Of a stretch of DNA of 64,000 nt, positions 1-64,000 are shown piece after piece (within the stretch, counting starts at the first letter, position 1; every line of letters starts with the position of its first letter). The position numbers and the translations under genes are program-made. The notes under the pieces are model-generated. The model worked only from the letters and a program-made list of their open reading frames with translations, was not told the DNA's origin and did no database searches. The stretch covers positions 1,674,001 through 1,738,000 of the forward strand of contig NZ_CP053015.1 in assembly GCF_012979535.1 (NCBI RefSeq), read 5' to 3'. The DNA comes from Sphingomonas lacunae. GTDB taxonomy: Bacteria; Pseudomonadota; Alphaproteobacteria; Sphingomonadales; Sphingomonadaceae.

Positions 1-2
1 AG

Positions 3-329
3 CCGCTTGATCTTTCGGCAGCCCGGCTTGATGATCTTCTTGCCCGGCTGGAAACTGGTCTTGGGCGTCGCCAAGGTCTGGCGCCGACCGCGCCCCCGGC
101 GGCCGCGGTAGCGGGATTGGATGTGGCAGCTTCGACCAATGCTGCGGAGCGGGTTGATCCGGTGCAGCCCTTTGCGCCACAGGTCGCCCATGCTGTTCCG
201 AGCCAATCCTTCGCGACATCCCGGCCGGCGCCGCGTGACGAGCCCCAGGATCCAGCCTATCCCCAAGATCCGGCGCTGGCCGCCGCGCTCAGGACGTTGC
301 GCCGGATGAACCAGCAAGCCACCGCCTGA
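3..329 (+). CDS. C-terminal part of an unrecognised protein, cut by window edge
   Basis: The reading frame is open from the left edge and ends at a TGA at 327-329, so only the last 108 or so residues are present and the true start lies outside the window. The visible part begins with a Leu/Asp-rich amphipathic stretch, passes through an Ala/Pro-rich linker and ends in a short helix-like tail (LAAALRTLRRMNQQATA). A TTG at 117 could be mistaken for a start, but the frame continues upstream with normal codon use. I do not recognise the family. The next gene is convergent 18 bases away. Confidence 0.55.
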   Translation, partial: PLDLSAARLDDLLARLETGLGRRQGLAPTAPPAAAVAGLDVAASTNAAERVDPVQPFAPQVAHAVPSQSFATSRPAPRDEPQDPAYPQDPALAAALRTLRRMNQQATA

Positions 330-347
330 GTCAGGGCAGGGGCGCCG

Positions 348-692
348 TCAATCGGCGGTCACCGTCAATATTTCGATCGTCAGCGGTAGCCATGACTGTC
401 CGCTGTCATCACTTTGGCGCGGCCGGATGGCCAATGTACAATCGGCCACAATTTCCCCCCGCAAGGAGAATTCATGGTCGGGCAGCGCCGCCAGTGTCGC
501 CGGCATCGGCGCGTCACGGCTTGGCAATGGCAGGCGGAAATCGATGCTGTGCCGCGCCCCGGCAAAGGTCGCGCTGGCCCACTCGCGTTCCCGGCAGCTT
601 CCCGGTTGTGCGCCTGGCCCCAACAGGTCGGCCAATTGCCTGAGCAGGCGCATGGCCGTGCCATTGTTGCGTTCTGTCGACTGTGTGCTCAT
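348..692 (-). CDS. conserved small protein of unknown function
   Basis: A 114-residue protein with no signal peptide, membrane segment or motif that I recognise. It is predicted soluble and cytoplasmic. Its start codon overlaps the stop of the upstream gene by four bases (ATGA at 689-692), so the two are probably co-transcribed and translationally coupled. Both may be read from the promoter region that also holds the dyad at 992-1011, but no function can be derived from the sequence alone. Confidence 0.6.
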   Translation of the reverse strand: MSTQSTERNNGTAMRLLRQLADLLGPGAQPGSCREREWASATFAGARHSIDFRLPLPSRDAPMPATLAALPDHEFSLRGEIVADCTLAIRPRQSDDSGQSWLPLTIEILTVTAD

Positions 693-925
693 TCCCTTGT
701 GGCTCCTGAGGTTTCGGCGCGAACAGGATCAGGTCCCCGACTGCGCACAATGTTCATGAAATGTTCCGCACGACATCGCACCCGGAGGCCCGGTTCACGG
801 CCCTGCCGCAGGTCAAAGACAAAGCGGGGGTCGCCCATGGCACGACGCCCGAAGGTGGTGGCCGCCATACCGTTTTCGCGCAGGAAGCGCTCAACAGTCA
901 TGATCAGTGGTCGGTCTATGCCCAC
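689..925 (-). CDS. small protein of unknown function, coupled to downstream gene
   Basis: A 78-residue basic protein. The N-terminal 45 residues (IMTVERFLRENGMAATTFGR and following) look like a compact helical unit reminiscent of helix-turn-helix or DNA-binding minidomains, but I cannot assign it to a family. It overlaps the following gene by four bases (ATGA) and is divergent from the S24-family repressor at 1035. The shared 109-base intergenic region holds a perfect inverted repeat, so this two-gene unit is a candidate target of that repressor. The regulatory link is inference. Confidence 0.55.
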   Translation of the reverse strand: MGIDRPLIMTVERFLRENGMAATTFGRRAMGDPRFVFDLRQGREPGLRVRCRAEHFMNIVRSRGPDPVRAETSGATRE

Positions 926-991
926 GGATGGTTCCTCCTTTTACGACAAGCACAGGGCGAGTCGCCCGTCTGCTTACTGACTGCTCGTTGA

Positions 992-1018
992 TTTCCTACT
1001 TGTCTAGGAAAAATCCTA
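992..1018. promoter_or_regulatory. dyad operator between divergent genes
   Basis: TTTCCTA (992-998) and TAGGAAA (1005-1011) form a perfect 7-bp inverted repeat around a 6-bp spacer. A further TCCTA lies at 1014-1018, exactly 20 bp from the TCCTA in the first arm. The site sits 24 bases upstream of the S24-family repressor start and upstream of the divergent two-gene unit, the usual place for an autoregulatory operator. Binding is inferred, not shown. Confidence 0.5.
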
Positions 1019-1034
1019 TTGCTATTGATCCGCC

Positions 1035-1712
1035 ATGGAGCAATCGCTTTCACCCGATGATCCGCGTGCGGTTCTGGACCGGCTGGTCAGTGACCGTGGG
1101 GAGGATTATGCGCGCCTTTCCCGGCTGATTGGCCGCAACCCCGCTTATATCCAGCAGTTCATCAAGCGGGGCTCGCCACGGCGCCTGTCCGAGAGTGATC
1201 GCGCGACGCTGGCCGCCTATTTCCGGATTGATGAGGTTCTGCTCGGAGGACCTCAGCGAGCATCCGGACCCGCCGGTGGCGCCGGACAGGTGCTGGTGGC
1301 GGTACCCCATCTCGATGTTGGCGCATCGGCCGGACCAGGGTCTGTCGCCGAGGATGAACGCGCGTCGGCACTTTTTGGCTTTGATCCCCGATGGTTGCGC
1401 AAAGTGTCGGCACAACCACAACAATTGGCGATTATCCGCGTCGAAGGGGATTCAATGGTGCCAACCCTTTCGCATGGCGACGACATCATGGTCGATCCGT
1501 CAGACGCGGCGGAACGTTTGCGGGACGGTATCTATGTCCTGCGCCGTGATGGCGTCTTGATGGTCAAACGTATTGCTTGCCCGGTGGCACAGCGCACTGG
1601 CCGGGTGAGCATCATCAGCGATAATGGTGCCTATCCGCGCGAAGATGGTGTGGCGGTGGAGGGGCTGACGATTGTTGGGCGGGTCGTGTGGGCAGGGCGG
1701 CGCATCAGTTGA
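1035..1712 (+). CDS. S24-family (LexA/CI-like) transcriptional regulator
   Basis: This 225-residue protein joins a helix-turn-helix-like N-terminus (about residues 25-52, ARLSRLIGRNPAYIQQFIKR) to a C-terminal S24 peptidase/LexA-type domain. The serine of the GDSM motif (S140) and the lysine of VMVKRI (K178) match the Ser-Lys catalytic dyad of LexA-type self-cleaving repressors, and GDDIMVD fits the conserved strand between them. Regulators of this class respond to stress or phage signals by autocleavage or by simple binding. No clear Ala-Gly or Cys-Gly cleavage site stands out in the linker, so cleavage is uncertain. A dyad at 992-1011 suggests autoregulation and control of the divergent small genes. 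Confidence 0.85.
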   Translation: MEQSLSPDDPRAVLDRLVSDRGEDYARLSRLIGRNPAYIQQFIKRGSPRRLSESDRATLAAYFRIDEVLLGGPQRASGPAGGAGQVLVAVPHLDVGASAGPGSVAEDERASALFGFDPRWLRKVSAQPQQLAIIRVEGDSMVPTLSHGDDIMVDPSDAAERLRDGIYVLRRDGVLMVKRIACPVAQRTGRVSIISDNGAYPREDGVAVEGLTIVGRVVWAGRRIS

Positions 1713-1724
1713 GCCGGCTCTGGT

Positions 1725-2555
1725 TCATTCAACGTCGCAATAGACTTCGCGGATCACGCCGCTCTGCAAATAGCGGGTAAAGCGATCAAGCGCGTGTTGC
1801 GCGTTCCTGATGCTGACAGGTGTCATGCGGCGCGGTGCGACCCGGCCAGCGGCAATGATGGATGTCAGCGCATCTGGTGCAACAGTGAGGATGCGGCCAC
1901 GACGCGGAGTCGAGGCCGAAATGACTCCGACTACCTCACCATTGGCGGATACAACGGGTCCGCCGCTGGCACCGCCCAGCTCTCCGTCAAATTCGGGCAT
2001 CCGTCGTCCTTCGGCCCAGACCAGTTGCGATTCATTGTGATTCTGGTGCCGGATTACCGTCGAACCAAGATATTGGGATGTGATGACTGCCGGTTCACCT
2101 TCGGGAAACCCCATGTGATAGGCAATAGTGCCGGGTCCGGGTTCTGCCGTGCTTACCGGCAATGCGTCGGGCGCGTTCAGGGCGCCGGACAACAGTGTCA
2201 CATCATCGCGCAAGCTCTGTGTAACTCGACGAACGGGGCGGACATCGCCGTCTTGAATCAGGCCAACGCGCAGGCACCGCCTCGTCACATGGGCCGCCGT
2301 CAACCAGATCCCGCTGGTGTCGATGGCAAAGCCGGTTCCCATGCGACTGCCCTCAGGCTCGCTGTCGTCAATGACAAAGGTCTCGTTCAGTTGTGGCGTG
2401 CGTTGCGGCATCGGCCTGCGGTCCGATCGCAATTCGGCGCGCTGCTGGACGTCAACATTGATGCTGACGCTCACCTGGAAAGCATCACGAAGGATCAGGG
2501 CCAGGACAAAAAGTGTCAGTGCCCCCCCGATCAGAATGGCGGAGTATCCGCGCAT
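1725..2555 (-). CDS. membrane-anchored trypsin-like serine protease
   Basis: A 276-residue protein with one N-terminal membrane segment (residues 5-22) followed by a trypsin-like (S1C/S1B) domain facing the periplasm. The triad is visible: H89 in TAAHV, D118 in RDDVTLL and S197 in GGASGGP. There is no PDZ domain, so it is shorter than DegP/DegS proteases. Its start lies two bases after the stop of the DUF350 gene, which indicates one transcript. A role in envelope quality control or signalling is likely from the family; the substrate is unknown. The C-terminal 60 residues after the protease core are not assigned. Confidence 0.85.
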   Translation of the reverse strand: MRGYSAILIGGALTLFVLALILRDAFQVSVSINVDVQQRAELRSDRRPMPQRTPQLNETFVIDDSEPEGSRMGTGFAIDTSGIWLTAAHVTRRCLRVGLIQDGDVRPVRRVTQSLRDDVTLLSGALNAPDALPVSTAEPGPGTIAYHMGFPEGEPAVITSQYLGSTVIRHQNHNESQLVWAEGRRMPEFDGELGGASGGPVVSANGEVVGVISASTPRRGRILTVAPDALTSIIAAGRVAPRRMTPVSIRNAQHALDRFTRYLQSGVIREVYCDVE

Positions 2556-2557
2556 GA

Positions 2558-2980
2558 TCAGCCCGCAATGGCTGCGGTGACAAGGAAGGAACTGCCCAGA
2601 CGGATCATCAGCAAATAAATGGCTGCAGCGATGTCATTGTTCTGCAATCGGGTCGGCATGTCGCCAAGCACCCGGTTGAGCATCAGGAATGTGAGGAACT
2701 GGACGCCGAGGATCGGTATGCTCCAGATGATGATGTCCCACAGGCTGACAGAGCCGGCGAGGCAAAAGGCCAGCGGCAGGGCAAGGCCCATGGCAACCCC
2801 GCCTGACGATATGGCCGTGGCGATATTGCCTTCGCGAATGAGCTTCAGCTCATTGTGCGGCGTCACCCAGTAATAGAGTGACATGGTCAGCAGCCAGAGG
2901 ATCAGCGTCACAACGAAATGCAACAGCAGGACAGGAAATCCCGCGATCAATGTCTGTAAGACGATGAGACCGTTATCCAT
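2558..2980 (-). CDS. DUF350 family inner-membrane protein
   Basis: A protein of 140 residues with four predicted membrane helices and the characteristic DUF350 segment IREGNIATAISSGGVAMGLA between helices 1 and 2. I chose the ATG at 2980; a GTG at 3004 is also in frame but adds eight residues of poor quality. DUF350 proteins are small membrane proteins of unclear function, often next to envelope-stress genes. Here it is followed after two bases by the trypsin-like protease, so the two probably act together at the inner membrane. Confidence 0.8.
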   Translation of the reverse strand: MDNGLIVLQTLIAGFPVLLLHFVVTLILWLLTMSLYYWVTPHNELKLIREGNIATAISSGGVAMGLALPLAFCLAGSVSLWDIIIWSIPILGVQFLTFLMLNRVLGDMPTRLQNNDIAAAIYLLMIRLGSSFLVTAAIAG

Positions 2981-3143
2981 GGCACCAAGCTGCCGCAGCG
3001 GCACGCAGGTCTCAAGCGAATTCTATCAACAAATGACCGTAAATAGTTCCATTTTGGCAGTTTTCCCGCGATCGACGAAAAACGGTCTGAATCAGCGGAA
3101 CTTTTGGCCTTAATGCCGGTTTTACCCGGTCACACCTTCCGGC

Positions 3144-4241
3144 CTAGCGGCAGACACAACGGGCCGCTGGCCGGGGTGCGGGGGCCCGCCGTGCGGCGCG
3201 ACGCGCCGGAGTCGCACGACGAACGGCCGGGCGAGAAGCGGGTACCGCGACCGTTTCATACCAGGTCTCGGTTTCCTCGATGATGATCGGGGCGCTGTAA
3301 GTCACACCAATCGGCTGCACATAGGCCACGCCGCTCTCCGCATAGGCAGTTGCCGGAGCGGTCGCATAGCCACCGGCCGCATAGTCGGTCGCCGCGCCAT
3401 AGCCTCCGGTTTCCGATGCCCATGTATCACACAGGCGGGATTCGGTCGCGGCGTTGCGGGCGCCGGTGACGCACAATTCGGCCAATTCCTCCGATGTGTA
3501 AACGCGGTCAGATCCCGGCAACACCCATCCGCGGGTGATGCCGTCGGCTGCGGTCGAACGGTAACGGACCGGAGTGCCACGATAACCGGCAACCGGGTAG
3601 GTCCCTACCGGATAGCCATAAGCGACCGGCGCCGAACGATATTCAACAGAACGTGACCGCAACCATTCATCACAGGCCCGCCGGTCTTCGTTGCGGTCAA
3701 TTACCGCGCCGGCAATGGCACCGGCACCTGCGCCCAGCAGGGTGCCTGCCGTGCGGTTCCCGCGACCAGCCACACGATTGCCGACGACGCCGCCAACCAC
3801 GCCGCCGATGGCCGCGCCGCCCAGGCCGTTGTCGGGTCGGCACAGACGGGCCATGTCGGCATCGCTGTAGCGGCGCACGGTGTTGCTGCGGCGTGCTGTG
3901 GTGCGGCTGCGATTGCTGCTGCGTTCGCGCACCCGGGTCGGGGCGGGGACGTCGTACCCTGCGCCGCGATTGTCATAGGTTCCTTCGTAGCGACCTTCGT
4001 AGGCACGCGGATCACCGTCGATCCAGCGGCCATTCCATTCGCCCTGCCAGCGGCCGCGATAATCATATTCGGTTGGCACGCGGTCATCACCGCTGACATA
4101 GACGACCTCATCCTGCGGCAGATCGCTGTTGATGATCGTTACCCGTCGCTCGACGCGGCTCTCGCCATAGTGATTCGCCATCGCGGCATCAGCGTGCCAA
4201 GCAGCAAATCCAGCAATTCCAACGAGCAACAGGGTGCGCAT
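3144..4241 (-). CDS. exported glycine-zipper (17 kDa antigen-type) protein
   Basis: A 365-residue exported protein. The ATG at 4241 gives a clean signal peptide (MRTLLLVGIAGFAAWHADAA); an upstream ATG at 4274 would add 11 residues and spoil it. Around residues 145-185 a glycine-zipper 2TM segment (GGAAIGGVVGGVVGNRV, then LLGAGAGAIAGAVI) matches the Rickettsia 17 kDa surface antigen type, which inserts in or packs against the outer membrane. The rest is Tyr/Arg/Gly-rich with an Arg/Ala/Pro-rich tail ending in CVCR, two cysteines that are unusual. No lipobox is seen. It stands alone between the DUF350 operon and the sulfoxide reductase gene. Confidence 0.75.
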   Translation of the reverse strand: MRTLLLVGIAGFAAWHADAAMANHYGESRVERRVTIINSDLPQDEVVYVSGDDRVPTEYDYRGRWQGEWNGRWIDGDPRAYEGRYEGTYDNRGAGYDVPAPTRVRERSSNRSRTTARRSNTVRRYSDADMARLCRPDNGLGGAAIGGVVGGVVGNRVAGRGNRTAGTLLGAGAGAIAGAVIDRNEDRRACDEWLRSRSVEYRSAPVAYGYPVGTYPVAGYRGTPVRYRSTAADGITRGWVLPGSDRVYTSEELAELCVTGARNAATESRLCDTWASETGGYGAATDYAAGGYATAPATAYAESGVAYVQPIGVTYSAPIIIEETETWYETVAVPASRPAVRRATPARRAARRAPAPRPAARCVCR

Positions 4242-4393
4242 GTTCAACACTCCGGGCTGATTAATCAGCCGCAAATGACTATGGTTGACGTACTGTTAGC
4301 ATTTCCGCCGCAGACACGCCTACTGGCAGAATGGTGCCCTTGTCCTGAATTGGGGCGGAAATTAACTGTCGGTTCGGATCGATAGTGTCGGAA

Positions 4394-4885
4394 TCAGCGC
4401 CGTTCGGCCAGTCGCGCGCCAATCCGGGCCATCATGGCTTCGGCACCCAGCGCGTCATCAGGGGTGAAACGGCCGGGGCTTGGGCTGTCGAGATCAAGCA
4501 CGCCGATGAGCCTGCCGTCACACAGGATGGGCACCACCAGTTCGGACCGGCTGGCCGCGTCACAGGCTATATGGCCGGGAAAGGCATGCACATCCTCTAC
4601 CAGCTGGGTCGAACGTGTCCGTGCGGCCGCGCCGCACACGCCGCGATCGAGGCTGATTCGGATACAAGCCGATTTGCCCTGGAACGGCCCCAGCACCAAC
4701 TCGGTCCCGTCAAAGCGGTAAAATCCCGCCCAGTTCAGATCAGGGATGGCCTGCCAAATCAGGGCCGCGACATTGGCCATATTGGCAATGGCATCGACCT
4801 CATCCGCCGTGATTGCGTCGGCGGCATCGGCAAGCTCCGCCCACAGGGTGGCGGGGTCGGCGGCGGTGAAGTCAAAAGCAAACAT
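4394..4885 (-). CDS. msrC: GAF-domain free methionine-R-sulfoxide reductase
   Basis: A protein of 163 residues made of one GAF domain. It reduces free L-methionine-(R)-sulfoxide in the cytosol with thioredoxin as donor. The family fingerprint is present: the cysteine of GKSACIRI, the cysteine of RGVCG and the cysteine of GHIACD followed by SRSELVVPI, plus VLDLDSP near the end. I chose ATG 4885 because the protein then begins like its family (MFAFDFTAADP). An ATG at 4927 overlaps the arfB stop as TGATG and would add 14 residues, so translational coupling to arfB remains possible. Confidence 0.85.
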   Translation of the reverse strand: MFAFDFTAADPATLWAELADAADAITADEVDAIANMANVAALIWQAIPDLNWAGFYRFDGTELVLGPFQGKSACIRISLDRGVCGAAARTRSTQLVEDVHAFPGHIACDAASRSELVVPILCDGRLIGVLDLDSPSPGRFTPDDALGAEAMMARIGARLAERR

Positions 4886-4926
4886 GCCGCGTCCCATAAT
4901 CCGCGCTGCGCCAATTGTCGAAGGCA

Positions 4927-5352
4927 TCAGTCAAGGATGATCCGCCCGCGACCGGCCTTGATGCCGCTGCGTGCCTTTTTGGCGTCAACCCGCCGCGCCT
5001 TGGCCGCCTTGCTCGGCTTGGTCGCCTTGCGCGCCTTGGGCACAAAGGTGGCGGCGCGGATCATCGCGAACAGGCGCTCCCGCACCTCCTGCCGGTTCAT
5101 CGCCTGTGACCGGGACCCTTCTGACCGCAGGATGAGGACGCCGTCTGCCGTCATCCGCCGTCCGGCAATGGCGGCAAGGCGGTGCTTGACCGCTTCGGGC
5201 AGGTTGGGGCTGTTGCCGACGTCGAACCTCAGCTGCACCGCGCTGTCAGTGGTGTTGACATGCTGTCCGCCGGCCCCGGTCGACCGGACAAAGCTTTCCT
5301 CCAGCTCGTCGCTGTCGATGCTGATGGACCGGGTGACGGGGATGAGCGGCAT
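4927..5352 (-). CDS. arfB: alternative ribosome-rescue factor ArfB (peptidyl-tRNA hydrolase)
   Basis: A 141-residue protein with the class I release-factor catalytic motif GGQ (residues 28-30, in RSTGAGGQHVNTTDSAV) and a Lys/Arg/Ala-rich C-terminal tail (about residues 105-137) that in ArfB enters the empty mRNA channel. It lacks stop-codon recognition domains, as expected. ArfB frees ribosomes stalled at the 3' end of truncated mRNA by hydrolysing peptidyl-tRNA. It sits 6 bases after the pseudouridine synthase gene and just before the sulfoxide reductase gene, forming a three-gene minus-strand run. Confidence 0.93.
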   Translation of the reverse strand: MPLIPVTRSISIDSDELEESFVRSTGAGGQHVNTTDSAVQLRFDVGNSPNLPEAVKHRLAAIAGRRMTADGVLILRSEGSRSQAMNRQEVRERLFAMIRAATFVPKARKATKPSKAAKARRVDAKKARSGIKAGRGRIILD

Positions 5353-5358
5353 GGCACG

Positions 5359-6033
5359 TCAATCCGCATCCGGATCGGCAAAACCCAGCGCGGCAAAGCG
5401 GGCAGGGAAGGGGGCGTGGGCATTGATCAGCGTCTTGCCCTCGCGCGCCAGGCTGAGGTCGGCGGCATGCAGCATGAGCCCGGCTTCATGCGTGGTGCCA
5501 TAGATGGGGTCGCCAACGATAGCATGGCCCAGCCCCGATGCGGCATGCACCCGCAGCTGGTGCGTTCGGCCGGTTTCGGGGTGAAAGGCGATCAGCGCAC
5601 GGCCAGCGGCGATGCTCATCACTTCCCACCTGGTCCGTGCGGATTTGGCGCCCTTGCTGTCCCCTGCGGCAGCAACGATGCGCCAGCCGTCTTCCTTGGT
5701 CGAAACCTTGGTCAGCGGCATGTCGATCAGCCCGCCTTCGCCCTCCGGCACGCCGTCGAGAATGGCGAGATAGCGTTTCGCCACCAGCCCCTGTTCAAAG
5801 GCGAGACTGAGGCGCTTGTGCGCTTTGGCGCTGCGGCCCAGCATCAGGCAACCCGAAGTGTCGCGGTCGAGCCTGTGCACCGGGCGGGGCCATTCGCGAT
5901 AGCCAAGCATCAGCGACTGGAGATGGTTTTCGACCGACAGGCTGCCGTCGCGTGGCGCATCGACCGGCAGGCCGGCCGGTTTGTCGACGATCAGCGCCTC
6001 GCTGTCGATATGGAGGACATGATCCGCAAGCAT
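5359..6033 (-). CDS. RluA-family pseudouridine synthase
   Basis: This protein of 224 residues isomerises uridine to pseudouridine in rRNA or tRNA. The catalytic motif HRLDRDTSG, with the catalytic aspartate, is clear, followed by KRYLAILDG and the late GRTHQLRVH motif, all typical of the RluA family. No S4 domain precedes the catalytic part, so it is of the RluA/RluE short type. I prefer the ATG at 6033 (MLADHVLHIDSEALIVDKPAG); an in-frame ATG at 6123 adds 30 residues without family support. The exact RNA target cannot be told. Confidence 0.88.
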   Translation of the reverse strand: MLADHVLHIDSEALIVDKPAGLPVDAPRDGSLSVENHLQSLMLGYREWPRPVHRLDRDTSGCLMLGRSAKAHKRLSLAFEQGLVAKRYLAILDGVPEGEGGLIDMPLTKVSTKEDGWRIVAAAGDSKGAKSARTRWEVMSIAAGRALIAFHPETGRTHQLRVHAASGLGHAIVGDPIYGTTHEAGLMLHAADLSLAREGKTLINAHAPFPARFAALGFADPDAD

Positions 6034-6178
6034 GGCCCGCCCATAGGGCAATAGCGTCCGCTTAGCGAGAGAAGAGCGCCGCTGCAAAACAGTCCGGAAC
6101 TTTACCGAAAATTTCCCCATCATGCGCTAAGGCGGGATCGACGTTCATCCCCCCCCCGCATTGGACACGCTGACGGCC

Positions 6179-7339
6179 ATGACCAGTACCACCGCCCGCA
6201 CCCTCCCTCGCAATCGCCTTTTCACCTCGGCAATGGCGCCGCTCTGCCTGCTGGCAGTGCTTGCCGGCTGCTCGCGTGAGGCGGATGATGCCCAGGCCTT
6301 TGCCCGCGGACAGGCCGCGATGGCCAAGGGCGATTATCACGTCGCCCGCGTTGAATTGATGAGTGCGGCGCGGCTCCATCCGGATGATCCGAAGGTGGCG
6401 ACCGCTCTGGCGCGGACCCTGCTTGAACTGGGAGATTGGCTCGGTGCGCGCGCAGCCGTCGCAGATGCACGCCGGTTGGGTTCAACTGACCCCCAGCTTG
6501 CCGTGCTCGAAGGGGAAGCGGCGGTGCTGGCGGGCGACCAGGAAGCGCTTCGTGCGGTGTTGCCGACATTGGCCGCGACACCTGCCGACAAGGCGCGGCT
6601 GGCTGCCGCCCTTGCCATGATGGGTGATGACAAGGCCGGCGGACTGGCGGCCTATCGCGCCGCCGCTGCCAGTTTTCCCGATGATGGCCGCGTGCATATC
6701 GAAGCGGGGCTTGCCGAATTGACGGCGGGCAATGTCAATGGTGCGGCTGGTCATGCCAGCCGAGCGCTGGCCCTGTCCCCCAAATTGCCGGGCAGCCACA
6801 TACTGGCTGGTCGTGTGGCCGAAGCGCAAGGACGGCGGGAGGCGGCACTGACCGCCTATGATCGCGCCGTGGCGGTCAGCCCTTCCAATGTCGCCGCCAA
6901 TCTGGGTCGTGCCGCCGCCTTGGGCGATCTGCAACGATTTGACGAGATGGAGGACGTACTCGACCGCGTCGATGTGCTTCAGGCCGGCAATCCGATCGCC
7001 GCCTATATGCGGGCCAAATTGCTGGCAACGCAGAACAAGACCGGTGAGGCGCTGAGCCTGCTCAATGCGACAGGGCAAAAGCTTGAAAATCACCTGCCCG
7101 CGCTTGTGCTGTCGGCCCAGTTGGCAGATCGCGAAGGGTTCGGCTCGCTTGCGATCAGCCGTATGCGGAGGGCCGTGTTGATGGCGCCGGGCGAGTTGCA
7201 CCTGTCCTACCTGCTGGCGGAAATGCTGTTCCGCAACGGCGAGCGCGATGCCGCACTTGCTGCACTCGCGCCGTTTGACAGCCTGTCCGAACAGCCGGTC
7301 GAAGTGGCACAGTTGCGCCGACAGATCAGCAGCCGCTGA
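6179..7339 (+). CDS. TPR lipoprotein
   Basis: A 386-residue exported protein. The N-terminus has a basic region, a hydrophobic segment and a lipobox (LAVLAGC), so it is probably anchored as a lipoprotein. The rest is helical with several degenerate tetratricopeptide repeats (for example ALTAYDRAVAVSPSNVAANLG). TPR lipoproteins serve as scaffolds for envelope assembly or exopolysaccharide systems; the PEP-CTERM-like protein encoded nearby makes a link with the PrsT-type TPR lipoproteins of that sorting system conceivable, but that is inference. The ATG at 6179 was chosen over 6161. A strong terminator follows. Confidence 0.75.
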   Translation: MTSTTARTLPRNRLFTSAMAPLCLLAVLAGCSREADDAQAFARGQAAMAKGDYHVARVELMSAARLHPDDPKVATALARTLLELGDWLGARAAVADARRLGSTDPQLAVLEGEAAVLAGDQEALRAVLPTLAATPADKARLAAALAMMGDDKAGGLAAYRAAAASFPDDGRVHIEAGLAELTAGNVNGAAGHASRALALSPKLPGSHILAGRVAEAQGRREAALTAYDRAVAVSPSNVAANLGRAAALGDLQRFDEMEDVLDRVDVLQAGNPIAAYMRAKLLATQNKTGEALSLLNATGQKLENHLPALVLSAQLADREGFGSLAISRMRRAVLMAPGELHLSYLLAEMLFRNGERDAALAALAPFDSLSEQPVEVAQLRRQISSR

Positions 7340-7360
7340 TCCGGCCTGCACCCGCAAGCC

Positions 7361-7406
7361 AAAAAGGGAGGGGGAGTGGTCCGGGCGCGGACCACTCCCC
7401 CCTTTT
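7361..7406. terminator. bidirectional intrinsic terminator
   Basis: A 14-bp perfect stem (7370-7383 with 7388-7401, loop GGCG) is followed by TTTT at 7403-7406 on the plus strand and preceded by AAAAA at 7361-7365, which gives a T-run on the minus strand. It lies between the convergent TPR lipoprotein and PEP-CTERM-like genes and can serve both. Confidence 0.9.
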
Positions 7407-7441
7407 GTCTGAAACCCCGGGCGAACAGCCCGGCGGCGAGA

Positions 7442-7915
7442 TCAGGCTTCCTTGCGACGGCGACGCATGCGGGCCGCAGCAACGCCCAGAAGGCCAAGAC
7501 CGAACAGGCCGACCATGCCCGGACCCGGTACCGGCGTTGCGCCACCCGAGGAACCACCCGACGAACCGCCGCTGCTGGTCGACGACGTGCTGCCACCGGT
7601 CGATGTCGATGTGCTGCCACCGGTCGAGCTGGTGACGCCGCTGCTGGTGCCGCCCGACGAGGTGCTGCTCCAGCCGCCCGAGGTGCTGCTGGTCGAGCTC
7701 GAACCACCCGATGATGTGCTGGTTGATGTGGTCGCGCATGAGCCGGCGTGGCCACAGTTGCAGTAATGCTTGTGGCTGGACGAATAATTGCCCCAGCCGC
7801 TCCAGCTGCCAAAGCCACCCCAGTTGCCAAAGCTGAATGTTGCCGCTGCTGGCGCGGTCACCAGTGCCACAGCCAAAGCAGTCATACCCAGAGCGATCCT
7901 GTTTCCCTTAACCAT
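7442..7915 (-). CDS. secreted Ser/Thr/Gly-rich protein with PEP-CTERM-like anchor
   Basis: This 157-residue protein has a signal peptide (MVKGNRIALGMTALAVALVTAPAAA), a Trp/Gly/Ser segment, one HYCNCGHAGSC cysteine cluster, then about 75 residues of almost pure Ser/Thr/Gly. The C-terminus is a tripartite sorting signal: TPVPGPGM, a hydrophobic helix (VGLFGLGLLGVAAA) and RMRRRRKEA. This resembles PEP-CTERM/exosortase signals with VPGPG in place of VPEPA. Such proteins are glycosylated and surface-displayed. I chose ATG 7915 because it starts the signal peptide; ATG 7978 adds 21 unlikely residues. No exosortase gene is in the window. Confidence 0.7.
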   Translation of the reverse strand: MVKGNRIALGMTALAVALVTAPAAATFSFGNWGGFGSWSGWGNYSSSHKHYCNCGHAGSCATTSTSTSSGGSSSTSSTSGGWSSTSSGGTSSGVTSSTGGSTSTSTGGSTSSTSSGGSSGGSSGGATPVPGPGMVGLFGLGLLGVAAARMRRRRKEA

Positions 7916-8116
7916 TGTACACCCCATTTTCTGATCTGATTGGGGTAAAGCAGGATTCGTGCCAAAATGGCGATTCAAACGCTTACATGGTTAACGGATC
8001 ACCGACCGTAAGAGTTTTCGACAGGACTCATGGTTAATCGCGACCGCTCCGGTGTCTACGGCAGGCGCCCGTCACGCTCCTTGACCCATATGGCACCGCG
8101 CCCGGTTAGCCGGGTT

Positions 8117-8150
8117 GGCCCCTTCCCTGGGTGGGGGAAGGGAAGGGGCC
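8117..8150. repeat. 11-bp intergenic hairpin, likely end of pirin transcript
   Basis: GGCCCCTTCCC (8117-8127) pairs perfectly with GGGAAGGGGCC (8140-8150) around a G-rich 12-base loop. It lies 24 bases past the pirin stop on the minus strand. No T-run follows on that strand, so it may act as a Rho-dependent stop, a mRNA end stabiliser, or simply be one of the dispersed C/G-rich hairpins seen in sphingomonads (compare 24324-24347). Confidence 0.5.
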
Positions 8151-8161
8151 GGGGGGGGGGG
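8151..8161 (+). repeat. run of eleven guanines
   Basis: An uninterrupted G11 tract directly abuts the hairpin 8117-8150 and lies 12 bases after the pirin stop (minus strand). Such tracts slip during replication and are also hard to sequence, so its exact length is uncertain. It is outside any coding region. Confidence 0.8.
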
Positions 8162-8173
8162 AGACTTTATGGT

Positions 8174-8869
8174 TCAGAGGCTGTCGACGAGCACCAGTTC
8201 GGCATCATCAATCGCCTCTATCCGAATTTTCGGTTCGTCCTTGATGGCGATGCCATCGCGCGGCTCGGCTTCGATACCGTTGATGCGGATGCGCCCTTTG
8301 GCTGACACGAGATAGGCGTGGCGGCCGGGCGCCAGGTCATAGCTGATGGTTGCGCCTGCTGGCACGGTTGCGCCTGCTACCCGGGCATTGGCCCGGATGG
8401 GCAGGGCGCTGTCGCCGGGGATGCCGCTGGCCAGCGTGACGAACTGTCCGCTGCGGTCGGACTTGGGGAATTTGCGCTGACCCCATCCCGGCGGCCCACC
8501 GGCGGCATCGGGCAGGATCCAGATCTGGAACAGCGTCGTCGTCCCGTTTTCCAGATTCATTTCGCTGTGCTGCACGCCGGTGCCTGCGCTCATGACCTGG
8601 ACGTCGCCGGCTTCGGTGCGACCGACATTGCCCATGCTGTCGCGATGAGTGATCGCGCCGGTCCGGACATAGGTGATGATTTCCATGTCGCGATGGGGGT
8701 GCGGGGGAAAGCCGCTCTGTCCGGCGATCGCATCATCATTCCACACACGCAGCGCACCCCAGCCCATGCGGGCGGGATCATGATAGCCGGCAAAGCTGAA
8801 ATGATGGGCGGCATCGAGCCAGCCATGCTGCGCATGACCGAGGCTGGCAAAGGGACGATGGTCAATCAT
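8174..8869 (-). CDS. pirin family protein
   Basis: A 231-residue bicupin protein. The pirin N-terminal cupin motif is intact: HPHRDMEIITYV with metal-binding histidines, and later SAGTGVQHSEMN with His and Glu ligands. Pirins bind iron; some have quercetinase activity and some act as redox-sensing co-regulators. The ATG at 8869 (MIDHRPFASLG) matches the usual start; the frame stays open far upstream into the LysR gene, which is not coding. It is divergent from a LysR regulator, the classical arrangement for a regulated gene and its regulator. Confidence 0.9.
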   Translation of the reverse strand: MIDHRPFASLGHAQHGWLDAAHHFSFAGYHDPARMGWGALRVWNDDAIAGQSGFPPHPHRDMEIITYVRTGAITHRDSMGNVGRTEAGDVQVMSAGTGVQHSEMNLENGTTTLFQIWILPDAAGGPPGWGQRKFPKSDRSGQFVTLASGIPGDSALPIRANARVAGATVPAGATISYDLAPGRHAYLVSAKGRIRINGIEAEPRDGIAIKDEPKIRIEAIDDAELVLVDSL

Positions 8870-8930
8870 CAACACGGTCCTCTGGGCGATCGATGCGCGG
8901 GACGGCACGACAGCGGCGGATGAACGGGTT

Positions 8931-8952
8931 ATGACATCGTCATATGCATGAC
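8931..8952. promoter_or_regulatory. ATGAC repeats in pirin/lysR divergent promoter
   Basis: ATGAC-ATC-GTCAT (8931-8943) is a perfect palindrome with a third ATGAC at 8948-8952. It lies about midway in the 132-base divergent intergenic region, where a LysR-type regulator would bind. Role inferred from position only. Confidence 0.4.
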
Positions 8953-9001
8953 AAAATAGTAATGATAGAAAGACATTGTTTCCATTTATTGGGCCTTGAA
9001 A

Positions 9002-9937
9002 ATGCAACTTCCCGATTTCGAGGCATGGGCTCTTTTCGCCGCGGTGGCTGATCATGGCAGTTTCCGGGCTGCTGCGTCGGCGAATGCGGTGTCCGTTCCG
9101 ACGGTTTCCAAGGCGATTGCCCGGCTGGAAGCGCGGCTTGGCGTCGCGCTGTTCCATCGCACATCGCGCCGTGTGGCTCTGACGGCGGCTGGACAGGCAT
9201 TGGCCGATCATGCGCGGACGATTGTAGCCAGCGGCATGGCTGCCGAAGAAGCGGCGCGCAGCGACGCTGCCCAGCTGGCAGGGCAGGTGCGACTGACCGC
9301 GCCGATGAGTCTGGGCCTTGCCTGTCTGGGGGATGTCCTTGCGTCCTTCCTTGGCCAGCACCCGCGCGTGACCATCGACGTGCTACTCAACGATGCCCGC
9401 AGTGATCTGGTTGCGGAGGGGATTGACCTGGCTCTCAGGATCGGCACCCTGGATGACAGCAGTCTTCTGGCACAGGCGATTGCCCCGGTACCGATTCTGC
9501 TCGCGGCCAGTCCAGCCTATCTTGCGGAGCATGGTGTGCCGGATCATCCCCACCAGCTTTCAGCCCACCGCTTGCTGGGCTATGGACATGATCGGCGCGA
9601 TGCACCTGTCCGCTTTGTCCACCGGGAGGGCGACCGCGTGTCAGTGGCACCGACCGGCCCCCTGTTTGTCAACAATGGCGAACTGATGGTGCCATTGCTG
9701 CTGGCCGGTCAGGCCATGGCCTTGCTGCCGCGGTTCATCGTGGCCCAGCCACTGGCACATGGCGCGCTCGTGCCTCTGCTTGATGAATGGACTGCACAAG
9801 CAATGACGCTTTTTCTGGTCAGCCCGCCATCGCGCCTGCGGCCGCGACGCGTGGTCGCTCTGGCGGAGCATCTGGTGACCGCACTGCGGTCCCATCCGCT
9901 GTTTGCTGTTAATTCCTCAACCGGTCCGGACATCTGA
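9002..9937 (+). CDS. LysR-family transcriptional regulator
   Basis: A protein of 311 residues with the N-terminal winged helix-turn-helix of the LysR family (SFRAAASANAVSVPTVSKAI, then RLEARLGVALFHRTSR) and a C-terminal periplasmic-binding-like effector domain. The ATG at 9002 is two codons after a TTG that is also in frame. It is transcribed divergently from the pirin gene, so it probably controls that gene and itself. The effector cannot be predicted. Confidence 0.92.
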   Translation: MQLPDFEAWALFAAVADHGSFRAAASANAVSVPTVSKAIARLEARLGVALFHRTSRRVALTAAGQALADHARTIVASGMAAEEAARSDAAQLAGQVRLTAPMSLGLACLGDVLASFLGQHPRVTIDVLLNDARSDLVAEGIDLALRIGTLDDSSLLAQAIAPVPILLAASPAYLAEHGVPDHPHQLSAHRLLGYGHDRRDAPVRFVHREGDRVSVAPTGPLFVNNGELMVPLLLAGQAMALLPRFIVAQPLAHGALVPLLDEWTAQAMTLFLVSPPSRLRPRRVVALAEHLVTALRSHPLFAVNSSTGPDI

Positions 9938-10015
9938 AACCGTTGCGCGGCTCATCCGATCTTTACGATTTTCTGCCAGAAAGCGTGGGTTTTCGGGCTG
10001 TCGCGCAATCATTTC

Positions 10016-10037
10016 CTAACGGTTAGTCAAAAATTAA
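10016..10037 (+). promoter_or_regulatory. near-consensus CtrA box in ctrA promoter
   Basis: TTAG-N7-TTAA at 10023-10037 differs by one base from the CtrA consensus TTAA-N7-TTAA. It overlaps a palindrome CTAAC-G-GTTAG (10016-10026). A further GGTTAA half-site is at 10061-10066. The position about 100 bases before ctrA fits autoregulation, known for ctrA of Caulobacter. Confidence 0.6.
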
Positions 10038-10134
10038 CCTTTTTCCTTGATAGACGATAAGGTTAATGGACTATGTGGCCATCGCCGATGCGAAGGCGAC
10101 ATAGGGGAATGTCACTGCCGAGGGGAACAGCCGC

Positions 10135-10842
10135 ATGCGCGTGCTCTTGATCGAAGACGAACCGACGACGGCCAAGGCCATCGAAACGATGCTCACTGTC
10201 GAAGGTTTCAATGTCTATACAACGGACCTGGGCGAAGAGGGCTTGGACCTCGGCAAGCTCTATGACTATGACATCATTTTGCTCGACCTCAATCTGCCGG
10301 ACATGCACGGCTATGACGTGCTGAAAAAGCTCCGTACCGCCAAGGTGCAGACCCCGGTACTGATCCTGTCGGGCATTTCCGAAATGGACAGCAAGGTGCG
10401 CTCGTTCGGCTTTGGCGCTGACGATTATGTCACCAAGCCGTTCCATCGCGAAGAATTGGTGGCCCGCATCCAGGCGGTTGTCCGCCGGTCCAAGGGCCAC
10501 TCGCAATCGATCATCCGCACCGGCAAGCTGGCGGTCAACCTTGATGCCAAGACGGTCGAAGTCGATGGCAACCGCGTTCATCTGACCGGCAAGGAATATC
10601 AGATGCTCGAGCTGCTCTCGCTCCGCAAGGGTACGACCCTGACCAAGGAAATGTTCCTCAACCACCTTTATGGCGGCATGGACGAACCCGAACTCAAGAT
10701 CATCGACGTCTTTATCTGCAAGCTGCGCAAGAAATTGAGCCTGGCCTGCGAAGGTGAAAATTACATCGAAACGGTGTGGGGCCGCGGCTATGTGCTGCGT
10801 GATCTCGACGAAAATGGTGAGGCAGTGCGCGAAGTCGCCTGA
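10135..10842 (+). CDS. ctrA: cell-cycle response regulator CtrA
   Basis: A 235-residue OmpR-type response regulator. The receiver domain (1-120) has the acidic pocket (E7, D8), the phospho-acceptor D51 in ILLDLNLPD and K101 in VTKPF. The C-terminal winged helix contains [14 protein letters not shown] and [11 protein letters not shown], which are near-identical to CtrA across alphaproteobacteria. CtrA is phosphorylated through the CckA-ChpT relay; in Caulobacter it governs replication, division and flagella/pili, in sphingomonads mainly motility. The last residues (EAVREVA) end in hydrophobic residues, as needed for ClpXP degradation in Caulobacter (AA there, VA here). Its own promoter has a CtrA-like box. 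Confidence 0.96.
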
Positions 10843-10866
10843 CAGGACGCCATTGACGGAAACTCC

Positions 10867-10901
10867 AAAGGGTCGGGACGCCACGGCGTTCCGGCCCTTT
10901 T
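10867..10901 (+). terminator. intrinsic terminator of ctrA
   Basis: A near-continuous hairpin built from AAAGGG, CGG and ACGCC paired with GGCGT, CCG and CCCTTT, ending in TTTT, 25 bases after the ctrA stop. Confidence 0.85.
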
Positions 10902-11035
10902 GCCTGTGCGGGTGCGCGCGACCGGACACATGCGGCTGACGCCCATCGCAGATGCGGGACAGCCTTCAGGTGCGGCCGTGCGAGGCGCAGGATCAGGATG
11001 TTTTGGAGACCCGTCAGGTCAACCGGCGGCAATGC

Positions 11036-11482
11036 TCAGTTTTCGGTCCAAATGCTGTTGCGCAGAACCTCATCGCGGTGCGAGCGCTGAAAGCCACTGC
11101 GCGGCGCGGCGTCCGTATTGTGTCGCAGGCGATGAAAGCCTACTTCGGCGTCGCGGGTTATGAGACCGGCGCTCGCTTTCGCCGTGGGCTGGACGGCTGT
11201 GGCATCGATCCGCTCGTCGAGGGACAGGCCAAATGTGCCCTTTCTTACCCAGCGGACCGTTGCGGCGACACAGCGGTCACCCGGCAGGTGCAGCGTGACC
11301 CTCTCACAGGGCAGCAGATCGATCTCGCCGCGAGCGCCAATCCCGTGCGGAGACAGGTTGCGCACCACGATTTTGGTGCGCTGGTGACGGTCGCTGCTGA
11401 GTTCCAGAGAGACAAGTTTCGATACCCGCGGTTCGCGCGCGGTATCATTGTCCGGGCGGGAAGGTGTCCAACTCATTTCCAT
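11036..11482 (-). CDS. PilZ domain protein (c-di-GMP receptor)
   Basis: A 148-residue cytoplasmic protein. The PilZ signature is present: an Arg-rich start (REPRVSKLVSLEL) followed by RNLSPHGIGARG, which fits the RxxxR and D/NxSxxG c-di-GMP binding motifs, then a beta-barrel sequence ending TFGLSLDERID. The last 50 residues are unassigned. It is divergent from flgM-fliA and close to ctrA, so a part in c-di-GMP control of motility is likely by context. Confidence 0.8.
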   Translation of the reverse strand: MEMSWTPSRPDNDTAREPRVSKLVSLELSSDRHQRTKIVVRNLSPHGIGARGEIDLLPCERVTLHLPGDRCVAATVRWVRKGTFGLSLDERIDATAVQPTAKASAGLITRDAEVGFHRLRHNTDAAPRSGFQRSHRDEVLRNSIWTEN

Positions 11483-11651
11483 GACCGGTCAGTAGCCCGA
11501 TTTGGGTAAATTTTTGGTGCATGATTTGGCCGCAGGCCGTCGCGGATCGTGAACAGCAGGCCAATTTTTTGTCGTCGACACCCGCAACTTCCTGCTTGGT
11601 TGTCCGTCAATGGATGCGGAGGCCGGCCAGACCTCGAAAAAGGACCAGATA

Positions 11652-11864
11652 ATGACAGATATTGACGCGTCGTTGACGCATGCGAACCCTTGGCCTTCGC
11701 CTGGGGCTATCGCGCTCGACCGAATTGCCCGACTGCGAGAGCGGATCAGCACCGGGCGCTATGCCGTCCAGCCGCTGCTTGTGGCTGAGGCGATTCTGGC
11801 GAAGGGTGCCCAAGCCGGCGTCAATGATTTGACGCCTGATGGGTCGGCTGCGTCAAGAGATTGA
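11652..11864 (+). CDS. flgM: FlgM-like anti-sigma-28 factor
   Basis: A 70-residue protein whose middle (DRIARLRERISTGRYAVQPLLVAEAIL) matches the C-terminal sigma-28-binding helices of FlgM (pattern I..LR..I..G.Y.v....vA.aIL). FlgM binds FliA until it is exported through the completed hook. The ATG at 11652 has AAGGA at the right distance; 11610 is an alternative. The gene directly precedes fliA, and the two are separated by a long inverted repeat. Family assignment rests on the short motif and on the neighbour. Confidence 0.7.
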   Translation: MTDIDASLTHANPWPSPGAIALDRIARLRERISTGRYAVQPLLVAEAILAKGAQAGVNDLTPDGSAASRD

Positions 11865-11939
11865 CCCGCCAATCGACGATGAAACAGCCAAATATCTGAC
11901 ATACCAGATAAAAAACTCCGCCGCGCGACTGGCACCGGG

Positions 11940-12014
11940 CTTGCAATGCCAGCGGTTGGACGTGCGGCGGATCCAGAATCGCTGGCCTGCGCGTCCAACC
12001 GCTGACGTTGCAAG
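11940..12014 (+). repeat. 26-bp inverted repeat between flgM and fliA, touching fliA RBS
   Basis: The arm 11940-11965 pairs with 11989-12014. As RNA, 23 positions are Watson-Crick, two are G-U and one is C-A; the loop is 23 bases and may be extended by a further G-U and G-C pair. The right arm runs into the Shine-Dalgarno sequence AAGGAG (12012-12017) that serves fliA at 12028. It is far longer than an ordinary terminator and has no T-run. It could mask the ribosome site of fliA, separate expression of flgM and fliA, or be a remnant of a palindromic mobile element. Confidence 0.75.
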
Positions 12015-12027
12015 GAGCCGCCACTTC

Positions 12028-12777
12028 ATGGGCAAACATTGGACCCCGTCCCCGACCTGCACCCCGCAAGCCGGTGCTGAAACGCATAGTGACACAGGCC
12101 GGTTTGCCCGGCGCATCGTCGATCATATCCCATTGGTCCGGCGCATCGCCTGGCAGTTGCATCGCCGTGCGCCGGGGGTGAATGATCTGGAGGAATTGGT
12201 CCAGACCGGCATGGTGGCTCTGGTGGAGGCCGCAAGCCATTGGCAGGATCGCGGCCACGCTTTTGCCACCTATGCCCAGACGCGGATCCGCGGCGCGATG
12301 ATCGACGCCTTGCGGCGCGATGCCACGTTGTCACGGACAGCCATTGCGCGAAAGCGCCAGGTTGAGCAGGTGCGCATCCGCCTGATGGGGCAATTGCTGC
12401 GCACGCCCACCGATGCCGAAATGGCCTGTGCGCTGGGCCTCGATGCACAGGGCTGGTGCCAGCTGCAACAGGCTATTGAGCCGCTGGCCTTTGAACCGCT
12501 CGACCTGTTTGGTGATGCTCAGGCTGCGCTATTGTCAGATCCTGCCGAAGCGGCGGAGGCCGCGATGATCCGGGCCGAGGGCGCGGACCTGCTCGCCCGC
12601 GCCATTTCCGCCTTGCCCGAACGGCAGGCGTTGGTGTTGCAACTCTATTTCGTCGAGGAATTGCCGCTGGAGGATATTGGCGCTGTGCTTGGCGTCGGCG
12701 CCGCACGCGTGTGCCAGATCAAGAAGGCCGCGCTTGATGCGCTTCGGGTGGCGATGTTGGCGTCCGGAGAGGAGTGA
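12028..12777 (+). CDS. fliA: flagellar sigma factor FliA (sigma-28)
   Basis: A 249-residue sigma-70-family factor. Region 2 (LVRRIAWQLHRRAPGVNDLEE, GHAFATYAQTRIRGAMIDALR) recognises the -10 element and region 4 (LPERQALVLQLYFVEELPLEDIG with the helix-turn-helix VGAARVCQIKKAA) the -35 element. It directs late flagellar and chemotaxis genes. I chose the ATG at 12028 because AAGGAG lies 10 bases before it and the length agrees with the family; the open frame upstream to 11839 is not conserved-looking. No other flagellar structural gene is in the window. Confidence 0.88.
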   Translation: MGKHWTPSPTCTPQAGAETHSDTGRFARRIVDHIPLVRRIAWQLHRRAPGVNDLEELVQTGMVALVEAASHWQDRGHAFATYAQTRIRGAMIDALRRDATLSRTAIARKRQVEQVRIRLMGQLLRTPTDAEMACALGLDAQGWCQLQQAIEPLAFEPLDLFGDAQAALLSDPAEAAEAAMIRAEGADLLARAISALPERQALVLQLYFVEELPLEDIGAVLGVGAARVCQIKKAALDALRVAMLASGEE

Positions 12778-12804
12778 GCGGTCGGGGCGGGACGTTCCGC
12801 CGGG

Positions 12805-13407
12805 TCAGGTGCGCGGCCGCCAGCGGATGACCCGCCACGCATAGGCACCGACCACAGCCACTATGGTGAGAATCGCGAGCGGCCCGACAAATTTGTCGAC
12901 CTCTTCCTGGAAGCGCGTGCCGAGAAATATCCCCGCGCCGATCAACAGGATGTTCCAGATGGTCGTCCCCGCGAGCGTATAGACCAGAAAGCGCACCCTG
13001 TTCATCCGCGCCAGGCCGGCGGGCAGGGAAATCATCGTCCTCAACAGTGGCGAGAAGCGCAGGACAAAGACGATCCAGTGGCCGTGCCGCTGGAAAAAGG
13101 CGATCATGTCTTCGACGTCGTGCCAATCCAGGGTCAGCCAGCGGCCCCAGCGGTCGATGAACGGCCGGAGACGCTCATAGCCCATTTTGCGGCCCGCCAT
13201 GTACCAGATATAATTGCCCAGCGTCGAGCCGAGAGACCCCGCCACGAGCAGCGGGATGAACGACATTTGTCCCGACGCGACATTGATTCCGCCCATGCCC
13301 ATGATCAGTTCGGACGGAATGGGCGGAAAAATATTCTCCACGGTCATCAGGAAGAAGATGCCCCAGTAACCGCCAGCTGCAATTGTATCGAGAATCCATT
13401 GGGTCAT
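12805..13407 (-). CDS. DedA/DUF368-type membrane protein (SNARE-associated family)
   Basis: A 200-residue inner-membrane protein of the DedA family. Diagnostic parts are the re-entrant segment with ENIFPPIPSELIM near residue 25, the AGSLGSTLGNYIWYMAGR stretch, and FVLRFSPLLRTMISLPAG, which holds the conserved arginines of the second re-entrant loop. DedA proteins act as undecaprenyl-phosphate or other phospholipid flippases and support membrane potential and drug tolerance. The paralogue cannot be named from sequence. It is convergent with fliA (27 bases). Confidence 0.92.
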   Translation of the reverse strand: MTQWILDTIAAGGYWGIFFLMTVENIFPPIPSELIMGMGGINVASGQMSFIPLLVAGSLGSTLGNYIWYMAGRKMGYERLRPFIDRWGRWLTLDWHDVEDMIAFFQRHGHWIVFVLRFSPLLRTMISLPAGLARMNRVRFLVYTLAGTTIWNILLIGAGIFLGTRFQEEVDKFVGPLAILTIVAVVGAYAWRVIRWRPRT

Positions 13408-13448
13408 GCGCGGTCAATGCAGGCCAGAGGTAAAGGGAACATGAGCGT

Positions 13449-14408
13449 TCAGCCCAGAGCGGCGAGACGTGCTTCAACCGCGTCCCAGATCATCCCCGGG
13501 ATGTTGCTGTCGTTGAAACCGTCGATGGCGACAATGCCGGTCGGCGACGTGACATTGATTTCTGTCAGCCATTGCCCGCCAATGACATCAATACCGACGA
13601 ACAACAGTCCGCGCCTTTTCAGCTCAGGGCCAAGTTCGGCGCAGATACGCTGTTCGGTTTCGGTCAATCCGGTCTTGTGCGCCGATCCCCCGGCAGCGAG
13701 GTTGGAGCGTATCTCTCCCTTGCCGGGCAGCCGGTTGATAGCGCCGGCAACTTCCCCATCGACCAGCACGATGCGCTTGTCGCCCTGTGCCACTTCGGGG
13801 AGGAATGCCTGCACCATGAAGGGTTCGCGCCAAACCTTGCCGAACAGTTCGGCGAGCGCGCCCATGTTGCTGCCAGACGCGTCAATCCTGAACACCGCCG
13901 CCCCGGCATTGCCGTGCAGCGGCTTGACCACGACTTCCCCATGTTCAGCATGAAACCGGCGCAACTCAGCCAGATCGCGGGTGATCATCGTCGGCGGCAT
14001 ATACTGCGCGAAGTCAAGGACATAGAGCTTTTCCGGGGCGTTGCGCACGCTCACCGGATCATTGACCACCAATGTCTTGTCCGCGATCCTCTCGAGCAGA
14101 TGGGTGGCGGTGATATAGCCCAGGTCAAAGGGCGGGTCCTGCCGCATCCAGATGACATCGACGTCCTGCGCCAGATCGAGCCGCCTGGTCTCACCCACTC
14201 GCACATGGTCGCCGGCGACGCGCTGGACATGCTCTATGGCTCGCGCCGGTGCCGTCAGCCTGTCGCGGTCAAGCGTCAGATCTTCGGCAAGATAATGCCA
14301 GATCTGATGGCCGCGCGCCTGCGCCTCGATCATCAGAGCAAAGGAAGAGTCCCCACCAATCGCAATCCCCTCGATCGGGTCCATCTGGAAAGCAACACGC
14401 AAACTCAT
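13449..14408 (-). CDS. gshB: glutathione synthetase
   Basis: A protein of 319 residues of the ATP-grasp family that joins gamma-glutamylcysteine and glycine to glutathione. Typical parts are MSLRVAFQMDPIEGIAIGGD at the start, WMRQDPPFDLGYITATHLLE, the ATP-binding segment GEVVVKPLHGNAGAAVFRI, and FVGIDVIG...LTEINVTSPTG at the end. The ATG at 14408 agrees with the family start; a start at 14438 adds ten residues. It lies 37 bases after yraN. Glutathione made here is also used by the glutaredoxin encoded at 35187. Confidence 0.95.
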   Translation of the reverse strand: MSLRVAFQMDPIEGIAIGGDSSFALMIEAQARGHQIWHYLAEDLTLDRDRLTAPARAIEHVQRVAGDHVRVGETRRLDLAQDVDVIWMRQDPPFDLGYITATHLLERIADKTLVVNDPVSVRNAPEKLYVLDFAQYMPPTMITRDLAELRRFHAEHGEVVVKPLHGNAGAAVFRIDASGSNMGALAELFGKVWREPFMVQAFLPEVAQGDKRIVLVDGEVAGAINRLPGKGEIRSNLAAGGSAHKTGLTETEQRICAELGPELKRRGLLFVGIDVIGGQWLTEINVTSPTGIVAIDGFNDSNIPGMIWDAVEARLAALG

Positions 14409-14445
14409 TCCTTCGGGTCCCTTTATCGCCTCACGCAAGGGGGCC

Positions 14446-14817
14446 TCAGGCCATCAGCCCGTCGTGCCACACGTTTGCCAGATGGTGCGGCCATCGCCGC
14501 GGTGCAAGCAGCATTACGTCAATTCGCATGTCATCGCCCTTTTTCAAGTAGCGCGGGGCGAGCTGCCGTGCGGCTTCTACCACCCGCCGCAGCCGTCGCG
14601 CATCAATGGCCAGGTCCAGGTCCTCGACGCGGTCACGCCATTTCACCTCGACAAAGGCGACCATCCGGCCGCGCCGCGCGATCAGGTCAACCTCGCCGCC
14701 CGCCGCCCGCACGCGCTGGTCCAGGATACGCCAGCCTTTCAGCCGCAAGGCCCATGCTGCCCAGCGTTCAGCCCGCCGTCCGCGCGATTCCGCGGCAGCC
14801 CGGCGTCGGTCCGCCAT
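14446..14817 (-). CDS. YraN/UPF0102 family putative endonuclease
   Basis: A 123-residue protein of the UPF0102 family, a restriction-endonuclease-like fold. The conserved core is visible: RRAERWAAWALRLKGWRILD, then GGEVDLIARRG and VAFVEVKWR with the acidic and lysine residues of the PD-(D/E)xK type. The start at 14817 follows the rsmI stop by one base. YraN is commonly next to rsmI in proteobacteria, which supports the call. Its substrate is not established. Confidence 0.88.
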   Translation of the reverse strand: MADRRRAAAESRGRRAERWAAWALRLKGWRILDQRVRAAGGEVDLIARRGRMVAFVEVKWRDRVEDLDLAIDARRLRRVVEAARQLAPRYLKKGDDMRIDVMLLAPRRWPHHLANVWHDGLMA

Positions 14818-14818
14818 C

Positions 14819-15661
14819 TCAGCGCTTGCTCGCCAGTTCGATGGCCCGGGCGTAGGCAGCTTCCCGCGCGATGCCGAGTTGCTTGGCCACTGCCTTGGCC
14901 GCCTTGGCTGCCGGTGCATCGGCCAATGCGGCGATCAGCGCGGCGTCGATGCTTTCTTCGCTGGCCTCCTCGATCACGGGCGCACCCGGCGGCGCGATGA
15001 CGATGACAATCTCTCCCTTCGGCGGCGTTGCATAATGGCTGGCAAGGCTGGACAGCGTACCGGTGACGCATTCCTCGTGCAGCTTGGTCAGTTCGCGGCA
15101 CACCGCCGCCTCGCGGTCTCCCAGCCCCTCGGCCAGCGCCAGCAGCGCGGTGGGCAGGCGGGGCCCGCTCTCGTAAAAAACCAGTGTCGCCGGCACTGCC
15201 GCCAGTTCGGCAATCACCCCGGCCCGCGCGCCTGCCTTGGCGGGCAGAAAACCGGCAAACAGGAAACGGTCGGTCGGCAGCCCCGCCATGGTCAAGGCGG
15301 TAACCGCGGCACAGGCACCGGGAATGCTGGTCACCATCCGCCCCGCTGCCCGCGCGTCACGCACCAGCCGGTATCCGGGGTCGGAGATAAGCGGGGTGCC
15401 GGCATCCGACACCAACACCACCACCTGGCTGCCCATCCGTTCAATCAACGCGGCTCGCGCCCGGTCGTCTGCATGGTCATCGTGGCGCAACAGGGGACGC
15501 TTTATTCCCGACAGGTGCAACAATTTGCCGGTGACGCGCGTATCTTCACAGGCAACGACATCTGCTGCCGATAAAATCGCGCGCGCGCGGTCGCTTAGGT
15601 CGCCGAGGTTGCCGATGGGCGTCGCGACGATGTAAAGGCCGGGTAAGGGAGATGACGACAT
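14819..15661 (-). CDS. rsmI: 16S rRNA (cytidine-1402-2'-O)-methyltransferase
   Basis: A 280-residue SAM-dependent methyltransferase of the tetrapyrrole-methylase fold that modifies C1402 of 16S rRNA. Family marks: GLYIVATPIGNLGDLSDRA at the start, ACEDTRVTGKLL, LVSDAGTPLISDPGYRLVR and IPGACAAVTALTMAGLPTDR. Its ATG (15661-15659, minus) overlaps the ATG of the divergent LpoA-like gene (15660-15662) as CATG, so the two genes have no 5' intergenic space. The reading frame is open further upstream only as a shadow of that gene. Confidence 0.95.
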   Translation of the reverse strand: MSSSPLPGLYIVATPIGNLGDLSDRARAILSAADVVACEDTRVTGKLLHLSGIKRPLLRHDDHADDRARAALIERMGSQVVVLVSDAGTPLISDPGYRLVRDARAAGRMVTSIPGACAAVTALTMAGLPTDRFLFAGFLPAKAGARAGVIAELAAVPATLVFYESGPRLPTALLALAEGLGDREAAVCRELTKLHEECVTGTLSSLASHYATPPKGEIVIVIAPPGAPVIEEASEESIDAALIAALADAPAAKAAKAVAKQLGIAREAAYARAIELASKR

Positions 15662-16850
15662 GACGGCATACATGGCAGAGCGGACCGGCCTGCGGCAAGC
15701 GGCACGCAGCGGATGGCGGGCTTTGGCGATCGGCGCGATGGCGCTGCTCGTGTCGGCCTGCCAGACGATTGTTCCGCGGACCGACGGGCCTGCCACCACC
15801 ACCCCGGTCGATACTGGCGTCGCCACGCCTGGCCTGCCGGTCGATACCGAACGGCACCGCGTCGCCCTGCTCGTCCCCCAGACCGGACCTGATGCGCCGG
15901 TCGGCACATCCATTGCCAATGCCACCACACTGGCGTTGCTTGATTCGCGCAGCGACCGGATCCGCATTACCATTTACGATACGGGCGCAGGTGCCGCGGC
16001 CGCCGCGCAGCAAGCGATAGAAGAGGGTAACAAGCTGATTCTTGGGCCTTTGCTCGCTGATGACGTGCGTGCCGTGCAACCCATCGCCCGCGCCGCCAAT
16101 GTGCCCCTGATCAGCTTTTCCAACGACAGCAGCGTTGCCGGCAACGGCACCTATCTGCTTGGGTTCGAACCCGGACAAGCGGTCAATCGCGTCGTCGCCC
16201 ATGCACGGGCGCAGGGCATGAACCGGTTTGGCGCGCTTGTCCCGCGCAGCATTTATGGAGAGCGTGCCCTCGCCTCGCTTCGCACCGCAGTGACAGCCGC
16301 TGGCGGCACCCTTGTCGCTTCGGAATCCTATGATCGTTCGGCGACCGGCATCTCGGGGGCGGCGCGCCGCCTGTCTTCGGCTGGCGCGATGGATGCGGTG
16401 CTGATAGCCGATTCCGGCCAGACCGCGATTCGCGCCGTGCCGCTGCTGCGCACGGGCGGCACGACCGGTGCCCGCATTCTCGGCACTGAATTGTGGAACA
16501 CCGAAAGCGCGCTGGCCGCCTCGACGCCGATGCGTGGCGCATGGTTCGCCAGCGTATCGGACGGTCTGTTCAGCCAGATGGCGACCCGCTACCGCGAACG
16601 CTATGGCAATGCGCCCTACCGCCTGGCCTCGATGGGCTATGACGCGGTGCTGCTCACCGTCCGCATGACGCGCGACTGGCGCCCCGGCACCGCCTTCCCG
16701 CAAAACCGCCTGTTCGCGGCGGATGGCTTCGGCGGCATCGACGGCATTTTCCGCTTCGACCAGCGCGGCATCGCCCAGCGCGCCCTCGAAGTCAGCGAAG
16801 TGCGCGCCGGCGGCTTTACCGTGGTGGATCCCGCGCCGACGCAGTGGTGA
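15660..16850 (+). CDS. LpoA-like penicillin-binding-protein activator lipoprotein
   Basis: A 396-residue lipoprotein with a signal peptide ending in LLVSACQ (lipobox). The rest is a type 1 periplasmic-binding fold (HRVALLVPQTGPDAPVG at the start, NVPLISFSNDSSVAGN, MGYDAVLLTVRM), the architecture of LpoA/YraM C-terminal domains that activate PBP1A. LpoA, rsmI and yraN are neighbours in many proteobacteria, and the same trio occurs here. An ATG at 15672 is an alternative start. The N-terminal TPR domain of enterobacterial LpoA is missing, as is usual in alphaproteobacteria. Confidence 0.85.
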   Translation: MTAYMAERTGLRQAARSGWRALAIGAMALLVSACQTIVPRTDGPATTTPVDTGVATPGLPVDTERHRVALLVPQTGPDAPVGTSIANATTLALLDSRSDRIRITIYDTGAGAAAAAQQAIEEGNKLILGPLLADDVRAVQPIARAANVPLISFSNDSSVAGNGTYLLGFEPGQAVNRVVAHARAQGMNRFGALVPRSIYGERALASLRTAVTAAGGTLVASESYDRSATGISGAARRLSSAGAMDAVLIADSGQTAIRAVPLLRTGGTTGARILGTELWNTESALAASTPMRGAWFASVSDGLFSQMATRYRERYGNAPYRLASMGYDAVLLTVRMTRDWRPGTAFPQNRLFAADGFGGIDGIFRFDQRGIAQRALEVSEVRAGGFTVVDPAPTQW

Positions 16851-16934
16851 CGTGAGGGGGCTTCCCCGACTTCAGTGATCCTGAGCTTGCGGGTAATTCG
16901 GCCCGGTCTTTGGGCCGGGTCAAAGTCTGGCCTG

Positions 16935-17207
16935 TTAGCGCCGGTACACCTCGCGCCGGTTGCCCAACCGCACCACGGTGATCAGCATCACGCCGTCATC
17001 AAGGTCGGCGATGATGCGATAATCACCCACGCGATATTTCCAGAAGCTCCCCAATTCCTTGCCGCGCAAGGCCTCGCCAATGCTGCGCGGATCGTCGAGG
17101 CGCGCCAACCGGTCGCGGACAAAGGTCAGGATGCGCGTCGCGGTTTGGGGGTCGAACTTGCGAAGCTGTTTGGCGGCGCTGTCAGCGAATTCAATCCGCC
17201 AGGCCAT
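16935..17207 (-). CDS. RelE/ParE-family toxin
   Basis: A 90-residue basic protein of the RelE/ParE fold: MAWRIEFADSAAKQLRKFD at the start, LRGKELGSFWKYRVGDYRIIADL in the centre and VVRLGNRREVYR at the end. RelE members cleave mRNA on the ribosome, ParE members poison gyrase; the Arg-rich core and GNRREVY end fit a RelE-type mRNA interferase better. It overlaps its antitoxin gene by 17 bases, antitoxin first, as is normal for these modules. Confidence 0.9.
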   Translation of the reverse strand: MAWRIEFADSAAKQLRKFDPQTATRILTFVRDRLARLDDPRSIGEALRGKELGSFWKYRVGDYRIIADLDDGVMLITVVRLGNRREVYRR

Positions 17208-17418
17208 AATCGGCCAACAGATCGTTCAGGGGAATGCGTGCCTCGGTCCCGGCGCGCACCCGCGCCAGCACCTCGGCGGACAGATGCGCGTCCTCCAGAT
17301 CATCAATATGCTCGATGATCGCTTCGGTGGCGTAAAAAGTCTTTGACCGGCCAGTCAGCGTGGAAAGGGCGGCAAGGCGATTTTCGACATCGGCGGGCAG
17401 GCGCAACGAGATGGGCAT
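17191..17418 (-). CDS. ribbon-helix-helix antitoxin (RelB-like)
   Basis: A protein of 75 residues. The N-terminal third (MPISLRLPADVENRLAALS, then GRSKTFYATEAIIEHIDDLE) is a ribbon-helix-helix DNA-binding fold; the acidic/aliphatic tail would wrap the toxin. It is the first gene of the pair, and a perfect 20-bp palindrome 16 bases before its start is the evident operator, so toxin-antitoxin complex autorepression is likely. Confidence 0.9.
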   Translation of the reverse strand: MPISLRLPADVENRLAALSTLTGRSKTFYATEAIIEHIDDLEDAHLSAEVLARVRAGTEARIPLNDLLADYGLAD

Positions 17419-17433
17419 ACCGACATCATAGCA

Positions 17434-17453
17434 TTGCGATACATGTATCGCAA
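17434..17453. promoter_or_regulatory. perfect 20-bp palindromic operator of the toxin-antitoxin pair
   Basis: TTGCGATACA followed by its exact reverse complement TGTATCGCAA. It lies 16 bases upstream of the antitoxin start on the minus strand. Ribbon-helix-helix antitoxins bind such palindromes in their own promoter. Confidence 0.85.
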
Positions 17454-17470
17454 GCCTGATTGAGGCCTGC

Positions 17471-18124
17471 TCACCCGATGCTCTGGCCGGTCTTTGCCCA
17501 GTCGGCCATGAAGCCTTCGATGCCCTTGTCGGTCAGCACATGCTTGACCAGACCCTTGATGACCGCGGGCGGGGCGGTCATCACATCGGCGCCGATCTTG
17601 GCGGCTTCGAGCACATGGATGCCGTGACGGACTGATGCGACAAGGATTTCGGTCGCAAAGTCATAATTGTCGTAGATCAGGCGGATGTCGGCGATCAGCT
17701 GCATCCCGTCAAAGCCATTATCGTCATGCCGGCCGACGAAGGGTGAAATGAAGGTCGCGCCAGCCTTGGCAGCGAGCAGCGCCTGGCTCGCCGAAAAGCA
17801 GAGCGTGACGTTGACCATGGTGCCATCGCTGGTCAGCGCCTTGCAGGTCTTCAGCCCGTCGATGGTCAGCGGCACCTTGATGCAGACATTGTCGGCGATC
17901 TTGCGCAGCACTTCGGCCTCACGCATCATGCCCTCATGGTCGAGCGCGACCACTTCGGCGGAGACCGGGCCGTCAACAATCCCGCAAATCTCGCGCGTCA
18001 CTTCCATGAAATCGCGGCCGGACTTGGCGATCAGTGACGGATTGGTGGTCACGCCATCCAGCAGGCCGGTCGCGGCCAGATCACGGATGTCGGCGATTTC
18101 GGCGGTGTCGGCAAAGAATTTCAT
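17471..18124 (-). CDS. fsa: fructose-6-phosphate aldolase / short transaldolase
   Basis: A 217-residue class I aldolase of the TalC/FSA type (transaldolase subfamily 3B). The Schiff-base lysine is K83 in [24 protein letters not shown] and [13 protein letters not shown] are the standard N-terminal marks, and SPFVGRHDD follows. In alphaproteobacteria this short form usually serves as transaldolase of the pentose phosphate pathway. No operon partner is seen. Confidence 0.95.
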
Positions 18125-18241
18125 GGCGCTTGTGCTTCCCTATGTGCCGCGCCAAGGCGCAAGCGGATGATTCGTGCAAAGGCTATAGCGCGGCGACTGC
18201 CAGCGCGGTAGCACAGCGGACATGGCAGGGGGGCTGGGGAC

Positions 18242-18916
18242 ATGAGGCTGAGCTACCGGTGGCTTGTGGCGCTGTCTTGCCAGCTTTTGATGCCGACCGC
18301 GGCCCTTGCTGACAGTGATGTGCAGGGCTGGCTGGTAATCGCAGCAGATGCCAAAGTTGCGGATCAGACCGCAGTGACCGCTGACCTCATCCTGCGGTCA
18401 CGGTCGAACAGTGTCGATGTGGCCCAGTCGATTGGCCGCATCGGCGTGCGCCAGACACTGGCAGAAGGGTGGTCGGTGCAACTCACCTATGGCCTTGTCG
18501 ACAGCTTTGTTGATGGCGGCAGCGACCGGATCGAACATCGTGTCGGGCAAAATCTTGCCTTTCCCGTGGCGCAAATCGGCAATTGGCGCATCGATGGCCG
18601 GACCGGATTGGAACAACGGCTCCAGCCCGGTGGCGGCGAATGGGGCTGGCGCACCCGTGGGCGCCTGCGCGCCAGTTACCCGCTCAGCGATGCGGCCAAT
18701 CTGAACCTGAGCGAGGAACTGATTGCCTCACTCAATGACACGCAATGGGGCCAGCGCGCCGGCCTGACCGCCAGTCGCACATCGGCCGCTGTCCGCTTCA
18801 GATTGAGTGACAGCCTGGGCATAGCCCCCAGCTATAATTGGCAGCACATCTTCGTCCCAGGTGCCCGCCTGACCGACAGTCATATTGCTACGCTGACCAT
18901 CGACGCGCATTTTTGA
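18242..18916 (+). CDS. DUF2490 outer-membrane-type protein
   Basis: A 224-residue exported protein with a signal peptide (cleavage after AALA). The mature part is made of alternating polar/hydrophobic strands ending in aromatic residues (HIATLTIDAHF), as in an outer-membrane beta-barrel of about ten strands. The pattern RQTLAEGWSVQLTYGLVDSF followed by EHRVGQNL and RTGLEQR is the DUF2490 family. The function of that family is unknown. Confidence 0.8.
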   Translation: MRLSYRWLVALSCQLLMPTAALADSDVQGWLVIAADAKVADQTAVTADLILRSRSNSVDVAQSIGRIGVRQTLAEGWSVQLTYGLVDSFVDGGSDRIEHRVGQNLAFPVAQIGNWRIDGRTGLEQRLQPGGGEWGWRTRGRLRASYPLSDAANLNLSEELIASLNDTQWGQRAGLTASRTSAAVRFRLSDSLGIAPSYNWQHIFVPGARLTDSHIATLTIDAHF

Positions 18917-18924
18917 GGCTGCCT

Positions 18925-18957
18925 CTTCCTCCCCATCGACTTGCGATGGAGAGGAAG
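18925..18957. terminator. 14-bp intergenic hairpin between convergent genes
   Basis: The arms 18925-18938 and 18944-18957 pair with one mismatch around ACTTG. It separates the convergent DUF2490 and DUF4197 genes. The following text (aagcgcagcaaagcgatgac) looks like a dispersed sphingomonad intergenic repeat, so this may be a repeat element as much as a terminator. Confidence 0.55.
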
Positions 18958-18998
18958 CGCAGCAAAGCGATGACGGAGGGCTATGGCCCTCCGAAATC

Positions 18999-19739
18999 CT
19001 ACCGCGCCAGCGCCAGCACCGCGATCAGCAGCGGGTCGTTGGTCGCCTGCGGATTGGCGCGAATATTGGCCTCCTCCGCAGCAATCGCCCGCCAGATACC
19101 ACGATTGGCCCCGTCGCTGACATCGCGGGCAAGGCTCGCCACATCATAACCGGTCGCGGCCCGCAGCGCCCTCGCCACCACATCGTCCGAAGCGATGCGC
19201 AGCGCGTCACCCACGGCCGGGAACATCTGGTTGATCAGCCCGCCGGCCAGCGATTGTTCCAATAGTGCCGTCGCCGCTCCCGGGCCGCCTCGCAGCACGC
19301 TCATCGCGTCGGCGACGGTGATGGAACTGATTGCCTGGGTGATGACTGGCGCCGCCCGTTCCGCGCCGCGTTCCGCCGCGCTGTTGAGTGATCGCGCCAG
19401 CCGGTCGCGCACCACCTGTGTCGTCAGCACCTGGCGCAACACCCCGCCACTGCTCGCCAATTGCTGCGGCAGCTCGATCCGCGCGACCTGGCTGTCGTAA
19501 AATCCATTGGGTTGCAGCAACAGCGCAAAGGCCCGCTGCGACGACAGGGTCAACAGCCGGCGGATCGCCTCGGTCAGATTGAAGCCGCCCGGCCCTGTGG
19601 CGCATCCAGCCAGCAACGGCATGGTGAGCAGCGGGGCAAGAGCCCCGATTCGTATCAGTGACCGGCGATTCACGCCTGATTGCAAGGATATGTCGGTCAC
19701 CGCTGATCTCCCCATGCTCTGCTTGCCGTTCGGCAGCAT
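18999..19739 (-). CDS. DUF4197 lipoprotein
   Basis: A 246-residue lipoprotein: after a basic start the hydrophobic segment ends in LLAGCATG, a lipobox. The mature helical domain (SSQRAFALLLQPNGFYDSQVARIELPQQL, then AAPVITQAISSITVADAM) is DUF4197, a family of proteobacterial envelope proteins with unknown role. An ATG eight codons downstream (19715) is an alternative start. It stands alone, convergent with the DUF2490 gene and divergent from radA. Confidence 0.85.
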   Translation of the reverse strand: MLPNGKQSMGRSAVTDISLQSGVNRRSLIRIGALAPLLTMPLLAGCATGPGGFNLTEAIRRLLTLSSQRAFALLLQPNGFYDSQVARIELPQQLASSGGVLRQVLTTQVVRDRLARSLNSAAERGAERAAPVITQAISSITVADAMSVLRGGPGAATALLEQSLAGGLINQMFPAVGDALRIASDDVVARALRAATGYDVASLARDVSDGANRGIWRAIAAEEANIRANPQATNDPLLIAVLALAR

Positions 19740-19805
19740 CCCACGGCTTGCGCGCCGATGAAAGCCCTACTGGCGTTCCCTTCCTGTTCCCGCTATGCAG
19801 CTGCC

Positions 19806-21173
19806 ATGGCCAAGCCCAAACGCACCTTTGTCTGCCAGGCGTGCGGCAGCTCGCAAAACCGCTGGCAAGGGCAATGCCCCGACTGCGGCGAATGGAACAC
19901 GCTCGCCGAAGAAGCCCCTGCCACTGTCTTCTCGCAAAAGCATGACCTGTCGGCCGGTGGCCGCCCGATTGAGCTGGAAAGCCTCTCGGGCGCGGACACC
20001 ATGCCGGCGCGCATGCACAGCGGTGTCGGCGAATTTGACCGTGCGGTTGGCGGTGGACTGGTTGCCGGCTCCGCGACGCTGATCGGCGGTGATCCCGGCA
20101 TAGGCAAGTCGACGTTGTTGTTGCAGGTCGCGGCCCGCCTCGCGCTGGCTGGCAAGTCGGTGGCCTATGTCTCGGGAGAGGAAGCCGCCGGGCAGGTTCG
20201 CCTGCGCGCCGCCCGGCTGGGCTATGCCAATGCGCCGGTCAGCCTCGCCTCGGCCACGTCTGTGCGCGACATTTTGACCACGATGGGGCAGGGCGCTGCC
20301 CCTGACCTCCTCATCATCGATTCGATCCAGACGATGCATTCGGACCTGATCGAGGGTGCGCCCGGCACCGTCAGCCAGGTCCGCGCCTCGGCGCAGGAGT
20401 TGATACGCTTTGCCAAGGATCGCGGCACCGCCGTCATCCTCGTCGGCCATGTCACCAAGGACGGCAGCCTCGCCGGCCCGCGCGTGCTCGAACATATGGT
20501 CGACACAGTTCTGGCGTTCGAGGGGGAACGCAGCCACCAGTATCGCATCCTCCGCGCGGTCAAAAACCGCTTTGGCGGCACCGACGAGATCGGCGTGTTC
20601 GCCATGGCGCAGGAGGGGTTGCAGGAAGTCACCAATCCCTCCGCCCTGTTCCTCACCGACCGGCACGGGGAGGTCGCGCCGGGCACCGCTGTCTTCCCGG
20701 CGCTGGAGGGCACGCGCCCTGTCCTCGTCGAGATACAGGCGCTGACCCTGCGCCTCGCCAGCGGGGCCACCCCGCGCCGTGCCGTCGTCGGCTGGGATTC
20801 GGGCCGCCTCGCGATGATCCTTGCGGTGCTGGAGGCGCGCTGCGGCCTCTCGCTCTCTTCGGCGGAGGTCTATCTCAACGTTGCCGGTGGCTATCGCCTG
20901 ACCGATCCGGCGGCGGATATGGCGGTAGCGGCGGCGATCATTTCGGCCTTTGCCGAACGGCCCATCCCCGCCGATGCCGTCATTTTCGGGGAGATTGCGC
21001 TGTCGGGCGAATTGCGCCCGGTCGCCCACGCACCGCTCCGGCTCAAGGAAGCGGGCAAGCTCGGTTTCGCCCGGGCGATCATTCCCGCCCATGCCGCGCC
21101 CGATGCCGGCGTCCGCCTGCAAACGCATGATCGCCTCGCCGATTTCGTTGACCATCTGCTGGGCAGGGGATAG
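19806..21173 (+). CDS. radA: DNA repair protein RadA (Sms)
   Basis: A 455-residue RecA-like ATPase that promotes branch migration during recombinational repair. It has the N-terminal zinc finger (C10, C13, C24, C27), the Walker A GGDPGIGKST (K101), the RadA-specific KNRFG motif, and a C-terminal Lon-like domain that lacks protease activity (SGELRPVAHAPLRLKEA). I chose ATG 19806, which puts the zinc finger at the start; an ATG at 19758 adds 16 residues. It begins a plus-strand run of five genes (radA to DUF423) with tiny gaps or overlaps. Confidence 0.96.
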   Translation: MAKPKRTFVCQACGSSQNRWQGQCPDCGEWNTLAEEAPATVFSQKHDLSAGGRPIELESLSGADTMPARMHSGVGEFDRAVGGGLVAGSATLIGGDPGIGKSTLLLQVAARLALAGKSVAYVSGEEAAGQVRLRAARLGYANAPVSLASATSVRDILTTMGQGAAPDLLIIDSIQTMHSDLIEGAPGTVSQVRASAQELIRFAKDRGTAVILVGHVTKDGSLAGPRVLEHMVDTVLAFEGERSHQYRILRAVKNRFGGTDEIGVFAMAQEGLQEVTNPSALFLTDRHGEVAPGTAVFPALEGTRPVLVEIQALTLRLASGATPRRAVVGWDSGRLAMILAVLEARCGLSLSSAEVYLNVAGGYRLTDPAADMAVAAAIISAFAERPIPADAVIFGEIALSGELRPVAHAPLRLKEAGKLGFARAIIPAHAAPDAGVRLQTHDRLADFVDHLLGRG

Positions 21174-21183
21174 CGACGGCGGC

Positions 21184-21738
21184 ATGTACGGATTGACCGC
21201 GCTCGACATCATCATCCTGCTCGCCCTTGCCGGGGGAGCCATTACCGGCCTCATGCGCGGCTTTGTGCAAGAGGTGCTGTCGCTTGGCGCGTTGATCGTC
21301 GCCCTGTTCGCGCTGCGCATCCTCCACCAACCGGCGACTGAGTGGCTGACACCGACCATCGGCACCGAAACCGGATCGTCGGTGCTCGCCTTTGCCCTGA
21401 TCATGGGCATCATCTGGGGCGGGGGCAAATTCGCGGCGGTCCAGATCGGCAGCCGCACCCGCTCGAGCCTGATCGGCCCGGTCGACCGTTTGCTCGGTGG
21501 CGGTTTCGGCCTGCTCAAGGCGCTGTTGATCGCTTCAGCGCTCTTCATGTTGGTCAATCTCGCTTATGATCTCGTCTTTGGCGCGTCGTCCGAACGCCCT
21601 GGCTGGATGAGCGAAGGTCGCACCTATCCGCTGATGCGCGCGACCAGCGCGCTCCTTTCCGACGTGGCGGCAGAGCGTATCCGGGACCGGGCCGATCCCC
21701 CGCCCGCCGCGCCGTTGCCCGACGCGCCGGGCGGCTGA
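21184..21738 (+). CDS. CvpA family membrane protein
   Basis: A 184-residue inner-membrane protein with four predicted helices, beginning MYGLTALDIIILLALAGG, typical of CvpA (required for colicin V production; later tied to envelope and bile stress tolerance). RGFVQEVLSLGALIVALFAL and DRLLGGGFGLLKALLI are the conserved segments. The tail is Pro/Ala-rich. It starts ten bases after radA; radA-cvpA is a frequent pair in alphaproteobacteria. Confidence 0.9.
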   Translation: MYGLTALDIIILLALAGGAITGLMRGFVQEVLSLGALIVALFALRILHQPATEWLTPTIGTETGSSVLAFALIMGIIWGGGKFAAVQIGSRTRSSLIGPVDRLLGGGFGLLKALLIASALFMLVNLAYDLVFGASSERPGWMSEGRTYPLMRATSALLSDVAAERIRDRADPPPAAPLPDAPGG

Positions 21739-21742
21739 GGCT

Positions 21743-22183
21743 GTGGCCTCCGCCCTCTATACCACCAAGCTTCTGCGGCTTGCCGTCGAAGCGGCCAGCC
21801 ACCCCCGTCTGAGCCAGCCTGACGCCAGCGAGGAGGCGCGCGCGCCCCTGTGCGGCAGCCGCATCGCCCTTGATCTGACGGTTGATGACCAGGGCCGCGT
21901 CAGTGCGATCGGGTTCGATGTCAACGCCTGCGCCGTGGGACAGGCCTCTGCTGCCATCCTTGCCGATGTGGCGCGGGGCCGCAGCGTCGAGGAATTGCGC
22001 GCCGCCGCCGATTCCCTGACCCTGTGGCTGAATGATCGCGCCGCTCCGATGCCGGACTGGCCGCGCCTCGTTGAACTGGCCGAAGCCCGCGCCTATCCCG
22101 CCCGGCATGGTGCGATCCTCTTGCCCTGGCGTGCCGCCGCGACGGCTGCCCATCGCGCCGCAGCCTGCAAGGCCGGCGCATGA
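21743..22183 (+). CDS. IscU/NifU-like iron-sulfur scaffold protein
   Basis: A 146-residue protein with a GTG start four bases after the cvpA stop. It resembles the SufU/IscU scaffold family: C37 in APLCGSRI, C61 in DVNACAVGQASAAILADVARG and a late C141. In IscU three cysteines hold the nascent cluster; the Gln-Ala-Ser context of the second one agrees. It may assemble or deliver Fe-S clusters, but no cysteine desulfurase is nearby. The assignment is by motif. Confidence 0.75.
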   Translation: MASALYTTKLLRLAVEAASHPRLSQPDASEEARAPLCGSRIALDLTVDDQGRVSAIGFDVNACAVGQASAAILADVARGRSVEELRAAADSLTLWLNDRAAPMPDWPRLVELAEARAYPARHGAILLPWRAAATAAHRAAACKAGA

Positions 22184-23973
22184 ATCTCGCCCTCACCGAA
22201 TTTGTCATCCTGCTCGGCGCAGCGCTGCTCTGTGTGATCCTGTTCCGCCGCATCGGTCTTGGCGCGGTGCTGGGCTATCTGGTCGCGGGCGCGCTTGTCG
22301 GTCCGCACGGCCTCGCGCTCGTCGGTGGGGGAGAAGCAAAGCTGCAATTTGCCGAACTGGGTATCGCCCTTTTGTTGTTCCTCGTCGGGCTGGAACTCAA
22401 TCCGCGTCGCCTCTGGCATCTGCGCCGCGAAATCTTCGGTCTCGGCCTGTCGCAGGTGCTGGTCTCTGGCGCGGCGCTTTTCGCCTTCCTGCTCGCGGTC
22501 AGCGGCTTCACCTGGCAGGCGGTGCTGGCCCTCGCCCTGCCGCTGGCCCTGTCCTCGACGGCACAGGTGCTGCCCGGCCTCAAATCCTCGGGCCGCATCA
22601 ACTCGCCCTTTGGTGAAAAGGCCTTTTCGATCCTGCTGCTGCAGGATCTGTCGATTGTTCCCTTCATCACGATCATCGCCGCCCTTTCACGCGCGCCGGT
22701 GGATCCAGCCGCCCCATCGGGCTGGCAAATGGCGCTCTATACCGTCGGCGCGGTTGCCGGTCTGGTGCTGGCCGGACGCTTCATCCTCCACCCGCTGCTG
22801 AAAATCGTCGGCCGCATCGGTGAACGCGAATTGTTCGTTGTCGTCGGCCTGTTCACCGTGCTTGCCGCTGCTGGCCTGATGCACGCGCTGCATCTGTCCA
22901 TCGCGCTCGGTGCCTTTGTGGCAGGGGTCATGCTCGCCGATTCACCCTACCGCCATGAACTGGAAGCGGATGTCGAACCCTTCCGTTCGATCCTGCTCGG
23001 CCTTTTCTTCCTTGCGGTCGGCATGGTGCTCGATGTCGGCGTGGTGATGGAACGGCCGCTCACTGTCATCGGCCTTGCCGCTGGCCTGATCCTGATCAAG
23101 ACCGCCGTTCTGTGGGGTGTCGCCCGCCTGTTCGGCATGGCCTGGCGCCCTGCGCTGGCGCTCGCCCTGCTGCTCAGCCAGGGCGGAGAATTCGGCTTTG
23201 TCCTCTTCACCCAGGCCCAGCAGGCTCAATTGATCCTGCCAGAGGCGGCCAGCCTGTTCACCGCCGTCGTCACCCTGTCGATGGCCGCCACCCCTTTCCT
23301 CATGCTGTTCACCCGCTTTCTTGAATATAGCAGGGAAGCGGACGGATCGGACCTTGATGGCCCGGAAGCCGCAGCCAATGGTCGCGCCATTGTCGTGGGT
23401 TATGGGCGCTTTGGCCAGATGGTCGCGCAGATGCTCCATGCCGCCGACATTTCGGTGACGCTGATCGACAAGCGCCCGTCACAGATCGAACTGTCGGGGC
23501 GCTTTGATACAAAGGTCTATTATGGTGACGGTCTCCGGCTTGATGTGCTGCACCACGCCGGGGCTGACGAAGCGCAGCTGATTGCCCTGTGCATCGATGA
23601 TGCTGCCATGGGTGCTGATCAGATTGGCGCGATAAAACATGCCTTTCCCAACGCCCGCCTGCTGGTCCGCGCCTTTGACCGGCGACAGGCCATGGCCATA
23701 GCACCGGCTGAGCCCCACGCCATCGTCCGGGAGGTGTTTGAAAGCGCCCTCGCGATGGGCATCCAGGCGCTCGAGGCGCTTGACGTCGCTCCGGACGAGA
23801 TTGTCGATGCCGAACGCGCCTTGCGCCATCTCGATGCCGCCCGCTTTGACATGCAGATGGAAAGCGGAGACCTGCGCGCCGGAGCCCATTTGCGCTTCCG
23901 TGCGGGGGACGGTCCGCGCCCGCGCGAAATTCTCGATCAACTGGCTGACAGGTTGCGCGGCGATGGACGCTGA
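22180..23973 (+). CDS. CPA2 cation:proton antiporter (Kef/YbaL type) with TrkA-N domain
   Basis: A 597-residue inner-membrane protein. The first 380 residues form 12-13 helices of the Na/H exchanger fold (GYLVAGALVGPHGL, LFLVGLELNPRRLW, SILLLQDLSIVPF with the ion-binding Gln-Asp). The C-terminal part carries a Rossmann TrkA-N domain (AIVVGYGRFGQMVAQ, YYGDGLRLDVLHHAGAD) that gates transport by nucleotide. KefB/KefC extrude potassium under electrophile stress; YbaL-like members are close. Its ATG overlaps the scaffold gene stop (ATGA). Confidence 0.9.
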   Translation: MNLALTEFVILLGAALLCVILFRRIGLGAVLGYLVAGALVGPHGLALVGGGEAKLQFAELGIALLLFLVGLELNPRRLWHLRREIFGLGLSQVLVSGAALFAFLLAVSGFTWQAVLALALPLALSSTAQVLPGLKSSGRINSPFGEKAFSILLLQDLSIVPFITIIAALSRAPVDPAAPSGWQMALYTVGAVAGLVLAGRFILHPLLKIVGRIGERELFVVVGLFTVLAAAGLMHALHLSIALGAFVAGVMLADSPYRHELEADVEPFRSILLGLFFLAVGMVLDVGVVMERPLTVIGLAAGLILIKTAVLWGVARLFGMAWRPALALALLLSQGGEFGFVLFTQAQQAQLILPEAASLFTAVVTLSMAATPFLMLFTRFLEYSREADGSDLDGPEAAANGRAIVVGYGRFGQMVAQMLHAADISVTLIDKRPSQIELSGRFDTKVYYGDGLRLDVLHHAGADEAQLIALCIDDAAMGADQIGAIKHAFPNARLLVRAFDRRQAMAIAPAEPHAIVREVFESALAMGIQALEALDVAPDEIVDAERALRHLDAARFDMQMESGDLRAGAHLRFRAGDGPRPREILDQLADRLRGDGR

Positions 23974-24319
23974 CCCACGCTTTCCCCGCGCCCTTTGGCT
24001 CGCTGCGGCTTTGTCCGCCGCACTTGCCGTCGCGGCCGGTGCCTTTGGTGCCCATGGCGCGGCGACGCCCAAGGCCGCCGAATGGCTGCGCACCGGCGGC
24101 TTATACCAGCTGACCCACGCCATCGCCGCGCTGACCATCGCCGCCCGCTTTCCGCGCAGCGCCGCGACGATGCTCGCGGGTGCCGCCATCTTTGCTCTGA
24201 CCCTCTACGCCATGGCGCTGGGCGCCCCCCGCTGGCTCGGCGCCGTCACCCCCATCGGCGGCACGCTGATGATTGCCGGTTGGCTGGCGGTGGGGTGGAC
24301 GGCCATGCGCCAACGCTAG
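23963..24319 (+). CDS. DUF423 small membrane protein
   Basis: A 118-residue protein with four predicted helices and the DUF423 N-terminal pattern LAAALSAALAVAAGAFGAHG, followed by WLRTGGLYQLTHAIAAL. Its start overlaps the antiporter gene by 11 bases, the last gene of the radA run. DUF423 proteins (YgdD type) are of unknown function. Confidence 0.85.
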   Translation: MDADPRFPRALWLAAALSAALAVAAGAFGAHGAATPKAAEWLRTGGLYQLTHAIAALTIAARFPRSAATMLAGAAIFALTLYAMALGAPRWLGAVTPIGGTLMIAGWLAVGWTAMRQR

Positions 24320-24323
24320 TCCG

Positions 24324-24554
24324 CCTTCCCCCGCTGGCGGGGGAAGGATGCGAAGCCTTATGAGCGGAGCGAATTAGGCGAAGCGGTATGGGGGTGGCAG
24401 GCATTGCCCCGGTCAGGCCGACCCGAGCGCATCGCCAGCCACCCTCACCAAGGTCCGCTAGCTGGCAAGCCAGCAAGCAGACCCATCCTCTCCCGCCTGC
24501 GGGAGAGGGAAAGACGCAATCCGCCCAAAACAGTGCCCCTGCGAAGGCAGGGGC
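24324..24554. repeat. cluster of three intergenic hairpins
   Basis: The 287-base gap between DUF423 and DUF2256 genes has three perfect hairpins: 24324-24347 (11-bp arms CCTTCCCCCGC), 24487-24508 (10-bp arms CCTCTCCCGC) and 24535-24554 (8-bp arms GCCCCTGC, loop GAAG). The text around them (gcgaaggcaggggcccat and similar) is typical of dispersed sphingomonad intergenic repeats. They also separate convergent transcription units and may end transcripts from both sides. No gene was found in this gap. Confidence 0.6.
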
Positions 24555-24606
24555 CCATCTCCAGCCCTGTCGGAAGCTGGTCTTGTGGCAGTGTCGGGTG
24601 CTCCCC

Positions 24607-24750
24607 CTACTTCCCCGTCCGTCGGCAGCGTTCGGAACAATAGACGACATTGTCCCAGTCGCGTTCCCACTTCTTGCGCCAGACAAAGGGCCGCTCGCAT
24701 ACCGGGCACATCTTGCTCGGCAAATTGGCCTTGGCGACGCCGCGTGGCAT
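24607..24750 (-). CDS. DUF2256 small zinc-binding protein
   Basis: A 47-residue protein read from ATG 24750: [20 protein letters not shown], then [20 protein letters not shown] and CRRTGK. The CPVC and CSERC pairs and [10 protein letters not shown] fit DUF2256 (cryptochrome-associated small proteins), with four cysteines for one zinc. It starts two bases after the aroB stop, so it may be co-transcribed with aroB-aroK. No photolyase gene is in the window. Confidence 0.85.
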
Positions 24751-24752
24751 GG

Positions 24753-25865
24753 TCAGGGCCGCGCCTCGCCGTCGAGGAAGCGGGCCACCTCGTCGAGGTT
24801 CACATCCTTGGCGAGGAAGGTTTCGCCAATACCGCGTGCGAGGAGAAAGGGCACCTTTCCGCCGCTGGCCTTTTTGTCATGTGCCATGTGCGCCGCGAGC
24901 GTTGCACCATCGGCGGAGACGCCTGCCGCCGCCAACCCGTCTGGCAGACCGACAGACCGGAGATGCGCCGCCACCCGCTCGGCATCCTGCTCGCTGCACA
25001 GGCCGCGTGCGGCCGAAAAGCGAAAGGCAAGCGCCATGCCCGCCGCCACCGCCTCGCCGTGCAACAGGCGGTCGGAATAGCCTGTCTCCGCCTCCAGCGC
25101 GTGGCCAAAGGTATGACCGAGGTTGAGCAGGGCGCGGCGGCCGCTGGTTTCGCGCTCGTCATCGGCGACGATTGCCGCCTTGGCCGCGACGCTGGTGGCA
25201 ATGGCTTGCAGCCGGGCAGCACCGTCGCCAGCCAGCAGCGCGTTGCCATTGGCCTCACACCATTCAAAAAAGGCGCGATTGTCGATCAGCCCATATTTGA
25301 CCACTTCGGCATAGCCCGCCGCCACTTCGCGCACCGGCAGCGTGTCGAGCGTGTCGGGGTCGATCAGGACAAGGCTCGGCTGGTGGAACGCACCAACCAG
25401 ATTCTTGCCAGCGGCTGTGTTGATCGCGGTCTTGCCGCCGACCGAGGAATCGACCTGCGCCAACAGGGTGGTGGGGATCTGGATGAAATGACATCCGCGC
25501 TTGATGATCGACGCGGCAAAACCGGTCAGGTCACCGATCACGCCGCCGCCCAGCGCCACGATATTGTCGCTGCGCTCGACCTCCAGCCGCAACAGCTCAT
25601 CGCACAGGCCCGACAGGTGCGGCCAGCTCTTGGTTGCCTCCCCGGCCGGCAGGATGATCGGGTGACAGGCAATGCCTGCGGCTTCGAGCGATGCGGTCAG
25701 CACCGGCAATTGGGTTTGGGCGACATGGGCATCGGTGACGATGACCGCGCGCCCCCGCGGGAACCAGGCGGCCATATGGTCGGCGGCGCGGTGCAGGCTG
25801 CCGGGCTCTACCCTCACTTCATAGCTGCGCTCGCCCAGCGCGACGGGGATGGTAGTGCCTGTCAT
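24753..25865 (-). CDS. aroB: 3-dehydroquinate synthase
   Basis: A 370-residue NAD-dependent enzyme that converts DAHP to 3-dehydroquinate, the second step of the shikimate pathway. Conserved parts: [47 protein letters not shown] and [13 protein letters not shown] with the metal-binding histidines. Its start overlaps the aroK stop by four bases (ATGA), the common aroKB order. Confidence 0.97.
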
Positions 25866-26428
25866 GCCAAATACTCTTTCAACAGTGCGATGATCGCCTC
25901 GACCGCCCGGGCGTGGGGCGTCTGGTCGGTTTTGACCTTCAGATGCGCCTCGGCATAGGCCGGTCCCCGCTCCTTGAGCAGGCGCGTCAAAATCTCGCGC
26001 GGGTTGCCCTGGTTCAGCAGCGGGCGGTGGCTGCGCCGGGCGGTCCGTTCGACCAGGATGTTGACCGGCACGTCGAGCCAGATGGCAATGCCCTTGTCGA
26101 GGATGCGCTGGCGCGTATCAGGCTGGACAAAGGCGCCGCCGCCTGTCGCCAGCACACAGGGGCCAGCCTCCATCAGCCGCTGGATCACCCGCCGTTCGCC
26201 ATCGCGGAAATAGGGTTCGCCATAGCGTTCGAAAATCTCTGCGATTTTCAGCCCGGCAGCCGATTCAATCTCGTCATCGGCGTCGTAAAAAGGCAGCGAC
26301 AGGCGCGCGGCGAGCCGCTTGCCGACGCTCGACTTGCCCGACCCCATCATGCCGACAAGCACGATCGGCCGGTCGATCGTCAGATCGGGGGCGCGGGGCG
26401 GGCCGCCGGGAGGCGTGTCAGAGATCAT
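25862..26428 (-). CDS. aroK: shikimate kinase
   Basis: A 188-residue P-loop kinase that phosphorylates shikimate. Walker A is GMMGSGKS (residues 26-33); FYDADDEIE and FRDGERRVIQRL bind shikimate, LATGGGAF is the glycine motif, and RRSHRPLL is the lid. The ATG at 26428 agrees with the family length; a start at 26539 would add 37 residues with no homology. First gene of the aroK-aroB-DUF2256 unit. Confidence 0.96.
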   Translation of the reverse strand: MISDTPPGGPPRAPDLTIDRPIVLVGMMGSGKSSVGKRLAARLSLPFYDADDEIESAAGLKIAEIFERYGEPYFRDGERRVIQRLMEAGPCVLATGGGAFVQPDTRQRILDKGIAIWLDVPVNILVERTARRSHRPLLNQGNPREILTRLLKERGPAYAEAHLKVKTDQTPHARAVEAIIALLKEYLA

Positions 26429-26578
26429 GCACCAAGCGCCTATCCTGCCAGTCGCCCGGAGGCAAACGGCTTCGTCGGAACGGCGAAGATCAACGCGCCA
26501 TTGCCCATTGCACCGCGTCACCGCTAAAGGGGGAGACATGGTCGTTGCTGCGGCCGGCAGAATGATGGGAGAGCGCGC

Positions 26579-28444
26579 GTGGCGCTGGGTTCAAAACGTC
26601 CGGTCTGGCTGTTGGGGGGTGTCGCCATCGCGGCGGTGGCTGCATGGCCTGTGCTGGGACAGGAATCACTGCTGCCGCCGGGCTTTGACCAGCCTCCCGC
26701 CAACCGTCCGGCCCCTGCGCCCTCGCCGAGCCCCGCTCCCGCCCCAAGGCCGGCAGAAAGGCCAGCTAATTCAAATAATTCCACCCCTGCCAGACCCCCG
26801 GCACAGAGCGTCCCTCCCCCTGGCAATAGTGGCTCTACCTCGCCCTCTGCCTCCACTCCCGCGCCCCCTCGCACCGCTGACGGGGAACAGCAACTCGACG
26901 ATTCGGAAGGGGCGCTCGAAGAAGGCGACATCGAAACCGCTGCCCCGCGCTATGACCTGCCGCCAGGTGCCCGCCGCTCGCTCGCGCGCATCGGCCCGCT
27001 CTCGGCCGAAACCGGCGGACTGCCAGCCAATGCCTTTGGCAACCGTGGCATCTACGCCTCGCGCCTGATGGACAATCTGCGCCAGCCGCTCGTCTCTCGC
27101 TGGTCGTTTATCCTGTTGCGCCGCGCCATGCTGTCGGGAGTTGACACGCCGCCGAGGATCAACGGCGCCGATTTTATCGCTTCGCGCGCCAATCTTCTGT
27201 TCCGCCAGGGCGATGCCGCCAGTGCACGCTTGCTCGTTCAGTCGGTCGATGTGGACAAGGCCAGCCCGCGTCTGCGCCAGGCGGTCCTTCCCATCTATCT
27301 CGCCAATGCCGATCCCGCCGGCCTGTGCCCCTATGTACCAACAATGGCGGGCACGGACGAAAGCTGGCGCCTGGTGCAGGCAATGTGCGCGGCGATGGTC
27401 GGGGAATCGGGCACGGCAACGGCCATCGTCGATCGCGTCCAACGCGGCGGTCGCTTGCCTGCGATCGATGTAAAGCTCGCAGAGAAGATCGTTGGCGCCG
27501 GGCTTGCGAGCCGTCGTTCTGTGACGATCCGCTGGGACAATGTCGAGGAATTGACCCCTTGGCGGCTGGGGCTGGCGACGGCGGCAGGTGTCGAGATTCC
27601 GTCTGAGCTTTGGCAAACCGCGACGCCGGCCATGCGGCGATGGGCTGTACAAATGCCCATGATCCCCGTTGAACAGCGTTTTCGTTTTTTGGCGGATGCA
27701 TCGGCCTATGGCACATTGTCGTCGCGGGGTTATGTTGATCTGGTCAGCTTGACAGCTGATGCCGACGAACCGGGCGACACCATCTCCGCAAAGGGGGCGG
27801 AACTGCGCGCGGCGTTCGTGCTTGCCGACCTTTCCGCCCGCGTTTCGGCGATATTGGGCCTGAGTGAAGGTAGCGCTGGCTACAGCGGCCATGTGCTTGC
27901 GGCACGCGCTGCAGCGCGCGTTGGCCCGGTTGATCTGTCCGATGAGGAAAATTATGGCTTGCTCTCGGCCATGCTCGCGGGCGGGTTGGATCGTAATGCC
28001 ATGCTTTGGGCGCCCAAGGTTGCAGTCGGCTCATCAGGGTGGGGCCTTCTGGCGGTTGGGTCTCCCACGCCTCTTGTTGGCGTGTCGGCGGCTCAGGTTG
28101 CGGACTTTGCTTCGGATGACGATAGCGAGGGTCAATTGCGGACCCGCATGCTCGCAGCCGCTTTGATTGGGCTGGAGAGGGTGAGTGGCGACGATGTGGC
28201 AACCTTGTCACGGGACCATGCGCTTGAACTGGGCAAGCAGACCAGCTGGACGCGGGCGATTGATGAGGCAGCGCGGCGCAATGAAGCCGGTACTGTTGCG
28301 GTGTTGGCCGCAATAGGTTTGCAGGGGCGCAATTGGCAGGGCGTGCCTCCACGTCACATCTATCACATAACCCGCGCCTTGCGCATGGTTGGGCTCGGCG
28401 CAGAAGCACGCATGATCGCGGCAGAAGCCATCACCCGCAGTTGA
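26579..28444 (+). CDS. large exported protein of unknown function
   Basis: A 621-residue protein with a GTG start preceded by GGGAGAG. An N-terminal hydrophobic segment (residues 8-25, cleavage near VLGQ) is followed by a Pro/Ala/Ser-rich linker to about residue 110 and a helical domain of about 500 residues with TPR-like Ala/Leu periodicity. I do not recognise a named family. It precedes xerD by two bases and may share its transcript. It is divergent from aroK. The linker and helices suggest a periplasmic scaffold, which is inference. Confidence 0.65.
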   Translation: MALGSKRPVWLLGGVAIAAVAAWPVLGQESLLPPGFDQPPANRPAPAPSPSPAPAPRPAERPANSNNSTPARPPAQSVPPPGNSGSTSPSASTPAPPRTADGEQQLDDSEGALEEGDIETAAPRYDLPPGARRSLARIGPLSAETGGLPANAFGNRGIYASRLMDNLRQPLVSRWSFILLRRAMLSGVDTPPRINGADFIASRANLLFRQGDAASARLLVQSVDVDKASPRLRQAVLPIYLANADPAGLCPYVPTMAGTDESWRLVQAMCAAMVGESGTATAIVDRVQRGGRLPAIDVKLAEKIVGAGLASRRSVTIRWDNVEELTPWRLGLATAAGVEIPSELWQTATPAMRRWAVQMPMIPVEQRFRFLADASAYGTLSSRGYVDLVSLTADADEPGDTISAKGAELRAAFVLADLSARVSAILGLSEGSAGYSGHVLAARAAARVGPVDLSDEENYGLLSAMLAGGLDRNAMLWAPKVAVGSSGWGLLAVGSPTPLVGVSAAQVADFASDDDSEGQLRTRMLAAALIGLERVSGDDVATLSRDHALELGKQTSWTRAIDEAARRNEAGTVAVLAAIGLQGRNWQGVPPRHIYHITRALRMVGLGAEARMIAAEAITRS

Positions 28445-28446
28445 AC

Positions 28447-29418
28447 ATGGCCAAGCAGCGCCGGACTGTTGAACTTGCCGATCAAGATCGGTCGTTGATT
28501 GACCGTTATTTGGAGATGCTGGCGGTTGACCGAGGTGCGGCCAAAAACACTCTTCAGGCCTATCGCCGCGACCTGCAACAGGCATCACTCTATTTGGCCG
28601 GCAGCGGTGGATTGGCCAGCGCCGACGCTGTGAAGCTCTCCGGATTGGCAACAAACTGGCAAGACCAGTCTGTCGCTACGCTTGCCAGAAAGCTGTCTGC
28701 GGTCACGGGTTTCTTCAAATTTTGTGAAGAGGAGCGATTGCTGCCTGACAATCCCGCAACAGGCCTTGCAAGGCCTGTGTCGCGAAGGCCTTTGCCTCGA
28801 TTGCTGGATCATCAGGATATCGAAACCCTGTTCTGCTCCCTCGAAGAGACTGCATCGAGGGAAGGGGCGCCAGACGCCGCGATACGCTTGTTATGTCTGG
28901 TCGAGCTCCTTTACGGTTCGGGGCTGCGGGCTAGCGAGCTCGTCAGCCTGACCCGGCGGGCGTGGTCTATTGATCGTCCTTATCTCATTGTCCGTGGCAA
29001 GGGCGACAAGGAACGCATGGTGCCCGTTTCGGAACGGGCGCGCGTCGTTCTGTCAGCATGGATCGCCCGTTTACCAGCTGATAGCGCGTGGCTGTTTCCG
29101 GTCCGTGGCAAGCCAATGTCCCGCGTTCGGTTGTTCCAGTTGATCAAGCAGGCGGCGGCAGCCGCCGGGATCGACCCGGCGCGGGTCAGCCCGCATGTCT
29201 TGCGCCATGCCTTTGCCACGCACTTGCTTGAGGGGGGTGCGGATTTGCGGGTTTTGCAGTCGCTGTTGGGCCATGCTGACATAGCCACGACTGAAATTTA
29301 CACGCATGTTGACAGCCGGCGGCTTATCGAACTGGTCAATCAGCGGCATCCGCTTGCCCGCATGGCGCACGGCAAAATGCGGCCGCGGATGGTTACGGCA
29401 GGTAATGGCGATTGTTGA
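28447..29418 (+). CDS. xerD: tyrosine recombinase XerD
   Basis: A 323-residue site-specific recombinase that resolves chromosome dimers at dif together with XerC under FtsK control. The N-terminal SAM-like domain covers residues 1-110. Catalytic residues: R161 (GLRASEL), K185 (GKGDKER), H250 and R253 (HVLRHAFATHL), H276 (LLGHADI) and nucleophile Y285 (TEIYTHV). Not adjacent to an integration site or mobile genes, so it is the housekeeping enzyme, not an integrase. Confidence 0.95.
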   Translation: MAKQRRTVELADQDRSLIDRYLEMLAVDRGAAKNTLQAYRRDLQQASLYLAGSGGLASADAVKLSGLATNWQDQSVATLARKLSAVTGFFKFCEEERLLPDNPATGLARPVSRRPLPRLLDHQDIETLFCSLEETASREGAPDAAIRLLCLVELLYGSGLRASELVSLTRRAWSIDRPYLIVRGKGDKERMVPVSERARVVLSAWIARLPADSAWLFPVRGKPMSRVRLFQLIKQAAAAAGIDPARVSPHVLRHAFATHLLEGGADLRVLQSLLGHADIATTEIYTHVDSRRLIELVNQRHPLARMAHGKMRPRMVTAGNGDC

Positions 29419-29453
29419 CGTCGGCCGACCATCCGCCTAACCGGCATTTGCCC

Positions 29454-30401
29454 ATGATGACATATCTCGAATTCGAAAAGCCCGTCGCGGCATTGCAGGA
29501 TCAGATTGATGACCTGCGCAAGGCGGCTGACGATCAGAATCTGGATGTAGACGCCGAGATAGAGCGGCTTGAGGCCAAGGCGGCTGCCCAGTTGCGGGAC
29601 CTGTATGCCAAATTGACTCCTTGGCAGAAGACAGCGGTGGCGCGGCATCCGGACCGACCCCATTTCAACCAGTTGGTAGCTGGTTTGTTCGATGATTTCC
29701 TCCCGCTTGCGGGTGATCGGGCCTTTGGCGATGATCAGGCTATTCTGGGCGGGCTGGCCACTTTGGGCAGTCGCCGGGTAGTCGTCATCGGCCATGAGAA
29801 GGGGCACGATACAGCGACGCGGCTCAAGCATAATTTCGGCATGGGCAAGCCCGAAGGCTATCGCAAGGCGATCCGCTTGATGCAGCTCGCCGACCGGTTC
29901 GGTCTGCCGGTGGTCACGCTGGTTGACACATCGGGTGCCTTTCCCGGAATCGAAGCCGAGGAACGTGGGCAGGCGGAAGCCATCGCCAGATCCACCGAGC
30001 AATGCCTGGCGCTGGGCGTGCCGATTGTTGCTGCTGTTGTCGGCGAAGGTGGATCAGGAGGGGCCATTGCGCTTGCTGCCGCCAATCATGTGCTGATGTA
30101 TGAGCATGCCGTTTATGCGGTCATCTCTCCTGAAGGTTGCGCTTCCATTTTGTGGCGCACCTCTGACAAGGCGGCCGATGCCGCTGCGGCAATGCGCGTG
30201 ACGGCACAAGACCTCAAGGCATTGGGGGTGATCGACGAGATTGTGCCCGAGCCGGTAGGGGGTGCCCACCGTGATACCGTGGCCGCGATAGCCACTCTGC
30301 GACGATCGATCGAATCGGCGCTGAAGCAATGGGAAGGACGACAGGCTGATGCCATCCGTCAGGCAAGGGAAGAAAAATTCCTAGCCATGGGAAGACTCTA
30401 G
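29454..30401 (+). CDS. accA: acetyl-CoA carboxylase carboxyltransferase subunit alpha
   Basis: A 315-residue subunit that with AccD transfers CO2 from biotin to acetyl-CoA, the first step of fatty acid synthesis. The start MMTYLEFEKPVAALQDQIDDL and the motifs GHEKGHDT, NFGMGKPEGYRKA, TLVDTSGAFPGIEAEERG, GEGGSGGA and ISPEGCASILWR are those of AccA. ATG 29454 and 29457 are both possible. xerD lies 35 bases upstream; accA-xerD linkage is common in sphingomonads. Confidence 0.97.
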   Translation: MMTYLEFEKPVAALQDQIDDLRKAADDQNLDVDAEIERLEAKAAAQLRDLYAKLTPWQKTAVARHPDRPHFNQLVAGLFDDFLPLAGDRAFGDDQAILGGLATLGSRRVVVIGHEKGHDTATRLKHNFGMGKPEGYRKAIRLMQLADRFGLPVVTLVDTSGAFPGIEAEERGQAEAIARSTEQCLALGVPIVAAVVGEGGSGGAIALAAANHVLMYEHAVYAVISPEGCASILWRTSDKAADAAAAMRVTAQDLKALGVIDEIVPEPVGGAHRDTVAAIATLRRSIESALKQWEGRQADAIRQAREEKFLAMGRL

Positions 30402-30518
30402 CCCGTCTCGCCTGTCGTTCAGGGCAAGAGATGCACAGCGGATTGGACGATGTGACCCTGTCCCGGCATAATAGTCGCTCGTTCCAGTGGCAGACACCGG
30501 AAGATGGGGAGAGGGACA

Positions 30519-32027
30519 GTGCCGGTCAAAACGTCGCTTCGTTTATTGGGTGTGACCCTTGCAGGTTCGACGGCGTTGGGGCTCGCGTCCCAGCCTTTGC
30601 TGGCTCAATCCGGCACAGTCCGTCCTTTTACGCAGGCTGAGAAGAATCAGGGCGCGCAGGCCCATGCCCAGATCATGCAGGAGTTTGGCGGCGAATATGC
30701 CGGGCCTGCCACAGCCTATGTGCGGACGGTGGGGCAGGGGGTGGCCGTCCAGTCGGGCCTGTCCAACAATCCGAATGATTTCACCGTCACGCTGCTGAAT
30801 TCGCCGGTCAACAACGCGTTCGCGCTTCCCGGTGGCTTTATCTATAGCACGCGCCAGTTGCTGGCTCTGATGAACAATGAAGCCGAACTAGCCGGGGTTC
30901 TGGCGCATGAACTCGGCCACACCGCCGCGCGCCATTCCCAGCAGCGCCAGCGGCGTGCCACACGCAACTCGATCCTTGGCGTCCTCGCCACCGTGCTGGG
31001 CGGTGCCATTGGCGATAATGGTGGCCTGCTGGGCAGCCTTGGTGGCTTGTTGCAAAATAATGCGATGCAAGCAGCGCAAATGGCGACACTGGGTTTTTCG
31101 CGCAGCCAGGAGACGCAGGCCGATGATCTGGGTATCCGCTATATCAGTGCGGCGGGTTATGATCCCGCTGCTCTGGCGACGGTGCTGGCCAGTCTCGATG
31201 CCCAAAACTCCCTCGACCTGCGCCTGTCGGGGCAGGATGCTGCCCGCAATATACCGGCATGGGCCAGCACCCACCCCGATCCGGCATCACGGGTCAGGCG
31301 GGCGACTGAGCGTGCCCGAGCCATGAATGTGGTGAACGGCCGCACCAATCGGGACCAGTTCCTCAATGCGGTCAACAATCTGCTTTATGCCGATGATCCC
31401 CGGCAAGGTGTGGTCGAAGGTCGACAGTTCCTGCACCCGGACCTGCGTTTGGGCTTCAGTGTTCCGGAGGGTTTTCGCATTTCCAACGGGACCACAGCGG
31501 TTTCAATCGGCAGTGCCAATGGCCAAGCCCAGTTTACGATGGGCAGCTTTAGCGGCGATCTGGATGCCTATGTCCGGCAGGCGTTCCAGACTGTTGTCGG
31601 GCAGAATCAGTCGAATGTTCAGCTGGGGGCGATCAATCGAACGACCGTCAACGGTATTCCAGCCGCTTATGCAACGGCCAGGGCGACCACGCAGCAAGGT
31701 CAGGTCGACCTGATCATCTTTGCCTATGCCTTTGATTCGTCGAAGGCCTATCATTTTGCCGCATTGGCGCCAGCAGGTCGATTGTCGGTTTTTGATGCCA
31801 TGTTCGCTTCGGTCCGACGGCTGACGCCGGCTGAGGCAAGCGCCATTCGTCCGCGCAGAGTGTCTGTTGTAACCGTGCGTCGCGGTGATACCGTCCAAAG
31901 CCTGGCTAGTCGCATGGCCTATCAGGATTCGCAGCTCGAGCGGTTCCTTGTGCTGAACGCGCTGTCTTCGTCTGCTGTTTTGACTCCTGGCCAGCGAGTG
32001 AAGATTGTCACTTATGCGGGCAATTAG
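30519..32027 (+). CDS. secreted M48 metalloprotease with C-terminal LysM-like segment
   Basis: A 502-residue exported protease. The zinc site is HELGH (about residues 130-134) with a downstream glutamate in SRSQETQADDLGIRYI, as in BepA/Oma1-type M48 proteases that act in outer-membrane quality control. A signal peptide ends at LLAQ. The last 55 residues (VVTVRRGDTVQSLASRM, then LNALSSSAVLTPGQRVKIV) look like a LysM peptidoglycan-binding unit. I prefer the GTG at 30519 with GAGAGGGA upstream; an ATG at 30504 is in frame too. Confidence 0.88.
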   Translation: MPVKTSLRLLGVTLAGSTALGLASQPLLAQSGTVRPFTQAEKNQGAQAHAQIMQEFGGEYAGPATAYVRTVGQGVAVQSGLSNNPNDFTVTLLNSPVNNAFALPGGFIYSTRQLLALMNNEAELAGVLAHELGHTAARHSQQRQRRATRNSILGVLATVLGGAIGDNGGLLGSLGGLLQNNAMQAAQMATLGFSRSQETQADDLGIRYISAAGYDPAALATVLASLDAQNSLDLRLSGQDAARNIPAWASTHPDPASRVRRATERARAMNVVNGRTNRDQFLNAVNNLLYADDPRQGVVEGRQFLHPDLRLGFSVPEGFRISNGTTAVSIGSANGQAQFTMGSFSGDLDAYVRQAFQTVVGQNQSNVQLGAINRTTVNGIPAAYATARATTQQGQVDLIIFAYAFDSSKAYHFAALAPAGRLSVFDAMFASVRRLTPAEASAIRPRRVSVVTVRRGDTVQSLASRMAYQDSQLERFLVLNALSSSAVLTPGQRVKIVTYAGN

Positions 32028-32130
32028 GGCCAGGGCTGCCAATTGGTGATTGCCCGATCGGCCTGCCCACGCCGAGCCTGCTCAGGCTGAACCTTGGAAG
32101 AGATCCTGGGCGCGGTGCCTGAAATCCCGA

Positions 32131-32165
32131 ATCAAAAGGGGCGACGATTTGCATCGTCGCCCCTT
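32131..32165 (-). terminator. intrinsic terminator of the Flp pilin gene
   Basis: A perfect 13-bp stem (32136-32148 with 32153-32165, loop of four) followed on the minus strand by TTTTGAT. It is 45 bases past the pilin stop. Confidence 0.9.
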
Positions 32166-32209
32166 CGAATTTCCGATCTTGCCGACAAGAAGTCGACAAG
32201 GGCGGAAGA

Positions 32210-32368
32210 TTACAGCTTGTTCGAAGCGTTGGTGAACGTGCCCTGCACGCCCGTGCCAACAGCCGAGAAAGCCGCGATGCCGGCGACGGCGATCAGAGCG
32301 GCGATCAGGCCGTATTCAATGGCGGTCGCACCCTTCGAGTTGCGGATCATCTTCTTGATCATGTTCAT
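32210..32368 (-). CDS. Flp family type IVb pilin
   Basis: A 52-residue prepilin. The family pattern is clear: a short basic leader, then SKGATAIEYGLIAALIAVAG with the Gly-x-Thr-Ala-x-Glu-Tyr processing region and hydrophobic helix, ending in GTFTNASNKL. Flp pilins are cleaved by TadV and assembled by the Tad machinery into adhesive pili. No tad gene is in the window, so the machinery is elsewhere. A strong terminator follows. In alphaproteobacteria Flp genes are often CtrA targets. Confidence 0.95.
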   Translation of the reverse strand: MNMIKKMIRNSKGATAIEYGLIAALIAVAGIAAFSAVGTGVQGTFTNASNKL

Positions 32369-32450
32369 AACTGGTCTCCTGGTTCAAGCTCACATTTACC
32401 CGGTTGGGCCGGTCGTTGGACCGTCTCAACAACCTTGGTGCTAAGGGCAA

Positions 32451-32467
32451 AAGGTTCCCGAAACCTT
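32451..32467. promoter_or_regulatory. inverted repeat upstream of Flp pilin
   Basis: AAGGTT-CCCGA-AACCTT (32451-32467) lies 83-99 bases upstream of the pilin start. A further AACCTT half-site is at 32431-32436. It may bind a regulator of the pilin gene; position is the only support. Confidence 0.35.
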
Positions 32468-32564
32468 AATTCCGGCATTTATTTTTCCGGCCGACGGACA
32501 GCAGGCTTGCAGGTGAGGGCGGCTTCGGGCGCATTGCTGCCGGATCTGGCGGTCCTCAAATGCG

Positions 32565-32601
32565 CTTCGGGCGAGATTGCCTGTTGCAATCCCGCCCGAA
32601 G
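32565..32601 (-). terminator. 16-bp hairpin after second pilin gene
   Basis: The arms 32565-32580 and 32586-32601 pair with a single mismatch around CTGTT. It lies 54 bases past the stop of the second pilin gene (minus strand) and has no T-run, so it is either a weak terminator or an mRNA-end stabiliser. Confidence 0.5.
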
Positions 32602-32654
32602 GAATGTCGTCACTGTCGCTGCCCGGCCCGCCAGGCCGGTCGCCCTGAAGACGA

Positions 32655-32828
32655 TCAAAGCTTGGTCAGTGCCTCGTTGCGCACAAATTCCCACATCCCG
32701 ACCGTGCCATCGGCAAACGCCTGGATGGCGACACTTGCCGCGAGTGCAATCATTGCCACAATCATGGCATATTCTATAGCCGTAGCTCCGCGACTTTCGC
32801 CGCAAAACCGGTGGATTATTCGCCGCAT
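32655..32828 (-). CDS. second Flp-type pilin, divergent sequence
   Basis: A 57-residue prepilin-like protein: MRRIIHRFCGESRGATAIEY, then AMIVAMIALAASVAIQAF and a tail EFVRNEALTKL. The GATAIEYAMI processing region and helix fit Flp pilins, but the leader has a cysteine and the tail is unlike the first pilin, so it may be a minor pilin. It lies 286 bases upstream of the first pilin in the same direction. A mutT gene is divergent. Confidence 0.88.
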   Translation of the reverse strand: MRRIIHRFCGESRGATAIEYAMIVAMIALAASVAIQAFADGTVGMWEFVRNEALTKL

Positions 32829-32937
32829 GTTCCCTCACCCTGGTCAGAGGTGCAGATAATGTTCCTGTAGAGTGGCTTATGGCGTGCGCAGGGTTAATGA
32901 ATTGCTTAAGAAAAATGGCTGGAGGACAGATTTTGCC

Positions 32938-33333
32938 GTGTTAGTTGTTGCAGCCGCCCTGATCGACACAAACAATGCCATTTTGATACAGCAATGTCCG
33001 AAGCATAAGCCATTGGCAGGATTATGGGAATTTCCCGGCGGTAAGGTGGAGGCGGGTGAATGCTGCCGTGTCGCACTCTGTCGAGAACTGGCGGAAGAAT
33101 TGGGAATAAGGGTGGAGCCCGGCAGTCTCGAGGAGTTTTCCTTTGTCACTGGCGTAACGAATGACGGGAAGCCGCTGGTCTTGCTACTATACTGCTGCCG
33201 GGTCTGGCGAGGAGAGGTTTCTGCCATGGACGCGGATGCCCTGGCGTGGGTGCCTGCCGATCAATTGACCAACTATCCGCTGGCTCCGCTGGACGTTCCT
33301 CTCGCGGAACGTCTGGCCTTGCTGTTCCGCTGA
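32938..33333 (+). CDS. mutT: 8-oxo-dGTP diphosphatase MutT
   Basis: A protein of 131 residues with a complete Nudix box (G35, E41, R49-E50, E53-E54, G56). MutT hydrolyses 8-oxo-dGTP to prevent A:T to C:G changes. The start is a GTG at 32938 with GGAGGA 11 bases upstream; this gives the usual MutT beginning (VLVVAAALID). A GTG at 32872 would add 22 residues with poor fit. The sequence QQCPKHKPLAGLWEFPGGK is typical. Confidence 0.9.
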   Translation: MLVVAAALIDTNNAILIQQCPKHKPLAGLWEFPGGKVEAGECCRVALCRELAEELGIRVEPGSLEEFSFVTGVTNDGKPLVLLLYCCRVWRGEVSAMDADALAWVPADQLTNYPLAPLDVPLAERLALLFR

Positions 33334-33340
33334 CTGTCTT

Positions 33341-34225
33341 TCAGCGGGCCCGGAGCGCCTTGGCAAGTGACATGGTCGCGCTGCCGCGTCGCGCAGCCTT
33401 TGGCTGGTCAGGATGGGGGGACCAGCCGGAAAAATGAATCAGGCGAAGCTGTTCCAACGCCCTGCCATTGTCGCTGGCTGCGGCGAAGGCGCTATTGGCC
33501 CAATCCAGACCTTGGCGGGTTATGGGCCGTACAGCCCCGCTCAACATGTTGGTCCATGCAGCAGAGCGTAGATCGGCGACAAGATCGGCAAGGCTGGCAT
33601 AGGAAAGGGTCAGACGGTCGCAATCGACGACCGTCATGGTCAGACCGACTTTGGCCAACACATCGCCCATTGCCCGTGCATCAAGTTGCGGGTGCATGCG
33701 CGCAACGGCGACATCTCCGTCGCTATGCCGCATGACCTGACGCAGCAGTGGAAAGCTGCCGTCGCCAGGAAAGCAGCCGAGCAACAGTCCGTCGCCATGC
33801 AAGGCCAACCGGCAGCGCAGAAGCGCGCCCGGGACATCATTGACGCTTTCCAGACCGCCAGGCCAAAGGATGCAGTCAAAACTGTCTGGTTCAACCGGGA
33901 GCTGATCTTCTTCTCCGATGATGACACCAAACCGCTCCGCGAGTGTTGCGCTTTGCTCGATGAAGCTGATTTGGGCATTGGATGTCGCCGGAATGGCGGC
34001 AAGCCCCGCGATCAGCGACGGGCAGCGCCGGCCGATGATCAGGACATTGGCAAAGGTGCGTGTCAGATCGCCAAGCCGGTCAAGCAGTTGCTGGCCCATC
34101 TGGTCACCAAACCAGTCACCGCGCGGGCCGGGGTTGCGAGCGCGCCGCTGTGCGCGCCGGTTCCGATCAAACAAGTCCCTGCGGGCGGGCGTTGCGGATT
34201 GTGGTATATCGGTTGCGCTAGTCAT
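33341..34225 (-). CDS. SAM-dependent methyltransferase (BioC/NDUFAF5-like)
   Basis: A 294-residue protein of the class I methyltransferase fold. It starts like NDUFAF5-type proteins (LFDRNRRAQRRARN), then LLDRLGDLTRTFANVLIIG as the SAM-binding strand and FDCILWPGGLESVNDVPGAL as motif IV-like segment. NDUFAF5 homologues in alphaproteobacteria are linked to complex I assembly and are typically next to comF and grxC, as here. The SAM glycine motif is weak (IGRRCP), so activity could differ. Divergent from comF with 44 bases between starts. Confidence 0.8.
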   Translation of the reverse strand: MTSATDIPQSATPARRDLFDRNRRAQRRARNPGPRGDWFGDQMGQQLLDRLGDLTRTFANVLIIGRRCPSLIAGLAAIPATSNAQISFIEQSATLAERFGVIIGEEDQLPVEPDSFDCILWPGGLESVNDVPGALLRCRLALHGDGLLLGCFPGDGSFPLLRQVMRHSDGDVAVARMHPQLDARAMGDVLAKVGLTMTVVDCDRLTLSYASLADLVADLRSAAWTNMLSGAVRPITRQGLDWANSAFAAASDNGRALEQLRLIHFSGWSPHPDQPKAARRGSATMSLAKALRAR

Positions 34226-34269
34226 CGCGCCGGCTTGTGCCCCGAGTGGCTCAGGGTCACAAGTGAGCA

Positions 34270-35127
34270 ATGCAGCAGAACCATCCCGATCAAAACGAAT
34301 CGCCGGATGAGAGCACCGCCGGAACGGCGCTGCTGGCGCCTGTGTGGCGGGGACTGATGACAGCGGCCAAGGGAGTGGTGGACGCTGTTCTCCCCCCGCG
34401 CTGTGCCGCCTGTCGCGTGGTGACAGGCGGCGATGGCGGCTTTTGCGCTGATTGCTGGGCCAAGCTGGATTTTCTGGTGGGTCCGGCCTGCAGCCGGTGC
34501 GACGTGCCGTTCGACATCGCGCAAGGAGAGGGCGCCATGTGCGGGCAATGCATCGCGGATCCACCGCCCTATAGCCGAGTGCATGCGCCGCTGGTCTATG
34601 GCGAAGTCGCCCGTTCGATCGTCATGCGGTTGAAATATGGCCGACGCACCGGCTTTGCCCGTCTGATGGCACGGATGATTGCGGGTGCTGTTCAACGTGT
34701 GGAAAGGGCGGGTGATCCGCCGCTGATTGTGCCAGTGCCGCTGCATCGCTGGCGCCTGTGGAATCGCGGTTTCAACCAGTCTGCCGAAGTGGGCAGGCAT
34801 TTGGCGCATCTGACCGGCTGGCCAATGGAGGTGGACGCGCTGATGAGACACCGGCGGACACCGCCGCTGCGGGGGCTTGGCCGGACCGCGCGCTTGCGGA
34901 CTGTTGCAGGGGCCTTTTCTGCCAGACCTGAAAAGCGCAACCTGCTGGCTGGTCGCCGGGTGTTGCTGATCGACGATGTATTCACCACCGGCGCGACTGC
35001 CGCTTCATGTGCCAAGGCGCTCATCAGGGCTGGCGCGGCGGCGGTAGAGGTTGCTGCCTTTGCCAGAGTGGTCGATCGCGACCGGGCCGATCCGGATCTG
35101 TTGTATGGCCGCATTGACACGGGCTGA
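34270..35127 (+). CDS. comF: ComF family phosphoribosyltransferase-like protein
   Basis: A 285-residue protein with an N-terminal zinc-ribbon part (CAAC, CADC, CSRC, CGQC pairs) and a C-terminal type I phosphoribosyltransferase domain whose PRPP loop is VLLIDDVFTTGATAAS. ComF is needed for DNA uptake in competent bacteria; in many others its role is unclear. Family features such as NRGFNQSAEVGRHLA are intact. Confidence 0.92.
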   Translation: MQQNHPDQNESPDESTAGTALLAPVWRGLMTAAKGVVDAVLPPRCAACRVVTGGDGGFCADCWAKLDFLVGPACSRCDVPFDIAQGEGAMCGQCIADPPPYSRVHAPLVYGEVARSIVMRLKYGRRTGFARLMARMIAGAVQRVERAGDPPLIVPVPLHRWRLWNRGFNQSAEVGRHLAHLTGWPMEVDALMRHRRTPPLRGLGRTARLRTVAGAFSARPEKRNLLAGRRVLLIDDVFTTGATAASCAKALIRAGAAAVEVAAFARVVDRDRADPDLLYGRIDTG

Positions 35128-35186
35128 TACTCACCCATATCGCGCATGAAACGGACAATGTTTCCCGCACCACAGGATGATCAGCG

Positions 35187-35447
35187 ATGGCCAGGATCGA
35201 AATCTATACAAAGGCTTTCTGCCCCTATTGCCACCGCGCCAAGGATTTGCTGACCGCCAAGGGTCAGGCGTTCGAGGAATATGACATCAGCATGGGTGGT
35301 CCCCAGCGCGCCGAGATGATCGAGCGTGCCAATGGCGGCACCACGGTACCGCAGATATTCATCGACGGGCGGCATATTGGTGGCTGCGACGACATGATGG
35401 CGCTTGATCGCGCCGGCAAGCTGGACCCGCTGTTAAACCTGCAATGA
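35187..35447 (+). CDS. grxC: glutaredoxin 3
   Basis: An 86-residue dithiol glutaredoxin with active site CPYC (C12, C15), the cis-proline in TTVPQIFIDG and the GGCDDMMAL glutathione-binding end. It reduces disulfides using glutathione in the cytosol. The next gene (DUF1178) overlaps it by four bases (ATGA), and comF is 59 bases upstream, a conserved alphaproteobacterial order. Confidence 0.96.
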   Translation: MARIEIYTKAFCPYCHRAKDLLTAKGQAFEEYDISMGGPQRAEMIERANGGTTVPQIFIDGRHIGGCDDMMALDRAGKLDPLLNLQ

Positions 35448-35974
35448 TATCCTTTGACCTGAAATGTCAGTGCGGCCACGTCTTTGAGGTCTGGTTTCGG
35501 TCCAGCACGGACTATGAAGACCAGCAAAGACGCCGGCTGATCGCCTGCCCCCTGTGCAGCGGATCACAGATTGGCAAGGCGGTGATGGCCCCCAATGTTG
35601 CTGCCAAGGGCAATAGCCGCAGCGGCTATAGTGCACCGGTTGCGCCGGCTGAATTGTCTGACGGCGGTTCAGGCGCAGTGCCCGCAATGATCAGTGCCCC
35701 ACCAGTTTTGCCGGCATTGCCACCAGAAGCGGTCGCCATGCTGAACGCCATTGCCAAGTCGCAAGCGGAAATGTTGCCCCAATCGCGCTGGGTTGGGAAT
35801 CGTTTCGCTGATGAAGCCCGGGCTTTGCATCGTGCAGCGGAAGAGGGAGAGATTGACGCGCCTTCGCCAATCCATGGCCAAGCAACACCCCAGGAAGCGG
35901 AAGCACTGGCCGAAGAAGGTATCGCTGTGATGCCCCTGCTCGTCCCGGTGGTCCCCCCCGAGCAGCGCAACTGA
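35444..35974 (+). CDS. DUF1178 family protein
   Basis: A 176-residue protein. The N-terminus (MISFDLKCQCGHVFEVWFRS, then LIACPLCSGSQIGKAVMAP) is a zinc-ribbon-like DUF1178 module with CQC and CPLC pairs; the centre is Pro/Ala-rich and the end contains the conserved RWVGNRFADEARALH. Function unknown. It overlaps grxC (ATGA). Confidence 0.9.
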   Translation: MISFDLKCQCGHVFEVWFRSSTDYEDQQRRRLIACPLCSGSQIGKAVMAPNVAAKGNSRSGYSAPVAPAELSDGGSGAVPAMISAPPVLPALPPEAVAMLNAIAKSQAEMLPQSRWVGNRFADEARALHRAAEEGEIDAPSPIHGQATPQEAEALAEEGIAVMPLLVPVVPPEQRN

Positions 35975-36036
35975 GCAAAGCCGTTTGACGCACGGGCGGT
36001 TACGGCGTTAGGGACGGCTAGCGGCCGGTCCGCCAT

Positions 36037-36113
36037 GCACCCGTAGCTCAGCAGGATAGAGCATCAGATTCCTAATCTGGGGGCCACAGGTTCGAATCCT
36101 GTCGGGTGCACCA
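36037..36113 (+). tRNA. tRNA-Arg (anticodon CCT)
   Basis: The 77-base cloverleaf has acceptor arms GCACCCG/CGGGTGC, D-stem GCTC/GAGC, anticodon loop TTCCTAA with CCT at 36071-36073, T-stem ACAGG/CCTGT with TTCGAAT, and an encoded CCA. This tRNA is a common attachment site for integrative elements, and the DNA after it looks like an old scar. Confidence 0.97.
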
Positions 36114-36357
36114 CTCAAATTTGCGAGGCGTCGCTGTGCGCAAATGCACACCCCAATAGCCGAGATGTCCCTGTTCTCCCGAATAACAGGGCGCACAAGA
36201 TATCAAAACAGACGAAATAGCGCGATGAACAAGGTTCGGTCCGCGCTGGCGGTGATAGTTGCCTCCTCCAACAAAGCCACCGTTCAGCAAGATCACCAGC
36301 GCCCTTGAGAGCTGACGCTTTCATCTGGTTCTATCACTGTCGAGCGTGGCATCGACG

Positions 36358-36525
36358 CTATCTGCGATCGGCTAGTGACCGATGAGTGTCGCGCATCAGA
36401 ATGAGTTCTTCGATGCTGGTGCCGTCGGGGCGGCGCAGCAGGGAGAGCAGCTGGCCGGTCTTGGGGACGCGTTTGGCGCTCAGCAGCGTGACGACATTGG
36501 TGGCGGTATCTGCCTGGTCGGCGCT
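36358..36525 (-). pseudogene. gene remnant resembling a DUF3489-type protein
   Basis: A 55-codon frame without a start, bounded by TAG at 36526-36528 and ending at TAG (36358-36360). It translates to a piece with ATNVVTLLSAKRVPKTGQLL followed by SLLRRPDGTSIEELIL. That pattern (gQllxLLRRPdGtsIeEl) resembles the winged-helix part of DUF3489 proteins, which are common on sphingomonad accessory elements. It is too short to be intact and lacks a ribosome site. I take it as debris of an inserted element next to tRNA-Arg. Confidence 0.45.
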
Positions 36526-36540
36526 CTAGGGTTGCCGGTG

Positions 36541-36760
36541 CCAGCTTTTGCCATCCTGCTTACCAACAAAATCACCATTTCTTTGCGGTACAAACAATTT
36601 AGTCTCTGTAAAATTATGAAATATTTTGAATAAATACAATAAAAGTGACACATATCTTCAATTATATCTGCTACTCGCAGCAGATATATTCTATAATGTC
36701 TCATTAATATATTGACAAATGGGGAATTGTATTTAATTTATAATATGCCTTTTGGGGTTA
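36541..36760. other. AT-rich non-coding tract, probably foreign
   Basis: About 220 bases with markedly lower GC than any neighbour. It contains a 10-bp hairpin (36663-36672 with 36679-36688, loop of six), TATAAT at 36692-36697 and 36739-36744, and TTGACA at 36712-36717 (21 bases before the second TATAAT, longer than optimal). No convincing gene is present. Together with the remnant at 36358-36525 it fills the 742-base gap after tRNA-Arg; the parts at 36114-36357 and 36761-36855 show nothing I can name. Confidence 0.7.
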
Positions 36761-36855
36761 GCATTCGCCCGCATAACTCTTTAGGCCTGGCGGGAGAGTA
36801 CCCCCTCTTCCGCCAGTTTCGGGCGGTGGCCGTTATCCGATACATTGCGATCCTC

Positions 36856-38061
36856 TCATTGAACGAGCCCAACGACGAGATTGGGCAGTCTGGAATCATC
36901 CCAGTCTTGCTGGGGGCGGCCGATACGGACGATGGTTAGTCCCTCGCTCGGAATGACATAGACGCGCTGACCGCCCGAGCCGTCGATGAAAACTGTGTCG
37001 TCACGCTGGAAAGGTTCTGCAGATCGGACGACAGCCGGAACGCCAGGGCCGTAGGTGCGCGTCGGCGCATAGGGGGAACCCCGCCAGATATTGCGGCCAA
37101 AGTTGGGATTGGCGATTGATGGTGCCAGCATCGCTTCGACCCATTCAGCAGGTATCAAGCTCTCGCCCCGCCATTTGCCCTGATTGCGGATCAGTTCGCC
37201 AATGCGCAACCAATCCCTGGCACTAGCTTGCAAACAGCAGAATCCGCGGGGGCTGCCCCCTTCACGATCCAGCCAAAGCCGGGCATCCTGCGCGCCGATG
37301 GGTTGCCACAGGCGCCGCGACAAATAGTCAACATATTGCTGTCCCGTAGACCGTTGGAGTACCCACAAAAGATACTGGGTATTGGCGTTGGCATAATAGA
37401 AGGTATCTCTGGTTTCCGGATGCATCGGCCACCGTGCAATGGACCAGTCCAGATTGTTGCCGAAATAGGTCTGCCAGTAGGGACTGGCGGCGCTTTCGCT
37501 GACAGGGGGCGTCTGCAATCCGCTCCGCATCTCAAGCAGTTGGCGCAAGGTTATCGACCCGCGGCCATCATCTGGCAAATTCGGGAGATAGCGGGACAGC
37601 GGGTCATCAACACTGTTGATTGCCCCATCAGCAATGGCAGCTCCGATGAGCAGGGAGACAATGGCTTTATGCATGGACGCAGTGTCAAATCGGCTGGTCC
37701 TTGTGAAGCCTGGCGCGTAATATTCGTGTATGAGCCTGCCTTCTCGGGCGACCAAAAGTGCAAAGCTGTCTGTTTCGGAAGCAAACGCGCGGAGTTCTGG
37801 CTCAAGGTTGGCGACTAAAACGCGACGACGCGGAAAGCTGCTTGGGCGTCCCGGCACGTTGACCAATGGTTGATACCAATCAATCGACTCCACCAGTCTG
37901 GCGACAGGAAAACTGGCTCGACGCTCTTCGACACGGGCAATTTGTTCGGCCGATGGCCCATCGCCTTCTCCGCCTTCGGCAACAGCGGCATCTGCGAAAA
38001 GGATCAACAGACAGCTGAGTGCAAGGTAGGCGGCGCGAATTGGGGGTAACAGGGGGTGCAC
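36856..38061 (-). CDS. exported serine hydrolase (beta-lactamase/DD-peptidase fold)
   Basis: A 401-residue protein with a signal peptide (cleavage near DAAVAEG). It has the class C beta-lactamase-type catalytic motifs: SMHK (S129, K132) and Y-A-N (Y223-N225), with DGSGGQRVYV in the place of the KTG box. Such enzymes cleave esters, small peptides or beta-lactams; the substrate is not evident. It is the last of three same-strand genes with the TonB-dependent receptor and amine oxidase and may process the same compound. Confidence 0.88.
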   Translation of the reverse strand: MHPLLPPIRAAYLALSCLLILFADAAVAEGGEGDGPSAEQIARVEERRASFPVARLVESIDWYQPLVNVPGRPSSFPRRRVLVANLEPELRAFASETDSFALLVAREGRLIHEYYAPGFTRTSRFDTASMHKAIVSLLIGAAIADGAINSVDDPLSRYLPNLPDDGRGSITLRQLLEMRSGLQTPPVSESAASPYWQTYFGNNLDWSIARWPMHPETRDTFYYANANTQYLLWVLQRSTGQQYVDYLSRRLWQPIGAQDARLWLDREGGSPRGFCCLQASARDWLRIGELIRNQGKWRGESLIPAEWVEAMLAPSIANPNFGRNIWRGSPYAPTRTYGPGVPAVVRSAEPFQRDDTVFIDGSGGQRVYVIPSEGLTIVRIGRPQQDWDDSRLPNLVVGLVQ

Positions 38062-38143
38062 GAAGAGGGAAACCTTGTTTTTTCAGTGCATTCGACAAAC
38101 AGCGGGCGAACAGCAGAAACTGTTCGCCCGCTGCCAGACTGCC

Positions 38144-40549
38144 TCAGAAGTTGAACGACACGGTCGCGCCGAGCGTTCTCCGGTCACCAAGCAAGGTGCC
38201 ATAGGTGACGCCCGAACCCGCACCGGATCCGGCGAAGGTGGTGAACGCATAAGCAACATATTTTTGGTCAAACGCGTTCTTCGCCCACAGACGCAGCGAC
38301 CAGGCTTCGCTGCTGATACCAATGCTGGCGTCAACCAGTTCACGCGACGGCGCATAGGCCGTGTTGGTGTTGTCCGTGTACTGACGGCCGGTAACCGACA
38401 CATCGACGCGGGTCACCAGATCGATGTCGCTACCAAACATGCTGCCAATCGGCTGACGATAGGTCATGCCACCGCTGAGTTGCAGTTCCGGTGCGCGCGG
38501 AATCGACCGACCCGAAATGTCGCTCGAATACACACCCGTTGTCGGACAGGTCGCCAAGGAGGTGCACAGCGCGCGCGGAATCGTGTCGTCAACAGTGCCG
38601 GCGGCAAAGCGGCTGTTGGCATAGGCCAGACCGGCATTGAAGGTCAGCGAACGGGTCGGGCGGATGATGGCGGTCAGTTCAAAGCCATCGACATTGGCAC
38701 CGGCGAGATTGCGGATGATCGCCGGCTGGCCCAGGTTGACCGACTGGTTACCCTGCAAATTGTTCCAATCGGTATGGAAAATTGCCGCTTCCAACGTCAC
38801 CGCGCGATCCAGCAAAGTGCCCTTCACGCCAAGCTCATAGGTCCAGTTCGATTCGGGCAGAAAGACCTGCTGTGCAGCCGTTAGCGGGTTGGTGGCCGTT
38901 GGCACGTTAAAGCCGCCGACCTTCGCGCCCTTGGCCGCAGACGCGTAGATCAGCCAATTGTCATTGGGCTGATAATCAACGGTGAAGCGCGGAGTGAATG
39001 CGCGAAACTCACGTTCGAACAGCGTACCCGTCCGTGCGCCAGCGGCGGTTACACCCTGTTGGCGCACCCGTTCCCAGCTCTGGCGGGCTTCCGCAGAAAC
39101 GCGGAGGCCGTCGGTCAGCTCAAGCGAGACAAGGCCGAATACCGCGCGATTGCGTTCATCGCGCTGCGTGGCACCATAGCCGCTGAGCGGGGTGGTGATG
39201 TTGGCGAACACGTCTGTCGTCGAATTGGGGGCCAAAAATGCGGTCCCGCCAAAGCTGAAGTCATCCACCGTGCCAGCAAATCCGCCCAACAGAATGCGCA
39301 GGCCACTGGTTTCATATTGCGCGCGCAGTTCATGGGTTTTGGATGTGAGGCTGCCGTTGCCGCGGGCATCAAACAGAACCTGCCCCAGGAAGAAGGGAAA
39401 AGCCGAACCGTTGAGCGGATCACCCGAAAGCGTGGCGACGTTGGTGGCGTTGGCATCGGTGTAGCCGAACTGATAGGTCAACGACAGGGCATCGGTCACA
39501 TCGATTGCAACGGTCGCGCCCGCCACGTCGGATTGTCCGTCTTGGCCATAGGACCGGCGGTCGACCAGCAAGCCTGCGCGGCGCGGGTCGCCCGCACCGA
39601 TCGGCGGATTGACCGGCAGCGCGCCACAGAAGAGAGCATTGGCACCATTTGCCGCCGGACTGGCTGGCGCTGCGAAGGGTGTGCAATTCATCGCATTGCC
39701 GCGACTGATGGCGAAGGTACTCGACAATTGATAGGTGGCCGCGCTCTCAATGAAGATGTCGCGGTGACTCCAGAAACCGTCAATACGGATGTTATCGGTT
39801 GGCTCGATGGCAATCTGCGCCAGGACTGAACGGTTCTCATAGCCGTTGAGCCGCCCCTCGGTCACCAGCGAGTCACCAGTCAGGGCCGCCGCGCCGGTAT
39901 TGGCATTGCGCCATGTACCGTCAAAATCAGCCAGCGATCCGGCAACACTGATCGCGGCAAAGCCGCCCAAGGGCACCGACAGCGATCCGCGCAATTCGCG
40001 CCGGTCATGGTTGCCAATCGTCGCTTCGAAGCGGCCACGGACATGCTCCATGTCGGGCCGGCGGGTAACAATGCTCACGGCACCCGCAAAGGCGTTGCGA
40101 CCGAACAGGGCCGACTGCGGTCCCTTGACAACTTCAACGCGTTCAATGTCGAGCAGATCGCTGTCGACCTGATAGGAACGTTGGAGATAGACACCGTTAA
40201 AGAAGGTGGCGACATTCTGCACTGGATTGGTCACGCGCGTTTGTGCCTGGCCGCGGATCACAGGCTGCGCGAGCGTGCCGATCGTCCTTTCGAAGGTGAA
40301 GCCGGGCGTCAGACGCGACACTTCATCAAGGCTGCGAGCACCGGTCTGCTCAAGCTGTTCGGCGGTCACTGCCGAGATGGCGAGCGGAACTTCGAGAATG
40401 CTTTCATCGGTCTTGCGGGCGGTGACGATCAGGTCATCACCGTCGCCTGCATCGGCTGTTTGCGCAAAGGCGCTGGCACTGATGGCCATGGCCCCAATGG
40501 ACGTGGCAAGCGCCAGTGCCGTTCGCGTGCATAGAGAATAGGATTTCAT
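38144..40549 (-). CDS. TonB-dependent outer-membrane receptor
   Basis: An 801-residue receptor. After a signal peptide (ends SAFAQ) the TonB-box region DDLIVTARKTDESILEVPLAI is followed by the plug domain (QTGARSLDEVSRLTPGF, GVYLQRSYQVDSDLLDIERV) and a 22-strand barrel ending in GATVSFNF with the terminal phenylalanine needed for insertion. The ligand is unknown; the neighbours (flavin amine oxidase, serine hydrolase) suggest an organic nitrogen compound rather than a siderophore, which is inference. Confidence 0.95.
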   Translation of the reverse strand: MKSYSLCTRTALALATSIGAMAISASAFAQTADAGDGDDLIVTARKTDESILEVPLAISAVTAEQLEQTGARSLDEVSRLTPGFTFERTIGTLAQPVIRGQAQTRVTNPVQNVATFFNGVYLQRSYQVDSDLLDIERVEVVKGPQSALFGRNAFAGAVSIVTRRPDMEHVRGRFEATIGNHDRRELRGSLSVPLGGFAAISVAGSLADFDGTWRNANTGAAALTGDSLVTEGRLNGYENRSVLAQIAIEPTDNIRIDGFWSHRDIFIESAATYQLSSTFAISRGNAMNCTPFAAPASPAANGANALFCGALPVNPPIGAGDPRRAGLLVDRRSYGQDGQSDVAGATVAIDVTDALSLTYQFGYTDANATNVATLSGDPLNGSAFPFFLGQVLFDARGNGSLTSKTHELRAQYETSGLRILLGGFAGTVDDFSFGGTAFLAPNSTTDVFANITTPLSGYGATQRDERNRAVFGLVSLELTDGLRVSAEARQSWERVRQQGVTAAGARTGTLFEREFRAFTPRFTVDYQPNDNWLIYASAAKGAKVGGFNVPTATNPLTAAQQVFLPESNWTYELGVKGTLLDRAVTLEAAIFHTDWNNLQGNQSVNLGQPAIIRNLAGANVDGFELTAIIRPTRSLTFNAGLAYANSRFAAGTVDDTIPRALCTSLATCPTTGVYSSDISGRSIPRAPELQLSGGMTYRQPIGSMFGSDIDLVTRVDVSVTGRQYTDNTNTAYAPSRELVDASIGISSEAWSLRLWAKNAFDQKYVAYAFTTFAGSGAGSGVTYGTLLGDRRTLGATVSFNF

Positions 40550-40651
40550 CTTATTTACCCCCCTGTTTGGTTGTGGTCATTGAATGACGATCGGCCTTGT
40601 TCTGTCGCCAGCTGAACGCGCTCGAGTCGGGCCGGGCAGCGGAACGCCGGT

Positions 40652-42211
40652 TCAACCGACCCGCTCCAATATTTCAAAGGCGGCTCGTTCGCCGCTTTCC
40701 AATGCTGCCTCCATGCCGAATTCGAGGCGACGGGTATGCTCGCCGGCGAAATGCAGCATGCGGAAGGGCTCAATCATCGCACGACCAAAGCGGGTGACCT
40801 GGCCCGGCGCAAACATGTGCCGACAACCGCCAATCAGGGGCACCGTCTGCCAACCAAAAATGCCACTGAAACGCAGTTTCCCGCGCGCAGCGGGACGTAT
40901 GCGGCCGATTTCCGCCTCGATCAGCGCCAATGCTTCGGCCGGTGCAAATTGATCCATCCGGCTGGCGGCGGCACCCGTCAACACCACCATGAAGCGGTGG
41001 TGCGTGTCACCACCTCGCTTGTGCAAAGCCCAGAACATCTTGACCGGTCCATCGGTAAAGAAGGAAGGGTCAATCCCGTCATCCCAGAACGGCTCAGTGA
41101 TGGTGCCAAAGGCGCGCGTTGTATGGGCATAGCCCAGTTGCGTGATCGCCTCCGCCTGCGGCCCGGCGGGCATGGGGCTGATCGATATTCGGCGCAAGCT
41201 GGTAAAGGGCACTGAGGATACGACGAAGTCGGCAATGAAACGGCTTCCGTCAACACAATCGATCACGGCCCGAGAGCCCGACAGTTCGATTGATCCTACC
41301 GTCTTGCCGGTCCTCACCGCGTCGCCAAGCGATGCCGCCATCGCCTTGGGCAAGCGTTCGCAACCGCCTTCAATATTGTTGATCAGCGCGAGACCGCCGT
41401 TGGGGTCGCGAACATTGTCGAACCCGTATGGCCGTTCCTCCCGGCCCAATTCGACATTGCCGAACCGTGCATCGAAACGGGCGCGAGTCTGTTCCTGCAT
41501 CATCGACAGGCATGATGCCGACCAGGCATCATTGCCCGTACCAGACAGGTTGGCGAGGTGGAGCGCTTCGGGCGAATGGCCATGGCGCTGGAGCAAGTCT
41601 CCCAGCGATATGTCCAGGTCGGCACGGGCAGGGTCGAGCCAGTCGCTGAGGTCGGACAAATTGTTGTACCGCCCCATCAACTGGCCACCCAGCAAGGCTG
41701 GCTGGATGGTGCGCTCGTCACCGACGAGCAAGTTTGCCGCAGAACTTTCCCAATCAGCGGCATTGGTCCACTGGCCACGGATATGGCTGGCCATGGCCAT
41801 GAGATTGCGGTCTTCCGGGATCAAAGGCAGGCTGAACTGTCTGCACAGGTCAATCACCCGAGCATAGGACCGGCCAATCTGGCTGGCCCCGAATTCAGGC
41901 ATGTTTTCAAGCCAGTCTGCGGTGTAGACGCGTCCGCCAACCCTGGACGCCCCCTCGAGGACGATGACGTCCAATCCTGCCTGCTGCAACAGCATTGCCG
42001 TATAGAGGCCAGCAAGACCTGCCCCGATAACAACCACTGACTTGCGTTCCGGACCGCCGATCTGTTGCGGTTCGGTTGCACGGGCTGTGGCGCCCGAGAG
42101 AATGAACGGGGCGCTTGCCAGTCCGGCTAGAATGTCCCTCCGAGTGGTTTGCAACGCGCTGCTCCAAATCAGGCTATAGTTCCGCCGCCTCGTCGTCGGC
42201 ATGGTGATCAA
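40652..42211 (-). CDS. Tat-exported flavin amine oxidase
   Basis: A 519-residue FAD enzyme. A twin-arginine signal (TTRRDILAGLASAPFILSG, RR at 24-25) directs folded export. The dinucleotide fold GAGLAGLYTAMLLQQAGLDV (GxGxxG at 63-68) and SRVGGRVYT are typical of monoamine oxidases; the end FAGEHTRRLEFGMEAALESG is the second FAD motif. It oxidises an amine in the periplasm. It is followed by the receptor gene after 102 bases. Its start faces the LytTR regulator across 217 bases. Confidence 0.9.
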   Translation of the reverse strand: MITMPTTRRRNYSLIWSSALQTTRRDILAGLASAPFILSGATARATEPQQIGGPERKSVVVIGAGLAGLYTAMLLQQAGLDVIVLEGASRVGGRVYTADWLENMPEFGASQIGRSYARVIDLCRQFSLPLIPEDRNLMAMASHIRGQWTNAADWESSAANLLVGDERTIQPALLGGQLMGRYNNLSDLSDWLDPARADLDISLGDLLQRHGHSPEALHLANLSGTGNDAWSASCLSMMQEQTRARFDARFGNVELGREERPYGFDNVRDPNGGLALINNIEGGCERLPKAMAASLGDAVRTGKTVGSIELSGSRAVIDCVDGSRFIADFVVSSVPFTSLRRISISPMPAGPQAEAITQLGYAHTTRAFGTITEPFWDDGIDPSFFTDGPVKMFWALHKRGGDTHHRFMVVLTGAAASRMDQFAPAEALALIEAEIGRIRPAARGKLRFSGIFGWQTVPLIGGCRHMFAPGQVTRFGRAMIEPFRMLHFAGEHTRRLEFGMEAALESGERAAFEILERVG

Positions 42212-42428
42212 CTAGCTAGGAGCGTCTGATTAGAGGAACGTAATGCCGCAATCATGCCGGCCTGCACGAACGACACGGCTGATTGCACGAACGGCGCAGA
42301 GTCCATTTGTCCATCTTGGCGGATATGTCGCTGGAGACCCAGGCTGTTCGCCAGCCGGACAGGTCTGAAAGGGACTGTCCGACAGGTGGCATTTTTCTGG
42401 TACAGTGAAGTATTGAAAGGACAGGATC

Positions 42429-43286
42429 ATGGCTACATTTGACATGGCATTCTCAGTCCGGCGTCGAGTCCATATCAAGATCGACGGTGCCGAGCTCGTC
42501 CGCATCCTCGCTGTTCCGTTTTGTGTAGGCTTTCTGTTCGGATGGATCAGTGAGCAAAACAGTGAACCCGGCCGTCGGCTGGCATGCGCCCTGATCTGGG
42601 GTTTGCTCAGCGCGAGCGGATGGCTGGTCAATGATCTCATCACCCGGCCTTTGTCAGGAAGCCTCAAGCATAATGGCGCCCCTCTCTTGGTTACTTTGGT
42701 GGCGGGCTTTCTGGTCGCTGCACCCCTTTCAATCGTCCTGAATCTGTCTTTCGGCGAAGTGTTCCGACTATGGGGCTTTGACCGCCATGGACTCGATATG
42801 TTGGGGCAAATGACAGTCGGGCAATATCTCGGCAGCGCAGTGGCCCCACTGGTCCTTTGGCTCTCGATCAATCTCGTGGCCTTTCGACTGCGTGGACACC
42901 TTTACGCCTATGGCGGGAGACAATCTGCAGAAAGGGTCAATAAATCCTCCGCACAACCAGCAGCATCTGTCACCGCCGCACCTGAACCCGATTTTCTATG
43001 GAAAATGCGACCGGCACTGCGAGGCACCGTTTATGCCATAAAGGCAGAACTGCACTATGTCCGGGTTTTCACTGATCGGGGTGAGGATTTGATCCACTAT
43101 CGCTTCAGAGATGCTGTGGCAGCAATGGAAAAACTGGGCGGTATGCAAGTCCATCGCTCTTGGTGTGTCGCACCGGAATTTGTTCTGGCCAAATCGAGCC
43201 GGTCAATCACCCTGAAAAATGACCTGCAAGTACCAGTTGGTCGCTTGTATCGGGACGAAATTCGACAATCCCTGTCGAATCAATAG
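42429..43286 (+). CDS. membrane-bound LytTR-type transcriptional regulator
   Basis: A 285-residue protein with four predicted membrane helices in the first 160 residues and a C-terminal LytTR DNA-binding domain (about 186-280: IKAELHYVRVFTDRG, HRSWCVAPEFVLA, VPVGRLYRDEIRQSL). It has no receiver domain, so it senses by its membrane part. Divergent from the amine oxidase gene and convergent with the TonB-like gene of the next locus; the best-placed target is the amine oxidase-receptor-hydrolase unit. Confidence 0.88.
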   Translation: MATFDMAFSVRRRVHIKIDGAELVRILAVPFCVGFLFGWISEQNSEPGRRLACALIWGLLSASGWLVNDLITRPLSGSLKHNGAPLLVTLVAGFLVAAPLSIVLNLSFGEVFRLWGFDRHGLDMLGQMTVGQYLGSAVAPLVLWLSINLVAFRLRGHLYAYGGRQSAERVNKSSAQPAASVTAAPEPDFLWKMRPALRGTVYAIKAELHYVRVFTDRGEDLIHYRFRDAVAAMEKLGGMQVHRSWCVAPEFVLAKSSRSITLKNDLQVPVGRLYRDEIRQSLSNQ

Positions 43287-43467
43287 CCGCACGACTCTCA
43301 TCGTCAGAGCAAATGCCCTGACCCGTGCGCGCTCCATTCGCCGTGTCCGAACTTGGCGATGGCTGGAACCAAAAAAGTGTTGAGCAGGTGGTTTCAGGGA
43401 AACTCGCCAAAGACTGCTTCGGCCCGGACTGCGTGGTGCACCAACTTTTTCCGAAGGCCCTGCTTTG

Positions 43468-44694
43468 TCAGCGCGGGATCTGCCAGCGGATGCGCGTCGT
43501 GTAGCTGCCGGTTGAGGGATTGCCGTCGCGATCGAGTGCCGGGGTAAAGCGGGCGCGCCGTTGCAGGGCTGCGCAGGCGGCGCCGTCGAGTGCCGCATCT
43601 CCGCTGCTTTGTGTTATATCGCAGCGCGTTACGCGCCCTTCCGGCCCGATCGTCAGGTTGATATGGGTGGTGCCTTCGGTTCCGGCCCGCAAGGCCGAGG
43701 CTGGGTAATCACTGGTGCTTACCCAGCGCGCCGGATTGCCCCGTGGTGCTGCTTCGCGGGACCGGTCAACGATGGCGGGCTCAAGAATGGCAGCCGGCGG
43801 TGGTGCGGCGACCGGTGCAGGGCGGGTGAGATCAGCAATCCGTGCATCAATCCGCTGTTCAACGCACGAGCGGCTACTGCAACTGTTGATCGCCAAGCGC
43901 AACGTGGTTTCCGGCGACTCCCCGCCGATAGCGGCTCTGGCAAAGGCGACTTGCAGGCGCCGGTAGCGCCATTGAACCGCGCTGCACAGTTCGAGCTCGC
44001 GCGGTTGTTCGCTCCAGCTGCGGCATGCACGCGGAATGTCGCGCGGAGCCGGTTCAGGCGCGGCTTTCGGGTTGACTGCCGGCACTGGCGCCTGATCGAC
44101 TGGGGCACTCGCGGGAGCCGGCCCTGCTTCATCCGGGGTGGGGGTGCTGGTTGTTGCTGTGACTGGATCGGTTCCGGTTGCAGCCTCCTCGACCGGAGCG
44201 TCGTTCCACAACCAGATGACCGCGATGGCCAATATGATGACCAGGAAGATGACAAATCCCGTTGGTACCGGCGGGGTTGGTGACAAGGGATCGGCCGGTT
44301 GAGGTCCGTTGGTGCTGCGGGCGTTGGCACCGCCACCTTCGGCGGGAGGGCGCGAAGAAACAGGAGGAGCGGTCTTTTTGGCAGTCTTGGGCAGCGTGGC
44401 AGCGGCAGGGGGTGGCGGCACTGGTTCCGCGTCGGTGACCGGCGGCAAGGGCTTGGGTGATGGTGCCTGCACTTGCATGGGCGATGTCGGCGCCTGTTGC
44501 ACGGGAGGCGGGGGCGCGAAGCCGAGATCAAGTGTCTGGGCTGTTGTCCGGCGACGTTTGCCGCTGGCCAGAAACAGCGTGACAGGTGTTTCAGGCAGCA
44601 GCACGCCATTCCTGATGAGCGTTTCAGCCTCTTCCCGGCTGTAAACGTGATGGGACTGGCCATTGAGAGAGAAGGAAAATTCCTGCCAATCCAA
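43468..44694 (-). CDS. TonB C-terminal domain protein with GYF_2-like N-terminus
   Basis: A protein of about 408 residues. The N-terminal 60 residues (DWQEFSFSLNG, then EEAETLIRNGVLLPETPVTL) resemble a GYF_2 domain and align with the N-terminus of the DUF805 protein at 53172. A Pro-rich linker leads to one membrane helix (FVIFLVIILAIAVIWLW), another linker, a Cys-containing helical part, and a TonB C-terminal domain (INLTIGPEGRVTRCDITQSS, RRARFTPALDRDG). Two starts are TTG: 44694 has GGGGGA at a good distance and gives an N-terminus like its homologue; 44739 is the alternative. TonB domains contact outer-membrane proteins, so it may couple the locus to the envelope. Confidence 0.82.
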   Translation of the reverse strand: MDWQEFSFSLNGQSHHVYSREEAETLIRNGVLLPETPVTLFLASGKRRRTTAQTLDLGFAPPPPVQQAPTSPMQVQAPSPKPLPPVTDAEPVPPPPAAATLPKTAKKTAPPVSSRPPAEGGGANARSTNGPQPADPLSPTPPVPTGFVIFLVIILAIAVIWLWNDAPVEEAATGTDPVTATTSTPTPDEAGPAPASAPVDQAPVPAVNPKAAPEPAPRDIPRACRSWSEQPRELELCSAVQWRYRRLQVAFARAAIGGESPETTLRLAINSCSSRSCVEQRIDARIADLTRPAPVAAPPPAAILEPAIVDRSREAAPRGNPARWVSTSDYPASALRAGTEGTTHINLTIGPEGRVTRCDITQSSGDAALDGAACAALQRRARFTPALDRDGNPSTGSYTTRIRWQIPR

Positions 44695-44956
44695 TGTTTC
44701 AGTCCCCCATGACCGACCAATCGCCAAAGCAATATCCAAGCCACCGCCAATCGCTCAATGATGGCCAGTGACCAACCATCTTGTCCTTGCAAGTGATGGT
44801 AAATGCAAGACTCACTGGACATATAATCCAGCCGCCCGCCATATTGATCCTGCGAATCGGTTCTTGGAGGATTTTGTGGGCTTGAAACATTCCGTTTCCT
44901 CGCTTTTAGGTACAGCCCTCAGTCCCCTTAAGTGTTGCAGCACGACAAAGCGGAGC

Positions 44957-46414
44957 ATGGGGACGACCATTACTGCCAGTTTGGTGGCATCGTTTGTGCT
45001 GTCGGGATGTGGCGCTGACCGTCCATCCGGCATTGCCAACCAGCTCGACTGTTTCCCCCAGCCGAGCCGCGCGTGGATAGCGCGCACTGGCACAGCGTCT
45101 GACAGCGCAGCCGCTCGCGGGGCAACAGGCGGAGCAACGCTGAAGGCCGCGACCATCTATGTTGACCGGTCGGCGAGCATGATGGGCTATATCGCCGGTG
45201 CAACAACCATGGACCGGCCGTTCCAGGATGTGATCGGCACCTTTCCTGCCAGCCTCGCTGAAATGGGGGTGGAAACCCGTTTCCGCGCCTTTGGCCGGAC
45301 CGTCACGCCGCCCGTTCGCGATGGAGCGGCCCTGCTTAAGCCGGAGCATTATGCCTGTGCCTCACGGGATGATGAAGCCTGTGAGTCGCACATTGATGAT
45401 GTGCTGAAAATTGTCGAAGGTCAGCGCGACCAAATGGCGATCATTGTGACCGACCTTTGGTTCAGCAACAGTTCCGTGGACACCAGTGCACTGGCAGCGT
45501 TGCAGCCCTCCCTGAGGGAGATTCTGAAAGACCGCGCCATTTCTGTCTATGGCATTGCGGCTCCTTTCAATGGCAAGATTTATGATCTGCCCGCCGGGCA
45601 GGGCCAGTTGGGTTCGATGCCCTATGCCGGGACACACCCGCTATATGTGTTGGTGATCGGTCCCGATGCTGATGTCCGCGCCTTTGATACCCGTTTGCAA
45701 CGGTCAGGCTCCCCGGCAATTGCCGCTGGCGTGGCCGAGCGCGGCAGCTGGAAGCGCGCCATCTTTACCGCCGCGCCCACCAATGAAGCCGAACTGGCTG
45801 CCAAGCCACTGAGCGATGGCAGTTCGCCATTGTTCCGGGCAGGGTCGTCCGAAGTGTTCAATGGGCTTGCTGTGCAACAGTTCACCTATAATCCTGACCT
45901 CGACCGTCCGGGCGCGGCGAAGGGCAATTCTGCGACCTTTCCGACATGGAGCGGCCCTGACCCCAGCCTGTTCATACCTCATTCGGTTTGGCAGGGGCCG
46001 ACCCAGCTGCGCGTGCGGGTGTGGCGGCGGCGTGACAATCAATGCACCTCGCGGTCCTGGATTGAGCTGAACAATCTGGCAGGTGACTGGCCAAGGGTCG
46101 AACCGGGCGGCAAGGTCGATTTTCATCTGGAGCCTGGACTGGTGCGACAGACGTTCCGTCAGGAAGGCACCTATGTGCTGACCGGAGAGATGCGCCGACT
46201 GTCAGTGATGCAGGACAATCCGCAGACAGCCTGGATGAAGCAATGGTCGCTGCCGATGGTAGGTGGCAATTATGTCGCGCCATCCGGTCCGATGTTCCCC
46301 ACCCTCAACATCAACGAATTTGGACGCATCCTTCAGGATGCGCTGGCTGACACGACAGAAGCACAATCGAGACCGGTGACCGGATTTACCGTGATGGTCC
46401 ATTCCGCAGACTGA
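44957..46414 (+). CDS. VWA-like lipoprotein
   Basis: A 485-residue lipoprotein: a signal peptide ends with the lipobox VLSGC (C18). A von Willebrand A-type domain follows, with a MIDAS-like DRSASM (D70, S72, S74) on a hydrophobic strand (KAATIYVDRSASMMGYI) and a second acidic motif IIVTDLW (D166). Such domains bind partner proteins through a metal ion. The C-terminal third (residues 290-485) is all-beta-like and unassigned. First gene of the six-gene unit; ATG 44957 is preferred because it alone gives a lipobox at the right place. Confidence 0.78.
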   Translation: MGTTITASLVASFVLSGCGADRPSGIANQLDCFPQPSRAWIARTGTASDSAAARGATGGATLKAATIYVDRSASMMGYIAGATTMDRPFQDVIGTFPASLAEMGVETRFRAFGRTVTPPVRDGAALLKPEHYACASRDDEACESHIDDVLKIVEGQRDQMAIIVTDLWFSNSSVDTSALAALQPSLREILKDRAISVYGIAAPFNGKIYDLPAGQGQLGSMPYAGTHPLYVLVIGPDADVRAFDTRLQRSGSPAIAAGVAERGSWKRAIFTAAPTNEAELAAKPLSDGSSPLFRAGSSEVFNGLAVQQFTYNPDLDRPGAAKGNSATFPTWSGPDPSLFIPHSVWQGPTQLRVRVWRRRDNQCTSRSWIELNNLAGDWPRVEPGGKVDFHLEPGLVRQTFRQEGTYVLTGEMRRLSVMQDNPQTAWMKQWSLPMVGGNYVAPSGPMFPTLNINEFGRILQDALADTTEAQSRPVTGFTVMVHSAD

Positions 46415-46441
46415 TAAAGGGCGGCTAAGGGGAAAGAGTTT

Positions 46442-47005
46442 ATGCGCAAGGAAAGCATCAATTTTGGTCGGCTGGTTGTGCAGTCGCTGCTGGCGATCGG
46501 CATTCACTTCGTGTTCGCCGCTGTGGTGGTCGGGATCGCTTATGTCATGACCAGTGATCCGGGCTATGTTGCCCAGGAAGCACTGGATGCCGCGAACGGG
46601 ACCGAAAATGCCCAGCTCGCGATCGACTATGCGCTGGAAGACGGTTTTGCCCTGTTGATGAACTGGACTGTGCAAGTGTTTATCGCCAGTATCGTGCTGG
46701 CGATCATTTTCCTGGCCAGCACAGCATCGCTAAGTCCGCAGATTGAAGAAGATGCGCGCAGCCGCAAGCCGCTGTGGGCTTTCCTGCTCATCGCCCTGAT
46801 TGTGCTGTCCATGATCATGTGGTGGATCAATGTGCTTGATTCTGGAATGGCGGCCCTGCTGGTCGGAACAGCCTACATCGTGACCGGTTTGCTCGGGGGG
46901 CTGTTGCTGGTCCTCGCCTTTCACTTCGCCACCGCGACCTGTGTCAAGCCGACAATGCAGCGTTCCGTGCCGTTGTCGGCCTTTTTGCCGAGCTTTGGAA
47001 AGTAA
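46442..47005 (+). CDS. four-helix inner-membrane protein of the locus
   Basis: A 187-residue protein with four predicted membrane helices (about 11-35, 70-93, 111-132, 138-165) and a short polar segment between helices 1 and 2. Six bases separate its stop from the tubulin-like gene. I do not recognise a family; its position suggests that it anchors or channels the complex at the inner membrane. Confidence 0.75.
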   Translation: MRKESINFGRLVVQSLLAIGIHFVFAAVVVGIAYVMTSDPGYVAQEALDAANGTENAQLAIDYALEDGFALLMNWTVQVFIASIVLAIIFLASTASLSPQIEEDARSRKPLWAFLLIALIVLSMIMWWINVLDSGMAALLVGTAYIVTGLLGGLLLVLAFHFATATCVKPTMQRSVPLSAFLPSFGK

Positions 47006-47011
47006 GCACCC

Positions 47012-48583
47012 ATGACCAACATATTGATCGGTGTCGGTGGCACCGGAGCAAAGATTGTCGAGGCCATTTTGGTGATGGTCGCGGCGGGCAACGGGCCTGA
47101 CCATCTGCATGTCGGCCTGGTTGATCAGGACGGGGCCAACGGCAATCTGCAGCGTACCCGTGACCTGCTTGCCCTGATGGGTGAGATGCGTGACCAATGG
47201 GGTGTGGCACAGGCCCGCAACGCCTTGAACTGGTCAGCCGACAATGGGCCGGCGATTGGCCGTACCAGGGTCTTGCCGTTGTTCGTGCAGCCGAGGCTCA
47301 ATGCGCTTTGGATGCCGAACCAGGGTTCAGCCACGCTGAAAAGCATGATCGGCCAGAACCTCTCCGATGAGCATAATGACCTGTTCGACATGCTGTTCAT
47401 GGACAATGGTGATGAACAGGATCTGGGTCTGGGCAGGGGCTATCGTGGCCGGGCCCATGTTGGTTCGGCAGCCTTTGTGACTGCCCTGACTGACCAGAAT
47501 AACGACTTTGTCGGCCGCATGCAGGAACTGATGAACGATCCGCAGCAGGGCAAGGTCAACATTTTCATCGTCGGTTCGGCCTTTGGCGGCACCGGGGCTG
47601 CCGGTTTTCCGACCTTGGCGCGCAAGCTCAACCGGATGCGCAATGATCCAACGATGACCAATGGCCGCAATGTGAACCTCGGCGGCTTGTTGATGCTGCC
47701 CTATTTCACGTTCGACAAGCTGGATGAAAAGGAGGTGTCAGCGGTCAGCCCCGACGAACTCATGCCCAAGGCCAAGATGGCGCTGGAATATTACGACAAT
47801 CTGTTCACCCATGAACGGACATTTGACCGCTTTTATATCAGCGGCTGGCAACCCTTCTTCGCGCTGGGTTATGGTGAGGACGGGGGCCAGAGCCAGGCAA
47901 ATCCGCCGCTGCCCGCAGAGATTTTTGCGGCCACCTCTGCACTGGACTTCTTCACCAAGGATTTTTCGCAGGAGGAGCGCGACGCGCTGGGGACCGGCAA
48001 GGTACCGACAATGCGCATGTCACGCACCGGCGGACAGTTGCTGTGGCAGGATTTTCCGCAATCGGAAGTCGCGCTGGACCGTCTTGGTCAGTTGCTGCGC
48101 TTTGCCGCCTATTGGCTTTATCTTGTGGAGCCGCAATTGCGGGTGCCGGACAAGTTTCTTGACCCCAACTGGGCCTATCGCCTCGCCAACAAGGCCAGCA
48201 TCGAAGAGTCCGAGCCGGAATTGCGAACCCTGCGGACCCTGTTGTTCCATATTCTCACCTGGGCCGCGACCATGGAGCATATGGGACGGCAGCATGGTCC
48301 CGGCGTCGGCTGGGGCGAAGGGCTGTGGTCGCTCAGCCTGTTGTTGTCTCCGCATCATCAGGCGACGCCAACAGCGCCGGTGGCGCTTGCCCCCGGCTTT
48401 GGCCGGGGACATTTCATGCAGATTTTCAATCAGATGATCCGTTTTGATGACCGGTCTCCGGTAACCCGTGCCGGCGACGCCATTTACAGCGAGCTGAGCG
48501 CCAAGGGGCTGGATGTGCCTGGCGGTCATGCCGGCATTGGCCGCGTTGTCGCCGCAACCTATCAATCTGTCCGAGTGAGGTAA
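47012..48583 (+). CDS. tubulin/FtsZ-like GTPase-fold protein
   Basis: A 523-residue protein with marks of the tubulin/FtsZ superfamily. Its start, MTNILIGVGGTGAKIVEAIL, matches the T1 loop glycine motif; HVGLVDQDGANGN fits the T2 region; IFIVGSAFGGTGAAGFPTLA (signature at 188-200) fits the GGGTGxG tubulin signature loop with one glycine changed to phenylalanine; GGLLMLPYFTF fits the T5 region. The C-terminal half is helical and much longer than FtsZ. It resembles the Pfam Tubulin_2 group of bacterial proteins with unknown function. GTP binding is likely; polymerisation is not predictable. Next gene four bases away. Confidence 0.82.
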   Translation: MTNILIGVGGTGAKIVEAILVMVAAGNGPDHLHVGLVDQDGANGNLQRTRDLLALMGEMRDQWGVAQARNALNWSADNGPAIGRTRVLPLFVQPRLNALWMPNQGSATLKSMIGQNLSDEHNDLFDMLFMDNGDEQDLGLGRGYRGRAHVGSAAFVTALTDQNNDFVGRMQELMNDPQQGKVNIFIVGSAFGGTGAAGFPTLARKLNRMRNDPTMTNGRNVNLGGLLMLPYFTFDKLDEKEVSAVSPDELMPKAKMALEYYDNLFTHERTFDRFYISGWQPFFALGYGEDGGQSQANPPLPAEIFAATSALDFFTKDFSQEERDALGTGKVPTMRMSRTGGQLLWQDFPQSEVALDRLGQLLRFAAYWLYLVEPQLRVPDKFLDPNWAYRLANKASIEESEPELRTLRTLLFHILTWAATMEHMGRQHGPGVGWGEGLWSLSLLLSPHHQATPTAPVALAPGFGRGHFMQIFNQMIRFDDRSPVTRAGDAIYSELSAKGLDVPGGHAGIGRVVAATYQSVRVR

Positions 48584-48586
48584 GTC

Positions 48587-51500
48587 ATGCCTATCGCCAA
48601 CCTCCCTCCGCAGCATCCAGGCTCGGAAGTTCCGCCGCAACAGGTCGCAGGCCGTTGGGAAAATGCCGACGTCGGGCTGTTGACCATTGGCCGCGGTCTT
48701 AGTGTCGACAATGAACGCGCCTTCCTCGATCCTGAGGAGCCTGTTCGTGCCATCCCCGATCCCTGGGCGCAGGCGCGTACCTTTGGTGAGGCGCTGCTTG
48801 ACCGCAAGCATACCATCCATGCGCTGGTCATGCCGCAGTGGCGCGGCCTGCTTGCCATGTTCGCACTGCAGGAAATGGCCGGGACAGCCTATGAGCTGAT
48901 CAGCCGTTCAGCGGCCCTTTCGCCGCCGGGCAGCAACCGGTTCAGCGATGTGCTGCGCGACCTGCGGCCAGAGGTGGCGATTGGCGGACAGGCGCATCTG
49001 TGGGAATCGGTTTCAATCTTCGATTGCAGCGGTCGGCCGGTTGCCATGACCAACCCGATCTGTCTGGTGTCGCCCGGTCGATCGGTCAATGACCTTGCCA
49101 TCCCACAAATCCCTTGGATGCGTAGTGGTATCGTGGACCCTCTCAAGCTTGAGGGTCCGGACGCGCTTTCGGTCACGCAACTGGTCGTACTCGCCGGTTG
49201 GCTGGAAAAGCTGGAAACCCACCTCCAAAATCAGGGCGGTGACCCCATCGCCCTTCAGATCGCCCAGCTTTTGGCTGATTATGGCAAGGAGATTGAGGCC
49301 GAAATTGGCGAGATTGCCGATATTGAAGTGTCGGTCACGGCATCGAACGAGCAACTGCACCCCCTCTTCGATCCGTTGATGATGCGCGCAACGGTGGCAG
49401 GGGACTTGGACCCCTGGATTTTGTCCCGCACCCGTATCCGGCTGGCGGACAACGTTGCCGGAGAGGGCGGCCATTTCAAGGGCATGATCCTGGTTGATGA
49501 GGCGATTGCCAGGGTACAGGGGGTCAAGCCGCGGTCGTTGTTCGTCTGGGGCCACACGACATTGTCCGAACTGCTGGTCAACCCGGCGTTGTTGGAGGAT
49601 GTGCGGACAAAGGCCATGGAGGAAGGCTGGCTGATCGTCACGGGTGATGACCTGATGACCCGCCGCTTGATCAGGCTGCGGTCGCAAAATGAACGGCACG
49701 GTCCGGAAATCCAGGCGCATCCGTCGAACCTGCGCGACATGTTGTTGCCCGTCAGGCCGGTGGCGCTGTTAACGGGTGGTGGGCCGCTGTCCGGTCGTTT
49801 GAGTTGTCAACTTGGCGGCAATCGTGCTTCGGTGACCTTGTCCATCGTGCTGGAAACCGACCAGCCCGAAGGCCGGCGGATCGACATGACCCGCCATTAT
49901 GTCGAGGATGCCGGTCCGGGGGATTATCTGCTGGTCACAAAGGTCGACTGGCGTGCCTATTATGCCAGCCTGTGGCCGAACTTCCGGTCTTCGGTGTGGG
50001 ACCGTTACTATCTGCGGCTCTATTACAAGCCGGGTGCTGTCGATCAGGCACTGCCCCGCACGGGCCTGTCCTGCGAGCATCTGGTTCGCCAGGTGCAACG
50101 ACATAACTCACCGCAACTGGCCATCAGCAGCCTGCTTGACCTCAATGCCGGTGGCCTGCCCAAGGGTCGGAGCGGTGAGTTTGAGCAGTCGGTTGTACCG
50201 GCGAGCGGCGAATTCCATGACGAGATGCTGTTTTCGAACATGCCGTTCGATGCCATCACCTATTTTGAAGGGAGTGGAGAACGCAGCATCAGCTACGCCG
50301 GCCTTATCCTGACCCCGCTTGAGGTGAAGGAGCCGAGCAGCAACCAGACATCAGTTGTCGCTATCGACTTTGGCACGACCAATACGGTCGCCTGCCTCGA
50401 CCGGGCGGGTTCGCGGCCGATCACGTTCCAGCAACGCCTGTTGTTCCCGATCCGCTCGCGTCATCCCGAAACGCATGAAAATGCGCTGTATGACTTCAGG
50501 ACGAATCTGCCGGCTTTCAAGCCTTCGGAAATGCGCAAGACGCCGACATCAACAGTGGCGTTTGAGCGTTTGCCCTATCAGAGCCATGAGCCGGTCAGCC
50601 TGTTCAAGAATCTGATCTATTTTCATCCTGCCCAGTCGATTGCCGAAGGCGGCGAGGACGAGGAATGGCTCGATTTCCAGCGGATTTACGACAATACGCT
50701 GTTTGGGCTGAAATGGAGCCATGACGAGCGCAAGTCAGCGGCTGCATCCGACTTCCTCGAACAGTTTCTGACGATGACGGCTGCCGAGGTGCTGGCGGAA
50801 TCAAAGCGCAATCCACGTCAGATCATGTGGCGTTATTCCGTGCCCGATGCATTCAGCTCCCGCGAGATGAGCCGTTATCGCGAGCATCTGATCGAACGGG
50901 TGGCGGCGATTTCAACTGATCTGGGTGAAAAGGCGCTCGATGAATTTTATTCGGAAGGGCTGGCGTCTGCGGTTTGTCTCCTTGATGGGTCCAATCTCAA
51001 CGCCAAGGGACTCAACATGGTTCTCGATATTGGCGGCGGCACCACCGACGTCACCATCTGGGAAGCCAAGGAGATACGCTGGCGTGGTTCCTTCCGGATA
51101 GCAGGGCAGGACTTTTTCACCCGCCTGCTTAGCCAGAACCCGGAGATTTTGCACAAGATTGGACTGGATTCCTGGGGCCGCATGTTCGCTGCCGCGGCCG
51201 AGGCGGCGTCTGGCAAGGGGCGGGAAAAGGAGCATGTCGATCTCGCCGAACTGCTGTTCAGCGGCACGGGTACACAGGACAGCGATCTCGACCTGCAAAA
51301 GGCGATGGACAAGCATTGGACGCTGACCCTCGCCAAGGGAACCGGAGCGCCTTTGCGCATTGCCGGTCTAACCTTCATCGCCGGGATCGCCTGGTATCTG
51401 GGACGTATCGTCAAGCAATTGATCGCCGATGGTACCATTACCGACCCCGAACTTGCGAAGGTCAGCAGCTTTGCTTTGTGTGGACGCGGTGCCGGCCTCT

Positions 51501-52078
51501 TCAAGCGCATCCATGGCAGGCTGGCACCAGATGACAGCAGCGATTTTACCGCCGCCGTGTCGGTCTTTTCCATCGCGGCGGGCCTCACGGATGCGTCCGA
51601 ACCACAATTGTTCAGCTGGCAGGACGAGAAATTGGAGGTGGTCCACGGCATGCTGGTCGAGCGGCCGACAATCGATCCCCACGTCAAGAGCGGGGCCCGC
51701 CAGGCGCGAACAGACATTCCGGCCGGACTGACGCTGACATTGGCTGACGGCTCCGTCATCGCGCCCGACGCGATTATCACTGGCAGCAGTTTTGATGCCA
51801 AAGTGCGGTCGGTGGGTCTTGACGAGTTCCAGGCATTCATCGACGCGCTTCGCGCCGTTGAGGTGATCAAGCTCGATATGGGCGGTGGCAAGCAGCAGGG
51901 CGTTTGGAAGTCGCTTGAAGCTGCTGTCGAGAAAAGCATTATCGAGTCCAAACAGGAAGCCGGCGGGGAAACACCGGCCTATGAACCGCCTTTCATTGTC
52001 GCCCTCAAGGCGTTGGTCGGGGAATTGGCAGCACCTGCCGAACGGCGTGAACAACGCATCAAGGCGGAGTTGATGTAA
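48587..52078 (+). CDS. giant Hsp70/actin-fold ATPase (SrfB-like)
   Basis: A 1163-residue protein. Its C-terminal half has the three ATP-site motifs of the Hsp70/actin superfamily: phosphate-1 VVAIDFGTTNTVACLD (D594), phosphate-2 MVLDIGGGTTDVTIWE (814-821) and adenosine motif FALCGRGAG (962-970). The first 590 residues have no recognised domain. Domain layout and length recall SrfB-type virulence factors of enterobacteria. It follows the tubulin-like gene by three bases, and its stop overlaps the next start (TAATG). An actin-like and a tubulin-like NTPase made from one transcript suggests a joint mechanical or assembly role. Confidence 0.82.
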   Translation: MPIANLPPQHPGSEVPPQQVAGRWENADVGLLTIGRGLSVDNERAFLDPEEPVRAIPDPWAQARTFGEALLDRKHTIHALVMPQWRGLLAMFALQEMAGTAYELISRSAALSPPGSNRFSDVLRDLRPEVAIGGQAHLWESVSIFDCSGRPVAMTNPICLVSPGRSVNDLAIPQIPWMRSGIVDPLKLEGPDALSVTQLVVLAGWLEKLETHLQNQGGDPIALQIAQLLADYGKEIEAEIGEIADIEVSVTASNEQLHPLFDPLMMRATVAGDLDPWILSRTRIRLADNVAGEGGHFKGMILVDEAIARVQGVKPRSLFVWGHTTLSELLVNPALLEDVRTKAMEEGWLIVTGDDLMTRRLIRLRSQNERHGPEIQAHPSNLRDMLLPVRPVALLTGGGPLSGRLSCQLGGNRASVTLSIVLETDQPEGRRIDMTRHYVEDAGPGDYLLVTKVDWRAYYASLWPNFRSSVWDRYYLRLYYKPGAVDQALPRTGLSCEHLVRQVQRHNSPQLAISSLLDLNAGGLPKGRSGEFEQSVVPASGEFHDEMLFSNMPFDAITYFEGSGERSISYAGLILTPLEVKEPSSNQTSVVAIDFGTTNTVACLDRAGSRPITFQQRLLFPIRSRHPETHENALYDFRTNLPAFKPSEMRKTPTSTVAFERLPYQSHEPVSLFKNLIYFHPAQSIAEGGEDEEWLDFQRIYDNTLFGLKWSHDERKSAAASDFLEQFLTMTAAEVLAESKRNPRQIMWRYSVPDAFSSREMSRYREHLIERVAAISTDLGEKALDEFYSEGLASAVCLLDGSNLNAKGLNMVLDIGGGTTDVTIWEAKEIRWRGSFRIAGQDFFTRLLSQNPEILHKIGLDSWGRMFAAAAEAASGKGREKEHVDLAELLFSGTGTQDSDLDLQKAMDKHWTLTLAKGTGAPLRIAGLTFIAGIAWYLGRIVKQLIADGTITDPELAKVSSFALCGRGAGLFKRIHGRLAPDDSSDFTAAVSVFSIAAGLTDASEPQLFSWQDEKLEVVHGMLVERPTIDPHVKSGARQARTDIPAGLTLTLADGSVIAPDAIITGSSFDAKVRSVGLDEFQAFIDALRAVEVIKLDMGGGKQQGVWKSLEAAVEKSIIESKQEAGGETPAYEPPFIVALKALVGELAAPAERREQRIKAELM

Positions 52079-53121
52079 TGGACAGGCGTTGGCTTTGGGG
52101 CATTTTGGGTGTCGTGGCCCTGCTATTGCTGGCGGCAATATTTGTCGTCAGCGGACGCAATGACCTTGGCGTCCTAGAGCGTGCTGAACCGCAGTCGCGT
52201 GCTGTGACTCTGGATATGCCGGTGAAGGCCCCGCGGCCAATCGCTGAGGCTGCGGGCCCTTCGGTAGCGCCCAGAGCCGTGGCATCGAAAAATGACGGCC
52301 AAACCCTGGGGATTTCGGTCGCCATTTCCTTTGCCTTTTCGTTGATCGCCGCATTTGCAGGGGGCTGGCTTGGTCGCCGCAAACTGCTCGGCGAGTTGTC
52401 CGAATTGCGCAGCGACATGGACAGGTTGAAACTCGCCCAGAGCGCGGAACGGACCAAGGAAGCGGCGGAGCAGGCCAACTGGGCCAATTCTCCACAGCAT
52501 GGGACAATGTCCCCGCAACAGGCTGTGGGCGGATTTTCCCCGGTTCCCCGGTCCAAGCCGACAGGATGGGGCATGATACCTCCGGCGGACAACCGCTCCG
52601 ACCACGCGGGCTTGACCGGTCATGCCGCTCCGCCGCCCGCTGATCCACCTGCAGTTCCTGTTGAAATGCGCGCACCCCCTCCGGTTGATCCTCATCAGGC
52701 CGCCAATCAGGCAGTTGCCGATTTCCAGAACCAGTTCCAGCAATTCCTCGCTGGCGCCAATGTCAGCCAAAAGGCTTATGACAGCTTTGTCAGCCAGTTC
52801 GGGCGAACCCGTCTGGTGCACGCGGTGGAAGGCGGGCAGGTGCAGCTTGCCAGCGAGGCTATGGGCACTGAAAAGCTGCTCGCGCTGCAATTGAACGGAC
52901 ATGACCGGATCATCCTGCTGCCTTCATTTTACTTTATCAGCGATTTCAGCAGTTCCTTTGCGAAGAGCCGCGATGTGCCGCGTGAGATCAAGGCAGCCTA
53001 TGACATTGTCGCCGGCGGCAGTGGTCAGTTGCGGATCAACCGGCTTGGCCTTGTACAGCAACAGGGGGACATTTTGCTGCTCGCCGAGCCGCGCGGCGAG
53101 CTGGCCGGCTTCATTGACTGA
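52078..53121 (+). CDS. membrane/coiled-coil protein of the locus
   Basis: A 347-residue protein. Helix 1 (residues 5-25) and helix 2 (about 78-100) span the inner membrane; a coiled-coil segment follows (LLGELSELRSDMDRLKLAQ), then a Pro-rich linker and a C-terminal globular part of about 130 residues rich in Phe/Gln (NQFQQFLAGANVSQKAYDSF, HDRIILLPSFYFI). Translation is coupled to the ATPase gene by TAATG. No known family recognised; topology puts the C-terminus in the cytoplasm if the N-terminus is cytoplasmic. Confidence 0.72.
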   Translation: MDRRWLWGILGVVALLLLAAIFVVSGRNDLGVLERAEPQSRAVTLDMPVKAPRPIAEAAGPSVAPRAVASKNDGQTLGISVAISFAFSLIAAFAGGWLGRRKLLGELSELRSDMDRLKLAQSAERTKEAAEQANWANSPQHGTMSPQQAVGGFSPVPRSKPTGWGMIPPADNRSDHAGLTGHAAPPPADPPAVPVEMRAPPPVDPHQAANQAVADFQNQFQQFLAGANVSQKAYDSFVSQFGRTRLVHAVEGGQVQLASEAMGTEKLLALQLNGHDRIILLPSFYFISDFSSSFAKSRDVPREIKAAYDIVAGGSGQLRINRLGLVQQQGDILLLAEPRGELAGFID

Positions 53122-53171
53122 CAAGCGCTGCCGATGTCCGTTCCGCTTTGCAGGGAAGGCCCTTTGCGCGG

Positions 53172-53990
53172 ATGACTGAATCTGATTGGATAGATTTTTC
53201 CTTCCGCTTTCAGGGGGAGGGGCATCTGATATGCTCATCAGACGACGCCTGGGCCCATATTGCTTCGGGTGCGCTCACCCCCTCGACCCGCGTCACCGCC
53301 TTTCTGCCAAGCGGACGCAAGGTGATGGATGCCGGTGATCTGCCGCACTTGCGGTTTGCCTCACACAAGGCTGCAACGGAGCCAGTCGACACCGCTCCGA
53401 CACACGGCCTGGTCAGCGATGGCGAGGTGGAACAGGCGGCAGCGGAGCCCCTGTTGCAATCGACGCAGGCAGCTGGACCCGAGGCCATGGAAACGTCAGA
53501 GCCTGCCAAGCCAATAGGTCGCAAGGCTCCACCTGTATCTACCGTGTTCAAAAAGGAACGTGTGACGGCAGCGCGGGCGCCTGCTCCGGCCGGACCGCCT
53601 CCGCGCTGGCTGGCGGACCCGGTGTGGATTCAGCCATTGCACCGCTATGCGGAGTTTGACGGTCGTTCGACCCGGCTCGAATATTGGAGCTACAGCCTCG
53701 CACTCTTCATTGCGCTGCTGGTGATCCTCCTTTTCGCCGAGGCCGTCGGTGACACCCTGGGAGCGATTGTCGTTACCATCGTGGTCCTCGCAACGATCAT
53801 CCCGCATGTGGCGCTCACAGTGCGCCGATTGCATGACATGAACGCATCGGGATGGCTGCTGGTGCTGATGATTGTGCCGCTGGTGATTGGTGGGCCGGTG
53901 GCGACGTTGGCCAACATCGGATTGCTGGTGATCATGACTTTGCCGGGAACAGCGGGGCCGAACAGCTACGGGCCACCTTCGTTGCGCTAG
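53172..53990 (+). CDS. DUF805 membrane protein with GYF_2-like N-terminus
   Basis: A 272-residue protein. The first 60 residues (DWIDFSFRFQGEGHLICSS, then ALTPSTRVTAFLPSG) align without gaps to the N-terminus of the TonB-like protein at the other end of the locus. A linker with Ala/Pro/Glu follows, then a DUF805 domain (HRYAEFDGRSTRLEYWSYSL, VRRLHDMNASGWLLVLM) with four membrane helices. The ATG at 53172 is chosen; a TTG at 53148 is also in frame. Last gene of the unit; its stop overlaps the convergent PepSY gene by four bases. Confidence 0.82.
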   Translation: MTESDWIDFSFRFQGEGHLICSSDDAWAHIASGALTPSTRVTAFLPSGRKVMDAGDLPHLRFASHKAATEPVDTAPTHGLVSDGEVEQAAAEPLLQSTQAAGPEAMETSEPAKPIGRKAPPVSTVFKKERVTAARAPAPAGPPPRWLADPVWIQPLHRYAEFDGRSTRLEYWSYSLALFIALLVILLFAEAVGDTLGAIVVTIVVLATIIPHVALTVRRLHDMNASGWLLVLMIVPLVIGGPVATLANIGLLVIMTLPGTAGPNSYGPPSLR

Positions 53991-55117
53991 CCCCTGGTTG
54001 GCCTCTGGGGTGTCGCCCGGCGATGGCGCAATCGCCACCGCCACAGGCCGCTGCCAAACAGCAGCAAGGGCAACAGGCCGACCAGCACTGTCGCGAGGCG
54101 GGTTGCCATGCCACCAAAGGACCCGTCGTGGAGCGGGTGGAGCCAGTTGTTGACACGGCTGTGCGGTCCCGCGCGTGCGGCGTCCTTGACCATGATCTGC
54201 CCTGCATCATACCGGCTGACCAGAACGAAGCTGTGCGGGAAGCGCCGGCTGGGATCAGACCGTTGTTGCAACCGGATACGGTAACAACAGTCACCGGCTC
54301 CCGGTATTTCGATCCAGGCCAGCCGCGCATTGGGCAAGGCGCGTTGGGCAGTTGCCGCAGCCTGTGATGGGGGCAGATCCGGGCCGGTGCTGGCTGTGAG
54401 CTGTTTGCTGTCCGGTGCAGGATCTGGCGGCCCGAGCAGCGGGGTCAGCATGGTCTCGCTCTCAGCAGGCAGGGCCAGCATCGCCCCAGTCATGCACAGC
54501 AAGGCAAGCGGAATCAAAGCGGCCAGTCCGGTCAGCTTATGCATGTCCCGCAAACGGCGCACCGCAGGAGCTTGGCGCCGGTGCCGCAGCGCCTTGCGCA
54601 GCGATCCTTTCGGCCACCATGCCGCCAGACCGGATAGCAGCAACAGCGTGGTTGCGATGCCCAGCCACCCAACAATGATCGCGCCGATATGCTCGCCGAG
54701 CAGGCGGTAGTGAAAGTCATAGACCAGCGTCATGGCATAATCGCCCCACCAGTCTTGTCGCACTATCTGTTGACCATCGGCAGACAGCCACACCATCATT
54801 GGCGCAAAAGCGCGGCCGTCCGTTTCAGGCGGATTATAGTAACGGGCTGGTATCGGGCCAGCGGCGCCGGTGACTTCAAACCGCCAGGGGCCATGCTTGT
54901 CGGTATAGGTTTCACGCAGGACGATGATCGCCCGATCATAAGACGCCAGTGAAGCAGTGCGCGGATCGTCCATCTCCGGATGCAACATTGCGTCAATCTC
55001 GGGATAAAAGACGAGCGCAGAGCCAGACAGGGCGATCAGGCAAAAGACAGCGCCGACGCTGAGGCCCATCGACAGGTGAAGCCAACGCAGCAATCGGCGC
55101 CACGGCAGCTCGGTCAC
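53987..55117 (-). CDS. PepSY-associated transmembrane protein (putative ferric reductase type)
   Basis: A 376-residue inner-membrane protein with four helices and two periplasmic PepSY-like parts. LRWLHLSMGLSVGAVFCLIALSG is the first helix with a histidine, DFHYRLLGEHIGAIIVGWLG the second, RDMHKLTGLAALIPLALL the third, and WLHPLHDGSFGG precedes the fourth; the paired histidines could bind haem. Relatives (PiuB/FoxB/FpvG type) reduce imported siderophore iron. No siderophore receptor is adjacent; the receptor at 38144 is 13 kb away. Confidence 0.88.
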   Translation of the reverse strand: MTELPWRRLLRWLHLSMGLSVGAVFCLIALSGSALVFYPEIDAMLHPEMDDPRTASLASYDRAIIVLRETYTDKHGPWRFEVTGAAGPIPARYYNPPETDGRAFAPMMVWLSADGQQIVRQDWWGDYAMTLVYDFHYRLLGEHIGAIIVGWLGIATTLLLLSGLAAWWPKGSLRKALRHRRQAPAVRRLRDMHKLTGLAALIPLALLCMTGAMLALPAESETMLTPLLGPPDPAPDSKQLTASTGPDLPPSQAAATAQRALPNARLAWIEIPGAGDCCYRIRLQQRSDPSRRFPHSFVLVSRYDAGQIMVKDAARAGPHSRVNNWLHPLHDGSFGGMATRLATVLVGLLPLLLFGSGLWRWRLRHRRATPQRPTRG

Positions 55118-55259
55118 CTGACAGGAACCCCGCAGCGGCAGTCATGATTGCGGCTCAATGTCCGAACCCCTTTCATCATGCCGGTTCCATAGGGGAAACG
55201 CGCGCTCAAGTCATCTCGCGCCTGCCAAACTCTCTGCGGCATGCACTGCATCGCCAAGC

Positions 55260-55343
55260 TGGTGCGGACGGCGGGACTCGAACCCGCACTTCAGAGAAAA
55301 CAGATTTTAAGTCTGTCGCGTCTACCGGTTTCGCCACGTCCGC
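55260..55343 (-). tRNA. tRNA-Leu (anticodon TAA)
   Basis: The 84-base class II tRNA begins GCGGACG and ends CGTCCGCACCA. The anticodon loop is CTTAAAA (anticodon TAA) on the stem ACAGA/TCTGT, a variable arm of the leucine type follows, and the T-loop is TTCGAGT. The CCA is encoded. Confidence 0.96.
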
Positions 55344-55486
55344 ACGGGCTCGCCTGTCTGTTGCAGCGATCGTGCGCCATGGCAAGTGGCCGGCCCGGTG
55401 GTTGGGCACAGGGACGGCCTTTCAATGTCTGGCCGCAGTGTCGGCGATCAATAGGACCAGCTCGAACGTCTGCGCTTCCTGACTGG

Positions 55487-55768
55487 TCAGTCGCTGTTCA
55501 GGCGAGAACGGATCTCCTTGCCCGCCTTGAAATAGGGCACATTTTTGGCCGGGATGGAGACAATCTCACCAGTCCTGGGGTTGCGGCCTTCGCGCGCATC
55601 GCGGCTGCGCGTCGAGAAAGTGCCGAAACCGCGCAGTTCCACCCGGCCGCCCTGTGCTAGATGATCGATGATGGTTTCAAAGAAAGAGTCGGTCACCGCT
55701 TCAATCTCGGCAGGACGAAGGCCGGGATTTTCTGCGGCCAGTCGTTGTACCAGTTCAGACCGGATCAT
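55487..55768 (-). CDS. ihfB: integration host factor subunit beta
   Basis: A 93-residue DNA-bending protein. The start MIRSELVQRLAAENPGLRPAEIE and the beta-arm GRVELRGFGTFSTRSRDARE followed by GRNPRTGEIVSIPAKNVPYF are those of IhfB rather than HU (two-arm proline in NPRTG). IHF folds DNA in replication, recombination and transcription. It lies downstream of rpsA, as in many proteobacteria, but the rpsA terminator separates them. Confidence 0.95.
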   Translation of the reverse strand: MIRSELVQRLAAENPGLRPAEIEAVTDSFFETIIDHLAQGGRVELRGFGTFSTRSRDAREGRNPRTGEIVSIPAKNVPYFKAGKEIRSRLNSD

Positions 55769-55974
55769 TGCATATTTTCCTTATCGTTGGGCGAGCCCGC
55801 TGGGCGATGCGACCCGCCCCAACTACAGGAAAACAACGCGCGACAACGCACGTCATGGTCCCTGGGGAGGTAACGGTCGATCCACCCATATTCGACCGTT
55901 ACCCAATGGTATAGAATAGCATCATCCAAATCAATATGCCCTGATTCGGCATGTTGGTGGGCAACTGGAGGCAG

Positions 55975-56012
55975 AAAAAAAGGGCGGCACATTGGCCGCC
56001 CTTTCCTTTTTC
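55975..56012 (-). terminator. intrinsic terminator of rpsA
   Basis: GGGCGGC (55982-55988) pairs with GCCGCCC (55995-56001) around ACATTG; on the minus strand a run of seven T follows (complement of 55975-55981). The plus strand also has a T-rich tail, so it may work both ways. Confidence 0.9.
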
Positions 56013-56029
56013 TTTGCTTTGCGAGGCAA

Positions 56030-57751
56030 TTAGCCTTCGCGCTTGGCCTTGAGCGCTTCGCCTAGAATATCGCCAAGCGATGCACCCGAGTCCGACGAGC
56101 CATATTGTTCGACAGCCTGCTTTTCTTCGGCAATCTGCATGGCCTTGATCGAGAAGTTCGGCTTCTTCGACCGGTCGAAACCGATGACCATGGCGTCGAA
56201 CTTCTGGCCCGACTGGAAACGGTCGGGACGCTGTTCGTCACGATCGCGGCCAAGGTCGGTGCGCTTGATGAAGCCGGTCGCGCCATCTTCGCCAACCTGC
56301 ACTTCAAGGCCGCCGTCACGCACTTCGAGCACGGTGACGGTAACGACTTCATTCTTGCGCAGGCTCGAACCGGCCGAACCGCCACCGGCAGCGGCAGCAG
56401 CGCTCGGGGCACCCTTTTCAAGCTGCTTCATGCCCAGGCTGATGCGTTCCTTCTCGACATCGACATCAAGGACGACGGCCTGGACGGCTTCACCCTTGCG
56501 ATGCAGCGCCAGCGCTTCCTCGCCCGAGATGCCCCATGCGATGTCCGACATGTGGACCATGCCATCGACGTCGCCCGGCAGACCGATGAACAGACCGAAT
56601 TCCGTTGCGTTCTTGACCTCGCCTTCGACAACGGTGCCAACCGGGTGCGATTCCGCAAAGGCTTCCCACGGGTTCGACTGTGCCTGCTTGAGGCCGAGCG
56701 AAATGCGGCGCTTGTCGCTGTCGACTTCGATGATCGACACTTCGACTTCCTGGCTGGTCGAAACGATCTTGCCCGGATGGACGTTCTTCTTGGTCCAGGA
56801 CATTTCCGAAACGTGGACCAAGCCTTCGATACCAGGCTCCAGTTCGACGAACGCACCATATTCGGTGATGTTGGTGACGCGACCGCTGAACTTGCCACCG
56901 ATCGGATACTTGGCCATCGCGCCTTCCCACGGATCCGATTCCAGCTGCTTCATGCCCAGGCTGATGCGCTGCGTGTCGCGGTTGATGCGAACGATCTGGA
57001 CGCGGACGGAATCGCCGATGGCGATTACTTCGCTCGGGTGGTTGACGCGCTTGTAGCTCATGTCGGTGACATGGAGCAGGCCGTCGATGCCGCCCAAGTC
57101 AACGAACGCACCATAATCGGTGATGTTCTTGACGACGCCTTCGATCACCTGGCCTTCGGTCAGGTTCTGGATCAGGCCTGACCGCTGTTCAGCGCGGGTT
57201 TCTTCAAGGATGGCGCGGCGCGACACGACGATGTTGCCACGGCGGCGATCCATCTTGAGGATCTGGAACGGCTGCGGCAGGTCCATCAGCGGCTGCACAT
57301 CGCGAACCGGGCGGATATCGACCTGCGAACCCGGAAGGAACGCCACGGCGCCGCCGAGGTCAACGGTGAAACCACCCTTGACGCGGCCAAAGATGACGCC
57401 TTCGACGCGGCCTTCCTTGGTGAATTCTTCTTCGAGACGATCCCAGGCGGCTTCGCGACGAGCGCGGTCGCGGCTGAGCATCGCTTCGCCCATGGCGTTT
57501 TCGACGCGGTCGACAAACACTTCGACTTCGTCCCCGACCTTCAGGTCAGCCTTCTGGCCCGGCATGGCGAATTCGCGCAGCGGCACGCGGCCTTCGCTCT
57601 TCAGGCCGACGTCAATGACGGCGAGGTCGTTTTCAATGGCGGTAATGGTGCCCTTTACGACGCGCCCTTCAAACTGGGTGTCGGCACCGCCGAGCGTCTC
57701 GTTGAGCAGGGCCGCGAAATCGTCGCGGGTAGGATGAGCCGAAGAGGCCAT
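56030..57751 (-). CDS. rpsA: 30S ribosomal protein S1
   Basis: A 573-residue protein with six S1 RNA-binding motifs (for example GAFVDLGGIDGLLHVTDMSY, GAFVELEPGIEGLVHVSEMS, GLFIGLPGDVDGMVHMSDIA). S1 brings mRNA to the 30S subunit and is essential for translation of structured leaders. The sixth motif near the end is degenerate, as usual. It is preceded by a 340-base leader and by cmk, the standard cmk-rpsA-ihfB order. Confidence 0.97.
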   Translation of the reverse strand: MASSAHPTRDDFAALLNETLGGADTQFEGRVVKGTITAIENDLAVIDVGLKSEGRVPLREFAMPGQKADLKVGDEVEVFVDRVENAMGEAMLSRDRARREAAWDRLEEEFTKEGRVEGVIFGRVKGGFTVDLGGAVAFLPGSQVDIRPVRDVQPLMDLPQPFQILKMDRRRGNIVVSRRAILEETRAEQRSGLIQNLTEGQVIEGVVKNITDYGAFVDLGGIDGLLHVTDMSYKRVNHPSEVIAIGDSVRVQIVRINRDTQRISLGMKQLESDPWEGAMAKYPIGGKFSGRVTNITEYGAFVELEPGIEGLVHVSEMSWTKKNVHPGKIVSTSQEVEVSIIEVDSDKRRISLGLKQAQSNPWEAFAESHPVGTVVEGEVKNATEFGLFIGLPGDVDGMVHMSDIAWGISGEEALALHRKGEAVQAVVLDVDVEKERISLGMKQLEKGAPSAAAAAGGGSAGSSLRKNEVVTVTVLEVRDGGLEVQVGEDGATGFIKRTDLGRDRDEQRPDRFQSGQKFDAMVIGFDRSKKPNFSIKAMQIAEEKQAVEQYGSSDSGASLGDILGEALKAKREG

Positions 57752-58091
57752 GGTTGGAGTTCCTTACATTTCTATTCCGGCCGCCAGGTTGGTTCCCGGG
57801 GTCTTGTGGCCGAACATCCCCGTCTGGCCGGATTGCCAAACGGGTATCGCACGTCCTTGCGGTTGGTGACGGTGGACTGGCTGGCGCATGTGAAAAAGCA
57901 CGAAGGCAGGGCGGCACACCCTCTTGAGCGGACCACCTTGCTTCCGTTGCCGGATCATTGCGCCGGGGCTGCCTCGTGCAGGGCTGCTCATTTCCCGGTC
58001 ATCGTCACCGGACCACAAGACCGGTTGATGCGCGCGCCCCTAACCCAAAAATACGCGAACAGCAAGCATTTCCGGCCTTGGGGCCTCGTTA
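57752..58091 (-). promoter_or_regulatory. upstream region of rpsA, no gene seen
   Basis: These 340 bases lie between rpsA and a small predicted gene. Open frames here have no ribosome site or family pattern and I reject them. The region probably holds the rpsA promoter and an untranslated leader, in which S1 autogenous control would be expected from other bacteria. A short hairpin GGCC-TTGG-GGCC is at about 58076-58087. No motif clearly marks the leader. Confidence 0.4.
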
Positions 58092-58250
58092 TCAGCGGCT
58101 GTTGCGCTGGCTCCAGCGGGTGAAGCGCCACCAAAGGGGGCCCGGTCCCGCGATAAGGTCGAGCCACGGCGCAGCCCCTGTCTTGAGCCCGGCCAGCCAG
58201 TCACCACTGCCGCGAAGGGCTGATGCGGCCTTCATCGCCATCGCTGTCAT
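58092..58250 (-). CDS. possible small protein of 52 residues
   Basis: A short frame begins with ATG at 58250, nine bases after GGGGA. It reads MTAMAMKAASALRGSGDWLA, a middle with TGAAPWLDLIAGPGPLWWRF and an end TRWSQRNSR. The composition (Ala, Trp, Arg, Gly, helical) and GC-rich third positions look coding, but I recognise no family. It lies between cmk and rpsA and downstream of three phased TGTGACA repeats. It could be a real small protein or chance; no ATG-dependent evidence beyond the ribosome site exists. Confidence 0.4.
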   Translation of the reverse strand: MTAMAMKAASALRGSGDWLAGLKTGAAPWLDLIAGPGPLWWRFTRWSQRNSR

Positions 58251-58321
58251 CGTCAACGTCCCCGTTTTCCGCGGGATTGGCCCGCCGACAGTAGGGCATT
58301 AGCCGGTCAAGGCGAAAGCCC

Positions 58322-58350
58322 TGTGACAGATGTGTGACACTATTGTGACA
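58322..58350 (-). promoter_or_regulatory. three TGTGACA direct repeats at 11-bp spacing
   Basis: TGTGACA occurs at 58322-58328, 58333-58339 and 58344-58350, each 11 bases apart, so all copies face the same side of the helix. The cluster is in the gap after cmk and upstream of the small frame at 58250. It looks like a binding array for a regulator (TGTCACA on the other strand). The first and third copies can also form a partial palindrome with the flanking CCC and GGG. Confidence 0.5.
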
Positions 58351-58362
58351 GGGCGGGCGGGC

Positions 58363-58992
58363 TCAGCTACCCCTGCGTAGCGCGGCCTCGACGATGAGGA
58401 TGGCGGCGGCGATGGCCTCTTCCCGGTTGAGATTGCTGGTGTCGAGCAGCACCGCGCCGGGGGCCTGTTCGAGCGGCGCGGCGGCGCGGTTGCGGTCACG
58501 CTCGTCGCGCGCTGCGAGATCGGCGGCAATCGATTCGCGGGAAGCCACCCCGCCACTCGCCTGCATCTCCTTCCAGCGCCGGTCGGCCCGCGCATCGACC
58601 GAAGCGGTAACGAACAGCTTGGCATCGGCATCGGGCGCGATCACCGTCGCAATGTCCCGCCCGTCGAGCACCGCGCCGCCGGGTTGCGTTGCAAAGGCGC
58701 GTTGCCGCTCGAACAGGGACTTGCGCACTGCCGGATGAATGGAGACGCGGCTGGCCAGGCCACCGGTTGCCTCATCGCGCAGAATGGGGTCATCGAGCAG
58801 CGCATCGGCAAAGCCGCACGCAGCCAGGGCATCGCCCGCGTCATCCGGATTGCCGCCATTCAGCGCCACCTGGCGGCCGACCGCCCGATAAAGCAAGCCG
58901 GTATCTAGGTGCGGCAGGCCATAATGCGCGGCCAATGCCTTGGCGATGGTGCCCTTGCCCGAAGCGGTCGGGCCGTCGACGGCGATGATCAT
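58363..58992 (-). CDS. cmk: cytidylate kinase
   Basis: A 209-residue nucleoside monophosphate kinase that makes CDP/dCDP. Walker A is AVDGPTASGKGT, HLDTGLLYRAVG is the CMP-binding part, and LDGRDIATVIAPDADAKLFV and RDERDRNR are conserved. Start ATG 58992 overlaps the upstream membrane protein gene by four bases (ATGA). Part of the aroA-membrane protein-cmk unit. Confidence 0.97.
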   Translation of the reverse strand: MIIAVDGPTASGKGTIAKALAAHYGLPHLDTGLLYRAVGRQVALNGGNPDDAGDALAACGFADALLDDPILRDEATGGLASRVSIHPAVRKSLFERQRAFATQPGGAVLDGRDIATVIAPDADAKLFVTASVDARADRRWKEMQASGGVASRESIAADLAARDERDRNRAAAPLEQAPGAVLLDTSNLNREEAIAAAILIVEAALRRGS

Positions 58993-59267
58993 GCTGGCTG
59001 GTCCTTTGGTCGCTGTCGTTCCCAAACCGCCTTGCCGAGACCGAGAAGGGCGATCGTTCCCCACGCTGCCTCCAATACAAAGGCGGCTAGGTTGAAATGC
59101 ACCGACAGCGAAATCAGCAAGAGAATGGCCCCGGCAAGGTTGATCGCGTTGAACCAAAGCTGGTTCAGCGTTTTGGCAATATTGGCATAGGCAAAACCGC
59201 CGACGAAAAGCGCACTGCCGATCAGGCCGATAATGTCGGCGGCGAGGGGACTGATCCAATCGGTCAT
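58989..59267 (-). CDS. small CBU_0592-type membrane protein
   Basis: A 92-residue protein with three predicted membrane helices; ADIIGLIGSALFVGGFAYAN and WFNAINLAGAILLLISL fit the CBU_0592-like family of small membrane proteins of unknown function. Both ends overlap neighbours by four bases (ATGA with aroA and with cmk), so the three genes are one tightly coupled operon. Confidence 0.85.
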   Translation of the reverse strand: MTDWISPLAADIIGLIGSALFVGGFAYANIAKTLNQLWFNAINLAGAILLLISLSVHFNLAAFVLEAAWGTIALLGLGKAVWERQRPKDQPA

Positions 59268-60673
59268 CCTGCCAGATCCCTCAGCATCGCCTGGAAGGTC
59301 GGGAAGCTCGTCGCCACCGGGCTCATGTCGTCGATGGTCAGGCCGCCGCGCGTGTTGAGGCCGGCGATGGCAAAGCTCATGGCGATGCGGTGGTCGAGTT
59401 CGGCATGGATCATCACCTCGCCATTGCCGCCCGCCAGTGGCTCGCCGCCTGATCCGGTGATGCTGATCGCGTCCTCGCGCTCGTCGAGATGGACGCCGAG
59501 CCGGGCAAGGCCGCCTGCCATGATCGCCAGACGGTCCGATTCCTTGACGCGCAGCTCGTCGAGGCCGTGCGCGTGGGTTACCCCCTGCGCCATGGCGGCG
59601 GCGACGAAGAAGATCGGATATTCGTCGATCATGCTCGGCGCGACTTCAGGCGGCACGTCTATGCCGGTCAGCACCGAATGGCGCGCGACAATGTCTGCCA
59701 CCGGCTCGCCGCCGACTTCGCGTTCATTCTCGAAGGTCAGATCGGCACCCATGGCGACGAGCACATTGAAAATGCCGGCGCGGGTCGGGTTCATGCCGAC
59801 ATTGGTGACGCGCACTTCGCTGCCCGGCGTGATCAGCGCGGCGACAACCGGGAAGGCAGCTGAGGAGGGGTCGCCGGGAACGTCGATGGTCTGCGGCTTC
59901 AGCTCGGCCTCGCCCATAAGACGGATGATGCGGGTGCCGTCTGCCTCGACCTCGACCGACAGGTCCGCGCCAAAGCCGCGCAACATCCGCTCGCTATGGT
60001 CGCGGGTCGGGACCGGCTCTATCACTTCGGTGATGCCCGGCGTGTTGAGACCGGCAAGCAGGATCGCTGACTTTACCTGTGCCGATGCAACCGGCAGGCG
60101 GTAGGACAGCGGCACGGCGGGGACGATGCCGCTCATCGTCAGCGGCAGGCGGCCACCGGGTGCGGGGGAAAAAGTCGCCCCCATCAGCGACAGCGGGTCG
60201 ATCACGCGGCCCATGGGGCGCTTCGACAGGCTGGCGTCGCCGATGAAGGTGGCGGTGATGGCATGGCTGGCGACGAGGCCCATCAGCAGGCGCGTCGAAG
60301 TGCCGCTGTTGCCCATGTCGAGCGCGGTCTGCGGTTGCAGGAGCCCGCCGACGCCGACGCCGTGGATGGTCCACAGCCGATCCGGGCCCGCACCGCCCTG
60401 TCCGGCATGACCGCCGCCGATGCCTGCATCGGGGGAAAGCCCCCCGCCGTCAGGCGGGATGATGACCGCTCCCATCGCGCGCATGGCGGCGGCGGTGGAC
60501 ATCACATCCTCACCCTCCAGCAGGCCGGTGACGCGGCTTTCGCCAACGGCGAGCGCCGAAAGCATCAGCGATCGGTGGCTGATCGATTTGTCGCCCGGCA
60601 CACGGACGGTGCCGGTCAGGGGGCCGGAAGGCGCGAAGGTCGCGGGGGCGGGCTGGGACGATGTGTGGCTCAT
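59264..60673 (-). CDS. aroA: 3-phosphoshikimate 1-carboxyvinyltransferase (EPSP synthase)
   Basis: A 469-residue enzyme that joins phosphoenolpyruvate to shikimate 3-phosphate. Conserved parts: VPGDKSISHRSLMLSALAVG, DMGNSGTSTRLLMGLVAS, GDASLSKRPMGRVIDPL and DEYPIFFVAAAMAQG. It has a glycine-rich insert of about 20 residues (SPDAGIGGGHAGQGGAGPDR) where most homologues are shorter. Start ATG 60673 (MSHTSSQPAPATF); an ATG at 60796 is possible. With aroB-aroK (24.7-26.4 kb) it completes part of the shikimate pathway in this window. Divergent from the TIGR02300 gene. Confidence 0.95.
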   Translation of the reverse strand: MSHTSSQPAPATFAPSGPLTGTVRVPGDKSISHRSLMLSALAVGESRVTGLLEGEDVMSTAAAMRAMGAVIIPPDGGGLSPDAGIGGGHAGQGGAGPDRLWTIHGVGVGGLLQPQTALDMGNSGTSTRLLMGLVASHAITATFIGDASLSKRPMGRVIDPLSLMGATFSPAPGGRLPLTMSGIVPAVPLSYRLPVASAQVKSAILLAGLNTPGITEVIEPVPTRDHSERMLRGFGADLSVEVEADGTRIIRLMGEAELKPQTIDVPGDPSSAAFPVVAALITPGSEVRVTNVGMNPTRAGIFNVLVAMGADLTFENEREVGGEPVADIVARHSVLTGIDVPPEVAPSMIDEYPIFFVAAAMAQGVTHAHGLDELRVKESDRLAIMAGGLARLGVHLDEREDAISITGSGGEPLAGGNGEVMIHAELDHRIAMSFAIAGLNTRGGLTIDDMSPVATSFPTFQAMLRDLAG

Positions 60674-60796
60674 GGATGGCGCGGCTTTTGACAGCGCGGC
60701 GGCTTTCTGGCAAGGCGCACGCGGATTCGATCCGGCCACTGTCTTTTCGGGCAGCAAAGGGCCGGAAAGGGATATTTTCAGCGAGTTGACAGACAT

Positions 60797-61123
60797 ATGA
60801 CCAAGCCGGAATGGGGCACCAAGCGCAGCTGTCCCAAATGCGCCACGCGTTTTTATGACCTCATGAAGGATGAGCCCGTCACCTGCATCAACTGCGGTCA
60901 TGCCTGGCATCCTGAGCCCGTGCTCAAGTCGAAGCAGCCGATGCCGTTCGAGCAGCTCAAGCCCGGCGTGGTGGAAGTCGTCGATGACGAAGCTGGCGTC
61001 GATGCCGATCTGGATCTCGACGTCGATGTCGATGACGACAATGTCTCGCCCGACAATGATGTCGACCTCGGCGGCGACGATGATCTTGGCGTGGCCGCGG
61101 AAACCGGCGACGACGACGTCTGA
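60797..61123 (+). CDS. TIGR02300 family acidic protein
   Basis: A 108-residue protein restricted to alphaproteobacteria. The N-terminus KPEWGTKRSCPKCATRFYDL and VTCINCGHAW with two CxxC pairs forms a zinc ribbon; the rest is a long Asp/Val-rich tail (DADLDLDVDVDDDN). The FYDL signature is the family mark. Its function is unknown. It is divergent from aroA, a conserved pairing in this group, and followed by tRNA-Ala. Confidence 0.92.
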   Translation: MTKPEWGTKRSCPKCATRFYDLMKDEPVTCINCGHAWHPEPVLKSKQPMPFEQLKPGVVEVVDDEAGVDADLDLDVDVDDDNVSPDNDVDLGGDDDLGVAAETGDDDV

Positions 61124-61231
61124 TGCAAAAAATTTGCCGGCAGGGGCATTTTTGCCCTTGCCAGCATCGGCGCCTCTCCACTAGAGGGCGCCTCTCACCG
61201 CCGCGGTCACCCAGGCTCGGCAGACGGACGT

Positions 61232-61307
<76 letters not shown>

Positions 61308-61315
61308 GTCCCTCC

Positions 61316-61343
61316 AAAAGCCCCGCTCCGGCGGGGCTTTTTT
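61316..61343 (+). terminator. intrinsic terminator after tRNA-Ala
   Basis: AAAAGCCCCGC (61316-61326), loop TCCG, GCGGGGCTTTT (61331-61341), then further T; a textbook intrinsic terminator. Confidence 0.95.
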
Positions 61344-61420
61344 GTTGGTCCCGGTCCTGTGCTTGCCCTCTACCAGTCCATGTGTATCCTGCTGGCAAAG
61401 CAGCACGTTGGCGGAGAGAG

Positions 61421-62011
61421 ATGATGAATGATCAAGTGATGGATCGCGCCAAGTTTCACGCGATGACCGAGGGCACACAGGCCGACTGGGATATCATTCG
61501 CGGTGAGGCTCTGGTCCATTCGCCGCAGGGTGGAAAGCGGGTTCTGGACCATCTGCGCTTGCTCGACGGCGATGTCGGCGGCTATCCGGTCGACCGCTTC
61601 ACCCACAGTCTGCAAACGGCAACGCGCGCCTATCGTGACGGACGCAGCGAATCCTATATCGTCATGGCACTGTTGCACGACATCGGAGATACGCTCGGTG
61701 CCTATAACCACCCGGACATCGCCGCCGCGATCATCAAGCCCTTTGTCTCCGAGGAAGAGCATTGGATCTGCGAGCAGCATGGCATCTTCCAGGGCTATTA
61801 TTTCTTCGAATATCTCGGCCTCGATAGGGACATGCGCGAGCAGTACCGCGGCCACCCGCATTTCGAGGCCTGTGCCGACTTTTGCGCCAAATATGACCAG
61901 AACAGCTTTGACCCCAACTATGACACTGCCCCGCTCGAATTTTTCGAGCCGATGGTCATGAAGCTGTTCGAAAAGCCCAAGAGGAGCATTTACAAACGTG
62001 CCCTGGCCTGA
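61421..62011 (+). CDS. HD-domain protein
   Basis: A 196-residue protein with HD-superfamily metal ligands: DRFTHSLQTATRAYRDG (first His) and MALLHDIGDTLG (His-Asp), with EHWICEQHGIFQGYYF supplying further histidines. Single-domain HD proteins are phosphohydrolases or PhnZ/MIOX-type oxygenases; the motif order and size resemble the oxygenase-like group, so hydrolase versus oxygenase is open. The ATG at 61421 has GGCGGAGAGAG before it. No partner gene. Confidence 0.85.
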   Translation: MMNDQVMDRAKFHAMTEGTQADWDIIRGEALVHSPQGGKRVLDHLRLLDGDVGGYPVDRFTHSLQTATRAYRDGRSESYIVMALLHDIGDTLGAYNHPDIAAAIIKPFVSEEEHWICEQHGIFQGYYFFEYLGLDRDMREQYRGHPHFEACADFCAKYDQNSFDPNYDTAPLEFFEPMVMKLFEKPKRSIYKRALA

Positions 62012-62031
62012 GCCCGCTTGCACATACGGGA

Positions 62032-62066
62032 AAAGGGCGGCCGTCGCATTTGCGCAGCCGCCCTTT
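62032..62066. terminator. bidirectional terminator between HD gene and glpX
   Basis: AAAGGGCGGC (62032-62041) pairs with GCCGCCCTTT (62057-62066) around 15 bases that form a small inner stem; T-runs occur on both strands, serving the convergent genes. Confidence 0.85.
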
Positions 62067-62106
62067 CACCATGCAAATTGCTCTATGCTTGCCGGCTTGG
62101 CCGTGC

Positions 62107-63084
62107 TCAGTCCTTCTGGCGGTGCTGGCTCTTGACCCAGCGGACCGTCTGGCTGCTGGCGCGCATCACGATGCTTTCCGTGGTCAGGATACCGCCACGC
62201 TTGCGCTTGACGCCTTCTAACAGTGAACCGTCGGTGACGCCGGTGGCGGCGAAGATGACATCGCCCTTGGCCAGTTCCTCGAGGCTGTAGACCTTGTCGA
62301 GATCGGTGATGCCCCATTTGCGGGCGCGGGCGCGCTCATCCTCGTTGCGGAAAACCAGGCGTCCTTGGAACTGGCCACCGACGCAGCGCAAGGCAGCGGC
62401 CGCGAGCACGCCTTCGGGAGCGCCGCCCTGGCCCATATACATATCGACCGTCGTTTCCGGGTCGGTGGTGGCAATGACGCCTGCCACATCGCCGTCCGGG
62501 ATCAGCACGATGCCGCAGCCAAGGCTGCGCAGCTCGCTGATGATCGGCTCGTGACGCGGGCGGTCGAGGACGCAGACGATGATGTCTGACGGCGCCACAC
62601 CCTTCGCATTTGCGACGGCGGTGACATTCTCGGTGACGCTCTTGTTGAGGTCGATGATGCCCTCGGGATAGCCGGGGCCGACGGCCAGCTTGTCCATATA
62701 GGTGTCCGGCGCATTGAGCAGACCGCCCTCTTCGGCAATCGCCAGCACGGCGAGGGCGTTGGGGCCAGCCTTGGCGGTGATCGTCGTGCCTTCCAGCGGA
62801 TCGAGCGCGATGTCGATCTTGGGACCGGTGCCGGGGGCGCTGCCGACCTTTTCGCCGATATAGAGCATCGGCGCTTCGTCACGCTCGCCTTCGCCGATGA
62901 CGACGGTCCCGTCCATGGCCAGTTCGTTGAGCGCGGCGCGCATCGCTTCGACGGCAGCGGCGTCGGCGGCCTTCTCATCGCCTCGCCCGATCAGCTTGGA
63001 GGCATTGATGGCGGCGGCTTCGGTCACGCGGACCATTTCAAGCACCAGTACGCGGTCGAGGATTTGACTTGCCTTGGTCGTCAT
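62107..63084 (-). CDS. glpX: class II fructose-1,6-bisphosphatase
   Basis: A 325-residue lithium-sensitive phosphatase family member for gluconeogenesis. MTTKASQILDRVLVLEMVRV at the start, the metal-binding GEGERDEAPMLYIGEKVG and IDIALDPLEGTTITAKAG, and GQGGAPEGVLAAAAL are the GlpX marks. Not near glycerol genes, so it is the gluconeogenic form, which in alphaproteobacteria is often the only FBPase. Confidence 0.96.
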   Translation of the reverse strand: MTTKASQILDRVLVLEMVRVTEAAAINASKLIGRGDEKAADAAAVEAMRAALNELAMDGTVVIGEGERDEAPMLYIGEKVGSAPGTGPKIDIALDPLEGTTITAKAGPNALAVLAIAEEGGLLNAPDTYMDKLAVGPGYPEGIIDLNKSVTENVTAVANAKGVAPSDIIVCVLDRPRHEPIISELRSLGCGIVLIPDGDVAGVIATTDPETTVDMYMGQGGAPEGVLAAAALRCVGGQFQGRLVFRNEDERARARKWGITDLDKVYSLEELAKGDVIFAATGVTDGSLLEGVKRKRGGILTTESIVMRASSQTVRWVKSQHRQKD

Positions 63085-63149
63085 GGTCGCAGATACCTTC
63101 CAGTGGCAGGGTGATCTTTTGGGGGCTCGCTTAGGCGAGGGGATGGCTT

Positions 63150-63626
63150 ATGTCGAGGCGGTCAATGATCGCAACAGGTTACGGCTTTGTAACCATCGCA
63201 ACCATTTCTGCCGGTTTGCCCAATCAGGCCGTCGCACAGCAGGCGGTGACATTGACTGCACCATCCAGCGAGACGCCAGTCGACTATATCGCCAACGCCA
63301 GGCGCTTTGCGCGCATCCGTACCCATGAGGATTGCCGGGCAGAGGCCGCGGCAACCAGCGACATCGTCGTTTGCGGCCGGCAACAGGATGAAGGGCTGCC
63401 CTTGCCAGAGATTTACGGCCCGGTTGCGGGGTCTACCGATGGCGCCGCAGTGGATCCGCGCGGCGAGCCATGCGGCGCTTCGATTTCCGGGCAATGCTAC
63501 TCCGGGGTGGATTTGCCGCAATTGCTGGGTGCGGCGGTGAATGTTGTCGGCCTGATCATCGATCCCGACAGGAATCTGGGCGAGGGGACGCGCGTGCCTG
63601 AACGGTTTCGCGGTGCCAATCGCTAA
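63150..63626 (+). CDS. small exported protein of unknown function
   Basis: A 158-residue protein with a signal peptide (cleavage near AVAQQ). The mature part has the pattern YIANARRFARIRTHEDCRAE and SDIVVCGRQQDEGLPLPEIY, which is repeated in many sphingomonad exported proteins of unknown function, and four cysteines that could form two disulfides. An ATG at 63165 is an alternative start. Convergent with the truncated gene at 63630 after three bases. Confidence 0.75.
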   Translation: MSRRSMIATGYGFVTIATISAGLPNQAVAQQAVTLTAPSSETPVDYIANARRFARIRTHEDCRAEAAATSDIVVCGRQQDEGLPLPEIYGPVAGSTDGAAVDPRGEPCGASISGQCYSGVDLPQLLGAAVNVVGLIIDPDRNLGEGTRVPERFRGANR

Positions 63627-63629
63627 GGT

Positions 63630-64000
63630 CTATTCAAAGGCGGTGACGTCAGTATCATTGGCCAGTTCGCGGTAGAGACCACCCGAAACGATCAGGTAAA
63701 GCGCCATCAGTGCCAGCTCGACGAGCATCCAGCCCAATGTGATCACCCGGTCCTGCCAGCCGAAATCATAGGTGCCGACGATCAGGCCGACGCCCGCTGT
63801 GATAAACAGTGCCATCACACCCAGACCGATCAGCTGGAACAGCAGCAGATAGAAAAATATCCGCCATTGCGCCTGTCCGGTCAGCCGCCAGGACCGCGCG
63901 AGGGCAGGGAAGGGGTTGAGGCCGCCGGTCGCCGCCATTGCCGGACCAGCCATGCACAGCCGTGCGTTGAACCAAAGCAATGCCATCGCATTGAGCAGGC
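63630..64000 (-). CDS. C-terminal part of a membrane protein, cut by window edge
   Basis: The frame is open to the right edge, so the N-terminus lies outside. The visible 122 residues hold three hydrophobic segments (LLNAMALLWFNARLCMAGPA, WRIFFYLLLFQLIGLGVMAL, TLGWMLVELALMALYLIVSG) and end with YRELANDTDVTAFE. It resembles the glycerophosphodiester-phosphodiesterase-type membrane domain found in sphingomonad proteins, but too little is present for a firm call. Confidence 0.6.
   Translation of the reverse strand, partial: LLNAMALLWFNARLCMAGPAMAATGGLNPFPALARSWRLTGQAQWRIFFYLLLFQLIGLGVMALFITAGVGLIVGTYDFGWQDRVITLGWMLVELALMALYLIVSGGLYRELANDTDVTAFE

Follow-up and report, generated by a model that had tools for sequence, protein, structure and literature searches.

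A tubulin-like protein with an altered signature loop and its actin/Hsp70-like partner in Sphingomonas lacunae

Introduction

The window is the 64,000-nucleotide stretch of Sphingomonas lacunae DNA analysed here, and its source genome is a single 2.98-Mb contig. At 47012..48583 on the forward (+) strand, the window encodes a tubulin-like protein in which the T4 signature loop is altered. This locus raises two questions: is the altered loop peculiar to one protein, and what might a tubulin-like protein with such a nucleotide site do? The protein is referred to as TUB, and the actin/Hsp70-like partner encoded beside it as ACT. The whole family has the loop change, and it matters less than two other features, the absence of the T7 loop and the actin-fold partner. 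An initial annotation, made from the sequence alone, described the T4 loop and overlooked that T7 is absent, that the partner has an actin/Hsp70 fold, and that the cassette is conserved. Features of the window are on the forward strand unless stated.

TUB is a variant of the Tubulin_2 system

TUB is a 523-amino-acid protein with an ATG start. Its N-terminus begins MTNILIGVGGTGAK, and the sequence IVGSAFGGTGAAGFPTLA is also present. The AF2 model of TUB, built from an alignment of 62 sequences, has a pLDDT of 89.8 and a pTM of 0.94. Its best match among solved structures is FtsZ (5mn8_A; Z 17.3, rmsd 3.2, 202 residues aligned), and the best 50 structure matches listed are all, by title, FtsZ, CetZ, tubulin, or microtubule entries. 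Structure prediction had been proposed as a check by the initial annotation; it returned the tubulin/FtsZ fold, and the non-tubulin fold that would speak against the annotation was absent. Foldseek gave three matches at E <= 0.001, every one a microtubule entry, with a best E of 6.5e-4 and a modest TM of 0.18-0.30 of the query among the matches listed.

The sole Pfam match of the TUB protein is Tubulin_2 (PF13809), at 29.9 bits with a cut-off of 27, and it covers just positions 123-210 of the 356 in the profile. In a six-frame search of the genome, Tubulin_2 reached 21.0 bits on TUB, which is under the cut-off, with the match limited to profile positions 122-210. Among the 62 relatives, 60 match Tubulin_2 at E <= 0.01 and 20 match Tubulin (PF00091). 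An hhalign comparison of the TUB family with 24 FtsZ sequences was not significant (E 0.16); nonetheless, it sets T3, T4, and T5 of TUB in the expected register. A PDB sequence-profile search with TUB returned no tubulin at E <= 1. Superfamily membership of TUB therefore rests on Pfam and the model, by which TUB is predicted to have the fold of the FtsZ/tubulin GTPase domain. Chance similarity or a wrong reading frame was ruled out by the Tubulin_2 and Tubulin matches in relatives, the model, and the structure match. A ThiF-like Rossmann identity (NCBIfam PRTRC_ThiF, 13.7 bits with a cut-off of 144.75) was rejected because the TUB model matches FtsZ/tubulin.

FtsZ/tubulin matches commonly span model residues 1-359. 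Many FtsZ matches stop near FtsZ residues 225-266, others near 300. The C-terminal part had been described as a 300-residue region that is not FtsZ-like; it is indeed unmatched, but it amounts to ~165 residues. The longest helices in the model have 26-27 residues. We file TUB as a variant of the Tubulin_2 system that is neither FtsZ nor tubulin nor a standard FtsZl1.

The altered T4 loop is a family trait

The T1 loop, GVGGTGAK, is located at residues 7-14 (47030..47053), and G9, G10, and G12 are found in 62/62 relatives. The T5-like loop, LPYFTF, is located at residues 229-234 (47696..47713) and keeps LPYF in 62/62, so both loops are conserved as the initial annotation had it. The T3-like loop, GYRGRAHVGSA, is placed at residues 143-153 (47438..47470) in the hhalign register, which is non-significant alone. 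Within this loop, R145 is found in 53/62 relatives, and R or H is found at position 147 in 61/62.

The T4 signature loop, GSAFGGTGAAGFP, is placed at residues 188-200 (47573..47611) by the family alignment. TUB residues 187-200 are VGSAFGGTGAAGFP, and the loop region reads GSAFGGTGAAG, confirming the altered loop that the annotation had reported. Compared to GGGTG(S/T)G, the FGGTGAA of TUB has three changes: F replaces the first G, A replaces S/T, and A replaces the last G. The reported replacement of a glycine by phenylalanine was correct, whereas the statement that the fourth position is alanine was imprecise, since the aligned loops differ at three positions. Among the 62 aligned relatives, S189, F/Y191, G192, G193, G195, A196, and A/S197 are each found in 62, T194 in 61, and G198 in 60. 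The family-wide loop is FGGTGA[AS]. Homologues keep the altered loop: [FY]GG is kept in 62/62 aligned sequences and in 89/89 of a wider set composed of 83 TUB ORFs, five viral-contig copies, and a fusion.

The patterns used in the family scan included the T4 loop, and its conservation hence carries a risk of circularity. The T1 search pattern is found in 43/80 genome-scan ORFs, and 12 of these are without the loop pattern. All 43 keep [FY]GG, with T next in 42 and M in one; therefore, loop conservation in these ORFs is independent of the loop search pattern. The altered T4 loop is the consensus of a widespread family and is no quirk of the window protein. Three FtsZl1-type Tubulin_2 proteins (L091-L093) read xAGGTGx at T4, so the first glycine is also missing outside the TUB family. 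Judged from these sequences, an aromatic residue ahead of GG marks the TUB family among the proteins compared.

The T7 motif is missing from TUB

T7 is the catalytic loop in FtsZ and tubulin and is used to split GTP. The T7 motif NxDxx[DE] is found between residues 300 and 370 (H7 onward) in 0/62 TUB relatives, compared to 24/24 FtsZ. When the stretch is extended to residues 300-523, it is found in 1/62. In the region 60-260 residues past T4, the pattern occurs in 7/89 TUB sequences at scattered positions, compared to 24/24 FtsZ, and we read these scattered matches as chance. Two conserved motifs are located in this part of the protein. QxN (residues 295 and 297; 47894..47902), ahead of the helix taken as H7, is invariant in 62/62 relatives, from which we infer a possible base-recognition site. 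WxDxP (residues 345-349; 48044..48058) has W in 62/62, D in 51/62, and P in 62/62, and is a candidate T7 replacement by sequence register only. Estimates of the T7 position disagree: the sequence register leads to 345-349, whereas the structural ranges lead upstream, to about 316-338, with little conserved. The absence of T7 is a stronger ground than the T4 change for expecting different hydrolysis, and an altered nucleotide cycle in TUB is plausible.

ACT is an actin/Hsp70-like partner

ACT is a 1163-amino-acid protein encoded at 48587..52078 (+), starting 3 bases past the TUB stop codon. Its model has a pLDDT of 84.0 and a pTM of 0.77. Residues 587-1038 (50345..51700) match Hsp70, MreB, and actin at Z 20-23 and, from this match and the conserved residues, form an actin/Hsp70-type ATPase domain. 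D594, E790, D814, and G966 are found in 43/43 sequences of the alignment. They are each found in 69/69 of a wider set, and G817 in 68/69; besides the alignment, this set takes in every ORF of at least 900 aa, the copies on viral contigs, and the fusion protein, and it includes divergent members. We read D594, E790, D814, and G966 as marking the phosphate-1, connect, phosphate-2, and adenosine motifs. By its model, ACT belongs to the actin/Hsp70 ATPase superfamily and has an intact active site.

No family model in Pfam or NCBIfam reaches its cut-off for the window ACT, and the lightly probed N-terminal ~580 aa matched no known family. An FtsA identity was rejected at 14.5 vs 31.8 bits in Pfam and 14.7 vs 175.85 in NCBIfam, both under the cut-off. 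An SrfB identity (PF07520) was also rejected, with no match for ACT at E <= 0.1 and a match in 1/43 relatives at E 0.068. The ACT profile matched 377/398 genomes of the phylum; besides two true ones, the matches listed score <= 34.1 bits. Judged from a PDB profile search, we take the low-scoring matches to be of MreB, FtsA, and Hsp70 type. ACT was rejected as an independent marker because such matches occur in most of the 398 genomes.

TUB and ACT are linked and have matching trees

ACT is directly downstream of TUB in 65/77 loci with enough sequence. The 12 loci without an adjacent ACT are all from selenomonads, including Quinella, which we take to be a selenomonad. Of 11 exceptional selenomonad genomes searched, nine carry a full-length ACT at another locus (653-685 bits), a tenth has two ACT fragments, and the last (G678, a 1.3-Mb draft) has TUB with no ACT found. 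ACT was found elsewhere in the genomes of selenomonads L056 and L059 and was not found in that of L050. In six exceptional genomes, the ACT gene is without other cassette genes in the 9-15 kb examined. A single sample of 398 genomes from the phylum contained three with TUB: two have a full-length ACT (955 and 1138 bits), and the third carries a TUB-ACT fusion.

The fusion is encoded at L146:4203-9500 (-) in genome G348 of the same phylum. It is 1766 aa from the likely ATG in an open frame of 1931 aa. The TUB front scores 60.7 bits (GVGGSG, NFGGTGSG, LPWF), and the ACT back scores 56.4 bits (DFGTSN, DVGGGTTD). Its T4 loop has F and, later, the canonical S-G. Pfam gave no Tubulin_2 on the fusion, and HSP70 (13.9 bits) and MreB (12.2 bits) were both under the cut-off (E <= 0.1), so assignment of the two halves depends on motifs and the family HMMs. 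Adjoining the fusion gene is a gene that scores as vWA-like (27.1 bits). Among 78 genomes of the family of G348, there is one other match, at 18.6 bits and with internal stops. No plasmid record matched the fusion, and no other TUB-profile match was found among 229 genomes of its class.

Paired trees of TUB and ACT from 62 loci have 41/59 splits in common, and of the 39 TUB splits with support, 37 are also present in the tree of ACT. The TUB-ACT distance correlation is 0.95, compared to 0.11 for the largest of 999 permutations, and shared species descent may contribute to this agreement. Locus L037 has two successive TUB-ACT pairs on a single contig.

The cassette encodes a vWA-like lipoprotein and a membrane protein

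The order of the cassette is vWA-like lipoprotein, 4-TM protein, TUB, and ACT. The small membrane protein (46442..47005, 187 aa) has four TM helices by hydropathy, at residues 15-33, 79-97, 111-129, and 139-157. The vWA-like protein (44957..46414) has a likely ATG at 44957, within an ORF that opens with GTG at 44768, and carries the lipobox LSGC together with a DxSxSM MIDAS-like motif and a TD motif. In its family, D133, S/T135, S/G137, and D229 are each found in 50/50 members. A lipobox-like motif or a hydrophobic segment is found in the first 120 residues of 59/63 members over 380 aa. Pfam found no vWA in the window protein and found it in 1/9 relatives, at 14.2 bits compared to a cut-off of 27. 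A PDB profile search returned nothing convincing (best E 0.032). The identity of the lipoprotein rests on the motif, and it is therefore called vWA-like.

HMMs of the window genes were searched against 82 sources, namely 81 loci and the window itself. The small membrane protein was matched in 76, ACT in 67, the vWA-like protein in 64, and a 347-aa protein in seven, window included. The membrane-protein gene is upstream in 73/80 loci, and the vWA-like gene in 55/68. In ten cyanobacterial loci (L010, L041, L042, L045, L047, L049, L052, L074, L084, and L090), the vWA-like gene lies upstream of the three remaining cassette genes and is encoded on the other strand. The 347-aa protein (52078..53121, +) overlaps the last base of ACT and has hydrophobic segments at residues 6-24 and 77-95. 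Further out are a DUF805 gene (53148..53990, +) and a divergent TonB_C gene (43468..44739, -), which flank the cassette and have a common N-terminal domain (35% over 96 aa, E 4e-9). ORFs that resemble these two flanking genes cluster in other loci.

In some relatives, the cassette is followed by genes for OmpA (44 bits), a weak MotA-like protein (16.1 bits, under the cut-off), HSP70, or other membrane proteins. The families in 108 flanking ORFs include HSP70 in five, SH3_3 in four, LytR-CpsA-Psr in three, and TerD in two, among the 25 of 57 families listed. In selenomonads L050, L056, and L059 and in L012, TUB has two further neighbours a few kb away: a kinase-like gene and a small vWA gene that resembles TerY by eye.

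The family is sparse, widespread, and present on some plasmids and viral contigs

In a protein search, TUB was found in 5/199 genomes of the host family, its own genome included. A profile scan of named bacterial genomes yielded 456 TUB relatives, of which 79 loci were kept. The relatives are found in alphaproteobacteria (with Pelagibacter), a Competibacteraceae, cyanobacteria, selenomonads, an Oscillospiraceae, and Poribacteria, as well as in Aminicenantes, acidobacteria, Bacteroidetes, an Ignavibacteriaceae, Calditrichia, a Nitrospirae, and Dethiosulfatarculus. By our reading of the names, they span about ten phyla. Among the Pelagibacteraceae, loci L024, L025, and L027-L030 keep the cassette, with L024 cut by a contig end, and have the loop SSIFGGTG. 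A trypsin-like neighbour, identified by Pfam in L027, clusters across these same loci. No near DNA match was found in E. coli genomes.

Five cyanobacterial plasmids carry TUB relatives: three from Picosynechococcus, one from [Synechococcus], and one from Gloeothece. The profile scan also found diverged cassettes on five viral contigs (L163-L167). TUB adjoins ACT in 5/5, and the vWA-like HMM matches three. The L163 copy is downstream of a terminase gene, and the L165 copy is downstream of relaxase and integrase genes. A phage tubulin (PhuZ-like) identity of TUB was rejected, with no phage record at E <= 0.01 and an empty single-sequence scan of viral contigs. In a Foldseek comparison with viral models, TUB had no match at E <= 0.001, and the best named tubulins there were phage ones.

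To the right of the cassette is an S1-domain gene, taken as rpsA, which was matched in 21/21 genomes of the genus. A clean empty site was not found: in six relatives examined, the neighbours on the cassette side of the S1-domain gene differ, and the boundary of an insertion cannot be drawn for this reason.

Proposed function and alternatives

We lean, a little beyond even confidence, toward a membrane-linked complex in which a tubulin-fold protein and an actin-fold protein form a functionally obligate pair, with TUB as the tubulin-fold half. Because TUB lacks the loop by which FtsZ and tubulin split GTP, it is probably a switch that operates together with ACT and not an ordinary filament. TUB would bind GTP or another nucleotide through T1-T5. 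Unlike FtsZ, TUB without T7 would fail to trigger hydrolysis in a like neighbour. Its role would be that of a switch or scaffold under nucleotide control that assembles mainly with ACT, the presumed active ATPase and driver of the cycle. The pair would be tethered to the envelope by the 4-TM protein and the vWA-like lipoprotein, which may relay a signal or load between the periplasm and cytoplasm. A bolder version, which we offer tentatively and would sooner doubt than accept, is a new bacterial machine. In it, a tubulin-fold and an actin/Hsp70-fold NTPase would form an obligate heteromer; TUB would have lost self-activation, its nucleotide state would be set by ATP-driven ACT, and the envelope anchors would feed in a periplasmic signal.

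The sparse distribution of the family would fit another role. TUB-ACT could be an NTP-dependent regulator of an envelope-sensing anti-invader response, similar to the GAP1-N2 GTPase systems or Zorya. This is unlikely, yet it would account for the patchy occurrence (5/199 family genomes and 3/398 phylum genomes), the copies on cyanobacterial plasmids and near terminase (L163) or relaxase and integrase (L165) genes, the OmpA and weak MotA-like neighbours in Poribacteria, and TerD in 2/108 flanking ORFs. Tubulin-domain and vWA genes are linked in such systems, as far as the accessible text describes them (Kaur et al. 2020, PMC7159879). However, among six window cassette proteins, PADLOC matched ACT alone, at 14.6 bits, and neither a GTPase nor an FNIII family turned up in the window cassette. 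Each defence model was found in <= 2/108 flanking ORFs at E <= 1e-8, the OmpA/MotA-like genes of Poribacteria being outside the 108. A defence island is unsupported by these 108 ORFs, which leave some neighbours uncovered.

The other two alternatives turn on the nucleotide site itself. TUB could be a true dynamic filament that polymerises, hydrolyses GTP via other residues (e.g., R145/R147 of T3 or D347), and remodels membrane as proposed for FtsZl1. The GTPase fold and loops are retained, and the accessible text on FtsZl1 proposes membrane remodelling while leaving filaments open (PMC2875224); we consider this improbable, as the T7 motif is absent from the aligned stretch in 62/62 and D347 is not invariant (51/62). 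At the other extreme, TUB could be a pseudo-NTPase that has lost nucleotide binding and serves as a structural part of a chaperone-like ACT complex. T4 and T7 are both altered in TUB, ACT has a full ATPase site, and Hsp70-family genes are found in 5/108 flanking ORFs. However, G9, G10, G12, S189, G192, G193, G195, and A196 are kept in 62/62, which is hard to explain without a ligand; this is the least credible of the readings.

If the bolder version is right, a mixed tubulin-actin cytoskeletal or switch complex would be carried across phyla and on mobile elements. The two great families of filament formers are those with the tubulin fold and those with the actin fold, and here a gene pair and one natural fusion tie them together in organisms from cyanobacteria to Pelagibacter. 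With no catalytic loop in its tubulin half, the pair allows a direct test of what a tubulin fold can do when GTP hydrolysis is not self-activated.

Comparison with known systems

No description of this tubulin-actin cassette was found in the literature searched, with supplements and most subscription journals outside its reach. The OmpA and weakly MotA-like genes that follow some relatives' cassettes invite comparison with ZorAB of Zorya; these genes are absent from the window cassette. FtsZ-FtsA is an analogy, in which a tubulin-fold protein and an actin-fold protein cooperate at the membrane. Unlike that pair, TUB is without T7, ACT is ~1160 aa and under the FtsA cut-off, and the source genome encodes its own FtsZ at another locus.

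In GAP1-N2 systems, the core is composed of GTPase, GAP1, and FNIII proteins, and the tubulin-domain and HSP70 themes are non-overlapping in the accessible text (Kaur et al. 2020, PMC7159879). These systems resemble the TUB cassette in having a tubulin-domain gene, membrane parts, and a vWA gene, the cassette gene being vWA-like by motif, and an HSP70 theme exists among them. The TUB cassette differs by pairing the tubulin fold with the actin/Hsp70 fold. Pfam and NCBIfam found no GTPase or FNIII family among eight proteins in and around the window cassette, and GAP1 itself may lack a model.

As far as the accessible text goes, FtsZl2 keeps T1, T4, T6, and T7 and is without linked genes (PMC2875224). 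It is similar to TUB in having a C-terminal part of unknown kind with no coiled coil, whereas TUB is without T7 and strongly linked. Most FtsZl1 proteins are composed of a tubulin-like domain, an extended coiled coil, and a helical C-terminal domain, and their T6-H7 elements could not be identified, according to the accessible text (Makarova and Koonin 2010, PMC2875224). With FtsZl1 and Tubulin_2, TUB shares the N-terminal tubulin-fold domain, a neighbouring gene that is vWA-like by motif, membrane proteins in the operon, and T6-H7 elements that escape identification. In contrast, TUB is 523 aa without an extended coiled coil, whereas the FtsZl1-type matches are in open frames of 1111-1540 aa, and GGTG is preceded by F instead of A in TUB. 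No partner with an actin/Hsp70 fold is mentioned for FtsZl1 in the accessible portion of that paper. The TUB type may include some of the cyanobacterial FtsZl1 members. Tubulin_2 proteins have been treated as divergent and sparse in the accessible text of another study (PMC9871819); if our reading holds, these poorly understood proteins gain a defined partner in ACT.
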